Assembly (NCBI RefSeq): GCF_000002985.6
Contig: NC_003280.10
Location: forward strand, 11,218,501-11,282,500
DNA from: Caenorhabditis elegans
Lineage: Eukaryota > Nematoda > Chromadorea > Rhabditida > Rhabditidae
Direction of reading: 5' to 3'
DNA: 64,000 bases
The notes under the pieces are model-generated. The model saw nothing but the letters and a program-made list of their open reading frames with translations. It was not told where the DNA came from and ran no database searches. How positions within the stretch are numbered: the first letter of the stretch is position 1; each line of letters begins with the position of its first letter. A program made the translations under genes and the position numbers. Shown piece by piece: positions 1 to 64,000 of this stretch.

Positions 1-126
1 CCGCGTATTTTAACATTTACTTCCTTATGTTACCTCCTTATCACTTATGTTCTAATAGAAATAACACATCAATATATAATTCAATAGTGTAACCACGTTC
101 TCTGTACCGTCTCTAATATTTTGAAG

Positions 127-1738
127 AATGCACTACCGGAAGAGTTCGATTCGTCGCCTCCGAGATGGTCGACCTGAGTCAGCACTTCGAGCGCGACGCT
201 GTGGCATTCTCGCTGGAGCATTGTGCTCGTATGTGTTTTGAGACATCGTGTGTTCGTGCCGCATTCACCAGATTCCCGCGTCCCGTTTGTCTGATGCACT
301 ATGCGGATCAAAAAACCGCCCATCTCGACACTAACTGTACTGATGTGACACCAACAACCTCGTGGACGTTCACCAAAATCAACCAAGTTGTCGCGATTGA
401 CTGTGTGACGTGTGGTATGTGATATAGTCGTGAACCGAATGAGTGACGTAATTGTGAGATAAACCTAAATCCAAAAACCATTAAACCTCAAATCTAAAAA
501 TGAACACAACTCAACACAGACCTAAAATCTAAAACCTAAAACCCCAACCCTTAAAACTCAAACACCAACCCGTCCAATTCTGCACTTTACTACTATTTTG
601 TGTGAACCCAACTCAATTCAATGTTAATCTCGTTTCTCTAAAGAATCCCTAAAAGAAGGGGGTACCACCATTAAGTGAATCATTAAAAATTATTTCCGTC
701 GTTCTAAAATTGTCAGAAATTATCTTAAAACTTTTTAATAGTTGCAAGTTTTTATAGCTTTACTTTCTTCATTCAATAGCTCAACCACATTGATAAACCT
801 TTCTAATTAATCAATCTTGAACATTCAACATCTAGATCTATAGTATGTTTTTTTCAAAAAAATGTCTCATACTTTCCTAATCGATCTACTTACCGCGTGA
901 GTATGACTAGTGTAGTTGCACTCAAATAGTTCTTTCCTAACCAAACATATTTTTTAGCTGATGAGAAGAAAACACATGACATCACATCGTTCTCAGTTGA
1001 TGAGCCATCGTCAAGCTCGGACAACATCCCACTTCATCAAGGTATGCATTGATAAGTTATAAGATCAATACAAAGATATGAGTTGCAGGATTGAGTTCCA
1101 AATGCGATGGAAGAGTTGAGTTCCAAGTGATTCCTGTTGCCAGTCTCCCGAAATTAAATATTACAAATGATGTTCCTGCTTCTTCCCCAGCTGATTGTGC
1201 TCGCAAGTGCTTCGAAATGGTAATGGATGCTACTAGAAATTAACATACTATCTTATTACAGAAGAACTGTAAAACTGCCGGTTTCATTCCATCACCATCT
1301 GGAACCATCGCCCAAGGAGTTTGCCTCCTGACCTCTGATGACGTTGTCTGCGGAAACCTTGCCGACTTCGTTCCACAACACGCTGCTCTTCATCCGTTCG
1401 TGGTGTCTTGCATCCGATGCACATGTAGGTTTCTTGCTTCTGCTCCCAGCCAATTCAACTCAAATGTTCCAGCCTGTACGTACAACATCCGTCCGGTGAC
1501 GCCGACTCGAACGATGCCGACGATGAAGGTGCATGAGCAGGCGGACAATGTACAAGAATGCGCCAAATTGTGTGCGGACATGAAATGCACAATGGCAAAG
1601 TACGAGAATAACACGAAGATTTGCTCAATGACGCGCGAGCCGGTGACAGAAGAGACGTGTCCTCAAGAAGTTGCCACACAAATCCACGACTCTCTATTGC
1701 CAGTTAGCATTGAATGCGTAAAGTGCTCTGGTAACTAA
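127..1738 (+). CDS. PAN/apple-domain secreted protein, 3' part only
   Basis: Five exons join in phase: 127..414, 958..1041, 1089..1219, 1262..1424 and 1473..1738, ending in TAA. The 5' end lies outside the window, since exon 127 opens with two bases of a split codon after a GAAG acceptor. Three cysteine-rich modules are visible. Two open with a matching pattern (C-x-x-G-R-V-x-F in the first, C-D-G-R-V-E-F in the second), and each has later C-x-x-x-C and C-V/I-x-C pairs, as in PAN/apple modules. PAN modules are disulfide-bonded extracellular binding domains, so this is probably secreted or the ectodomain of a matrix or membrane protein. The last residues after the final C-x-x-C are Ser-Gly-Asn, so there is no C-terminal membrane anchor. 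I recall a T06D8.1 PAN protein here, unchecked. Exon structure is solid; partner and role are unknown. Confidence 0.85.
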
Positions 1739-3850
1739 CTAGTTAATCTTTTATCTTTTTATTCCAAACTTTGAAATTCAGGTCTTTTTAATACTTTGTA
1801 ATCTCTAAATCATAATGTTATCCTTATTAGTGTAACTCCATATCTTTTAATATTCCGCTCCAATTGCTCATAATGTTTGTTCTTTAAAAATTAACTTTTT
1901 CCTTATGTAAACCCTGCCGTTTTTCCTGCTGAAACGTGTAGAATTTCGCTAGTATGCCCCCGTAATATTTATAATTAACCCATCTTCCCGTGGCCCATGT
2001 CTACCGGTGTCCATGAACGTTGCCTTTGTTTTCTCCGATGATCACTTCTTCTCAGCTGGTTTCTTTTTTTCTTGTTCACTTTTTTCGCATGCATTCAGAG
2101 ATTGTATATTTGCTTCTTCGAAATGAATGATTTTCTTTGTAATTTCTTTATTTATTTGAATACGTTTTTAAAACGTGAAAGTAATAACACATTTTTAAAA
2201 AAATCAAAAAGACTCCTGAACTATTCCTGCCTGTTTCAGAAAAACTCAGTTTTAATCGTGAAGCTTTGCCAATTATGACGAGTACATATTGTGTTCGTTC
2301 CCCTAACAAGGTAAATGACTCTGCCCCCCATTGAACAAATCACTCACCTTGACAAAGAGTATGTCTAAGACGCATTAGTCTCTCTCTCGTCGCAACATGA
2401 AACAGGCTTCAACCGCGTGCGCGCGCGCGGAAGAACATGGCGTGGAGAGGCCTCACAAACTCTCTTCATGATCAAAAATCTGCGGGTACTGTCTCTCTCT
2501 CTTTTTCTCTGCTAACCGAGTGGTTCTGCCGCAACGGAGCCGGTCAGTTTGTTCTCCCATGTGCATACAAATGCTCTTTCTCTCGTTCATACTCTCCTGC
2601 GACGTCCAGATTATCTTTTTGTGTGTAGGTTTCTGATGACGAAGAGATGATGGAAAGTTAGAACGTCCTCCCCCATATCTTGAACACTTCCATGTTTCTT
2701 TTTGATCTACGATGCTGCCGATGGTGTTATATTTGCTAAGATTTTGCAAAAAAATGATTTTTTTTGAGTGCGAAATAAGTGATAGTTCTCACTTTTGCTC
2801 TTAAGTGGCCAAGAGCCGAGGTTGGTCTAGGACTATTTACTACAGTATTATGTTGAGTTTCACCCTGCTATTTTGCTAAAATGATATCAAAGTGAAACTT
2901 TTCAACTTTTTTTTAACTAAAAAAGGGTAGATACCCCAATGTTTGCCTTTTTGGAGGTCGACCAAAATAAGGTTTTTTTTACAAATTATATATTTTAATT
3001 ATGTTTTTAAAATTTGTATTTGAACAATGTAGGGATTTAAACAACTCTAAATTTCTTTAAAAATTCCAGCCTTATCGTAAATTTTGCAAGTTGCGAGAAT
3101 TTTGACATAGTACTTTTGGACCGTTCCAAGTGTATTTATTAATTCCAGACTAGATGAGATTTTATTACAGTTTATGCTAAACTAAAATAAATTATAGCAA
3201 CTTTAGGTTGAACTCTAAATTTCACAACTCATATAAGTCGTCTTTTAAGCCATTTTGTAGAATTACAGAAAATAATTTTTCTCGGCATTTTATTATCACG
3301 TTCTAGTTCATTCCATTTGTAACACAAAAGAAACTCTACGAAAAAAATGCATAAGTCATTTGTAAATCGGAGGCAGCGCCAGCTTCTTCTCTACTTGACT
3401 TGTTTACCCATCACGTACGGTACGCAGCCTGAAGCGCGGAGCCCAACGGAGACGCAGACTGGCTAGTTATACCGTCCGCCTACCTGTCTCCGACCGTCGG
3501 GGGCGAGCTCACCGGAGAGAAGAGCATCCGCGAGCACCAGCACACACACACCCCTCTCCCCCTAAGAACAGTTAAGCATCGATCGATCGGATGCTCATGA
3601 TTCTCAGGAAGGGACACACCTTGGGACAACATCACTTTTTTCAATTTTTTGAAATCTGACTCATCACCTGGGAGTATTTTTTTGCCCATCCTATCTTGTC
3701 ATACATCCTGTCAATATATTATAAATCAACTCTTACTTTCTCCATTTTTTTCGAATTTTGTTTTCGACGATTATTTGTTGATATTATTTTTTCTTACGTT
3801 CCAGAAATCTGAAAAACGACAAAATTACGAAAATTCCGGGGCGCAACGAC
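1739..3850. other. Intergenic region with GC-rich upstream segments
   Basis: No convincing exon was seen. It holds the 3' flank of the PAN gene, a short alternating CG run near 2414-2430, a pyrimidine-rich stretch at 2440-2600, and a GC-rich segment at 3360-3620 that probably carries the promoter or 5' UTR of the phosphatase gene starting at 3851. An acceptor-like TTCCAG lies at about 3799-3804, about 45 bases before that ATG, and could be a trans-splice site. Confidence 0.5.
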
Positions 3851-6800
3851 ATGTCCGTGCCAGCTTCGCGGGCACACTCTGAGGTAAGAAATGTTTCGAT
3901 TTTTACTTAAAAAATACTGTACCCGGTCTCGAAGCGACAGATTTCTTTACATTTCAATTCAAAATAACGTGTGCCTTCAAAGTGGACTACTGTAGTTGCT
4001 AACTCTTTGTTGTTGCAAATTCGCAAAGTTTAATTTTTTTTCCTATTCATTCCTCAACGATTCTTCAAAACGTAATTTTCAAAATTAAAAAAAAACAAAG
4101 AAAGTTCCGCAACATCAACAGAAATTAGAAACTACAGTACTCTTTAATGTATGATGAAAAAATCGGTCGCTGCGAGACCTGGTACCGTATATTTTGTGCC
4201 AAAGTGACAAAATTTAATGTCTGGTTTATAAAAGTTTACAAAAACTTCCCAGTTATCAAAATTTGGGGTACTCGGGCTTTCAGATTACCACATATTTTGA
4301 GATGAGTGATTCTGAAAGCCGTATGCCTCAAAACTTTATTATGCTTCCGTAAATTATGACTTTTTTTTAAATTGTAGCAAATTTGATGCTCAAACTCTAC
4401 ACTTCCCTCAACAACATCCCCTTTCAGGTGTTCTCGGCGAGCCAATACGGAGGTGTGACCACAGTTCCCGCACCACGACCCCGCTCCTACATCAACTATT
4501 TCATTTTTCCATCCGCAGTCCTTCACGTCGTCGGAATTGCGTGTCTCGCCGCACTTTGGTACTACTTGAGGTAAGCCTTTGACAGTTCCTTATTATTACT
4601 ATTATTTTCGTTGTGATTGACAGATTAGGTACGGCAAATATATGTAGGTTAAGGACAGGAGAGAGAGTGAGAGAAGTTATTGTTTGTACTATGATTTGCT
4701 CGGCGAGCTATCGAAATTACTCAAGCTCGGTTGACCTTTTGGTGATTAGAAATAGTGTAATAGGATTTATAGAAACTTTATTATTAACATCATATGAACA
4801 TATCTGTGAAATTTTGCACCTTCAGCGATCCTTATGACCTAGATTGTGGCGAGATCCATTCCAATAAACATCGTGTGCCTTCAAACTTTTCTCACGAAAC
4901 TACAATAATCAATTAAAACTTTACTATTTTTGCAAAGCTCCCGGCTAATTTTAAACAATGTAAAACAAGAAGTGTTGCGAAAATAAGGTGGGGGTCAGTC
5001 GTGGAAAAAGCTGTGCAAATATACTTTGACCCATTTTGGAAGCTTTTCGCATTGTCTCATCTCTTCACCTTTAATTGTGTGTTGCCGAAAATAGACGAGA
5101 AAAAATATTTAAAGAAAGAAATATATTATGTTTTATTATCTTATTTCATAGTTTTCGCGATTTTAGGCCATAAAATACGGTCCCTGGTCTTAATGCGACA
5201 TTTTTTGTTTAATAGAAACGGGTGTGCGCCTTTAAGGATTACTGTATTTTATAACTTTCATTGTAGTGGAATTTTCATCGATTCTTAATAGTTTTTCTGA
5301 CGATTTTTGAAAACTTATAAGGTTTTAAACGTTTTACTTTAGTTTTTCCAATTAATAAATATTATTCTAACGAAAAACTATTCAAAATCGATGGAAACTC
5401 CGCAAGCTTGAAGCCACAGTACTCTTTAAAGGCGCACACTTTTTTATTTTAATTTAAAAAAAATTGTCGTGTCGAGTCCATTCACCATAGGTTTGGAAAA
5501 TTAGCTTAAAACTATCACAAATATCAAAATCCCCCTCAAAACTGAGCTCAGAACTCCAAAAAGTTGCATCCCCTTCTTCTAGTGGGCGGAGTCCTGTCCC
5601 ACAGATACCACTGCGATAGGCGAAACTCGCAAGGTGTCCGCCGCGCCGTCTAGTGTACCCAACAAGTGTGCCTCTTATTTAAAGCCGATGATTACCAAAA
5701 ATAACCAAATGTTTGAGTGATTGTTTGTGATCGAATTTTGTCACTATCGCTGAGGCTTACAAATTTTGCGAAGAAAATCAATTTTGGAATAATTCCTCTG
5801 AAGGATTCATGTAATATTTTCAGGTTCACCAGTGTCTTCCCTTACCATCATCGGGTATTTTACTGTCGAGATGTTCACCTCTACAAACCAAACTTTGTAC
5901 CAGAAGATTTCAACGTCTACGTTTCATATCCTCTACTCTACACACTTGCCTTCACAATTCCTCCCCTAGTTATTCTGATCGGTGAGGTGATGTTCTGGTT
6001 GTTCAGCACAAAACCTAGGAAGATTGTCTACGCGAATTGTGGAGAGTGCCCAGTTCACTTGTTCACCAGAAGACTCTTCCGTTTCGTCATCATCTATCTT
6101 GCTGGTCTCCTGATTGTTCAGATTTTTGTTGACACGATTAAGCTGATGACTGGATACCAAAGACCGTACTTTTTGTCCCTTTGCAATGTTTCTATAACGT
6201 AAGACCTTTAGAGCATAGTTTATTGTGAAACCTAGTATAATTATATAATTTCAGCGCCTGTACTGCTCCACTAGAGCATTCACCATCTCCATCCCCTCAT
6301 TTGGCCTGCAATTACAGGTTTGTGATAAAGGAGAAGTTATGTCAAAATTATTTTTGTAATTTTCAGAGGAGCTGATGAGCTTCGTTACGCATGGCTCACG
6401 TTCCCATCCCTTCATGCCGTCGTCTCATCGTACGCCGCTTGCTTTGCATCTGTAACTTGCAAATTTTTAGTTTTCAAAATTTAAAATATATGGGAAAAGT
6501 TTGATCAAAATGCCATGCTCGGCGTTTTCATTTCTGCTTCAACACTAAACAAAAAAATATTTCAAATATGTTAAAGGTTGTCTAAATAGAGCCCGGGTAC
6601 CCCCAAAGAATCAAAAATTCGATCATTGAAATTTAAATTTTCAAAATTTAATTCTCTCCAGCTCTACATCTACTACATGATTAACTTGCGTGGAGCCCCA
6701 CTTCTCCGCCCACTCCTTATCTTCGGATTCATGGGACTCTGCATCGTCGACTCGTTCTCCCGTATCAACGGATACAAAAACCATTGGCGTGACATCTGGG

Positions 6801-7743
6801 TCGCATGGGTCATCGGAATCTTCATGGCTTGGTTCTTGGTGAGTACCTTTAGTAGGCTAGAAATGCAATATAATCTATGATCCTTGTTCAGTGCTACTGC
6901 GTCCTGTGCTTCCAAGAAGTCTACCATATGACTATCGAACGTACGCCGATTGTTCAAGAGGAGCGCGTCTCGCCGTTCTTCAGTTGGTTTAGACTTCCAC
7001 GTGTTCAGGCTCCGTCGGTGAAGGAGGAATATGTGTAAGTTATCAGGTTTTTGTTAGAGTATCTAGGGTTTCAAATTATGGGCTCAAATAAGTTGTTGCT
7101 TAGCTTTTACTGCGGTTTTATTACCCATAAGATTTTTGGCTTTTGACATAAAAATACAGTATCGGGTCTCGAAACGATCAAGACCTCGCCGATACAGTAT
7201 CTAGAAGGATTTCGAAATTTCTTTGAATTTTCTACAAAGTCATAGATTTTGCAATAAAAAAGGGAATCAGACAAAAAATGTTAATTGTATTTTTCTGTCC
7301 AAGGTCGCAATATTCCGCAACATGGTAATAAGTAGGCAGGTATAGTGCGCAGGCGCAACTTCAGAACCTGTCTGAACCCCGCCTGCCTATCACCTCTATT
7401 CTACGTTGTGGCGCGAATTTACGAGTTTCTAATATTCTTGTAGCTTTAAAATTTGAACTGCAGCGCCAATTTTTGGCGTTCTAGAATGGTCTAGTTCAAA
7501 TACTTATACTTTTCCATATTTCCAAAAGTTAGGAAACATCCAATAAAATATGTCCAATCACCTAATTTTAGCGTCTACGAGGAAGACGTGGAGCGGCCGA
7601 ACGGCACACTGCGAAACCGTCATAACCAAGGAAATCGTCAATACGAGGTGACGACAACAACGGAATCCTTCCATAGAACCATCAGTCCACAACAGCAGCA
7701 ACAACAGCAGCAGGGACATCAAAATGATGGATATCGGTACTAG
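3851..7743 (+). CDS. Lipid phosphate phosphatase (PAP2/LPP family)
   Basis: Eight exons join in phase: 3851..3883, 4428..4570, 5824..6198, 6255..6317, 6367..6451, 6662..6838, 6892..7034 and 7572..7743, giving 396 residues. All three PAP2 catalytic motifs are present: K-x6-RP (KLMTGYQRP), PSLH, and SR-x6-H-x2-D (SRINGYKNHWRD), with the nucleophile and general-base histidines intact. Several hydrophobic stretches surround them, consistent with the six-pass LPP fold. LPPs are membrane ecto-enzymes that dephosphorylate phosphatidic acid, lysophosphatidic acid and sphingosine-1-phosphate. The C-terminal tail, about 80 residues, is polar and ends in a poly-Gln tract, so it is probably cytosolic. 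The first exon is only 11 codons. Its ATG was chosen because it opens a phase-0 exon after an upstream acceptor-like TTCCAG. Introns 1 and 2 carry palindromic repeats. An AATAAA lies at 7909-7914. Confidence 0.93.
3908..4197. repeat. Palindromic interspersed repeat (TCTCG-type arms)
   Basis: The left arm contains TACCCGGTCTCGAAGCGAC. The right arm, about 250 bases on, contains the complement (GTCGCTGCGAGACCTGGTAC). ACTGTAG/CTACAGT sub-arms lie inside. It sits in intron 1 of the phosphatase gene. The same family recurs at 5165, 14570, 15757 and 23068. Confidence 0.7.
5165..5485. repeat. Palindromic interspersed repeat (TCTCG-type arms)
   Basis: The left arm has AAATACGG, a CTGGTCTTAATGCGACA core and GTGTGCGCCTTTAA. 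The right arm has TTTAAAGGCGCACAC and TTGTCGTGTCGAG in inverted order. It lies in intron 2 of the phosphatase gene, same family as 3908-4197. Confidence 0.65.
7155..7202. repeat. Short palindrome related to the TCTCG family
   Basis: ACAGTATCGGGTCTCG is followed within about 30 bases by an imperfect inverted copy ending GATACAGTATC. It is a degenerate miniature of the neighbouring palindrome family, inside the last intron of the phosphatase gene. Confidence 0.45.
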
Positions 7744-8178
7744 GTGCATACACTATCAAAATCTCATATCTCTAATTTTCTCCAATCCCAGAAACCCAGT
7801 TTTTTTCTTAATTCTGTTATGCTCATCAAAAAGAATTTCTCATCTCTTTCTCTCCCGCTCTCACTTAATTATTTTTTAAATTAATATTTAATCTAACTAT
7901 GATATTTAAATAAATTTCTCTTGTATGTGTATATACCGTGCTCTTAGCGGAATGCGGCATTTTCTCTATGTCTCTGAATACCCGGCAGTCTTTCGCTTTT
8001 TTTGCTTTTACAATTTTTTCGTTTATTTCTTTTTTTTTGCTTTGTTTTGCACCACTCAAACCTTCAACAATAAATTATTCAAATTTCGTATGTTTTTGTG
8101 CCCGTCTTGACAACAGTCTCCATGGAGCTCGTCTGAAGATGGTCGAGATGTGTTTTCGTTATATTAGTCATAAGTCGT
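7744..8178. other. Short intergenic region between two plus-strand genes
   Basis: Contains the 3' UTR of the phosphatase with AATAAA at 7909-7914, then T-rich sequence leading to the CEP104-like start at 8179. Open frames here are low-complexity T-rich translations. The roughly 265 bases from the polyadenylation signal to the next ATG would be compatible with a downstream operon gene, but no clear SL2-type acceptor stands out. Confidence 0.5.
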
Positions 8179-11100
8179 ATGCAGCTGGAGTACGTTGTCT
8201 CGCATATTGGCGGAGTGCCAAATTCCGATAAACAGTATCTTTTGGAGAAACAGTGGGTTTCTGAAAAGTGAGTTTTGAAGAATTCCAGTAGAATTTTGAA
8301 AACTATCAACTGAGAACAGATAAGATTAGTTGCAGTTATCAACATTTTTTAAAGTATGTTAAAACTTTGCCGTCACTTTTATAAGTAAAATTTTGTCTGA
8401 AAATGTATGGAGGGTTATTTAGGATATCTTGGTCATGTTGGACTATCTGAAATTTGTGAATTCGTACAAGTTTTGGCAATAAGCAGGACTAGTAGTAGGC
8501 AGGCAAAATTAAAAAATATATCAAGTTTCATTCAAAAATTTGAATTTCCGCGTAAAGGCAACTTCTTATGAAATTTTAATTCAGCCACATTCATTCATTT
8601 TCGATCATTTTTGTGGCAAAAATCTAAGTGTTAGCGGATCTTTTTGATTTTTCTTGTATTACAGTTTCAAAACCGGAGCTACTTTTTTTTCAAGGTCCTA
8701 TTTTTCCAACAAAAAAAATTTGCTCCCAAAAACAAAATTTCAAAACACTTCAGAGTTCAAGAATAACCAAACATCTCAACACAAAACATACTAGAATATT
8801 CATTTTTCTGATTTTCAGATCCCTTACCTTCCCAGTGGAAATTGAGCTTCATCTCCGTCAAAAGAGTGAAATTGAGAAGATAGAAATTGTTGCCCATAAC
8901 AAGTTCATACCGAAAAAAATCTCGATATACTCTGGCCGAGACGAGGAAGGATATATTGGGTTTGTCAATTATTAAAGTTAGTAATCTTAGCTTCCACATT
9001 TCCAGGGATGTTCAGTTTAAGAGCAGGAAAAGTGACGATCAAAAGTATGAGCTGAAAAATGTGTTTCTTGATGAAATTTGCTCCATGTTGCTTTTAAGTG
9101 TATCAGAAGCCCATGCAGATGTTATCAATAATTTGGAATCTTTGGTTGAATCTTTGTAATTCAAAAGATCTAGTATAAAGTTCAAAAATGTTAAGGTTGG
9201 TCTAGTCGATGTCAAGCTTTTTGGTAAATATCTCCCATCTGACGAGCCCATTGAAGCAGATCCTCGAGATTTCAAACCGGGGATTCCGCAAAATGTGATT
9301 CCAGATCACAAATATTCAAAAGAACTTCAAGCAATGATTGGTGCAATAGAGAGGAATAAGCAGACGGCTGTTGCGGTAGGTAGGTTTTAAAAAAGTGGAG
9401 ATCAAATTGATAACTTGTAGAATGAGGACTTCAAGCTAGCAAAATCAGCTCAACTAGCTGTTCGGGATTTGAAGAAATCTACAAAAGAAATGGAAGAACT
9501 GGAAAATGATAAAGGCGAGGCTGTAGCTGATGAGGATTTTCAAAGGGCGAATGATCTACAAGGTATGTCACTGCTGCATATCCAAACTTCTACTAATACC
9601 CCTACTCTTCAATTTTCAGATGAAATCACTGCGTTACGATCGAATATCCTTGCATCAGTTGATCCACGGTTGCTGGAGGATACCATGGTTCGTAATTCTA
9701 TAAATATTATTTCACTAACGTTTAGAAGTTAAAGCCGAGAAATGAAGAGATACATCGGCCAAAAAATCTCTTCCCAGAGAACTCGGAGCTGCCTTCCAAA
9801 CCGAAGCTTTATCAACCAGTTGGTGAGTTTTTTCAAAAAAAAAGTTTAACACTTAAAGTTAACTCCAACATTCTTTCAGACCTTTCCCCAACTGAAGTTC
9901 AAGCTGATCCATCTACTGCATTCCTTCTCCCACCTAGACCACCTTCTTCCAGTTCTTCCAGAAGAACTGTAACCCCGAAAAGACCCCAAACAAATGACTC
10001 CGTGTCAACTAGAAGAAGTAGTACAACTTGGGAAGTTCCGATTCGGCCGACTACTATGAACTCTCAAATTTCAAGAAAAAGGACTCCATCACCAGTTGTC
10101 AGAAAGGCTCCGAGTTCTTCATCATCGAATTCCACTTCTTCTTCTTCAAGACGTGAGCGACTTGAAAAATTAATTTCAGAATGTCAGACTGAATCCAATT
10201 TTCAGGAAGAAGCAATAGTATTGGAATGGGAACAAATAAGTTCCTTGAGAAAGAAAATATGATTGTTCCAGCCGCCTTGAACAGAAAACGATCGTCTTCT
10301 GTACATCTAGAATCTCAAGATTTTGTGGATAAATCCACGGATGATATAACTGAAGAGCAGGTTCTTTCGATGGTTCCTCCGGATCAGCGTGGAAATGTTA
10401 GATCAGCAATTTCACTTTTTGGATTGGAGCCTGTGAGTTGTTAACTTCTCTAATCACGTCACCTCAAATTCGATTTTTAGATCGCAAAAATCTACTCAAA
10501 ACATTTTGAAAATCGAAAGGAAGGAATCGAGGAAATCCGTGAGAAAATCGATTCGTTGAGTGCGGAGAAAACTTCCAAATATTTCGAGAGCATTAGCTGT
10601 TTGTTGGCTCATTTGCTCAAAGAGCCACTATTCACAGTTTACAAAGATGTGCTTCTTCTCTGGCATCACTTTTGTACTTCGAGGCTTCCAAATATGAATC
10701 TTGAGAAGTATATTCAGAGAGTTGCATCCGAGACAAGTGAAATTCTAGCGACAAGAGTGTTGTCTAGTGTAAGTCTGGAATTTTTGAACATTGGGTTTGA
10801 TGCATTGTTTTACGCGACAATTCAGTTATTATGGATTCTGAAATCGAGGTGCACTCTCTATGATAACTGGAAACGCACCGCCCCTGAGCCATGGGTCTCG
10901 TTAGGTTCCTTAAATGACTACTGTAGCGCTTGTGCTGATTTACGGGATCTCGATTATCGAAATGAGTTAAAATCATTTATTTGTCACTATAATATGGCCT
11001 TCATTCCGAGATGACAAACTTTTTGGTGGCAAAGGCTCTTTGGGGGCATAGTATCCAAGGAGACAAAGTATCCAGTAGACAAACTGGGGTGTATCTTGGG

Positions 11101-14100
11101 GGGCATATCTTTGGTGACAACCTTTTTTTCAACTAGATTTTTATATGTATTTTTCAACTAATTTTTGTTCACATTTTTCTGGAATAAGTTTTTTAATGCA
11201 ATTTTCAATCGATTTTCGGTTATAATTCCCTCACAATTGAATGTATGAACGATGGTCTTTTGGGAAAAGGCTGTAAAACGTCCAACTAACTTGGAATATC
11301 GTCAGGCTCTTCCTGATGGTCTGATCCTTCAGCTCCGAAGGATCACATGGGTACCTTCTGATGTTCTGATCCTTCAGATAAGAAGGATCGTAAGGGAACC
11401 TCCTGATGGTCTGATCCTTTAGCTCCAAAGGATCACGAGGCTCTTCCTGATGTTCTGATCCTTCAGCTCCAAAAGAGCATTGAGCTCTGCCTGATGATCT
11501 GATCCTTCCGATGTCACCCAAAAGTTTGTCATCGCGGAGAATTTATCATTATTTGGTAGAAGCTGATTATTATGTATAGTTATACTGTTTCTTGAAAGTT
11601 TTCGGTCCTATCATGATAAATTTGAACTATTCTTTAAAGAATAAAGAATAACAAAAAAAATTTCGAGTTTTTTTTCAACATTTATTTTTTTCAAATTTTG
11701 TCAAAAATCCATATGAATCCATATGAGGTGGTACCCTTACGATCCTTCTTATCTGAAGGATCAGAACATCAGAAGGTACCCATGTGATCCTTCGGATCGG
11801 AAGGATCAGATCATCAGGCAGAGCCTCATGCTCTTTTGGAGCTGAAGGATCAGAACATCAGGAAGAGCCTCGTGATCCTTTGGAGCTAAAGGATCAGACC
11901 ATCAGGAGGTTCCCTTACGATCCTTCTTATCTGAAAGATCAGAACATCAGAAGGTACCCATGTGATCCTTCGGAGCTGAAGGATCAGAACATCAGGAAGA
12001 GCCTCACGATATTCCAAGTTAGTTGGACGTTTTACAGCCTTTTCCCAAAAGACCATCGTTCATATCAGGTTGTCCCATAAGTTTTTGTACTTTTTTTCAA
12101 ATATTTTTCCAAAACTTCTAGAAAGTTTTAAAATTTTTTCATCGTAGGTCGTGTCAAGGTCGGGTCGTCCCCTTTCAGAAAAGATTCATTTCATCCATTT
12201 CTACTTTGCCACGATGACAATCATCAAACTTGAACGTCGAGACGTTAGATTGCTTCTTCTTTATGAATTTCGTCTTGGTCATTCAGCAATGGAAGCGGAA
12301 CGAAACATATGCGGTGCGATGGGTGAGGGAGCACTCTCTTATAATACAGCAAAGAGTTGGTTTCAAAAGTTCAAGAACGGCGACTTCAGTCTCGAAGAAA
12401 TAGAACGTTCTGGGCGACCGGTAGAGTTAAATGAAGAAGACCTAGTGAAGCTGGTGGAGGAAGAGCCTCGTCTTAGTCTTCGTGAAATGGAAGAGAAGCT
12501 TGAGTGTTGTCATAGCACAATTGCACGTCACTTGGGTCGCCTTGGTTTTACTTCAAAACTTGGAACTTGGGTGCCTCATGAACTTTCGGCATCACAGAAG
12601 CTCACTCGGGTCAACGTTTGTACTCAACTTCTAACTTTTCGTCGAAAGTTCGATTGGCTGAACAATCTGGTTACTGGAGATGAGAAGTGGGTGCTCTATG
12701 TTAACCATTCCAGAAAACGTCAATGGCTTCCGATCGGTGAGAAAGGAATACCGACGCCAAAGCCTGATCTTCACCCAAAAAAGATTATGATCTGTGTCTG
12801 GTGGGGTGTTCAAGGACCCGTGCACTGGGAATTGTTGCCAACTAATAAAACTATCACTGCTGATTACTATTGTGCCCAATTGGACCGAGTTGCAGAAAAG
12901 ACCAACGGAAAATATGAAAAACTATATTTTCTTCACGATAATGCTAGGCCTCATGTCGCCAAGAAGACTTTCCAAAAGCTGCAAGATCTTGGTTGGACTG
13001 TTTTACCGCATCCACCATATTCTCCAGATCTTGCACCAACCGACTACCATTTGTTCTTGTCTCTCAGTGACTACATGCGCGACAAGCAATTCGACGACGA
13101 AGAGCATCTCAAAACTGAACTCTCCACTTTCTTCTCATCGCGTTCGCCGGATTTCTTCTCCCGTGGCATCATGATGTTACCTAGTAAATGGCAACAAGTG
13201 GTGGACACTAATGGTGAATACTTGTGTGAATAGTACTACTTGTCGCTTGAGAGAAATAAATTTTTTTCAAAAAAAAATAGTACAAAAACTTATGGGACAA
13301 CCTGATACATTCAATTGTGAGGGAATTATAACCGAAAATCGATTGAAAATTGCATTAAAAAACTTATTCCAGAAAAATGTGAACAAAAATTAGTTGAAAA
13401 ATACATATAAAAATCTAGTTGAAAAAAAGGTTGTCACCAAAGATATGCCCCCCAAGATACACCCCAGTTTGTCTACTGGATACTTTGTCTCCTTGGATAC
13501 TATGCCCCCAAAGAACCTTTGCCACCAAAAAGTTTGTCATCTCGGAATGAAGGCCCTATAATATTAATTGTTGATGATTCATGATTCATTTCGAAAAATC
13601 GAGCCCGTAAATCGACACACAAATACTACTGTAGTCATTAAAATAATTACTGTAGTTTTTGCTACGAGACATTTTGCGCGTCAAATATGTTGTGCAATAC
13701 GCGTTCTTTGAACTCTATGTTCCCGTAATACTCTAATTCGAAAATTAAATTTCCAGGAAAAACGACTAGTTTCGGAAACTTTGACAGTTTTCCGAGATGG
13801 CTCGAAACTCCCTTCAATCGCCAAATCTTATGGAACCAAATTGCTCTCTTCAAACTCTAAAAATCTGAAAGGAAGAGCTATATTGATTGAGGTCATTGCA
13901 AAACTCTATGGTGTTCCGAATGAGCCAACGTGAGAATTAAAAAATCAAAAGATCGGGCGGGAATTCAAATTTTCAGAGGATTAAACGATAAAGTGGTCGC
14001 TGGATTTGCCACAAAGTGCATCAGAACTTCTGATCCACAAATCCGAACTATTGGAAAAGATCTAATGGTGAAGCTTTACAAGAATGGATCCATAAAGGTA

Positions 14101-14284
14101 ACATCCCCCGATTCGTTCCTACAGTAACCCCTAAATCATTCAGGTCGTTCGTTCCGAACTGGAAAAGTTCGCCTCCTCTGATTCCAACAATCCCACTTAC
14201 CAGAAGATTGTTCGCGAAATTTACAACTTTGACGGAAGCAGACCGAAGGCTGAAAAGAAGAAGAAAATCTCGTTTATGCTGTAA
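8179..14284 (+). CDS. CEP104-like protein (jelly-roll, coiled coil, TOG)
   Basis: Thirteen exons join in phase: 8179..8267, 8819..8959, 9006..9120, 9181..9375, 9421..9562, 9620..9687, 9726..9822, 9880..10152, 10206..10432, 10481..10768, 13757..13929, 13977..14097 and 14144..14284, giving 689 residues. The N-terminus (W-V-S-E-K then FPVEIEL, ending in KVGLVDVKLFG) matches the CEP104 jelly-roll domain. A charged helical segment with NEDFKLAK and ADEDFQRANDL follows, then a Ser/Pro/Arg-rich linker and a C-terminal TOG-type helical array. CEP104 binds tubulin and CEP97/CP110 at cilium tips and centrioles. Human CEP104 is longer and carries zinc fingers after TOG; this protein stops right after TOG. 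An in-frame TAA at 9157 is removed by an inferred 60-bp intron 9121..9180, which also restores family alignment. The 2988-bp intron 10769..13756 is full of repeats. The start is the least certain part. Confidence 0.85.
11250..11520. repeat. GATCC minisatellite in left foldback arm
   Basis: Tandem units of about 60 bases built on CTGATG(G/T)TCTGATCCTTCAG, alternating with GAAGGATC half-palindromes. The mirror copy lies at 11,725-12,060. Open frames on both strands here are repeat artefacts. Confidence 0.8.
11725..12060. repeat. GATCC minisatellite in right foldback arm
   Basis: Inverted copy of the left-arm minisatellite, apparently with an extra unit, so the arms have diverged in copy number although not in sequence. 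Confidence 0.8.
12065..13305 (+). mobile_element. Mariner element, apparently intact
   Basis: A 1241-bp element lies between TA dinucleotides (12063-12064 and 13306-13307). The inverted terminal repeats begin TCAGGTTGTCCCATAAG and match over about 26 bases. It inserted into the right arm of the foldback element. The left arm keeps the empty site at about 11,239-11,255 with a single TA, which proves the order of insertion. It contains one uninterrupted transposase gene. Confidence 0.93.
12214..13233 (+). CDS. Mariner transposase (D,D34D)
   Basis: A single exon of 339 residues, counted from the ATG that gives MTIIKLERRD, the usual mariner-type start; the frame is open further upstream to 12151 inside the element. 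An N-terminal helix-turn-helix region is followed by WVPHELS, then the catalytic triad. The first Asp is in TGDEKW, the second in HDNARPH, and the third in APTDYHLF, with 34 residues between the last two, which is the D,D34D signature. YSPDLAP is also present. No stop or frameshift is visible, so the enzyme could be functional. It would cut and paste the element into TA sites. Expression inside the intron of a cellular gene is unknown. Confidence 0.93.
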   Translation: MTIIKLERRDVRLLLLYEFRLGHSAMEAERNICGAMGEGALSYNTAKSWFQKFKNGDFSLEEIERSGRPVELNEEDLVKLVEEEPRLSLREMEEKLECCHSTIARHLGRLGFTSKLGTWVPHELSASQKLTRVNVCTQLLTFRRKFDWLNNLVTGDEKWVLYVNHSRKRQWLPIGEKGIPTPKPDLHPKKIMICVWWGVQGPVHWELLPTNKTITADYYCAQLDRVAEKTNGKYEKLYFLHDNARPHVAKKTFQKLQDLGWTVLPHPPYSPDLAPTDYHLFLSLSDYMRDKQFDDEEHLKTELSTFFSSRSPDFFSRGIMMLPSKWQQVVDTNGEYLCE

Positions 14285-14407
14285 CATTAACAACCAAATA
14301 ATAACAAAGAAAAACTGGAAAGTGTCTCTATGTGAACTAAACTAACAATAATGACGAAATTAGAAGAATGATTCTATGTATATAAATTAAGAATAATTGT
14401 TTTGATA

Positions 14408-16447
14408 TTATTTCGGAAGTCGGCGAAGTTCATGACTTAACCAAAGAACTGAGGAGAGAAGAGCCATTGAGCCGGATTGATGGCATGCTGCGAGCCAAAC
14501 AGGGACGTAGTTGATCTGAAAACGAATATAGTTTTTTTTTTCGACGAACAGTATTATTGTTTGCGATTTTAGGGGCAAAATTGCGGTGCCTGGTCTCGAC
14601 ACGACAAATATTATTAAAACAGAAAGGGTGTGCGCCTTTAAAGAGCCTTTAAGACTGTAGTTTCCAAATCATGTTGCAGCTGAATTTTCATTGACTTTTC
14701 TTATTTTTTCTCAACTCGTAAATTTATTTAATAAGAAAGTAAATTTTTAAATAAGTATCGAAAAACTATGAAAAATCAGTGAAAATTCCGGAATAATGAA
14801 TGCTTGATCCTACAGTACTCCTTAAAGGCGCACACCTCTTCGTATTTAATATAAATTTGTCGTGTCGGAGCCGGGTACTGCATTTTCGGCGCTAAAAATA
14901 CAAAATTTGAAGATACATACAAGTGTGAAAACTCCAAGAGCCGCCTGTCCAAACACTGCTGCAACTGTCAGATTAAGTGCCATCCGTGTCCTCTTCGGAA
15001 TCGGCGCCCGTCGACCAATCAAAAACGTTGAAAGTACACTAATCACGGTCAAATATGCCAAATTTCGGTGCACAAACTGCACGGTAACATCATTTTCGAA
15101 AAAGTTCTTCCATGTCGGTGAACGCGACAACATGTTCTCGGGAATCCAATTTTCGGCGAATTTAGGCCATGAATTATAGACAAGACCAGCGTCAAGTCCG
15201 GCGACGAAAGCACCCATAATTGCAGTAGAGAATACCATTAACTTGGATCCATGAGTCATTCCACGAAGGGCTCCGAGTTTAGAACGCACCTTTGAGAGCT
15301 GGAAAAAATAAAATAAGAAAATGGAATTTGAAATCATTTCAGAGTCTTACATCATGTGGCTTCACTAAATGAGAAAGTCCATTCCAGAAGAAAATCGAAT
15401 AGAGCACAAAAGCCATCGTCAAATGGGTAGCCAGCCGATACTGTGATACTCTCGGAACATCCGATGAATTCTTCGATGGATCAAGCCCCGACTTGACCAT
15501 CCACCATCCGATGCCTCCCTGAGCCAGCAAAAGTGTGGTGGCCAGTGCCATTCGTCGCTTCATATCCGGTGCGAATCGGCCACGAGCCCAGAAATAGGCG
15601 CACGGGATCAGGAAAACGATACCGATGGCGCGTCCCCACATTCGATGGCCATATTCCATTGACCAAATGAATTTGAACTCGTTTAGTGTCATCTCTTCGC
15701 TTGAGGATTTGCTGAAAATTAACGTTTTTATTTTCAATTTGAATTCCAGACGATTTTCTGCCACAAAATACGGTATCCGGTCTCGACACGACAATTTTTG
15801 TTTCATGAGAAAAGGTGTGCACCTTTAAAGAGAACTGTAATTTGAAACTTTCGTTGCGACGGAATTTTTATTGATTTTTCATAGTTTGCAAATGATTTAA
15901 TCAAAAAACTATTTATGAAAAATCAACGAAAATTTCACAGCACCGTAATTTTGAAATTACAGTACTCTTCAAAGACGCACGCCGTTTCTCATTTAACGAA
16001 AATTGTCGCGGTGAGACCTGGTACCGTAGTTTTGGCGCAAAATTTGGTGTCTTTTTTATCTTACTATTTATATTCTGGATAAGCTTTATATTTCTCAAAT
16101 TCCTCTTCCCATTGCTTCTGTCCGAATGGCGGTTTCATCGTTCTGAACAGATCCCAGTTCACCATGCTCAGTCCTGATTCGGTTAATCTGAAATTTTATA
16201 TTTAGTTGAAAAAATACATTAATAAGCACCTGGTGACTCCTCCAAGCGCCACAGCACCGTAGCACATTCCAGCACATCCCATAAGCCACCATCCGATGCG
16301 TTTTCTGGATTTGTCGTCGACATCTTTCACCGATATTCCAAAGTTTCTTCGGAATCCTTGCCTCACATTCTGGATTCCTTGGCTCAACAGAGAAACTCTT
16401 GGAAGTTGGGAGAACTTGGTCAGCTGTTTGCTGGCTAGCAGCCACAT
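14408..16447 (-). CDS. cox-15: COX15 haem A synthase
   Basis: Five minus-strand exons join in phase: 16230..16447, 16065..16187, 15351..15711, 14921..15298 and 14408..14515, giving 395 residues. COX15 sits in the inner mitochondrial membrane and makes haem A from haem O for cytochrome c oxidase. Family blocks are clear: [40 protein letters not shown], and [10 protein letters not shown] near the C-terminus, with the conserved haem-binding histidines in EYGHR, THLTMAF, FVHRN and CHQSG. Eight or so hydrophobic segments are spread through it. The ATG at 16447 was chosen because the longer open frame lacks an ATG and a TTGTCAG acceptor lies about 20 bases upstream, as for trans-splicing. It is the last gene of the presumed operon. 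Introns 2 and 4 hold palindromic repeats. Confidence 0.96.
14570..14897. repeat. Palindromic interspersed repeat in cox-15 intron
   Basis: Left arm: TGCCTGGTCTCGACACGACA then GTGTGCGCCTTTAA. Right arm: TTAAAGGCGCACAC then TGTCGTGTCGGAGCCGGGTA, inverted. Same family as 5165-5485. Confidence 0.75.
15757..16040. repeat. Palindromic interspersed repeat in cox-15 intron
   Basis: Left arm has TACGGTATCCGGTCTCGACA. The right arm ends TGAGACCTGGTACCGTAGTT. The inner blocks are GTGCACCTTTAA and its diverged complement. Same family as the copy at 14570. Confidence 0.75.
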
Positions 16448-16836
16448 GGCTTCTAAATTTTTGGAACCTGACAACTGTCTGTTGTTGTGATATCTAAAGA
16501 TCTCTAGGGTGATTATTCTTCCGCTTTTCTATAAATTTCAAACTTTCCGAATAACCAGACCATTTTTCATTGGGAGAATCGATAAGAAAAGAAGGAAAAA
16601 CGGTATTTCGGTGGAACACAGTAAAGTAACGGGTAGTTGACGGAAGACACTGAAAGATCATGAGCAAACGGGGCTCCATGCGGAGAAAAAAGACAATTAA
16701 CAGCAAACAATGATAACGAGGGGGAAAAAAAGAACACTAATCTATCTACGAAATATGCTAATTGCGAAACTGTTATTAGGCTTATGGAGCGGTGGGTAAA
16801 TTATTGGAAATAATTTTGATGATAATGCGATACTTA

Positions 16837-17874
16837 TTAATGGTTGACATTGTGTCCTTCAGTTGGTGGAATCGGCAGGCTCGGTGTGAATCCAAGTGTC
16901 TCGAATTTGAATCTCCAATAAGCAACAACCATTCGATCCCAGATGTTTCCAATATCATTCACGGCCGGTCGAACATCAAGAATAGTGAAAAGCTTTGAGC
17001 TTGGATCCACAGCACCACCATCGTAGTAGTCAATGACGTACTGAACTTGCTTGGTTCCGCATCTATCAACAATCCAATCGTGACGATCGAATGGGAGATC
17101 GTATCCGAGGAACAAGTTGCGGAAACGAGCTCTTGGCGATAGGTTCTTGGCATCTCCTTTGAAGCTTTTCAGTTTCGGCTCTGCGCATTCCCTGAAATTA
17201 TAAATTATTCAGATGTTGGAATTTTCATGAGCTTACGGATGAAGAAGATTCTCCCATTTCAACACCTCTCTCCATGCCTCCTCGTTGTTAGCGTTATGGA
17301 TGCTGATAATGTTTTCCATGTCGCTTTTGCTCAGCGAGTCATCTTGCCATCTCCATCCTTTTCTGAAATTCAAATTTAAAATCAACAATAAACATTTATC
17401 AATCAAAAACTCACTTCAGCATGGCGTTCCAGAACATTTGGGGACTTGGATAGGTCCAGGTTTCAGTTTCTGTTCCAGCTTTCGGGATTGTAGACTTCTC
17501 TCGTTTCGTTGGAAGTGCGAATGGCTGATCTGGGGCTGGCTTTTGATTTGGATGTTCGAGCTCCTGAATTTTCAAAGTTGGCTTCAGAAAACTCTATTTT
17601 GAACTCACATTGTTGAGTGGATTGATAGAAGCCTTGTCAGCACCAACCGGGCAAGCGCCACCAGCTCCACAATTCTCTCCAGATGCAGCAGCTCTCTGTT
17701 CAGGTGTTAATGGGCATTGAGATCCTCCTCCAGCAGCAGCCATGCTGTGTTGAGCCTTACGAATTCTCTCAGCATCGGCGTTGGCATCTTGCACCTGAAA
17801 ATAAATTCATACGTGTTTTCTTTTAACTGAAATTATAGAAAACTCACCTTTGGCGTCGATTGTGAAGAGCCCAT
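16837..17874 (-). CDS. cchl-1: Holocytochrome c synthase (haem lyase)
   Basis: Five exons: 17848..17874, 17609..17794, 17415..17563, 17237..17362 and 16837..17191, giving 280 residues. The enzyme attaches haem covalently to the CXXCH of cytochrome c (and c1) in the mitochondrial intermembrane space. The N-terminal region has two Cys-Pro haem regulatory motifs (QCPL and ACPV). The core has [19 protein letters not shown] and [12 protein letters not shown]. The haem-ligand histidine lies in PFDRHDW, followed by VDRCG. An acceptor TTTTCAG lies 12 bases before the ATG, suggesting trans-splicing. Length matches the animal HCCS family. It sits between fndc-1 and cox-15 in the presumed operon. Both neighbours on this side handle haem for the respiratory chain. 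Confidence 0.97.
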
Positions 17875-18284
17875 GATGTAATTTTATCTGAAAACTAAAC
17901 TATAGTTGGGGAAATGACGGTTAAATAGGCAGGTGGCGCACGGAAATGATGAAACTAGAGAAAAAAGGCCTTAAAAATAAACTACGCGTCATACGGGCCG
18001 CGTAACTACGGAGTGTCGTTGCAAACTTACGTTTCAAAAAATTTTCAGCACAAAATCGAGTTCAAAAAGAGAAAAGTTATGGAATAAACCATAAGTTTTG
18101 CAAGAATTAAAAGATGAGAAGGTAAGGGTGTATAATTTATCAGTCAATGTGAAGAAAAAAATAGACAGCATGACTAGACAATGGAGAGTGAGAAAAAGTT
18201 ATTTATGCATCATATCGAGCAACTCGATTATAAATAGTACAGATCGTAGATAAAAACCAACTGAAGCTTCACAATTTTCCACAT

Positions 18285-18819
18285 TTAGGCGACGCTAAAT
18301 CCAATCAGCATCCCAGCTGCGAATCCGCCAAGAATCCACCGGTATTCGGAGACAAATGAATCGGAAATGTTGATAACTTTCTTGCCGGATACTCTGAAAA
18401 ATTGAATAATATACGATTTTCGTTTTATTCTATTTTTTTTTCGTAAAATTCAAGCTTACTTGTTCATGACGGACTTGTGTAGATTTTTCATGTCTCGTTC
18501 GATTTTTGATTCGTTCAGCGTGATGTATCCTTTGTGAATAGCGAATTGAGCCAACAGGAAAGAGATTCCCACTGTGGCAGCAACAAGACGTCCTCCCTGA
18601 AAATATTTAAAAATTAAATATTTCTCTAGAACCACCAATTTTAAATACCTTGGTGACAAAATATCCAGTCACTGTCCCGAATCCAGCACCAACACCCAGC
18701 TGGACCATCGGCTGCTGCTTTTTCAGATCAACAACGTAGTAGAGGACTGTATCGATGGCATCACTCACACCTTTTCCGGCTTTTCCACTGCCTCCGTCGT
18801 TTTTTGAAAGATCAACCAT
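18285..18819 (-). CDS. fndc-1: FUN14-domain mitophagy receptor
   Basis: Three exons: 18649..18819, 18460..18596 and 18285..18393, giving 138 residues. The FUN14 domain is clear from QLGVGAGFGTVTGYF, GGRLVAATVGISFLLAQ and HKGYITLN, with a closing glycine-rich membrane segment (GGFAAGMLIGFS). FUNDC1 proteins sit in the outer mitochondrial membrane and recruit LC3/GABARAP for mitophagy. The N-terminal tail is shorter than in mammals and lacks the mammalian YEVL. A possible LIR is Tyr27-Tyr28-Val29-Val30 after Asp20 and Asp23. The ATG follows a TGTTCCAG acceptor by one base; a longer frame upstream has no ATG. Confidence 0.93.
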
Positions 18820-19106
18820 GGCTGGAACAATCACAGTACTACATTACTCGAAGACGAAGAGAACCCGAATGTTAAGTATTGAAAAGTACTAGTGAACTAT
18901 TGACACGGTGTTAGTCACATCTGACATCGAGAAAATTCAATATATTCACAGTCGATTAATTTATGAATTCAAATAAATACACACAGAAAGAAGACTGAAC
19001 GATCTTGAAATTGTAGAATACACGTAGCAGTGTAATTATAAAAATAGAGGATTCCGGGATTGGGATGGGGGAGCATGGAGAAAATAAATTAAAGAAATGA
19101 GATGAT

Positions 19107-20418
19107 TTAATTTTGAGTGAGAATCTCGCGTGCCTCTTTGCTGACGATTCCTTCCATGGAGTTGACATCGTTCCTCCATGCGGAAATGCGAGTCGCCATT
19201 TGCATTATCTGAAAAAAAGAAAATAAGTATTTTAAAAACTTATAATCAATTCTTATACCTGAGGATTATCTAAAACTCTTGGCTGCACCCATGTCACGTA
19301 GACAACTTGCTCAACTTGATTGATATCTCCACGAATGAGATCCTTGCTCAACGCCTTCATCACCAAGAACTCAACTTCGTCGAATGGGATCTGGCACTTC
19401 GTGGCGATTTCTTTGAATGAAACGCTTCTGGCTTTGGTTGGACGAGAGACTGCAAGTTCCATGACAGCCATCAGACGGATTTTGGCAGTCAGGAAATCCT
19501 TTTGCTTCTTCAAATCGTCCCAGCCTCCCCAATCTCCTTCGAGCGAGAAGAAGCGCGTCAAATCTCCCGAATTGAAGGCAAGAAGCACGTCCACGATCCA
19601 GCGTTCACGAGTTCCTTCGAGCGATTTGAGGATGGGGTGAGCAAGCTGAAAAAACCGTTTATTGGGGGAATTTAAATTGAGAGTTTCAACAAACCAATTC
19701 TCCGAAGTTGTGCACGTTTTCTCCCAGAAGAGCAGCGAAACCGAGAAGAACCGCATGGACTTGCTTCTGTTCTGTTGTCAGATTATTGGCGTCCTCAACT
19801 CCAAGATAACGAAGAGCTTCGCGATAATATCCAGCGAAGTCTCCAACTTCACGAAGATATAAAGATGAGACGCGGTAGAACGGGGCATGAACTTCTGTAA
19901 CTCCGACAAGTGAGTCCACTTCGTGTTGTGTCGAATCGATTTGAGTTCGAATGCTCTTCAGATCAATAATCTGTCCATTTTTGTCCTTGTTCTCCAGTCT
20001 GGCTTCAATCTCTCCGGTATGAAGTCGAGCAACGGCAATCTTGTCCTTGTTGATGACGTTTCCAATTTTTGACAGGAATTCCATAGATTTTTGCTTGTCC
20101 TTTGTCGCGATATTTTGGGCGATCGAAATGCAAATCTCGACGAGCTGAAGAGGGTTGACACGCAGCTCCCACTCCGCCACGAACAGTCTGTAGAATTCGT
20201 GCATGTCCGTTGAAGCCACAAATTGTGGCTTCTTCACAAGGGATCGTGTCAGAACCGTTAGTTGATGCCAGAGCCTGAAAATTAGTGAAATAGTTTGTGT
20301 CTACAAAAACAATTGATTCTTACTTTTTCTCCCAGAGCTCCTTGAGATTCTTCCAGTCATCGGCCAGAGGTCCATTGGCAGCCGCCAGCTTTCCGTTGAG
20401 GTAGTCTTGAGCAGTCAT
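19107..20418 (-). CDS. rpn-9: 26S proteasome lid subunit RPN9 (PSMD13)
   Basis: Four exons: 20324..20418, 19695..20274, 19259..19645 and 19107..19208, giving 387 residues, close to the 376 of human PSMD13. The protein is mostly helical. The N-terminal two thirds form the TPR-like solenoid (SSLYLREVGDFAGYYREALR, LLGFAALLGEN), followed by the PCI winged helix (VSFKEIATKCQIPFDEVEFLV) and a C-terminal helix used for lid assembly. RPN9 is a structural subunit of the 19S regulatory particle lid. The ATG is one base after a TTTCTCAG acceptor. It is the promoter-proximal gene of the presumed operon and is divergent from the SARAF-like gene. Confidence 0.97.
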
Positions 20419-21217
20419 CCTGAGAAATTCTCGATACATTAAAAATTGAGACGAGAAATGAGTGAAGAAGAAAGAAAATGAAGGAGTAGGAGCAATCAAA
20501 ACAAAAATGGATTTCGAATAGCTAAAATGAACATTTTTGGCGAGCGCGCTCTCACAAAAATCAAAACAAAAAACTTTTTTTGAATTTTATTTGTCAGCAA
20601 TTAAAGGCGCATGGCCTTTCACTTTGGAAATATCGAGACGCGAAAGACAATGTTTTCGGTCACGGCCATATGTCTGCGTCTACAGTCTCTTCAACATATG
20701 CGATAGGGCGCGCTTGCAACAATTTATTTTTCTTAATTTATTTTATTGTTTTTTAACAGAAGATATTGTTTTTAAAGTGCGAACACCCTTCTCGATTTAT
20801 CCGCCAGCTGGCAACACAGCTTTTCAGGTTTTCCTTCCAGATTTGTGTGTTTTCTTCTTGGTTTATAGCGAAATCTGATAAAAATCGCAACTCTGAATAA
20901 AAATTATGTCAAACAAAGGCGTTGCTGTAAAATTGTGTCCATCCAATAGATTTTCCTCGCTTATTCTCGTATTATCTTTTTTCTTGATTTGCAAAAAAAT
21001 GATCCAAGTATTTCGAAATTTCTGAAAATTCCGTGTTGTTACACGTCACATATCCTATCATTCGTTTTCTTCATTATCATCTTTTCTCCCTTTCACTGCA
21101 ACGCTTCAAAATTAATCTCTGGTGCTTCGTTCTTATCTTCCGGTACTATTTCAATGTTCATACTACTTTCTATTGATTACTCGTTCAAAATTCCTAATTG
21201 TTAGTTTCTTTTTTCAG
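20419..21217. promoter_or_regulatory. Divergent promoter region, rpn-9 and SARAF-like gene
   Basis: About 800 bases lie between two divergent starts. No exon fits: open frames are T-rich and lack paired splice sites. It contains a short GC-richer patch at 20,600-20,720 and pyrimidine-rich sequence leading to the TTTTTTCAG acceptor right before the ATG at 21218. No specific factor site can be claimed. Confidence 0.5.
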
Positions 21218-22323
21218 ATGATCTCTCGATTTACAACGAGTTTCCTTTTATGGATGCTTCTGGTGTTCACAGTGGTATTCTTCGAAACTTCTGGTAAGTT
21301 TTTCTTTTGATTATTTGTTTCAATAATACAAATGAATTTCAGCGGCCTCTGACAAAGTTCTTCTTCGCGATGTATCAGCAATTACTCTACACAAAGGAAA
21401 AATGACGACAGGACGACGAGTTTCTCCAACCTTCCAGTTGAAGTGTGTCGGTGGATCCGCGAAAGGTGCCTTCACCCCAAAGGTGGTTCAGTGTGCAAAT
21501 CAAGGTTTTGATGGTTCGGATGTGCAGTGGAGATGTGATGCAGATTTGCCACATGATATGGAATTCGGATCCGTTAGTTTTTTAAATATTTCCATCTCGC
21601 TTCAAAAAATGTTTCTTGTTTCAGATCAGTGTTTCATGTGAAGGATACGATTACGCAGAGGATCCATACATCCTGAGAGGATCTTGCGGGTTGGAGTATG
21701 AGCTCGAGTACAATTCTGCGAGCGGTAACAGATCAGTTTCTCGAAAGTCATCCCAGGATCGATGGGATCAGTTCGCCACGTTCGTCGTCGTCGCCTTCAT
21801 CGCCTACATTATCTACGCGATGTGGACTAACAGAAATCAGAACCCAGAAAGCTCTGGCTACACTTCTGGTGGATCAGGAGGTCCTGGAGGCCCAGGATCC
21901 GGCGGAGGAGGTGGTGGTCCAGGTGGTTATCCAAGTGCTCCTCCACCATATGACGACTACTCCAAGCCACCGCCATATGGGTTCCGTGGTGACTCGCAAT
22001 CTGGAGGTGGATGGTAAGGAATTTTAAATAAAAATGACCTTATTTTCATTAAAATTAAGTTTTTCAGTCAGGGAAGTTCTAGCGGAGGAGCAAGTGGCAG
22101 TGGCGCCAACAATGGTGGATCGTTTTGGACTGGAGCAAGTCTAGGAGCCATTGGAGGATACCTGGCATCCAGCTTCCTCAACAATAACAATGCCTACGCC
22201 CGTCCACGATACAACAGAGGATTCTTCCAAGACACAGGCTTCTCAAGTTCCGATTCCTGGTCATCACCTTCTACTTCATCAATGCGCTCAAGTTCTGGTT
22301 ACGGTGGCACCACGAGACGATAG
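21218..22323 (+). CDS. SARAF/TMEM66-like store-operated calcium entry regulator
   Basis: Four exons: 21218..21293, 21343..21572, 21625..22013 and 22068..22323, giving 316 residues. There is a signal peptide (about residues 1-25). The lumenal domain has conserved cysteines (QLKCVGG, VVQCANQG, VQWRCDADL, SVSCEGYDY, LRGSCGLEY). One membrane span follows (FATFVVVAFIAYIIYAMW), then a cytosolic Gly/Pro/Ser-rich tail. This is the SARAF arrangement; SARAF in the ER membrane turns off STIM/Orai calcium entry. The tail holds two PPPY motifs, which commonly bind WW domains of NEDD4-type ligases. The ATG directly follows a strong TTTTTTCAG acceptor, so the mRNA is probably SL1 trans-spliced. AATAAA at 22470-22475. 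I recall T06D8.9, unchecked. Confidence 0.92.
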
Positions 22324-22567
22324 TTTCCTTATTGAGATCCAAGAAGTACGGGTGCAAACAAAACTAGTTTTGCTTTTTCTTTGTCTTGTCCATCTTTTCG
22401 ATAAAATCGAATGTACATTAGCTAGTTTAAAAATCGTCGTTCCGTTTATTATCTGGCATTGCACTAACGAATAAAGTTATAATAATTGAAGGCGAAAAAC
22501 ATATGTACATGGTTGGGGACAAATAAATTAAAAATAATAATTAAGATCATAGGGCCCGATGTTTTTG

Positions 22568-25500
22568 TTACACCCTCTTCATGTAATCAGTACATTGGAT
22601 CATACAAGAAGTGTCCTTTGCAATGTCGGTCAAGAGATACTTGTGTGTCAGCTTTTCGCAGCTATCCACTTTTGTTGGATTACACGCAACACCTTCCAGA
22701 GTACAAGTACATGTTACACAAGGAGTCATATGTACAGAATCTCCCAATGCAATGATTTTACCATTCATTTCACAAGTTTCTGAAAAATTATTTATTAATT
22801 TAGGGTAAAAAAATATATTTTTGAAAAACTTACTTCTTTCCCTCCAAAGGGATAAGTCGACTTGTGGAATGTCTGTGCAAGGAACTTGAGCATTTCTAAA
22901 AGATATAAGTTATTATCTGTGCTCGGGGAATTACTGTGAGCCGGTTGTTTTCTAATTTTCTTTGACTTTTTATTTTGTAAAACTAGATTTTCTGTATTAT
23001 TTTCATTTTTCTTTCGTTTCAATCTAGTTTTTGACAGAATTATCCAAATGCTCAATTTTGTGCCAAGCATTCGCTATTTACCCGGCCTCCACACAGCTGT
23101 GCACAGCAAATTTTTATTCTATGCGAAAAAGTGTGCGCCTTTAAGGATTACTGTAGCTGTTAACTTGTGTTGTTGCAGAATTTTTCAGCTACCGTACTCG
23201 CAATTATTTCTGGATGTTTTATCTAGAAAAAAGAATACTTTTTCGCTAGAAAACCTTAAAATAAAAGCTGAAAAGTTTTTTTTTTTGGAATACTGACTCA
23301 CGCCGGTTTTTAAAAATGTTTACTAATTTTATTTGACTTTTTTCTCTTGTTAAACTAGATTTTCTGTATTCTTTTCATTTTTCATTTGTTTCAATTTAGT
23401 GTTTGGCAAAATATTATCCAAATTCTCAATTTTGCGCCAAAAATTCGCTACCCGGCCCCGACACAACACACTTTTATTCAATGCGAAAAGATGTGCGCCT
23501 TTAAGGATTACTGTAGCTGTTAACTTGTGTTGTTGCAGAATTGTTATCGATATTTCATGGTTTTTTCGCGATTTGTTGAATTTTATGTTTGTTTAATTGT
23601 TTTACTTTAGTTTTTTCAATAAAAAAAAAGAATATAAATACAATTTTATCGAAAAACTACAAAAAATCGATAAAAATTCCGCAACAACAGAAGCTGGGAC
23701 CATGATCACGTGTCAAAATCCAAATTTTTTCAGATTTTTCAGGAAAAAAACTCACGTTAACTCATCAGTGACATCAAACACATTCGGCTGAATTGTCTTC
23801 AAGTACTTGCTGTTCGAGCAGAAGATTGATGCAAGCTTCACCTTCCGAATCTCATTCAACTGTCCTGGTGTGAACTTTGCCGCGCTGTTATCATTCTCAT
23901 AGTAGAATCGATCGCACTTTTTCAGCCTTCCAAACTGCTCAGCAATGATACAAGACATTGTTGTTCCCAGGAGAGCACCACGCAGTGGTCGTTCACTAAC
24001 CAATCCTGGGAATAGGTCAACATCATCGACAGACTCATAAAGTGATTGCAGAATATTGATGTTATCCTGATCCATTTCTCCTTTCAGATCATCCCATTTA
24101 ACTGCTCTTCGGAGCCCACAGAACTCTCTCAGATCGTTGTAAGGTTGAACTCCGTGATCTCTGGCTCTTAGAATATTCAACACAATCAGATCCATTCCAC
24201 TGGTCTTCTCGCCTCTTCTCATGAACAAATGATTTCTAACCGCGTCAGTAATATGTCTATCGAATGCCATTGATGGTGTTCCGAGCAATCCCATCAACAT
24301 CGAATCCATACCTCCTTTCTCTTGCTCGTACAAAGGCCCGACGTGTCCAAAGTGCTGGGCGAGATCCACAGGCTCACTCATATTCTTATAGTTGTAGTTC
24401 ATACGTGGGAACATTCTTCGGATCAAGGTATGTCCGAATCGGAATGCTGCAGTGGCAAATGGCTGTGAGATTGAAGCATCGCAGGTGTTATCGTACCCTC
24501 CAAAGTATCCATTTTTCTTGGGTACCAGGTTTTGGGCATTGAGAAGGTCTAGGCCTATAATTTTTGGAAGGAATTCAGCAAAAGTGATGTGTTGCATTTC
24601 AGCAGTCACAATACGACGAGCTTCCTCGAATACGGTGTCATCATTCCATTGTGGATTCAGAGCAGATAGTTGCATAGCAATTCTATTATGTTCTCTGACA
24701 AAGAATGTGTGCATAATAGTGAGTCCTGGTTGATGAGAATTACGTTCATCTCCTGCAACAAAGCATGGCATATGCCTCTTCTCAAGTGTCGACCTGCAGT
24801 CTTTTTCTTGATTTCCCTGCGGCAACATCATTTGACCATGTCCAAAGTCCGTAAAGTTCAAGAGTCCACGTGTGAATAATCTCAGATTCTTGGCTTCACA
24901 CTTTGTTGATCCATAAATCGCTGAACCATCAACATAGGCTGTCAGTTGATTCAGTTGATTACGGTATCCGAGATTGAGTTGTCCGAGAAGAGATCGGGCA
25001 AACGGAAGGCATCTAGGTTCTCCATTCGGGTAGTTGGTTGGGAAGAATGGATCGTCCTTTTCCACTCGTATAGGCATGCAATGAACTGAAATCTTTTCCG
25101 GTGAATCACACTTTGTGCAATTCAGAATTTCATCATTAGGCCCACGTGCCACTGGAGAATGGGTCAGCTCATGGTCTAGAAGCTGTCCAAACTGCATTAC
25201 CATATGAGTGAACTTTACATGAGATACATCCTTATCCTCGCATACCAAATTCGAAACTCTACGTGGATTTGGAAGTGGTCTTCCAGATTTTGCGCGGGTC
25301 CTTGGTGCATCGAATCCGTCGTCATATTGTGGTGGAAGAAGATGTCGAAGTGGGGCAAAGGAGTTGGCATATTCTGGGAACTTCAAATTGTTGCACCATC
25401 CGTTGAAGGTACGATAGCGAGTTGTATGATCACATGGAAGCATCTTTGGGCTGCATTCTTCTTGACTGGATTGTCCATCCTCTGATAAGAAAGCTGTATA

Positions 25501-28500
25501 GTTATTGACAAATGAGGTGACATCAATATCAGGAAGGATCTTCTGAAGTGTATGTGTATCCAATTTTGGTAGTTGCTCATCCGTATCTAATCCTTCTCCC
25601 TTTATCAAAAGCTTCGTAGTTTCTAATAGAAGCGCAGAGATTTGCGAGACTTGCTTAGCGCCTTCCTTTGCTCTCATCATATTTGAATATGCGAAAAGTG
25701 GATCTCCTTTCACAAATCTTCCTTGGTTATGCTTCAAATTCGATATTTCTCTACGTTCCTGGTCTTTGAGATTGCGTTTAGCCAGACTGATAACTTTCTC
25801 GATGGTTTCCTGTCGAATCGGGAACACTGGCTTTCCTTCGGCATCCCTCCATTCATTGAAGTCAGGACTGTTCAAGACTGTGGAATTGCAGGAGATTGCC
25901 ATGTTGCTGAAAATATAATGATGCTTTCGTTGTTTTTAAAGTACATTCGGATTAGGTTTTTTCTTCATTGGATTATATCTGGGATGCAGGATTAAACACT
26001 CTATCCTACCCTACGCTACGCTAAAGACCAACTAAAGTAAAACTTAATCTCTATCGAGAATTAGAAAGTATTCAGGATCTTAAACGCAGCTGGAAGGGAT
26101 TTAACAAACAAAAAAAATTAAAATTTAAGCGAAAACTTACTCGAAAACGTCCTCTCTGAAGAATACATTCCGTTGAATTCTACGAATATCAATATTGGAG
26201 CAAATGATCTCAGCTAGCTTGGTATTTCTGATTTCAGAAAGCTGAGCCTCATTGAATCCCGATTGAGCAAAATAGTTCTCATACCAAAAACGATCAGCTC
26301 TTCTTGTCTGTAATTCTAATTGTTCTCTAAAATACTGAATCGAACTTTTACCCTTTGCATTTGTTTTCCGATAATGCATGCCATAGTTGGTCCAACGAGT
26401 GATCCCTTCAGTGGCTTTTCAGCAAGAACACCTACTAGAAGATCAACGTCTTCAACTCGAGTATAGGCAGATGAAACTTGCTCAAATTTGACTTCAGGAA
26501 GGAAAATTTCACGGAGGTCGTTGAAAGAGGCAATCTTCAAAAATATATAATTGTCTTTAAAATTGAACTAATGAGATCAACTTACTCTTCCAAGCCCACA
26601 ACTAGCTCTCAAAGCAGTGTATCCAGGAATTCCATGATCTCTTCCCTGTTTCAATGCAATCGATATCAAGTCTAATCCGAACTCATGGTTGTCTTTTAAG
26701 AATCCACTCTTGACTTCATCATTGGCTCTTAGCGTTGGCTGATAGATATTTGTATTCAAAACCTGCCGAATAATCTGTACTGGACCTTGTTCATAGAGTC
26801 TTGATGGATTATTGAAATCAACGAAAGATTTTTCAGAGGGGAGAAGTGCCCAGAAATAGTATGTAATCGTTACAGCAAACTCATTGAAAGTAGTTCCTTC
26901 CAAATTCATTTCATAATTCGAATCAAATCCAGCAGAGTGAAGGTTCAATCCATAGTTTCTCATGTTCTCCCTTCCCAGCAGAACCGGTAAAAACTCATTG
27001 TAAGTGATATGTTGTACTTGAGCAGCCACGATTTTTCTCGCCTCCTCGTAAAGTTTGTCGTCGGTCCAATGACGATTGATAGATCTTAAGTTGTCAGCAA
27101 TTCTGTTGTGGTGTCGAATGAAAACTGTGTGAAGGGCGGCTACACTCGGAAGGATGTTGACTTCATCAGTTCCAGATAAAGCACATCGAGAATGGGTAGC
27201 CTGACATTGAAGTGTTCCGTCTGTAGCCGGGAGCTCTCCGATGCTTCCAGCGGTTCGGAGTTGACCTAGAAAATACGGTGTATAGTTATCACAATCACAA
27301 AGCTCCGCAAATAAGGAACGAATTGGCAGCAAACAGGCAGGTTTGACAAATGCAATAGCGGCTACGTATATTTATTTTGAAACATATCGAGATCACGTAT
27401 TTTATAACCAATTTAACTACCCTTTCCTCAAATCACCACTGACTAACCATTACGGAATGTTCTCAATTGTTTCGCTTTTTCCATGTTGGATCCATAAATG
27501 AATGAAGCATCAAGATAAGAAGATGCAAAATTTGCTTGTTCTCTTGGCCCCAGCCGACATGCCTCGCGTGGAGCGATTATCGATCGTGCGTGAGGGATAC
27601 AGTTCAGTCTAGTTCTGAAACACGCGATGTCTGATCTTATGTTTTTTCTTGCATCGTGTTGCGTTGTGATCTCTTACATACCTGTATGCTGGATCAGCAG
27701 CTGGTATGTCAATGGCATCACATTCAGAGTGATTAAATCCTCGTTTGCAACATGGCAATGCAGATGAGGTGCCCTCGTTGACGGCTTGGAATGGGACAAT
27801 GTTGACCATGTCAGAAGCGATCAACTGCATCCAGAGGCCCATCATAGTAGTTACATCAGAATGAACCTAGAAATGAAATAGTGAACTTAGCAACTCAAAA
27901 ATCCGAACCTCTCCTCGTGGTGTGAAAATTGTCAATGACAAGCTTCGTACTGATGGCAGAGGTTTGCTGGCTGCAGCAGCTCTAGGTTCAGACACCCCAT
28001 CAGCATAATCCGGTCTTACGATTCTTGCCATCGGCGTGTGTGATGCTCCCCATTCCGGACGCGCAACATTGTTGCAAATGCCAGAAAATGATCTGAAAAC
28101 GAAAGTGAATTAGGAGAGATGATTTGAGACATCGATGAAGGAAACAAAAAACTGAGGGGTAGAAAAGTGAAGGGGACGAAAAACTGGATTTATCGTCTCA
28201 TTTTCTTTTTCCGAAAGCGAAATAAGATTACGCAATGGAAAGGGAAAATGCTTCGCTGGACACTGCTGGACACCCATGACTAATGCGTACCGGTAATTGG
28301 TGGCAAAGCAATGATCGATTGTTGGAATTGGGCAGTTGGAGATTGTTGAGGAAATTTGGTTCGGTGGGATGCCGTACTTTAGCTCTCGTTCGCGGAGTCC
28401 TAGTCTAAAAGTTTTAAGATTTATGAGGTTTTGGTACATACCAAATATTATCAATACTCACGCTGTCAATCTCTTGGTGATTGCCAAGGAAGTAAATGCA

Positions 28501-29006
28501 GATCTGCTACGATCTGAGGCCTTCTTGTCTGCTTTATGAATTCTCGTAAACTGAGAAGTAGAAGTTGACAACGGGTGCCCAGAGTACTGGAATGCCACGT
28601 CACGGAAATCGAAGAGCTTTGTAGACTCTCGTTCTCCTTCCTTGGCGGCCACAAATAGAAGACCATCAGGGACTCGATGTGAGACGAATGGAGCTGAAGC
28701 GATAAGGGGACTAGAATGATAACGGGGCTCGCACAAAGATTTATTTTGGTGACCTCATTCGCGGTTATGCATCGTTAGTTCTTACATAATATGGAATTAG
28801 GTCAAAGTTACCGAAACGAAAGATCAAATGGACTGGAAACAAACAAAGATCAGAATATGGTTTAGCTTACCGTCATCAATACTCAATCCTTGTTGATGGT
28901 TGAGTATGTCATTCTCGCAAGGAATAAAAGATTTTCCGCACGGAATATTCGATGCATGGCTCGTGGCGAAGGCGAACACTAATAGGTAGAGTCCATGCCG
29001 TCTCAT
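22568..29006 (-). CDS. Tandem double animal haem peroxidase, secreted
   Basis: Twelve exons join in phase: 28871..29006, 28462..28693, 28291..28404, 27909..28092, 27682..27866, 27448..27614, 26586..27265, 26352..26534, 26141..26307, 23756..25906, 22834..22895 and 22568..22779, giving 1490 residues. There is a signal peptide (residues 1-18), then two peroxidase domains and a C-terminal VWC-like cysteine segment (CVTCTC). Domain 2 is complete: distal His in [12 protein letters not shown], Arg in VREHNRIA, proximal His in FRFGHTLI, and the calcium-site region after it. Domain 1 keeps RSFSGICNN and IRHHNRIA. However, the distal site reads MQLIASDM and the proximal site TYYFWALL, so both histidines are gone. 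Worm peroxidases cross-link cuticle or matrix proteins, or act in immunity; the substrate here is unknown. An ORF starting at 25902 could be mistaken for a separate gene, but the phases join across. Confidence 0.93.
22962..23541. repeat. Direct duplication of about 210 bp in peroxidase intron
   Basis: Two direct copies, about 22962-23178 and 23334-23541, share AACTAGATTTTCTGTATT, TTATCCAAAT, ATTCGCTA, GTGCGCCTTTAAGGATTACT and GTTAACTTGTGTTGTTGCAG. Each includes a half of the TCTCG-type palindrome family. They lie in the 860-bp intron between exons 10 and 11. Confidence 0.75.
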
Positions 29007-30986
29007 GGCTTCTTCTTGTTGAATGGCAAAATAAAGATACTACACGCGGAAAGCGAAACCTATGGCAAATGTGACATAGGGCAGAAAAAGCAGTGAAGAA
29101 GTCAGTTGAGAAGAGGGGGGAGAAGTCTATACAGTCAGTTGGGGGCTATTGGGGCGGAGAGAAACTGACGCATATTGCATAACACCGTGACAGTACCTCA
29201 GATAAAGAGATGACCAGAACCGGATTGAATTGGCTGGAAGAGTGTGGACGAGAAAGTGAGGAAAGAGAGACGGACACGAAGGACAACGCGGAAAAAAAAG
29301 TAGCTGAGGAGGCGATAGGGGATGGAAAAAAGACAAACGAAAAAAGGCGTCCGAAGGTTTTGATCGTTGAAAGTTCGACGTCAGTTTATCTTTTTTTTGG
29401 ACACAAGCATGCGGAGAGGGCAACCCGTTTCTTCTTTTTGTTTTGAATGTGCGGGGGTGATTCGAATTATGATTGAAGTTGGAATTCTACCGGAGAGAGG
29501 CAAAAGCCTATCCAGCAGGAACTGGAACAAAACGAGAGGTAATTAGAGAGGAAGTGGTGGTCAGAAAGAGAGAAAGAGGGAGAATGAAGCAGGTTCAGAT
29601 CAGCGTGTTGTGGAGGTTTTGAACTGGGGTGAACACGAGTTGAGGAACGGATTCTCAAGTGCTTCAGGATTTTTTTCGGCTTAGGATAGATAGACTGGGT
29701 AGAATCACGTTGAAATAAGCAAAAATTATTCTTGTTTTTGGGAACTGAAGGTAGTTTGACAAGTGGTAAAATTTGCATATATCCTTACAGGTGCTTCAAA
29801 TCTGTAAAATTTTGAAATCCAGAAAAACTCAAAAAGTCGAAGCTGTGCTTTAGGAAATGCAGACATTGGATCAAGAATGTTTGAGAACCAAATTCGCCTT
29901 CCTCGAGTTCTGGCTAATTTTGGAAACTTTCTAATAAAATTTGTAAACTGTAGGGAACTTTCTTGCGTAGTATGAAATTTGGTGAAAACCTCTTCAATAA
30001 GTTGTAACTGTATTGCCCAGATGTATTTCCAGTAGGCTTCAAGCAGGCACGTGGGCCTGAAAAGGCTAGAACAAGCTAGGGCCACGAGCATGTAGCAATG
30101 CAAATTTGGAAAATCTGAACATTTTTAGAGTGCTCTTAAATGATATTCAGTAAGGTTGATGTGAGTTGTGAATTCCCTAACATGTATAATTTTTAGAATC
30201 CTTCCACTAAAACTTCCTCCTTTAAGGTATTTCTCCTGAAAACTTTCAACTTCTTTTGTCACGTCGTGTTAATCTTCTGACGCACTTTGAATTGTCTTAC
30301 CCGAAAAGCAATCAGGTAGACTTTAATCGTCATAGTTCAATCTAGAATCTCCTTAACTCTTCTACGTCGCCTCGTATTTTCAATCTCCCTCTATAATTTT
30401 AGTGCAAATTTTCTCAAAACATTGACCAGTGACAAACATCCATATGATCCACTTGATGCCAATAAAACAAAAAAAAATCTAATGGCTCATCTCATGAGAT
30501 GTCTAGAATAACGGGGAAATAAATAAGAAATAATGTTTCCATGAGTCACGTATATTTCGAAAAAAGGTCGTTCAAAAATAAGTATGAAGTGTTCAGTCAG
30601 CTGACTTTCTGCAAAATAAGGAAGAAGAAAATAAGCTTTTTGTGTCTTTTTTTTTTGATTTTCAAAATATACGATTTTGGCAAAGAACACTCAGAAGTTT
30701 AGGAAAACGTTTTTCAATCAATTTACCAAGGCTAGGTAGCCTAGGAAAATCTTAGAATCCCTGTTTCCGTCCTCACTAGCCCTGAAAATTCTGTTGTGTT
30801 AATCCTAAAAAAGTATGTGACTTTTCCGGTTAGTCTGAAATTATTTTGGGTCAAGTTCCGCAGCATTTTCCTGAAAAAAAGCGGGAGGAAATTAAGAAAC
30901 CCGTGCCGATGACGACACACGAATTGGTCCGACGAAATTTGCAAGTGAATTAAATTTCCTGGAACAAGAAATAAACGTCATCATCG
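29007..30986. other. Upstream region of the peroxidase gene
   Basis: No exon chain was found. A purine-rich stretch lies at about 29,220-29,350 and again at 29,500-29,640 (GAGAGAAAGAGGG type). The rest is AT-rich. It spans from the peroxidase start to the 3' end of the cysteine-rich minus-strand gene, so it probably holds the peroxidase promoter. Confidence 0.45.
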
Positions 30987-33900
30987 CTAGCAAAAACATT
31001 TGAATTCTCGAAAAAATACAACTTTGTCATTATTCAGCAGAAGTTGTATTGACTGAAATTTACATTTGACGTCTTTGTGCAAAGCCAGAAATAAGATTCT
31101 ACTCACGTTTTTTTCACAGAAAATGTGATGTTCTTGGTGGGATTCGGCGATGTTAGCTAGACAAGTTTCGTCTGAAAAATTAGAAAAATTCCTTGAAATA
31201 AATTTTACCAAAATAGTTTTCCCTCAAGATGACCACAGTATCCGTTGACTAAACATTGGCATAGAGAAATCTGTTTCTGAAAAATGACACTGCAATTTTT
31301 TACAATTAGGTGCTCTCGCTGTATGCATCCAATGGATCCAAAAATAACTGTACATTAAATTCCAAAAACTTTAAAAACGTTTATCAATTCCAAACCGGCA
31401 AACCAGCCTTTTAATTTTTTTTTTGCGAAATTGACAAATCTTGCATATTTCGCATTTAATAAAAATTATTCCAAAATATCTTTGATCTTTCAATTTATAA
31501 TATACCTAACTTTCTCACAAGATTTATCTCAAATTTTTATGCAAAATAAATTTTTCATCGATTTCAATTTTAAAGGAAGTCACACTTTGAGTTTTGAATT
31601 TCAAAGCAGGAAGAAGACATTTTTTCGGAATATTTATTCCTTCTGATTCCGAAATTGTAGTTTGTGATCTTTAGCTATTGACATTTTTCGAACCCCATGC
31701 GCTTCTAGAATCTACATAAAATCCACTATAGCTTATAAAAATGCTAATCGGACTTAAAAGATCAGTAGCAGCAGTAGATAATCATGTTATAAACAAGCAG
31801 AACTCTTGATGACACATGGGAATCTTTTTTATCAGTGTCCTTCTCACCGGGACATTTAATCAGCTTTTCCTATTCACTCCTTTTTCCTACTTCCTATTTG
31901 TTCACATGTTACGTAGAGTTGACACGACATCGTTAAAGGTTCATAAACACATCAAAAACACCAATATGAAAACAAATATCTTTTAAAAAATATGTGATGT
32001 AGTTTTGGGCTTTTGCAACTTAAAATTTAAAAAAATGACGGTGATAAGAAACACGATAGAATAAAATACTAACAGTAGTACACATTTTTAGTAACTTGCA
32101 AAGTTGGAACTTCTGAAGAAAATCACTATTTCTTCTAATTTCCGCCCGAATTTCTTACCTGCCCATAATTAGCGCATAACTTTTGCTCGGTTTTTCTGAG
32201 TAGATGTTATTACGGATAATAATAGATGTGATAAAACTAGGACTCATATAGCCAAAATGTAGGTGTAAGTGCCTATTTCATGCCTACCATGTTTTTAAAA
32301 CTTCCTGTTTCAATTATAACCGTTATGGTCACTAACCTTAATTTCAAAATATTTAAAATTATTATGTTAGTTGTTTCAGTTTGTGTACCCACGAACCTTT
32401 AATGATGTGGACGACGTAACGTCTATTTTGAGGTTGGTAGGAAGGGTAGTATCACAAAACAACCATCACAAGAAAAAATATACAATTTTTGGAAGTAAAA
32501 CTAGGGTTTTTTTTCAGTTTCTAAGAATATTCAGATCAAGCTTCGTAGTTCAGAACTTTTCACCCAGGAAGTTGTCTGTAAAAAGTTCTGCATTTCTCAG
32601 AATTTCTGGAAAGTCCATGGGCTTTAAAAATTCCAACCCCTACTCCTTTGACTTATTTAATTTCATAAAATTTATGCAAAGCAAGTCAGCGTGGCTAACA
32701 AGATCTAGTACATTTTCATTTCAGTGGTCTATAATATGTTCTGTTCTTTTTACAACATAGATGAGGTGACCTGAACTATAAGTGAACATTCCATGGAGTT
32801 TATGACTAGGATTACACATTGATCTATTTTTCGCAAATATAGAGAAGGAAAAATTAAAAAGATGAAAGATGTCAATGTCTGAAATTACCAAAGGTGTCGT
32901 TCTAAACTTGGGCAAGACATTGGCAAATATTTGACAAAAGTTGGTCCAAACTTGGAACTTGTCACCTTGTAGTTTCAATTTCTGAACCCAGTTTATACTA
33001 TCAGACTAAACTGGAGCCAAATTCAGAGATTGATAGTTTCAAGTGAACATTTACGTTAGACAATAAAACAAATATGTTCGATTTAGAATACATAATAATA
33101 AATATTTCTAGCATCATTTTAAGCTCTATTTCTCTGTGAAAAACAACAATAAAAGCTAGCTTAATGCCCCACAGAAATATATCAGCCTTCCCCTTGCACA
33201 TTTTATTCCAAAAAAATTAGCTGGTCAGAACTAATGTGCTCATTCATTTTCAAAATATTATAAGAAACATGTTTTAATACAAAAACCCTTCTGTACCCCA
33301 GGCACCTACCAGAAGACAGATACCTTGCAGTTAATGAGAAATGTATTAGTATGCGTGGTGTTCTTAATCTTTGAGCTGACTTTATTTTTGGAAGACAAGC
33401 TTCTGCTTTTGCTTTTTGTTGTTTTTTTTTCTGATCTGTAAACAGGAACTCAAAGTTTTCATGACACAAACAATGTTCCTCGCACAAAAGTGACTTTTAA
33501 CAGTTTCAAGCACTTCCACGTGTTTTCCTGTTCAGGGGATTCAGACAGATTTAGATATTAGTAGGGGATAATTTCATGAATCCCATAATTTTGATCTTAT
33601 TGTTTTGGATTAGCAAAAGGATAAAAATTATATTAGTATGAAAGCTCATAAGCTAGTACTAGGGCACATTTGAAGCAAAATAATTGGTTTTAAGGTTTAC
33701 AAAGTTTTTGAGCTCTACGTATTGCCTGATCTACCTACTTGACCTATTACAGCCTCCAGCCTCGAAAAATAGGCAGAAGGCAGGCACATAGGCCTGAATC
33801 AAGGTCTCACCACAACTCTTCTTAATTAGTCTCTGAACATCTTTTCAAGTCAGCTAAACTGCACTGGCAAGGCAACTGTTTATGCACGAAAGTTTTCCCC

Positions 33901-34425
33901 GAATTCTCAGGCTTTACCGCCAAAAATTCCTTGTCTAGAATATTTTCCAAGTTTTTGTAACTTGAATATATCAAAGATTCCAAGTAAACTGCGTTCCGAG
34001 TAACACTATTTGAGCTTTCAACATGTTTACCACCCTCACATATTAACCCGTATTTTGCTCGAAAAAAGGAGAATAATCAAAAATCATAATTTGATTTTGA
34101 TAACTGAGTTTGTTAAGAAAACATTTTATCAAACAAAAATATATGTAGACAATAGTTCACCTTCAGCTAACCAAAACAAAATGCATTCTGCGTGCACTTG
34201 ATTACGGTATTCAGTCTGGGCTCCAATTGGAGGCAATCCAAGAAGTTTGTGGTTGTTTCATCTTTGGACTGAGAGACCTCTAGCAACCACGCTGGACATT
34301 TCTGTGGAGAATTATAACTCATCTTTTATGATTTGAAAACTCATCCTCAATCATCTGTGTTGTTGCCACAGTGGTACTGTAATTTCATGTTCAACGGTTA
34401 ATAATATAAATCCTAGTAACCCCAT
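30987..34425 (-). CDS. Putative small cysteine-rich secreted protein
   Basis: No single long frame exists, but nine short minus-strand exons join in phase: 34378..34425, 34172..34301, 33466..33527, 32908..32981, 32159..32195, 32074..32112, 31234..31276, 31107..31171 and 30987..31052, about 187 residues. It begins with a hydrophobic MGLLGFILLT signal and contains about 17 cysteines. The clearest exon is 34172..34301 (KCPAWLLEVSQSKDE, then LDC, KC and FC). Exon 32159..32195 ends in the ideal donor CAG/GTAAGA. Alternative donors exist for exons 3, 4 and 7: for example exon 4 could run to 32889, skipping exon 32159..32195. The middle of the model is therefore provisional. I do not recognise the family; six-to-eight-cysteine worm secreted domains are the natural comparison. 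Function unknown. Confidence 0.5.
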
Positions 34426-37335
34426 ATCCTTATTCCTAATATCAATAACTTAATCACAGCTTAACTTTGCAAGACTAGATTTTGCACTCTACCCGAACCC
34501 CTTCGCCCGCCTGGTCTAGTTTGAAGTGTGAATAAGAAACGAGTTTGAGCTTAGAACGATAAAAACGTGCTGCCGTCGTGTATGTGCTCAGAATATCGTA
34601 TGTGTGTGCTCATTCATCTTCCAAAAAAGATACATTTATAGAACTAGAAGGAACTTATTGAATGGTCCTCTCTCGTCTGTGTTGTTTCCAAAAAAAGAAG
34701 AGCGAGAGGGTGGCAGGAGAAAAGTGATGGACAAATGGAGTAGTAGAATAAAGAATCTCTTTCTTTTTTCCTGGGACCTTGCACGTCATAATGATTCGAT
34801 TATTGTGGTCATTATTTTGAGTATCTATTTTCAGTGTGGGTGTCTGAAATTCCGAAAATAGTTTCAGATCTAATTATTTGGATTTTCTAAAAACCTGGCA
34901 TCTTGCCAAAGAATATTATTTTTTAATGAATAATGTAAAACATAGAAAAGTAAGCGAGTATTAGAAAGAAAGTGTTCGAAGGTTCTAAGAAATAGTTTTC
35001 TCGAGAATTTGAAAATTACTGTTCAAATTGTAATACATATTGTGTGTGTAGTTTGGTATTAGTTTTGAGAGTTGATTTATTCGATTTACAATACAGAGTT
35101 TTTAATATTTTCAATGCATTCTCTAAACTTTCATAAAGTGCAAAGAAAAGTTTCTTGCACTGTTTTGGGTTCAACTTTTAGGTTTTCAAAAAACCAATCT
35201 AATGGAAAAGAGGTGTTTAGCTGCTGAAAACTGAGACAAAAACTGTTGAATTTGAAGTTTTAAGTATACTGCATCTGAATATTTATTTACTTTTTTTTCA
35301 GACTTTTAAATGCTGGTGTTCTGCTGATATTTGTATTTTTCAACCTGGTTCTCAGAATTTTAAAATTATTTTCCAAACAAAATTTAATGTTTTGTCGCTT
35401 TATGTGGTATATACATGGATTTGCAATTGTAAGAAATTGCGAAATAGTTATTTCTTGTCAGAAATAATCACAAATGCGTTTCAAATTTCTGCCAAGATAT
35501 TAGCTAATTACGATGGAAAGTTTTCAAGCATCTTCATAGATTTTGACTGCTGATTTGTATCATAGTACTTTTACTGATTAATCTTTATCATCTTAAAAAA
35601 TTACATTCCGAGAATTTTATAATCTAACCAAACAGTTTGTATTAATACCATTTCTTGAAATGTTCGTTTAAAAAACAAATGTTCATTTCCAACTGATAAG
35701 TCATAATCTACTTTCATACACTACTTTGCTGAAATCTAGTAAAATATCTACCCAACTAAATCCAACTCTTTCTATTTTTTATTTTACTTCCTTGTTTGTA
35801 AATTCTGCTTCTTAATAATATTTTGTTTGTTCAAAGCTCCAGGCGCCCCAAGAACGATTAACTCCGCTGGGGGGTCGGTGAATGGCGTTCGAAAGAGGAA
35901 GTGATACACGTTATAACATGTACATTCGCAATTGCACACAGCTATGAAATCAGGGGGTTCAGCCTCTCCGAGAAGGTTATGATCGGATCAGCTACAGTTA
36001 CGACACAAGAAAACACAAGGGAATTTTATGAAATGATGTAATCGAGACACGACGTGAGTTCAATTGAAGTTGACATGGTTTTCGTTATTTGATGAACAGA
36101 CACAGTGGAACCCCTACCAACTTCCGCCATACAATGGGTCACAAGAGATTCACGGCGACGTCAGATGTATTTCTGAAAGATAATTGATATTATTCGAGAT
36201 TGTTCTCCGCATCATGTAGACACTTTCCTCGAAAAAATAGGAGGAAGAGTGCGTGATTCCTAGGTAAAATGACAATTATCGATGATGATGATGATGACCA
36301 TAATTGAAGGGGCAGAATATTGAAAAATAAACAAGTTGATTTAGGATAACGGATCAGGAATCTTCAGAAGAAGGTGATGCTGAAACTGTATGAAAGTCTG
36401 AAAACTAAAAGGCTATGGGTTTGTTGAAGAAAAAAAAAGACTGTGCTCAAAGTTATATGAAGAAACACACAATTTCATATGATCTAGGAAAATCTGATAA
36501 CATAGAGTTGAGCTTCTTGGGCTACGGCAAGGTTTTTTATTACAATTTCTGATAATCACATAAGAAGGAAAATGTGCTGGAGGACTCAGTTCTAGATATC
36601 TCAAGGCATACCAGAACAATTTCAGAATCTCAGAAATTTCAGGAAGCCCAGAAGTTCTTTGCAGGCAAGGATCTATTACCTAAATTTATAAATTCTAGAG
36701 ATTGCTTTCTTGCCATTACAATTTCAAATTTTAAAAAATTCATATTTTTCAACATCGAACTTCATACAGTAATCACATTCAAATACTCGTCAGAGTCAGA
36801 AACCAATATACACATTCTAACATATGTTTTAGTGCTTCAGAAAACACTTTTTTAGGGATGACGTGACGCCAGTGGTGACCACCTAGGAGGAAGTCGAGGA
36901 AGTAGTAGTTTCTCTGAAATTAAATGATATCCCTGATGATAGATGAGGGTGTGTGTGTTTAGAAAGACATTTCAGGAAGCAACACGACGCATTTAAAAGG
37001 GATCAAGAACCTCCAAGTGAACGTCTTCATCACTTTCTCCGCTTCTTCCGACGACCTCTTCTAATTTTGGGAGCTTCGAAACATGAAGTGCAACAGGAAA
37101 ACGAGGAAGTGCTCTGGACGTCCGTGCTCTCTTTTTGCTCTATTCTCGCTTATGTGTATGCTATGTGTGTATGTGTGTGTGTGTGTATGTGCATCTCGCC
37201 GCCCAAAGAGGCAAGGAGTTATTTTTTATTAGAAATCCCGCCTGTGTGTGAGAGGCCACGCCCCATTTCAGACAGCATCCCGCCCCACGTCGCCTGGTGT
37301 CACCCCACACTGTCACCAACGCCCGTGTATTCTGA
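34426..37335. other. Intergenic region with a GC-richer block
   Basis: No exon chain was seen. A block at 35,835-36,260 has balanced base composition amid AT-rich flanks and no long frame on either strand, so it could be a regulatory element or non-coding RNA. A (GT)n run lies at about 37,159-37,193. A second GC-richer block at 36,950-37,330 precedes the PAN gene and probably includes its promoter. Confidence 0.4.
37159..37193. repeat. GT-rich simple repeat
   Basis: Alternating TGTGTG interrupted by TATG, upstream of the small PAN-domain gene. Confidence 0.8.
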
Positions 37336-39753
37336 ATGTGTCACGAGCCATCAACGTCTGCTGAGCAGTCGACAGACTGTCTTGAAACTGTATTCTTACC
37401 TGTAGAAACCGTACCAGATACCGTATCATTTTTGTTTGACTCTGCTTTTCGAATAGGCACCCGTTCACAGTGCATCATCCTTTTGCTAATGGCTCTTTTT
37501 ATTCCCTGCTCAGGTGAGTATTGTGCTCCAAGACTATTTGAGGTCTAGCGTTCTCTAAACTCATTTTTATTTCCTCATCTTTTTCGGATGGGGGCGGAAG
37601 GAAGACCGCACGACCAAAAACAAAAGCAAAAAAAAACAGAGCGTTTACCAGTCGGCGCGGACGGATTTCCTCTAATCACGTCATTTGTTGTACCCGTCGA
37701 ATCGTGGTCCCGATTGGTCATTTGAACAAGATGCGTCCGCAATAAAACAAAAATAGATAAATTGCTTGAGAGGTTCCGATTTGGGAGTCCCATGATGTGA
37801 GGAACGGATTCCGAAATATCTCTTTTTCGAGTGAAAATGTATTTTGAAAATGAAATTTCGAAAAAAGAGATAGTTAATTGCAATGAGCAACAAAACAGGA
37901 AAATTTGAAAATTACCAATTTTACATTGCGGCTAGGTTAAGGCGTAGGCCTAAATTCTGGAACGCTTTCTAGAAAAAAAAGAAAATTGTGGAACTGTAGA
38001 CATGTTATTTTGCTTTTTCCATTTTGTTCAATGTTCATTTCCATTTCCTTGATTAATCTTAGTTTCTGGAATAAAAAAGACTTTGTTTGATTCTAGTCGT
38101 CATTTTGAATTTCAGTTTCAAATGAACATTTAGAAAAACATTTCAAAGATTTCTCATTCTGTATCATGCTCCTAAGTACCTTTAAGCTGGTAGTTTTTCT
38201 TTTTGCAAGGAAAAATATTTATTTCCTTATTGCATGTTCGCCAATCCATTATTAGCACATCGGATGATCCTTTATTGGGTGGGGACATCGCCTCGTTAGT
38301 TATGAATCGGTTTCTCATTCACAATGTGATGAACCGCGAAACATGACGTGAATCCAGGGGGGACGACATGATTCACGATGTGTGGGGACGTTTTGATTCA
38401 AAAGTCTGCTAGTTCCTGAACTGACCGCATGGACACGAGTGTGTCTTCCTGAATAGGCCCGTCGTGACATTTCAGTCGCAGACGTGCGGCGAAGCGGAAT
38501 CAGAATTCCAAGAGTGCGCGGGGGGCCCAATCCCTTGGTAACCCCCGCAAAATCTTGATTTTTGTTGATGAAATTGCTCTATTGTCATTTTGCAGCCAAA
38601 GGGAAGTGCTTCAACACTCAAATTGGAATGAGTATCGAAGGTGGGAACTATCGAAGGATACGAAATTTCGTGGATCGAGAGTGAGTTTTTTTTACTAAAT
38701 TCCTTTGACTAGGTTCAAAGTTGAAAATAAATTTTTTTGTCATTCTAGAGCATACTAAAACTACAAAAGTCATATGACACATTTTTGACATCCTTGTTTT
38801 GAACTTGAGAATTCTAAATTTTCATCCAGAAGCTTCTAAATTTAAATTCACACGAGAGGAGTGTCTTCTGATTATATCTCTCATTAACAATTCATAGAGG
38901 ATTTTTCCGACGTCGGAATTGGATATCATATCAAAAATGTATATGTTGCAGATGTGCGAAAGAGTGCATCGAAGATTTCTCATGTTTTGGCTACGAATGG
39001 AATAGCGAAGAGAAGATATGCTATCTGAAATCACGGAGCACGTCTGGAAAGCTCATCGCTAAACCGAACACTATGGTCGGATTCTGCCAAGATGATGGTG
39101 AGAGGCTAGAGAAATTTGGAAGTGATTGCTAGAATGTAAACTTGTTTAGAAGATGAGGTACGGTATCGCCTTCAAGATCATGTAATAGTTGGTCCAATCG
39201 TGATGGAGGCTGATGATGTGCCAGATGGAGAAGAGTGCAAGGAAAACTGTCGGAAGGTCGGTGCATTGTACTACTCCTGGAGGCCCAACAGCGACAATCA
39301 ACGGAGTAACGTTGTACCAGTAGAAGAAGAAGAAGATGATGAAGAACAAGAAGTTCTAGGTGAGTGCTGTATGGATGTTTGAAGAAATGTCAGAAAGATC
39401 TGTAGAGTCTAAGAATACAAAAATTAATATCGTTTAATATATTTATAACTATAAATCGGGAAATCCTGTTTTCTTTTTTTCAATTTCTAAAATTGGCTTT
39501 CCCTAAGCCTCCAAGTGTTCAGAGATTTATCTATCATATGTAAACCAAAAAGTGGGTGCTGATGTTGGTGGTCGACAAAATATATATCTTAAGTTTTGAA
39601 GAAAAAAACTAATTTTTTTAATTTTCAGGTCACTGTGAATGCATCAGCACGATGAACGAACTACGATTAGAATACGACGCGTTTTCCGGTTTCATCCCAA
39701 TTCCAAAGCACAAACATCGACGAAGTATTTTACTGAGGCCTTTTGAAATATGA
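37336..39753 (+). CDS. Small secreted PAN-domain protein
   Basis: Exons: first exon ending at 37513, then 38596..38680, 38952..39097, 39150..39359 and 39629..39753 with TGA. All junctions are in phase. The first exon ends in a hydrophobic signal-like run (IILLLMALFIPCS). The mature part starts AKGKCFNTQIG and has a PAN-like cysteine pattern (VDRECAKECIEDFSCFGYEW, KICYLK, GFCQDD). A second shorter module (GEECKENCRK, ALYYSW) follows, then an acidic EEEEDDEEQE stretch and a basic end (KHKHRRS). The start is uncertain: ATG 37489 is too close to the cleavage site, ATG 37336 puts about 50 residues before the hydrophobic core, and an upstream exon is possible. Probably extracellular; role unknown. 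Confidence 0.75.
38275..38540. promoter_or_regulatory. GC-rich block inside PAN-gene intron 1
   Basis: About 265 bases near 50% GC inside a 1.08-kb AT-rich intron, with inverted fragments such as ACATGACGTGAATCC and CGACATGATTCACG. The minus-strand open frame across it has no splice support. An intronic enhancer or small RNA are possible; nothing decides between them. Confidence 0.3.
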
Positions 39754-41153
39754 TTTTAATCTTGTATTTAATTATGTTTAGCTATTAGTCGTTTAGATTT
39801 TGTAAGTATATAACAGTTTACGGGTTCGAATGCTCCAAAAATCTCAATTTTCTTGGTACTAAAACTCCTGTTTCGCTTGCTTTCGTTTCCCCCATTCATG
39901 TCCAATACCTTCATTTCACACTTTTCCCAACACACAATACGGGTAATAAGAATTTTTAAAACTATGTACCTCTATGAATTGCTTGATCAATGAATCAATT
40001 CGATTTTTACACTTTGTGTTTTATTTGCAGAACAGAAATCTCGTATTTTTAGTAAGTAACGAACACTCATTTATTTTTGAGTAAGTTAGTGTTCGTAAAC
40101 TCAGTAGTCAGAAAAGGCGTTGTTTTGAAAGGTCGCCGCCAAGTGAGTGGGAGATGAATTTTGACTACTTACTTATATACACACATTCACAAGAAACCTC
40201 TTGACCCAAACACGGAAGTGAATTCTGGTCGATTCATAATAATAATGTAAGAAACAAAGCCCGAAGGAACAAAAGTTGTTTGCTACTATGTTTGCAACAC
40301 CACATCACTTTGATCCCTTCAGAAACCTAGCATTATTAATCTCTCTCCTAGAATAAAAGATGGATAAGGAAGGATAGCGCCTGGTCATTTGATTTGATCT
40401 TTTCTGATTTATTCAGAAAAATAGGAACCAAAGATTTGGCTTAGGACATGTTGTAGGGGTTTCCCAACTTTTAGTAGACAGCGTGTTTGAGACTCAAGGA
40501 AAGTATAATCTAGGATGTACTACGTGAGTTTCTTCAAATTTTTTTCTGTGGGAACTTGAATAGTAGTATATCGCTTTGAAAACTGTTACGCAGACCAAGA
40601 CTCAGAATGACAACCAGAAAAATTATATAAAATACAGAACTCCAAAGTAACCTGTGTGTATCTCTAACACGGCCTGTTGTTGATTTTCGCAACTTTAGTG
40701 AGAGAACCTTATGTTTTAGAACATGGTGCAACGATTCTAGAAACATACACACTTCTCTTCGGGGAGTACACTAATCGCGTAAATCGAGGCAAGGTTTCAC
40801 ATCCATTTTTTAAATATGAAACGGTTGGAAAGACCGTTACTATTTCCTTTGCTCAACCGGATAAGTATTAGATATCTTCCAAACCATTTTTCATTGGGCC
40901 AAAAATCAACCACTAATGAAAACTTCATGTTATTTACATTTTTCGGTTTCAGTTTAGGATTTCAACAAATTTCTAATTTCGTATTTAAATATTTCCTAAT
41001 CCATAAGTAACATACTAGAGATATTCCAAAGCGTGGAAATATTTTAATCTCCATGTTTTGAGTGTCTTTTGCGGTTGTGTAATCATATACGTTCTGTTTT
41101 TAACTATTCTTGCATTGTGATTTATGGATAATGTTGATGAAGACGTAGGTCGT
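39754..41153. other. Intergenic region, 3' flank of PAN gene
   Basis: AT-rich with no recognisable exons. Contains the 3' UTR of the PAN gene and downstream sequence. Open frames at 40,534-41,010 on both strands look like background. Confidence 0.45.
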
Positions 41154-41591
41154 TTAGAATGTGGCTTCTTGCGTGGGTACTGTTTTACGTTTTTTATACC
41201 ATCAATCCCTTTATCGACTACTTCCAGCAAAAATGAAGTCGGTGGTATCACCATCTGAAAAGCTCTCAGATAGTTGCAGCCGTACTCTATGGTTATCTTT
41301 GAAAACTGCGACAGTGTCTGCCAGGGGTTCCAAAGGTAAAGCATAGACACATTTGCTACACCAGAAAGCTGACAAGTATGTTCATGTTTTGTTTTTCCTG
41401 GTGTGAATGATCGTTTCACCACTACTGACGCATATTTCTGATCTTTTACCGAGAGACAAGGAACTCGTGATCGGATGGAACCAGGCCTCCGTGTCTGCTG
41501 AACAAGTGTTCACAAACTTATCCCGGATTTGTGAAAGCTGGTGTCCACAGGAAGGAAACTTGCGGAAATAGCCTGGTGGAACCTTTGAAAT
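41154..41591 (-). CDS. Coding exons of an unresolved minus-strand gene
   Basis: Three blocks join in phase on the minus strand: about 41420..41591, 41222..41368 and 41154..41179, with introns of 51 and 42 bp, typical worm sizes. The reading includes FPSCGHQLSQIRDKFVNTC, ADTEAWFHPI, SEICVSS, WCSKCVYALPLEPLADTVAV and a stop after EATF. The 5' end is not an ATG. It may be the 3' end of the zinc-knuckle gene just upstream: a CAG/GTATCG donor at 41940 in that gene is phase 0, and candidate acceptors at about 41,555-41,592 are also phase 0. That join would replace the zinc-knuckle gene's last 23 codons. I do not recognise the family. Confidence 0.45.
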
Positions 41592-41867
41592 CTAGCAGCT
41601 TTATTAATGAACAATTGAACAGTGACGGTAAATGAGCAAGGTATGAGAAAATATAATAATGTGGTGGCAATTGGGCAGCCGATGAGGAGGTTGGGGGGTG
41701 CATTCACACTTCAAGTTATACAAAAAATCCTATCAATAAAAGGAAAAAGAAACGGGAAAGGTGAATTGAGTTGACGGATTGTGGGAATGTGAGTCTCATC
41801 TCAATAATGATGGTTTTCACATTCATCAAATGAGATACGTGGGTGTTTGGAAGAACGATCCGAGTGA

Positions 41868-42692
41868 TCAGTTGAAAACGGCGATGTCCTCTGAAAACAA
41901 AAGCAATTCCTTCTCTTCGAAGATATCCGAAAACGATACCTGCGATCGTCTTTCGTCCCATCGACATGTGAACTCCAAGTGATAGACATAGCTTTTGTCA
42001 CCTCCCTTATCCCAGCAGTTTGTGCATCTGCGACGCGAAAACATGCAATTTCTTCCACAAGTTGCAGATCCATCGGAGTTCGCTGGAAGTGCGCAAGATC
42101 TGCAGAGTCCTTTATCCTTGAAGCCTTCGTATCTTTTCGAATTTGTGTTGTAAATCGGACACGAATGAATTGTGTGCTCATCAGTCTCGCAGAGCATGCA
42201 TCTTGAGAAAATCAACACCGGCACATTCCTCAGCTCGGGATTTTCTCGTGAATGTTTAACCATCGGGAATGAACGCAGTTCCTGACGAACATCTGGTGGT
42301 GGTGTCTGCGCGGCAATCGAGTTGTTTTGATATTGGCGAGCTTTCAAATCGGCAATTTCCTTTTCGTGTGCTTCAAAGAGCGATTGAAAGTGTGCCATTT
42401 GGAAATCCAGCTGAGCCTTGAGATCCAAGTTCTGTGACTTAAGTTCCTCCATAGATTCTTCAAGTTTCTTCCTGGACTTGGCATCATTTAGCTTGTCCTG
42501 GGTCAGTTCCTCAACTCCTTGCAATAATTGGGCAATCGCTTCTTTCATCGCCTCCAAATCCTCCTCCTTTTTGATTTTGCTGTTCGAACTGAAAGAAGAT
42601 TTCGTAAACTCAGGAAGGTAAGTTGAAAATTAGATTAAGTACCTCGACAGTGACGCATCCGGTTTCGGATCTGCAGAACTTGAAGTGTTCAT
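41868..42692 (-). CDS. Coiled-coil protein with retroelement-like zinc knuckles
   Basis: Two exons, 42643..42692 and 41868..42588, give 256 residues. The ATG directly follows a GATTCAG acceptor. The N-terminal third is a charged helix, predicted coiled coil (EAIAQLLQGVEELTQDKL onward, to about residue 115). The C-terminal part has CxxC-x4-H-x4-C, then G-x-C-x-x-C and R-R-C-x-x-C. This spacing resembles the zinc-binding tail of BEL/Pao-type gag proteins, and several worm genes carry such tails. No protease or polymerase follows, so it is a cellular or domesticated protein, not an intact element. A nucleic-acid-binding role is inference. The last 23 codons may be intron readthrough, given a phase-0 donor at 41940. 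AATAAA on this strand at 41605-41600. Confidence 0.65.
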
Positions 42693-43065
42693 CTGAATCA
42701 AAATAGCCTTATGAATTAAACATATAATATATGGAACTTGAAGAATATTAAAATTCCATAAATTAAAAAAAGGAACAAAAGACTTCGTAAAAATCAGAAT
42801 AAAATAAATTTTAGGGCAAGGTGATAAGAACGGAAAAGAGTGAAACGCGACGCATGAGGGGCGCGTCGCGTGCGCTGCGTGCTTGCGGACTAAACACTAA
42901 AGTCAGTGATTACCGTACCCTTAATTTTTAGAATCTCCAAAATTTGTGAAAAAACACGGAATTTCCACAAAATTTTGTGAAGTAAGAAAACACATTTTTG
43001 ACCCATAAAATAACATAATTTTTTGTGTTTTTTTACAAAAACTCGGCCATCCGTTTGGTCACGTG
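42693..43065. other. Upstream region of the zinc-knuckle gene
   Basis: AT-rich apart from a CG-rich run at about 42,840-42,890 (GGGGCGCGTCGCGTGCGC). Probably promoter. No exon seen. Confidence 0.4.
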
Positions 43066-43230
43066 ATGTCAGAATGTCCCATTTCGGGTTGATCTACGTG
43101 AATTGCGGGAACTTAGACGCAGACTATTCTACTGATTTCGCATGGTTAAGAACGCACTGACGTCACATTTTTTGGGGAAAAAAATTCGCGCATTTTTTGT
43201 AGATCAAACCGTTATGGGACAGCCTGACAC
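43066..43230. repeat. Mariner-like MITE
   Basis: The inverted ends are TGTCAGAATGTCCCATTTCGG at the left and the complement of GTGTCAGGCTGTCCCATAAC at the right, each continuing into GATCTAC. The TGTCCCAT core resembles the tips of the mariner at 12065. It is about 165 bp with no coding capacity. Confidence 0.65.
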
Positions 43231-44440
43231 CAATTATACGGTAGGTCATTACCGGTAAACTTACAGAGTGGGGGGTGCCGTTTTTCCGTCAGTGCCGTCA
43301 ATTTGTTTTGCTCTTACAAAAATATATATAAACCGAATTCCAATCTATTAATTCGTCAAATTCATTCCATTTCAATTCCAATTCCTAGCATATGTAGATA
43401 TCCATAAAACATTTGTTTTGCAAATATCACTTCCGCAACCTGACATCATCAGACATTTTTCAAAGAAAAATCCGATGATTGAAATTCAAGATACTCCAGA
43501 AGACGTCATTGCTCCTTTTATCTGCAACTCTCGTCACCGCAAACTAATTTATTGAGGGTGGAAGCTATTGCATTTAGAAAAATGAGATTAAAGTGGAGAA
43601 GGTTGAAAAATAAACATGCCAGGAAATTCCTCAATTCAATTGCCTACCTGCTGCCTCTTTTTGCTTCTAAGGGACTAGAAATTAACTCGCATTAATGCTC
43701 TCCCACTCCTCCCTCACACTTCTTCCGGATTCATATACTTTGCTCAGAAGCTTTACTTGAAGGGGATTCTATTGGAATTTTTAAGATTTAGAGGATACTG
43801 TAAATTGCACGATGTTCAGAAACGTTCCAGTATATCATGATATTTCTACCGTGTGTTTACGGTCATCGTGTACTTCCCAAGGAGAGGTGTAGATTTTTTT
43901 TTTACAACCTTCGTTGTAGGCTAAACATTGAAATTATCAATTAATATCATTAAACAAAACTTCTAGTTTGCGAAAAATGTATGTCTTCTTTAATTTTAAA
44001 AAGACAAAAACATGTTCGTTTTAATTTATTTTTAAGATATTTTTTTTTTCAAAAAGTAAATCTGATCTCTAACATCCTGTAATTTATCCTATCCACCCTC
44101 GCTGCCTAATTAGCTCAATCCTGTGTTTTTTCCTTCAGACTTCCGTTATAATCCAGCTCAAAACCTCTAAAGCTTTCGTCGTTTCGGGTGAGCTGGAGCG
44201 GTCAAACCGAGTTGAACTCGGTGAGTAGAAAGAAATGGGATGCAATGTCCAATTGAGAGCGGAAGGTGAAAATATAAATCAGTTCCAGTTGGTTGGAGCC
44301 AACCAAGTTCAAAAAATGGCATCATTCGAAAAGTGTGCAAAGTTGAGTTTTTTCGTCGCAAACCAATGATTATGGTTGGAGGAAAGGGGGAGGTAAAGCT
44401 AATTTTGGAGCAGGCCCAGGATCGGCTCCCAGTGGAATAG
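43231..44440 (+). other. Possible unannotated plus-strand exons near 44,140-44,440
   Basis: At 44,140-44,219 a TTCCTTCAG acceptor and CTCG/GTGAGT donor bound an open exon (IIQLKTSKAFVV, GELERSNRVEL). It joins in phase with a second open block from a TAAATCAG acceptor at about 44,281 to TAG 44,440 (IIRKVCKVEFFRRKPMIM, VKLILEQAQDRLPVE). No initiating exon was identified. A TATA-like run lies near 43,322-43,331, and an open stretch with no upstream ATG lies at 43,354-43,553. The minus strand is also open at 44,167-44,634, so the strand is not settled. Confidence 0.3.
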
Positions 44441-47400
44441 AACATAAGTTCAAAGCGATTCCGAATTGTTTTTGAGTGTTTCAAGTTTTGAAGATAAACA
44501 CAGAAAACAATTGTGTTCTGACTCTGAGCATTATCAACTTTGAAGCCATAGTTTTGAACTCCCAGTCGAGTGCCAAAGTACACAGATTGCACCGGAATCA
44601 AAAGATCAACAAGTCTAACAATATTTTCATCCAACCTTTAACCATGTTTTTCTTAAAGTTCTGGGAGGTTTTTGCAAGTTGATTCGATTTCAATAATTTC
44701 AAAAACATGCTCGACCAGAGTGAAAGAAGTGAAGTATAGTGTCAAAAATAACTGAAAGGGGTTCCCAAAGAAAAAAGGCTATACTTTCAGGAAATTCAGA
44801 TTTTCAACAATTTCTTCCAGTTTTACAAAAATGAAGGCCAGTTGTATATACGTATAAATAAACTTACACTTTTCCGAGAAGAACAAAAGCTGAGTAAATC
44901 GGCGCTCAACTTTCTATAACTCTACCTACCGTAGCATAGGTCAAACTACATTCAAATTATTTTTCAACTCAAAACATTTTGTACCATAATCCCAATTATA
45001 ATTTCAAAAAATTGCGTCATCTCGACACATGTTGTGATATGTCGGTTTTCGACGATACGACGGTGTTACTCAAAAAAAGTGTTCGAACAAAACAACAAAT
45101 AAATTATTTGTTTTCATACTGATACTATTACGTTTAAATTAAGAGGGACTTGCAGTATTTGCGGCGGCGGGGGATAGAATTTTAATTTTTTTTTCCTTAA
45201 AAATGGATTGGTGGAGACAACAAAACTTCAGGAGTCCAAGGGAAATTTTTCAGGTTTGGTTTTTTTAACCCTAAATTGACAGGGTTACTGTAGTAGTTAA
45301 AGGCGCCAAACCTTAACTGGAAAACATTTTGTAAGCAGGACGAGAAGGTGTCGTTTTTTTGGGGAAATTTTAAAATTTACTTAATAGCACTGCTTCAGAA
45401 AATTTGTGCAGCCATGTGAAGAAAGTGACGTCGCATGTGACCATAACCGTTCAATAAATGTAATGCCATAAACAAAAGTACAAAAATTTTCAAATTAAGA
45501 ACCGTTAGAAAAAAAACCAAAAAAAAAAAATAACCGGACCAAAATAAATAAATATTAAATTCAAAAACTCTGAAATTACCTAGGACATGCTATTTATAAA
45601 TGTCTGATTTTCTAAAAATGGGTATTCTAAACCTAAACGTTCAGCAAAAGGAGATAATCGAATTTTGTCTGGAAATCAAAAAGAATATGCAAAGAAATGG
45701 GAAAAGGGGCATAAAGATCAATTGTGCCATGATTCACTGTGTCCGATGTTTGCTCCTTTTTTTCAGAACTTCCTGGTCTGGAAAAAGCGGCACCATACAG
45801 CAATGTTACCTTATAAGTCAAGGGAGCTGAAATTTGAAAGTACCAATTTTTTCAAATGCCAGCGCAAAAATGCTGATCCTCGCGCAATCGAAATTTTGAC
45901 CAATAAGCGATACTGACCACACCCCATGCACATCGCTGATTGGTCGAAATAAAACTATTTGATATTTGATATTTTAATACTATAGTTTGTTAATTTTTAA
46001 TCCTTCCGAACACAAAGCCCGCAAAACATGTTTTTGGTAATCCTCGTATCAACTACGTAGCATTTTTCAATACCTAGAACAGAAGAAAATTATAGTTTTA
46101 ATTGTGTTATCCTGCATTACTACTCAGTTCAACAATTTTGCCAAAGATCCGCAAAACATCTCGTAATTCTCCCCCTTTGTAGCTTCTCCCCCGCGGACTA
46201 CAATCTGATCCACTTCTGGAAAGTTATTTTCAAGGCATTTACATTTCTGACCGAATGACGTAGATTTTTGGAGTTTAAATAGCAAATACAACTTTAGTTC
46301 CGGATTACTATAGTAAATGGGGATATTTGTCGATTTTATAAAACAATTTCTGAAAACGTCACAGGTATAAGTAGGATTTTAATGTAATTTTGAAGGGGTT
46401 AAAATGTTTCAAATAGAAGAAAGAAAAAAGTGAAACCGAATTTTCAGGTTCAGCGCAAGACTGAGCTGGAGCATAAATTTGAGAATGATCCTATAACATT
46501 CGAATAAACTTAGGCCTAAACTTTAGGCTGATCCTGAGCATCAGCCTGAATTGAAAGTTGGTCTAAACCTAAGTCTTAGCCTAATAGTAAGCCTAAACCA
46601 TCCCTTTTCTCTAAATACATTTCTCTCACTTGAACTTTTTCACATAAAACGGTCATTTCGTCCGTAGACACATAATCATTGGCATACAAACTTACTGTTT
46701 TGAGGGACACGAAGAAAAAAAAAAGAGAAAACTGAATGCAAACCAGTTCAAAGAATGCAGAATGAGGAATGAGTACGACAGTCAACACAATTCAGGCATC
46801 AATCAAAACACATTTATGGAAGAATTGAAAGAATTTGTCGCCTTTGAACACATGCTAATTTTAGAACACTTTTGTTTTTATTTTTTCTATTTTTCAAATT
46901 TTCAATGTAAAACCAAAGATTATTCAGTTACACATTTTGCACGTGAATTTTGAAATATTACTGCAAAGGTGTAATGTCCGGAAGTATAAAAAAAATGATG
47001 TGACGGGGCGAAAGATAACAAGACTAATAATTGAAAATCGGATGTTACGTAGTAGGTTCAGCCACTTGGTTGTTTGGTTTTGATTACAGATTAAGCTTTG
47101 GTTGAATTTAAGAAGACGGGTGACATTGGAAAAAAATCACAGTAGCTTAAAAAAAAAGCAAAAACTTCAAAGGAATATCTGTGGTTAACAGTTAACGATT
47201 TTTATCTCTTGTGAAGTTTTTTTTGTTAATTTTCGATAATTAAAATTAAAGGCCATTTCAGATTTTACCGAACTAGGTATTATACTTTTTGGAAAATTCT
47301 GGGAAAGATTCAGAAAAAATTTTGTATTAAAAAAAAGCGAATTTATTTTCAAAACTGTTAATGTGATATACATTATTATCATATTTTCCGTTGAAAATAT

Positions 47401-50400
47401 TTCCGCTTATTCCTCCGCGGGTCAGTTCAATCTCGGGTCTCCCCCAAACAAACTAGTTATTATCGTTAGCTGCTTACATCATTTAGCATCGTTCTCTCAC
47501 TTAGCGATCACGGAGATAACCACAGAGTACTGTTATCTTAACAACACATTTTGTGATGATAGTGCTGAAGCTTTAGGATTTTGTTTCGCAAAAAAGTGTT
47601 TTTTTTTTGTTGGTTTTCTGCGGGATATTTGCAGTTGGGAACAGAACTTGTTATTGAGATATGCTGATCGTAGTTATCAATTTTATCACTTATCATCACG
47701 GAATTATGTATCTTTGAAAAACAAACAATGAAGCCATTTTTAAGAGCAAAACGTCACGCATGTCTGGAGACGGTTTAGTCAAAATATTTATAATCTGAAA
47801 CAAAAGTACATGTAAATTTCTTTTTTAGGCTCCTGGCAGGCATATAGAAATCGAAATGCACCTATCTAACCTACCATCCCAACTTTAGTAATATGTTCTC
47901 AAAATATCAGAGCAAAAAGCTCCGCACGAGTGCTCACATAGTTCCTTTCATGCACACATAGAAGTCAGAATACATATATGTCATCAAAAATTGAACAGTG
48001 ACGTTTGTGCCAACTCATGCAACTTGGAGCTGCAAGTAGGTAAATTCAATAGTCTAAAATTTGATCCGGGCAGGTTCTGCGGAGATGAGTCGGGGGTTTT
48101 TTTACATTCTAGATTTTTTCTAAACTGCCCAAACTGATATACATACCGTAGGTACAAAAAATGTGTTGAATTAAAAAACTTCCTCCTCAAAGTTTGAAGC
48201 AACTTTTCCCGACAACAATTATTTTGTCAACAGAAACATAGTCCTCAGAACTCTCGTGTGAAATTTTAAAAAATCTAAGAAATTCGGACAAATATTATCG
48301 GAACTTGACTTGCTACCTAACCAAGTACATCACCTTTTTATTTTCCGATGGAAAGCCGGAAAATTTTGGGTCTTTGTTTTTGTTGTTTGGTCAGGAAATG
48401 CTAGAAAATTATTTATCATCTCCAAGTTTATTAACTGTGTGAGGGATTTTCAACATTTAAATTTAGTTATGTCTAGTTTGTGTTCTGACTCTGGTGTTCT
48501 TTAAAAATTATTTTTAAAAAGTGCACTCTGAAAATGACACAAACCGGAACTTCTTCTTAAGGGGTTTCCCCCAAGTTCAACTATGACATAGATTTGAGAA
48601 TACGTCAGTTTCAGACAGGGAACTTATTTTGTCCAATTAAGAGAAAATAAGATGAAGAATGAAGAAACACAAACAGACAATACGGAACGAATAAGGAAAT
48701 TGGAGATGAGGGGAAGCGTTCGGAAAATTGACAAAAAATGAGGGTTTCTGGAAAGCAAAGTTTATAGAAATATTGACAAAAAGTTTGAATTCTAGTAAAA
48801 GTCTTTACACTGTGATATGTTGAGTATCGGAAAACCGAGTTTTTTTATGAAACACATTTCTAGTTACTTGAAAATGTGCTCTACTGACGACGAATGATAA
48901 ATTAATGAGAAGCTACAAGAAAAGTGTTGCCTGCCTGGTAGGTACGTAAGCATGCAGTTTTTGCCTCCAGTTATTTAATAGTTATGGACGACATAAAAAT
49001 TGGGGGTGCTGATTTCAAGCATGCTGAAATTATCTAATCCTCATTCAGAGTTTTGAAAATTTCTATAATATTTTCAGTCAAACTTCTATGAAAACTAAGA
49101 AGAAAAAATCAAAGCGGAGCCGGCACCAGATAGGCAGCGACCACCTTGAAGGTTGGCAGGCGGATACATGTACCTGTCTGTCAATTGCAATCTTAATTGC
49201 GCTGCGAGACAACCTGCCAGTTTTAGACAATAGTTTTCAAGTTTCGACGGAATATTCAATTTTCTGATTTTAAATCAAAACGTTTTTCCAGCACTTGACA
49301 TCAACAGTTTAGACCTAAAAATTTTAATGTTTGATGAATTTTTGAAGTCCAAAGTCAGGTGATTATGAAAGCTAGAAAGATGAAAAGTTTTTTGAAAACT
49401 CAAAATCTGAAGGGCTTCCTAAAATTATTCTTCAGTGAGTTTAAGATTAAGCCATCGAGCAGAAGTTTTAGACTCTCAGATTCTACAGTAACTATATATC
49501 CCTTGAGATTCAAATACCATGGCTGAAATTTTATGACCATTCCCTTTGCCCCTAACATTGGCGGAGATCATTAAACGCGATAAATGTCGAATGGCAAATG
49601 AAAACAATAATAATAATCCGAAATAGTGGAACAGTATACCGACTTGTTCCGTTCCCTCTCAATTCCCCATGATTCTCAGTGAATAAGCTGCAGTGGCTGA
49701 GAAGGAGTAGGAGGAGGGTGTCTGATTAAAATGATTAATTAGAGATTGGAAAGTGGTAACAACACAGTAATCCAGTTGTGTAAGGCTGCGGCGATATGCC
49801 TTGGCGCGCCCTGTTTCTTGCGAACAAGCCTGTGTTCGTGAATATGGTAGAGATGAGGGGACGGAGAGGGAAAGAGAGGCGGAGAGAGGAGCAAGAACCA
49901 GCTAGAAATGATACATTACTGTAGATGTGGTATAAAGACGGCGTCACCACTATTGATATTATTCCGCTTTTCTCTCCTTTTAATCGCCTTCTGAGACACA
50001 AATCGGATGAACTGGAAAATGATGATTACAATTGGCAAGCATTTGTATTATCTAATATTATCCTTAACGTTACTATCCAAATCTTGACTCGTTCTAGTCG
50101 TATAATTGACAGCATTTTTAATTTAACATCTCAAAGCTTCATTATTCTTTATTGATCTTCTCATAAACTCCGCTCTATCCTCAAGTATCGTATATCCTCT
50201 ATTGCACACATCATTTTGAAAGGTTATATCTCGGTTCATTTTAATGATATTGATAACGAATTAATTACAAAGCAATAGAAAAATATTTAACAAAAAAGTT
50301 ATCAGTTGACAATTTTTGTATAAGCTCAATCAATTATTAATCGGTAATCGTTGAATTCTTTGTTTTAGAATTCTTTTAAAGATTAATTGCTCATTTCAAG

Positions 50401-50623
50401 CTTCTGACTTTAAACCGTTGTGTCCTAAAAAATACCAACGATACCAAAAACTTTTGAACTACAAAAATAAGGAATATTCTTCTTATTTCTAGTTTTGCCA
50501 ATTTTTGAGACTATCAAATTTTTTGTTTGCGACCGAAAATTCTGGGACCTAGTAGTTTTTCTGAATTTCACTCCTTATTCCTTCCTCTCAAGCCCTTATA
50601 CGACCTCTAAACTCTATCCACAG
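44441..50623. other. Long gene-poor region upstream of cut-1
   Basis: AT-rich with scattered TAGGCAGG-type motifs (47,830; 48,930; 49,140). One 122-codon plus-strand frame at 47,363-47,731 has five cysteines in its middle but begins at GTG and lacks splice context. The last kilobase should include the cut-1 promoter. No RNA gene was recognised. Confidence 0.4.
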
Positions 50624-52940
50624 ATGACGTGGAAACCCATCATCTGCCTGGCCGCACTTGTACTCTCGGCCTCGGCAATTCCAGTCGATAACAATGTGGA
50701 AGGAGAGCCAGAGGTCGAATGCGGACCAAACTCGATCACAGGTATTTTTTTGAAATTTTCGAATATTGGGAATTCTATCGATCGCTTTGTCCTGTAATGT
50801 GTTTTGGATAGATATTAAAAATATCAGTTAGTTGTTCGAATTGAGGATACATGTTCAATTAGAATTTGAGTTCAAATTGGCGTTGACTGACTAAAGTTTA
50901 TAACTTTTAAAAAAATCCGTGAAATTCTCAACCAATTTATAATAGTCCGAAATCAGTTTTCTAGAATTACAGGCAATTTTTCAATTCTTAGCAACTGCCG
51001 ACTCCCAAAAATTCAGACTCCACTCCCAACCTAATTCCATAACCAAATTCCAGTGAACTTCAACACCCGTAACCCATTCGAAGGACACGTTTACGTGAAG
51101 GGACTCTACGACCAAGCCGGTTGCAGATCCGACGAAGGAGGCCGCCAAGTTGCCGGAATCGAGCTTCCATTCGACTCGTGTAACACCGCTCGTACCCGTT
51201 CCCTCAATCCAAAAGGAGTCTTCGTTTCCACCACCGTCGTCATCTCATTCCATCCTCAATTCGTCACCAAGGTTGATCGGTATGTTAATAGGGCCTGCCT
51301 ATAGGCATGAAAATATACTTGCATGCCATCTGACGTCGGAACGTGAACTAGGAAGTTATTTTAGTATAGCTGGAAAAGTGAACGAGTTATATATTCTCTG
51401 AAGTGGTTAATTTTAGATTTGATCTCTGAAATCTTAGAATTATAATTTCCTATTTATTGTTGACAAACTAGGCTCACTCGTATTTGCTTGACATTTCGAA
51501 TGTTCCCAAATTCTGCGGAAACTCTTATCGAGGGGGTGTAAAAAGAGAGAAAAAGAAACAATAAAAAAAGCATAGGAGAATAGAATATTCCAGCAAAGTC
51601 TCCCCCTCCCTGTTATGAGTCAGTTGTTCTCCGACGCCCTCGTTTTTAGATCATCAAAAAATTAAGGACGTACGCCTGAGCGGCTGCTCATAATTAGAAT
51701 CGGACTTATTAATGGAATATCATCTTTGTTTTTGATTTCAAATTGGTTTGGAAGTTTGACATTAATATTCTTAGACTTTTTTGCTATTCTGAGGGACTTT
51801 TTGTATGGAGTTTTGTGCTGGCAAAAATTGCACTTATTCTAAGAAAAGTGCTGTATTCAGAATTGAATTTGAAAGAATATAAGAAACTGGGGCTTTTCTG
51901 AGAGTACATCTTCTATCCAATCCAAACTAAAAGAAAGTTCTGTATTCTAAAATTTCCAGCGCCTACCGTATCCAATGCTTCTACATGGAGTCCGACAAGA
52001 CTGTGTCCACACAGATCGAAGTCTCGGATCTCACCACTGCCTTCCAGACCCAGGTCGTACCAATGCCAGTCTGCAAATACGAGATCCTTGACGGAGGACC
52101 ATCCGGACAACCAATCCAGTTCGCCACCATCGGACAACAAGTCTATCACAAATGGACTTGCGATTCTGAGACCACTGACACCTTCTGCGCCGTCGTTCAC
52201 TCTTGCACTGTCGATGATGGTAATGGCGACACCGTTCAGATTCTTAACGAAGAAGGATGTGCTCTTGACAAGTTCTTGCTCAATAACTTGGAGTACCCAA
52301 CTGACTTGATGGCTGGCCAAGAAGCTCACGTCTACAAATATGCCGATCGCTCCCAACTCTTCTATCAATGCCAAATCTCCATCACCATCAAGGACCCAGG
52401 AAGCGAATGTGCCCGTCCAACTTGCTCAGAGCCACAAGGATTCGGAGCCGTCAAACAAGCTGGTGCCGGAGGAGCTCATGCCGCCGCTGCTCCACAAGCT
52501 GGAGTTGAAGAAGTTCAAGCTGCTCCAGTCGCCGCTGCCGCTCCAGTTGCTGCTCCAGTGGCAGCTGCTGCAGCAGCTCCAGCCGTTCCACGTGCCACAC
52601 TTGCTCAGTTGAGATTGCTCAGAAAGAAGAGATCTTTCGGAGAGAACGAAGGAATTCTTGATGTTCGTGTTGAGATCAACACTTTGGATATCATGGAGGT
52701 AATAAATTTCAAGTTTTAAAAAAGTTTTTAATTTTTAAAATATTCCAGGGAGCCTCCCCATCTGCTCCAGAAGCCGCCGCTCTCGTCTCCGAGGAATCCG
52801 TCCGTCGCAGAGCCACCAGCACAGGAATCTGCCTCACCCCAATCGGATTCGCTTCTTTCCTCGGTATCGGAACAATTGTTGCCACCGCTCTCTCCGCCAC
52901 CATCTTCTACGTGGCTCGTCCAACTTCCCACAAGCACTAA
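50624..52940 (+). CDS. cut-1: Cuticlin CUT-1, ZP-domain cuticle protein
   Basis: Four exons: 50624..50741, 51054..51279, 51960..52698 and 52749..52940, giving 424 residues. A signal peptide (MTWKPIICLAALVLSASA) is followed by a ZP domain beginning ECGPNSITVNF and spanning to about residue 280, with the expected cysteines. An Ala/Pro/Val-rich region (repeated APVAA) comes next, then a basic cleavage-like site (LRKKRS) and a C-terminal hydrophobic segment (GFASFLGIGTIVATALSATIF). CUT-1 is an insoluble structural protein of the dauer cuticle alae, made by seam cells. The protein is recognised from memory as C. elegans CUT-1. The ATG directly follows a CCACAG acceptor. Codon use is strongly biased (GGA, CCA, GTC), as for a highly expressed structural gene. 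Confidence 0.98.
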
Positions 52941-53367
52941 CTCAATGTTGTCCTTTTTAATTTATATCAATAAGTTATTTCCTAATTTATTTGCCCCACC
53001 ATGATCCCTTTTTATCACCTCCACTCCATCCCCACAACAATCGATTTATTTGTACGTAATACCGTGCAATAAACCATTTCTTTTGAGCATTATTTTAATG
53101 AGCCAACGATGTTTGTTTTGTTTTGACCGGTACTTTGTGAATGAACTTCTCTCTGAATCATTTTCAAGTATTCAACACTTTTTTTGTAGAATTGAGTTTT
53201 TGAGGGTTAAAATGTAAATAATTTATCTTTAAAAATTAGGCAATTAAAAAATGTTATAAAAGTGTATAAATAGAACGGCGAAATTAGGAAAGGGGTGCAT
53301 TTGGGAGAACAGATGGTTCGTAATACATTTTCGGAATGGCGACTGTCTCGTCGCCAATGTTCGAAAA
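52941..53367. terminator. cut-1 3' UTR and convergent gap
   Basis: The cut-1 3' UTR is C/T-rich and ends near AATAAA at 53068-53073. The following 300 bases separate it from the minus-strand EGF gene, so the two genes converge here. Confidence 0.75.
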
Positions 53368-53899
53368 TTATGTTGTCAGTGCTCTGTGCCCAACTGTATA
53401 ATGTTTCTTCTCACAGTTTTCACCACGGAAATCTTCTGGGCATTCACAAATTGGAAGATGAGTTGAGTCAACACATATTCCACCATTTTCACAATTGCAT
53501 GATTTTTTTGTTAATTCTGAAATAATGTATTATGAAAAAACTATCTTTAATAGCTTTTTTGGATTCTATCTGTTAATTTTTCTACAGGGTGGCTCATAAT
53601 TTTAGATCTCAAAATTTTCCATGCTCACAAAAATCAAGTTTTTGTGTGCGCAACTCGAGTTTCTATAATTAAGAGCCACCCTGTAACGCTTAAATCTTAC
53701 GGAAGATATGCGCAATGGAGCGCGCTTCCTCTGGAGGATTTGTACCATTAATTCCATACAGATCTTCTCAACTCACGAAGGTCTGAAACATCTATCGTGT
53801 GCTCCTCATTATAGTTCAATGTAGAGCAGTGGAGGTGCAACTTTAACAAAAAATACAAAGACACAACCAATAACTTAATAAATGATTTGAAGTCCCCAT
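53368..53899 (-). CDS. Tiny secreted protein with one EGF-like domain
   Basis: The final exon 53368..53516 is clear: after a TTTCAG acceptor it reads SCNCENGGICVD, then ICECPEDFRGENC, with all six EGF cysteines and the G-x-x-C ending, and stops with TAA. A middle exon 53701..53763 (YGINGTNPPEEARSIAHIF) has a GTAAGA donor and matching phase. The first exon is proposed as 53857..53899 (MGTSNHLLSYWLCL, signal-like). This gives 84 residues. The acceptor of exon 2 is weak (GAGAAG), so the 5' part is provisional. A single EGF with a signal peptide suggests a small secreted ligand or matrix factor. I do not know a named match. The intron before the last exon contains a TA-flanked MITE. Confidence 0.55.
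53585..53683. repeat. TA-flanked palindromic MITE
   Basis: Ends CAGGGTGGCTC and GAGCCACCCTG are perfect inverted repeats flanked by TA on both sides, as for Tc1/mariner-type insertions. 99 bp, inside the EGF-gene intron. Confidence 0.75.
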
Positions 53900-54743
53900 G
53901 TACTATATCAAATCTCAAATTTTGCATCAAGACCACCCTGGTAAATCAGATATTTTCCCTCTTTTTCAGATTTTTTTTGCAAGCCCTCTGAAGATGAAAA
54001 GCTTTTGCCGAAATAAATAAAAAAAGACACATAATTTTTTACGGAATTTTCCGGTTAAAACTGGAAACACCGTAACCGTGTCTACCTCACATAATCGAAA
54101 TATTCCCATGCAAAAAAATACCCCCCAAAATCCCTACAAAAATGTGTCATCAAACCCACCCAGTCAGTTTTGTTTTCATCTCACCGACGCGACTTGACTT
54201 CGATTCAATGATTTGTGACATTGGACACCGAACGGATGCCTCCCCTGAAGTTTTTTTTACGAGTCTGTCGCCCAAAAAATTGGAAGACCCTCTAGGGGTA
54301 AATCATTGTTTTATCACCTCGCCCGGGATAGGAAAAACGAAGGCTGATGTGTACTTTTTGCAGAATCAACAGGAATAAAAAAAAAGAGAAGAGGATGAAA
54401 CAAAAGACTATAACTTTCCACGCGTAGGTGGAGACATCGATAAAAAACTAACAGTGATGTTCCAATCGGAATGTGAACAGGAAATGACACATTCAAATTT
54501 TTAAGTTTTCCCGATTTTCTCATTATATTGATTTTGGGTACTGTAGGTAGAGTTTTATGTTACAGGGAAATAATACTTATTCTGAAAAGTACATTTTAAA
54601 AACTTCGCGTGGACTGCAAAATCAAATTTTTGTGGTTTTCTGTTGCCAGTATCTTACAAAATATTTTCCCCAGCTCTTTACAATGCCAATTTTTTACCGT
54701 AACATGATGAAGCACTCCGGAAGGTACAGTACTACGACATACC

Positions 54744-54865
54744 TAACAGGGCTGTGTGGCAACCGAGATTTTCGGAAACCGGCAATTGTCGAAGTTGCCG
54801 AAAGCTGAAAATTTCGCCAACCGGCAATTTTTGATTTCCGAAACTTCGGCCACCGGCTACAATGC
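54744..54865. repeat. CCGGCAA interspersed repeat
   Basis: Repeated AACCGGCAATT, GTTGCCGAAA and TTTCGG(C/A)AAC units in both orientations. This matches the general look of the abundant worm repeat built on GCCGAA and CCGGCAA. Confidence 0.6.
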
Positions 54866-55925
54866 TTCAAGGTTTATGAAAACCTACAACAACCTCCTAA
54901 AATTCTCGAAATTCCAGATTTTTTGAAAATTTGGCAGCTTACCCAAATTTTTACTGAAAATTCTTAAATTCTCAATTTTTTTTCGTAGTTTTTCACTATG
55001 AAATCCGGACATTTTGGACTATTTTACAAAATCCCCACTAATGGCGGGCGACTTTAAACACAAATATCTTTTTTCCTCCCGAAAACAGTTATTCTTTGAT
55101 GTCATCATAATGTTCCCATTCCCAAAGTCCACTCAATCAACATGTAAATACTAATATTCTTTTAACACTTCCGCCAACTAATCATCAATTAGCTCACAGG
55201 AGCTCATCTGTACCGTAATCCCCCTCTCACTTAGTCCACATCACTTCCGTCACAGGGATTAGAGCGTCTTCTCACCTGCCCTCAACGTACAACTTGCGGT
55301 CTCTTAATCATGCGTTCGGATCAGTGACATTCAAAAAAAAGAGAGGAGGAGAACACCATCTACTCCCATTTACACACATCTTACAAAAAAACGACCGTTT
55401 GATGAGCGCCGAAAATGGCTCATTGTTTTGTGAAATGAGCGTTCTGAGGGGACAACCGCGACGACGAAAAACGAGTTGTAAATGAAGATTAAGTGCCCCC
55501 GTGTAAATTAAGTCTTCAGGTAAGTGGCCACAAGTTCTATTTGAATAGGTGATTATGTGGTGGAGGGTACTGTACTTTTTTGGGAAGGATAGCTATATTT
55601 CATGCATTTTTTTGGTAGGCACTATTGGAGATATCACAAAAATATACATTTCGAATACCGGACAATTTTTAAATGCGCACTGATACACCTTGCTAAAAAT
55701 AGTATACTGTAAGTTTTCTAACGGTTTTCACAGGCAAGTGGAAATTGTAGCGCCTACCATGATATCTAGACAGTTTTCAACTAAAGCGTAACGTTTTCCC
55801 CGACCAAAAAATTTCTCGAAAAAAAACCTTTCCAGAAACCAATCATAATTCAATATCAAAATGCAATGTTATTGTTATTATTCTTTTCACAACTATTAGC
55901 CCATTTAATATTATAACTATCATTA

Positions 55926-55952
55926 TTATTATTATTATTACTCCACAAGTTT
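55926..55952. repeat. ATT microsatellite
   Basis: Five to six tandem ATT units. Confidence 0.85.
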
Positions 55953-58619
55953 TCCCATATATTTTTCTAATTATTTCCCCCAAAAGCTCTCAGTTTTTCC
56001 AACAACCTCTACTCATGAAAACAAACCCATTTTTCGCGAGTAATTCGCTATATAATCGTGCACATTTGCTAATGTATTTTTCATAATTTTCTCACAAAAC
56101 TTTGCCTGAAAGTATTTACTATTATTCTATGTTACATGTAATTGCAAATTTATTTATGCACATGGGAGAGTTGTAATATTTATTTGCTTAACAGTTGTCA
56201 GTGAATAGTCGGTAAGCCGAAGCATGAGTTCCAGCTTTAAAATGTTTTTAAAAGTATAAAGAAAAGCTTGGAAAAATGGTTCTAGGTGGTCCAAACCTGG
56301 CAAACACGACAATAGCATACACATAAGCGATCGGCAGGCAATGGCAGCTCCTTAGGCCCACGGACTTACCTACCTATCAAAGTAGCACTGACCTACTCTA
56401 AATACCTATTCTGAACCTTCTCATGAACTAGTACCCTGAATATTATACTCTTAAATTTCCGTTCATTCCATCTGCTTATAATAGCAGAACCGAGGACTAA
56501 ATAAACTTTCCCTTCTCTAATCCCCCGCAATCCCGAGAAGCACTGTGATAGGCGGCTGTTGAGACCAATTCATCAATCGCTGGACAAATTGTGATGATGC
56601 ACTTGCCCGAGAAGAACTCTCGGGCAAACACTAATCTAATTATATTCAGTGTGAACACAAACGTATCTATAGTGTAATGTAAAGGGCTCTGGAGTTTACA
56701 AAGTTTACAAAAAATAGTTGTTTTGGTTATCAGATTTTGAGAATTCCCCTAGTAAACGCATTACACTGTGAAGTGGAAATAATTTTAAAGTATTGATAGC
56801 AAAAACAATATTGAGTGCGATTGAGTAAAAAGTCTAGAGGGGGAGGGGGTATTTTCGAATCTAACTTATCGTTTACTCAATTTCTCTAAAAAAAGTTTCA
56901 GTTTCAAAAATTTATTTATCATACTGAAATAAGCAGTTTTGTGCAGTTTGCCCATCTGAAAATAGTTGTTTATTTCGTTAAAAGTGCCCGAATTTCCTTT
57001 TTCTGGGCCACGTTTCAACACAAAAAAGTCCGCGTGTCCTTCTTCCCCCTTCCATCTCATCACAATCATTTCCAATTCATCTTCATCCTGATGGTGCTCT
57101 CTGGGAAGAAGACCTCCTCTGTTGACAGCCGTTTTTACAAGCGTTGGATCAACAAACACAGGAGGATCGATGATGATGACGGTGTGACCAGTTGTTGCAC
57201 ACCTACCGTATCACCAATTGTTGCGGGATGTGATGAGGGGGTGATTGGGGCACAGAAGAAGTGCACATGTTCTCTCAGTTTGTTTTGTGATGTTTCAATT
57301 ATTTTAAGAGAAAGAGTAGATAAGTTAAAGTTCTACTTTTTTTTGGAACATTGGGAAAATTTACAAAATTCGCCATTTTTTCACATGCTTTGTCGAGACT
57401 GTTACTTGTAAACGTATGAAAAAATAGCACGTTTCTTACTTTCTTTACTTTCAATTGAAAATTCCGAGAAGTTGCTCAAAAACTGACTCTCTAAACACTC
57501 TAAACTCTCCGTAAACACAAATATAATGTTTATTTTGACATCCAGATTACTTGAAAATACTTGATTCAATATTCTTTTTCTAGAAAAAAATTAAAAAATT
57601 TCGTTTTCAAATAAATCAAAATAATTTTTTACCGATCTTGCGATTCACTTAGTGGGTCAAGAATGGAAATATATATTTAATTCCGTGTTTCCTCAGATCT
57701 CGCTATTCGATTTTCCGTTATCTCCAAAGTTATTCCAAGACGGTAATCTCATTTTTCCAGGAGGTCTTGCTAGCCTATTTTGGAAACTATCCCGTAAACA
57801 CAACCGCTGTAGTGTATCTTATTTAACCCCCAATCGAAAATTACAGAAATTGATCGGCTTAAAATTTGACTGGAGTATTCGTCGGCGTGAGTTAAAAGGC
57901 ACGTCAAAAAGAGTAATTATTTTGTCGCAAAACTTAACCGGAAGTTCTATGTCGGCTCAATAGTGTGTCTCTTACATAATCCCTTCCAATTAGACACCTC
58001 ACTGCCACCTGCCGTCGAAACTTTTCTCATGGGAAGTCATCGTTTTGTTCTTTGATCGCATTTGACCGCTTGGGTCAATTTTAGGATTACCAGGTTTTTC
58101 GAAAAGCAATTTCGATGACGGCAAAGGCGAATCCGAAAAAATTGTTTTGTAATGTTCGGAAGAATCCTAGCTTCAAAATTTTATTAAACTTGTATTCAAA
58201 GGTTTCGCCAAGAGAAAAATATGGATTTTTGAGCAGTCAGAACCATCAAAACCAGAATTTTTACCGATTCAGATAATTATTTTTTAGAAAACGATAGTAC
58301 TTTTGCTTCCTTTTTGGAGCAGCTCAACAAAGTATTCTTCCCCAAAATCGGTCAACCTAATTACTCCGGTGACCGTATCCTTTTTCTTCCAGCAAAAACC
58401 GATATCTATGTATGTCTTCGAGCCTGGGAAAAAAGCGACAATTAGCGGGACAATTGAATGGAAACGGAAGAGACATGGCGGCAGGTTAAAAGACGGTATC
58501 ATGTCAGCGCATCATTGTGAAACTTGGCGTGTTGTACCTATGTTTCTTCATGAAGACCCCATATACATACACACACTCACGCACTCGACCATTTAAGATT
58601 CCTGTCGCAGATAACCGTG

Positions 58620-58800
58620 TGTGGGGGCCTAGAATGAAGATGGATCGATTTTAGGGCGCCGGTGAGCGGGAGAAGCAAAGTGCTTATGTTATTGTGGTGG
58701 CGAAAGGACTTGTTCGTGTGTCGTGTGACACCTGATGTGTGAGCGGCGTCGGCGGCTCCTGCGAGCAGTTAAAGTCTTTTGGATGTGTTCAAACGGATGC
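58620..58800. promoter_or_regulatory. GC-rich conserved-looking island upstream of unc-130
   Basis: About 180 bases with over 50% GC (GCGCCGGTGAGCGGG, GCGGCGTCGGCGGCTCC) and a CACCTG E-box core in otherwise AT-rich DNA. No open frame with splice sites. Candidate enhancer. Confidence 0.3.
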
Positions 58801-60959
58801 CGACAAGTTTTAGATGAGTTTTGCATTTTTACCGCACTTTGATTATTGTTAAACTTGTGATATGATAAACGTCCGCCTTTGAAGCTTTAAAATTCGAAAT
58901 TTTCGGATTCATTTAGTTTGCAGTAAATTTTTATAATTTTTTTTACAGAAACGAAAAGTTAATTCACAGTTCCGAAAATTTTGAAGATCTATTTGTTTTT
59001 GTAAAATTGAAAGTGGATCAAGCTATCCCTACTAGAACTCCGATTCATCTCACAAACTTTTCTTATCTGTCTCCCACGCAGGCCTCTAAAACGCCAACTT
59101 TCTTGCCTACTAGATAGGCGGGAAGGTAGCCCGTCTTGTAGGCAAACAGGCAGACATCTCTATTTTTTGAAGCTCGAAATTTCCAACATCTCTGAATCTT
59201 CCCTATTTATTCCCAACTTTGCCCAAAACTCCTTGAAAACCCCCAACATATAAGTAATGGGTCGGAAGGCATGAGCGGTGTTTATGGCCTTGTAAATCTT
59301 CGGTTATTTGCTGATATTGGTATTGGCGCCTACCTAAAGTTTGACATATTTAGGGGGTTTCTATGAAGGAGGGCCAAACTGGTTATACCGATTTTGATAT
59401 TAAAAGAAGACTGTAGAAAAAGGAGAAGAGAAGGAGGTTTTACTCATTGTTTTAAAGTAGTTTCTTTTTTTTCAGGACATAGGAGCCATTAGACCGCAGC
59501 TTATAGTAGTTTAGAAATATCAGAAATTACTTCCGCCAACATTTAAAAAATTATGGAGTATCAGAGCTACCGTAACTTTAAAAAATAATTTTCAAAAAGT
59601 CATTTTGAAAATTTGACAATTTGCCAAACTTTTAACTAATAGTTTCTATGTATAATCTAAAAATTGTTGGAGTGATCAATTTTGAGTTTACGTAACTCAT
59701 ATAACTTTCTGTACACACCTGACAATCAGTCAAAACCCGGCTCTAATATTTTGGTCAATTATCTTGTCTTTTTCTTATTGGGTCTTACCACGATGCATAT
59801 CATTTTGAGATTTAGTATTTCACCCCATTGTTCAACTTTGACATTTTATATCTCAGTTGTCGTTTGTTCCACACAAAAATTGTCAACTTACAAAATATTT
59901 GTTATTTCTTTTTTTAAATCATTTCCTAGTTGATAATTTATTTATATCTTCAAAATAAACAAAGATATAACCTATCAAATAAAGTAGTCAAGTGCAGTAC
60001 AAATAGAGAATATACGGTGGGTGAATCTCTTGAATCTTCTTCAAAAAAACTGAAAGTGAGTGGTATCTCTTGAACAACTCATCCTAGATCATCCCCAATT
60101 TTTCCAGCTGACTAACCATACGTTCAACATCTACCCAGATTTAAATCTAAATACATACACATTGTTTCTCACTTGTTTTAAACAAGTCCTACAAGACGCG
60201 TGTCACACTTGTTGCCTGAGATTCTTGTCACTTCTCTGAGCACTCTCCCCATCATCTCATCATTTTTTTCGCTTTGCAAAGTCCAGCGGAAATCAGTTTT
60301 AGAAGAAATGTCGTTTGCAAGTTTTACCTGATCCCCCAATAACAAGTGCAATAACAATAAACTAGTGTTTGGGGGGGATGGGCAGTTCCCTACCCAAATT
60401 TATAGCCAATCTCCATTGATTACCGCTATCATTCTGTCCTGAAATAATGCGTCTCATTCAATAGGGGGTAATTGCAAATGGCAATGAAATTGGGTTTGAA
60501 CTTTTGCTACTCAAACATGGGTGATTTTGAACATTTTACTGAAAACTGATCCTAGAGTGGTTAACCTGATTTCTGAGTTCTTTCAATTCTAAAAATAATA
60601 AAAAATAACTCAAGATTTTGGTTTTGTGAAAAAAATATAAAAACACGTGAAAAACTTGTTTGTAGTCATTTTGCAAAAAAAAAAGTTGGTTTTTGAGCAC
60701 AATGTTCAACAAGCTTTGGGTGTAGGTAGGTATGAGGTAGGCCTGTCCATTAGGAAAGTATCAGTGTTCATTACGTCTACGCCGATGTTATATGGCACCT
60801 GCCGATTTGATCAGGGCTTGAATATTAGAAGCTAATTTTGTACTTTTTGTCTAAAATGGTTCTAATTATTTATTAAAATACCTTGGGTAGAATATCGAAG
60901 AGCCCAACTGGTCTCATGTCTCGCCGGAAAACGCGTCCTTTAGTTACTTGCGATCATAT

Positions 60960-61008
60960 TTTTATGCTATTCGAGTTCCTTTTATGCTATTCGAGAGCTA
61001 TTCGAGGA
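60960..61008. repeat. Tandem TATGCTATTCGAG repeat
   Basis: Two full copies of TTTATGCTATTCGAG plus two truncated CTATTCGAG units in direct tandem. Confidence 0.75.
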
Positions 61009-61639
61009 GCTACTCTTCTATTTTGGCTCTGATTATTTTTTGTCACTGTTAGAATTTCTATAGGCACGACTGACGACCGCTTTTTTCCCGGAAAACGCCC
61101 CACGTAAATTTGCACGCATACTTTTGGTTGGGAGCCAGTGGGGCGAGGATCCTCCCCTTCACGTAACACCTCAGTCTTCCGAGTAGGAACAAAATCGCAA
61201 AACTTTCGTGGTAAGACCACCGGCACCCCATAAACATTTATTAAGTAACACACACACAATTAATGCGTTCCTTCCCACTGCCAATCTTCTTATCAGAAAG
61301 ATGAAATGACCGTCTCAACCGAGCCTGTGTGTCTATTTGTGTGTGGCCTTTGTAATAGTTACCACCTAGCTGATAACCGAGAAAGTTGGATTACCTCATG
61401 ATTCCCTCATAAATTTGCCGACAGGTTCTTTAACGAAAACATATTTGTCTTTTGATTGTCTATTCTCTATTTACAAATTGATAATTGGGAGAATGCCACC
61501 CAGAATTAGTCGATTTAAAATTGAGTATGATCTACATAGATCTGAGTAGTGGTTGATCACAATGATATAATTATTATATATTAGTATCATTTTCTCTTTC
61601 TCTCTCTCTCTAAATTCACCCTGTCATCAGTGATGATTC

Positions 61640-61735
61640 TCAGTTTCGAGCGGCGGAGGGGCGAGCGTGTGGGCGGAGCCGCGTGTCCAATGAGCGTGGG
61701 GCGGGGCGGTCCAATTACCGGTGTTTTCTTTCGTT
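61640..61735. promoter_or_regulatory. GC-box and CCAAT island
   Basis: Contains GTGGGCGGAGCC, GGGGCGGGGCGG and two CCAAT cores (GTCCAATGAG and GTCCAATTAC) within 100 bases, 1.8 kb before the unc-130 ATG. GC boxes are bound by Sp/KLF factors and CCAAT by NF-Y; their pairing here is seen directly, the function is inference. Confidence 0.4.
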
Positions 61736-62218
61736 TATTCGCTTTTTGTGACTATGACACCAAAACGGAAGAATCAGTGGATCAGGCAAAAATATTATTA
61801 TTAGAACTAATAGTTGGATTTAGGTTGGGTATCATTCTGTACCTATTTCACCTGATTTCTTGTGCTTCACTTGATCTTTGTCTTTATTATTATTGTTATT
61901 ATTGTTGTTGTGCTCCTTGTTGTGCTCCTTATAAATCCCGTAAACTCTAAATCTAAATTGTTATCTAATACTTTTTATTGGTTACCAATAATATTACTTC
62001 TGCCAAAAGAGGCAAAACGCCGCGTTTCAAAAAATGAAAATTTTTATCTGTTGTTCATCACTGTCAAATTTATGATTATTAATATTTCTCACCATTCAAA
62101 TTAAAACTTTTGCTTCAAAACTACATAAAACATTCAAAAACTTGAAACAAATTTTATTCGATTTTTGCAAGTTTTTTATTTAAAAAAAATTATACCGTAT
62201 TTTCCCTAGCATTCATTT

Positions 62219-62347
62219 TGCTCATATCTCGGTTGTCCCAAGTTTTATCAAAAAAATTTTAACTGTCATAATGTAGAAAAATAATTTTTCCATAGTTTGT
62301 AAGTTGACAATTTTTTGATAGAACCAGAGAGAATCGAGATATAAGCT
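62219..62347. repeat. Imperfect palindrome with ATATCTCG ends
   Basis: The left end CATATCTCGGTTGTCCC and inner TTTTATCAAAAAA are matched by right-arm TTTTTTGATAGAAC and ATCGAGATATA in inverted order. Confidence 0.6.
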
Positions 62348-63494
62348 GTCAAAGAAGAGCAAGGTGCATGCAAGTCAAATAGGAAAATAGTGGGTTTTCC
62401 GGTTTACAAATTCGCATAGTTTTGAATTTTTTACAGAGTTTTCACCATTTTAGAGAATTGCTCACATTTTCTGAATTTTTTTTTCAAAAAATTAACTGGT
62501 ACCTAAATTGAAATTTAAATATTTTGAGCAGAAGAGGTGAAACTCTTTTTTTAAATTTTTTAATTGCTTCTCATATTGATACTATTCTCTTTTTGTGCCA
62601 AAACTTCTAATCAATGCCCCGCTCCTTTCAAATCCTAAAGTTCCACTTAAAAACTGAAGAATCAAAAATCTTGAAACCTGTACTGTATGTACTCTTCCAA
62701 AAAACCACCTCCGTGCTTTTCATCATTTACAACTTGTCTCCCAGTCCTCGTCCGCAACTTGCTTTTGATATATTTTTTTCGACTTCTTCATTTCAACACA
62801 TACCTACACACACAAAAAAAGTTTGCGCTAACACATGTCCGCCCGTCATAAATCTACAGTAATCTCGGAGCTTTCTTTCTCTCTCCTGATGCTCCCACAC
62901 CACTCTGTCATTTTTCAATTGTTCTTCTCTTGGAAGCTCATCTCTCGTTTTCATTTGATCCTGCTAGAAGACACTTGATATGTTGTTTGTGTTAACTAAG
63001 ATAACTGATATTGTTGAAAGTGATAGCTTTGCTTTGCTTTTCAACTTTTCGTGTTCCTCCTGCTCTTTTTTTTGACAGCTTACTAGTACCGAGTTCGGAC
63101 CCCTGCATAGTACTACAAATATTATATTAATATGAGAATGATATACCCTTATTATCCCCCCACGTACTCTTGAGAATCATTAGTATGTTTCAATGTTTCG
63201 CCAACAATGGATTGGTATCATCTGCCCTTACCTACCGTACTCCCTCAAGTGCTCCCTCATCCATGATTACCGTACTCCCCTACTCTCCTCCCCCTTCTAT
63301 CCGATTATAACATTTTTATTAATAATTATTATTGTCTGGTGTCTCGCGATGCCATCTCTATCTTACGATTTCGCTTTGAATTTTGATAACGCTATGAAAA
63401 TATTAGCTTTTCTTATCTTTTTTATGTTTTACTTTTTTTCATAATTTTTTCATCAACTTACTTGCAGAAACTAACTAGGTAGACACCGGTAACA

Positions 63495-63832
63495 ATGCTC
63501 TTTTCCATGGAATCAATTCTATCAAGTACCAAGCCAAAACTGGAGCCACCTCCGAAGCTAGAGCCGGAAGTGACAATCAATGAGCAAGTGGTTGATCTGC
63601 CGCGGAGCAACACACGGCTCTCCGAGCCATCAACTTCTGCGTCGGTTCTTGAACATGATTTGAAGTTTGGGGAGTCCCGAAAAAGAAGTCGGTCTCTTGG
63701 AGACGAGCCCACGGAAGATGAAGACGGCGTTCCAGTTCGGAAGGCAAACAAAAGAAATCATTCAACTTCAAGTGCTGCAGATAGCTCATCTGATGATGCG
63801 AAGGATGATGACGACGATGATGATTCTACATC
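63495..63832 (+). CDS. unc-130: UNC-130 forkhead transcription factor, first exon (partial)
   Basis: The ATG at 63495 starts MLFSMESILSSTKPKLEPP. The exon ends in a phase-2 donor (ACATC/GTAAGT) after an acidic DDAKDDDDDDDSTS stretch. The forkhead DNA-binding domain lies in later exons beyond the window. The first 113 residues are recognised from memory as C. elegans UNC-130. They contain KxxKLEPP repeats, a basic stretch (RKRSRS) and the acidic run. UNC-130 acts in neuronal lineage and in restricting migration cues dorsally, from published work. A TTGCAG acceptor lies about 20 bases upstream. Confidence 0.95.
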
Positions 63833-64000
63833 GTAAGTTGGGAACTTGGGAAAAACTTAGGAATCTTAGAAGAAATTCGATTTTTCTCGACCTCGACCTT
63901 TTAGGTCCTTTTATACAAAAAGTTTGTATGCTCAATTTTTGTGAAACTTTGATCTCCGATATTTTTAAGTCTATTAGACATTGTTCAACTACCGTATTTT

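Follow-up and report, generated by a model that had tools for sequence, protein, structure and literature searches.

Why animals retain dead peroxidase domains is an open question, for which dual oxidase (DUOX) is the best-known case. The peroxidase homology domain of human DUOX1 lacks the haem His, shows no haem density and forms inter-subunit contacts, and mutants of its cation site do not assemble with DUOXA1 (PMC7794343), while the function of this domain was described as obscure in a 2015 review (PMC4420034). Proteins with two peroxidase domains are known from arthropods. In LsPxtl-1 of the salmon louse, reported in 2023, the first domain is without typical haem-binding features except for the retained distal A-H-D and the second domain has the features; InterPro, as the authors note, assigned haem sites to the first domain and none to the second, and knockdown of the gene led to death (PMC10579435). 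The lethality does not separate the roles of the two domains. The aphid DBLPX subfamily has the same two-domain layout with a C-terminal VWC (PMC11673278), and mosquito DBLOX, a double peroxidase, has been placed in immune priming (PMC13043729). In C. elegans, MLT-7 has a part in the cuticle alongside BLI-3, and pathogen resistance involves SKPO-1 and HPX-2 (PMC6368334).

A tandem peroxidase gene was analysed within a window of 64,000 nucleotides of C. elegans DNA, corresponding to positions 11218501-11282500 of contig C2, chromosome II, in the 100.29-Mb genome. The gene, at 22568..29006 of the window, is presumably T06D8.10. As in the peroxidase homology domain of DUOX, the haem His is missing from the first domain (D1) of the T06D8.10 protein; the NADPH-oxidase part of DUOX is absent from it (Pfam, E up to 0.01). 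The arthropod double peroxidases of the LsPxtl-1 and aphid DBLPX type have in common with the worm protein two peroxidase domains per chain, and their rows fall within the D1 and D2 clades of the worm domains. They differ in that the haem site is gone on both sides in nematode D1, together with the catalytic Arg in 45 of 56 rows, and in that the linkers of the T06-like nematodes are without a furin-type motif. Anopheles DBLOX (AGAP008350) is likewise described as a double peroxidase, and no listed row carries a mosquito name. With a dead domain placed beside a live sister in one chain of a genetic model animal, the question of why such domains are retained becomes testable.

Gene model and domain organization

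The exon model was assembled manually, using open frames and splice sites. On the minus strand it begins with ATG at 29006 and ends with a stop codon at 22568, in exact agreement with the limits given in the preliminary description, and consists of 12 exons, all introns being GT..AG, with a product of 1490 aa. The C. briggsae protein P0001 is 95% identical to this product over its full length. The features of the gene are as follows.

22568..29006, minus strand: coding region
29006-28871, 28693-28462, 28404-28291, 28092-27909, minus strand: exons 1-4
27866-27682, 27614-27448, 27265-26586, 26534-26352, minus strand: exons 5-8
26307-26141, 25906-23756, 22895-22834, 22779-22568, minus strand: exons 9-12
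28950..29006, minus strand: putative signal peptide, about aa 1-19, a hydrophobic N-terminus read by eye
26161..28295, minus strand: D1, aa 160-676, animal haem peroxidase fold with lost haem site
23776..25416, minus strand: domain 2 (D2), aa 847-1393, animal haem peroxidase with intact catalytic residues
22649..22774, minus strand: VWC-like Cys-rich stretch, aa 1423-1464, inside a longer Cys-rich C-terminal tail

PF03098, present once in each half, was the sole Pfam family found in the two halves of the protein at E up to 0.01, with scores of 525.4 bits for D1 and 637.4 bits for D2 against a curated cut-off of 25, and the D2 stretch was matched at 638.8 bits in a profile search of the genome. 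No Pfam family was found in the N-terminal 155 aa at E up to 10. The C-terminal tail scored 22.3 bits (E 0.00016) against PF00093 (VWC), below the curated cut-off of 27.6, and its nine Cys columns are nearly invariant across 85 sequences. Peroxidasin likewise has an animal peroxidase domain; its VWC stands at the C-terminus, as does the VWC-like stretch here, and LRR and Ig domains precede its peroxidase. LRR and Ig were not found by Pfam in the T06D8.10 protein. Peroxinectins are single-domain invertebrate peroxidases (family 3). The single-domain rows P0113, P0115, P0117 and P0120 share CC and APRxxC-type cysteines with D1, whereas D2 of the tandem family carries four cysteines of its own that are not seen in those single-domain rows.

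Two further observations were made around the gene. The convergent neighbour at 21336-22323 on the plus strand consists of exons of a homologue of SARAF, a regulator of store-operated calcium entry (PF06682, 242.4 bits). Intron 10 includes an imperfect direct duplication at 22946-23545, with a spacing of about 360-374 bp and pieces 86-92% alike, together with inverted-repeat arms at 23524-23565 and 23652-23693, which gives it the look of a repeat element.

The haem site is lost in D1 and intact in D2

After alignment with relatives, the following replacements were detected at the haem site of D1.

27813..27818, minus strand: A239-S240 in place of the distal Asp-His
27162..27164, minus strand: E374 in place of the catalytic Arg
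26850..26861, minus strand: Y475-Y476-F477-W478 in place of the proximal R-F-G-H, which carries the haem ligand
26616..26618, minus strand: T556 in place of the conserved Asn

Within the third of these, the proximal Arg is replaced by Y475 and the haem-ligand His by W478. The catalytic Arg is the one that we take to be R239 of myeloperoxidase (MPO), in MPO residue numbering. The preliminary description had noted the Ala-Ser, the Trp and the fold landmarks, all of which stand, and had considered the Arg to be kept, which was not the case: its position is occupied by E374, and the Arg residues remaining in D1 belong to other motifs shared by most members of the family, including R390 in RHHN and R548 in RDHG. 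The site residues of D2 are all present (D927, H928, R1071, R1172, H1175 and N1273), as had been stated. At the level of residues, the sequence supports the earlier view of a pseudo-enzyme joined to an enzyme with an intact site, the activity of D2 being predicted.

The loss was compared with the remainder of the domain using D2-invariant positions (identical in at least 92% of 36 rows), of which those no more than 6 residues from one of the four catalytic residues were classed as near the site, the windows being the analyst's choice. D1 of T06D8.10 retains 9 of 23 such positions near the site and 78 of 101 elsewhere (Fisher p = 0.0007). The majority D1 of 12 nematodes keeps 10/23 near the site and 82/101 elsewhere, and that of 19 arthropods 13/23 and 86/101 (p 0.007). 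No contrast was observed for the majority D1 of four tardigrade proteins (16/23 and 83/101, p 0.25), and the priapulid D1 retains 22/23 and 88/101. The skeleton of the fold remains in D1, including the conserved cysteines, near-invariant motifs such as RDHG, and the Ca-loop Asp and Ser, which are kept in all 55 nematode rows with a letter; the predicted structure of D1 resembles the MPO fold. Judged from these alignments, the loss of the site in D1 is in excess of chance while the fold skeleton stays.

A splicing or annotation artefact was rejected, the site residues of D1 being located within exons and between conserved neighbours, in agreement with the predictions from many species. The introns inside the D1 coding part are 42 to 198 bp long, and a scan of the three minus-strand frames of 22500-29100 for the motifs DH[DE] or FGx[ST][LIVM] detected none besides those of D2 itself. 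Because the introns are short and no spare motif exists there, it is unlikely that alternative exons restore the site of D1.

Distribution of the dead domain among ecdysozoans

Relatives were collected by protein searches with query words from D1 or from the first 500 residues, taking the best 120 of 158, 2067 and 2281 matches. Since the queries were derived from D1, proteins without D1 would be missed, and the retention of D1 is overstated in the counts below. A total of 209 of the 230 listed proteins were included in an alignment of 210 rows, 21 proteins outside 1130-1800 aa being excluded, and rows were assigned to taxon groups by the names in the match lists. All site counts are for rows with a letter at the site, among the matches listed.

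In nematode D1 the distal Asp and the distal His are each found in 0/55 rows, the catalytic Arg in 11/56, the proximal His in 0/54 and the Asn in 7/56, with Caenorhabditis included. The comparison of orthologues that the preliminary description had called for therefore gives a dead D1 site in every nematode row with a letter there, and a decay that is recent or specific to Caenorhabditis was rejected. The corresponding counts for nematode D2 are 55/55, 55/55, 56/56, 54/56 and 54/54. In 53 of 54 nematode rows, the proximal position of D1 is occupied by F, W, Y or L.

The loss is graded outside the nematodes. Arthropod D1 has the distal Asp in 1/113 rows, the distal His in 74/113, the Arg in 82/82 (the column being gapped in 36 further rows, including moths and flies) and the proximal His in 3/117, while arthropod D2 has the distal His in 117/117 and the proximal His in 116/117. 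Based on the distal His and the Arg, some ligand chemistry may persist in arthropod D1. A His at the proximal column of D1 was found in P0112 (Planococcus), P0207, and P0087 and P0099 (moths); P0087 is without the distal His, and P0112 and P0207 have the distal His, the Arg and the proximal His but not the Asn. Among four tardigrade proteins of three species, D1 has the distal His in 2/4, the Arg in 4/4 and the proximal His in 3/4. The priapulid, represented by one predicted gene model, has the full residue set in both domains. Living species thus show intact, half-decayed and fully dead stages of D1. On the aligned sequences, the dead D1 is an ancient trait, reaching nearly all nematode and arthropod rows.

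The C. elegans genome has two more loci with two peroxidase domains, and both His of D1 are absent from each. Locus L009 (C4:7747500-7756500) has Tyr-Asp at the distal and Leu at the proximal position of D1, and locus L010 (C2:134500-141000) has Tyr-Asn and Lys, D2 being intact in both; in the L009-like protein P0224 of C. brenneri, the Arg of D1 is still present. These two genes, which we take to be C46A5.4 and K10B4.1, allow redundancy to be examined. No mention of T06D8.10, C46A5.4 or K10B4.1 was found in the literature searched, and a search covering part of the literature gave no account of the nematode-wide loss in D1, its graded character or the difference between linkers described below.

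A furin-type motif in the linker between the two domains

The linkers were scanned for the furin-type motif R-x-[KR]-R, leaving aside one nematode and one independent tandem, both with short linkers. Among the matches listed, the motif is present in 98 of 118 arthropod rows, for which 8.2 were expected from shuffles, and in 26 of 27 rows without a taxon name (2.6 expected). It was detected in 10/33 of the other nematodes (2.9 expected) and 1/4 tardigrade rows, and in neither the T06-like nematodes (0/22, 1.3 expected) nor the single priapulid row (0/1). The motifs cluster at three places rather than at a single one. The worm sequence at one of these places is as follows.

25666..25677, minus strand: RAKE in the linker, aa 760-763

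The furin-type motif stands there in 56 of 210 rows, nearly all non-nematode, such as the RPKR of spiders, mite, locust and centipede. For most arthropod rows the two halves are predicted to be cut apart, while those of T06D8.10 are predicted to stay joined.

Possible roles of D1

It is somewhat probable that D1, without haem-ligand and catalytic residues, serves as a haem-free structural partner that folds with D2 and positions it, D2 being the predicted working enzyme. Such a structural role is suggested by the predicted models and by the precedent of DUOX. D1 would fold with the intact D2 and hold it in place as a working enzyme, and in the T06-like nematodes, which have no furin-type motif, D1 and D2 in one chain would form a built-in pseudo-pair. 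Secretion and extracellular action are predicted for the protein from its conserved cysteines and likely signal peptide, and the dual oxidase BLI-3 is a possible source of H2O2 there. By analogy with MLT-7, SKPO-1 and HPX-2, the T06D8.10 protein may act in a similar cuticle or pathogen setting. Several points count on the other side. The model of the two domains has a pTM of 0.69, at which a fixed packing of D1 and D2, or a dimer-like arrangement of the kind raised in the preliminary description, is a candidate feature. D1 changes faster than D2 and is shortened in some members, and most arthropod D1 with a letter at the site retain the distal His and the Arg. The linker looks cleavable in most arthropod rows, which counts against a permanent pair as the function of the family as a whole.

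Alternatively, D1 may be a haem-free binding module for a substrate, matrix protein or cell-surface receptor, which it would present to D2; we regard this as unlikely. Cell-adhesion functions have been shown for peroxinectins (PMC4420034). The T06D8.10 protein is itself likely secreted with a VWC-like tail, and it carries, as candidates for the integrin-binding KGD-type motif of peroxinectins, KGD at 749 and KGE at 785 and 1291; all three, however, fall outside D1. The bulky proximal residues of nematode D1 do not suggest an open ligand pocket, and they agree better with a filled pocket and a structural role than with substrate binding, a use of D1 that the preliminary description had proposed and for which nothing was found in support. 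It is quite unlikely that D1 instead mainly assists the folding of D2 or serves as its pro-domain and becomes dispensable once the protein is secreted, being cleaved off in arthropods at the furin-type motifs. The excess of R-x-[KR]-R in arthropod linkers and in the rows without a taxon name is what such a role predicts, but the motifs are spread over several places of the linker, and they are missing from all the T06-like and most of the other nematode rows, so that this would not be the role in T06D8.10 unless another protease is used.

That D1 is a decaying passenger without function is very improbable, although several observations point in this direction. In C. briggsae, Necator, Heterodera and locust, D1 shows 94%, 64%, 46% and 39% identity to the worm domain, respectively (37-39% for arthropods), compared with 97%, 85%, 72% and 48% for D2. 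The loss of catalytic residues across D1 is irregular, D1 is shortened in L010 and in moth and beetle rows, and searches based on D1 are blind to proteins that have lost it. The faster change of D1 and its shortening in some members indicate that part of D1 is weakly constrained. Against a passenger stand the persistence of D1 in nematodes, arthropods and tardigrades, its identity of more than nine residues in ten with C. briggsae, and the conserved cysteines and near-invariant RDHG.

Origin of the tandem

A quick tree was constructed from 86 rows, representing 40 tandem proteins and 6 others, and a careful tree from 62 of those 86. In the careful tree, D1 of nematodes, tardigrades and arthropods forms one clade of 24 rows (support 100/98), and D2 forms another of 25 rows including the priapulid (100/100), from which the tandem is likely to have arisen once, before these phyla split. 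The D1 of Drosophila, a long branch, is located next to nematode D1 in this tree (82/49), contrary to the species tree. The quick tree places the priapulid D1 close to the D2 clade (support 82), and the placement of this domain is open in the careful tree: a position inside the D1 clade was not rejected by the AU test (p 0.417), and its union with D2 has a support of 54/42. The four cysteines of D2 are present in 36/36 D2 rows of the family and in no D1, and their absence from the priapulid D1 indicates that this domain was not copied recently from D2.

Since three of the four tardigrade D1 keep the proximal His and the priapulid keeps the whole site, decay of the D1 site from a working state is probable. 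Together with the tree, these priapulid and tardigrade sequences lead us to infer a single ancestral ecdysozoan tandem in which D1 was once active. On the view that arthropods are nearer to tardigrades than to nematodes, two or more losses of the proximal His of D1 are required. The tardigrades are the first branch of the D1 tree (92/80), an order that would allow a single shared loss plus one in Paramacrobiotus. As a tentative scenario, which is quite possible though short of probable, the ancestor had a chain of two enzymes, of which D1 became haem-free, with its ligand lost in parallel in nematodes, arthropods and one tardigrade, and D2 stayed a working enzyme; arthropods would then cut off D1 by a furin-type protease, the lineage of T06D8.10, without the cut sites, would keep it covalently attached as a permanent pseudo-partner, and the priapulid would represent the two-enzyme state.

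Four tandem proteins, namely P0188 and P0203 of the centipede Strigamia, P0222 of the ostracod Notodromas and P0223 of the crinoid Antedon, were rejected as relatives, their D1 pairing with their own D2 in the 86-row tree (P0203 being absent from the 62-row tree). They have both His in both domains and apparently represent separate duplications. The brittle star Amphiura filiformis has a protein of 2500 aa (P0211) with four QYLDHD and four RDHG motifs, suggesting four peroxidase domains.
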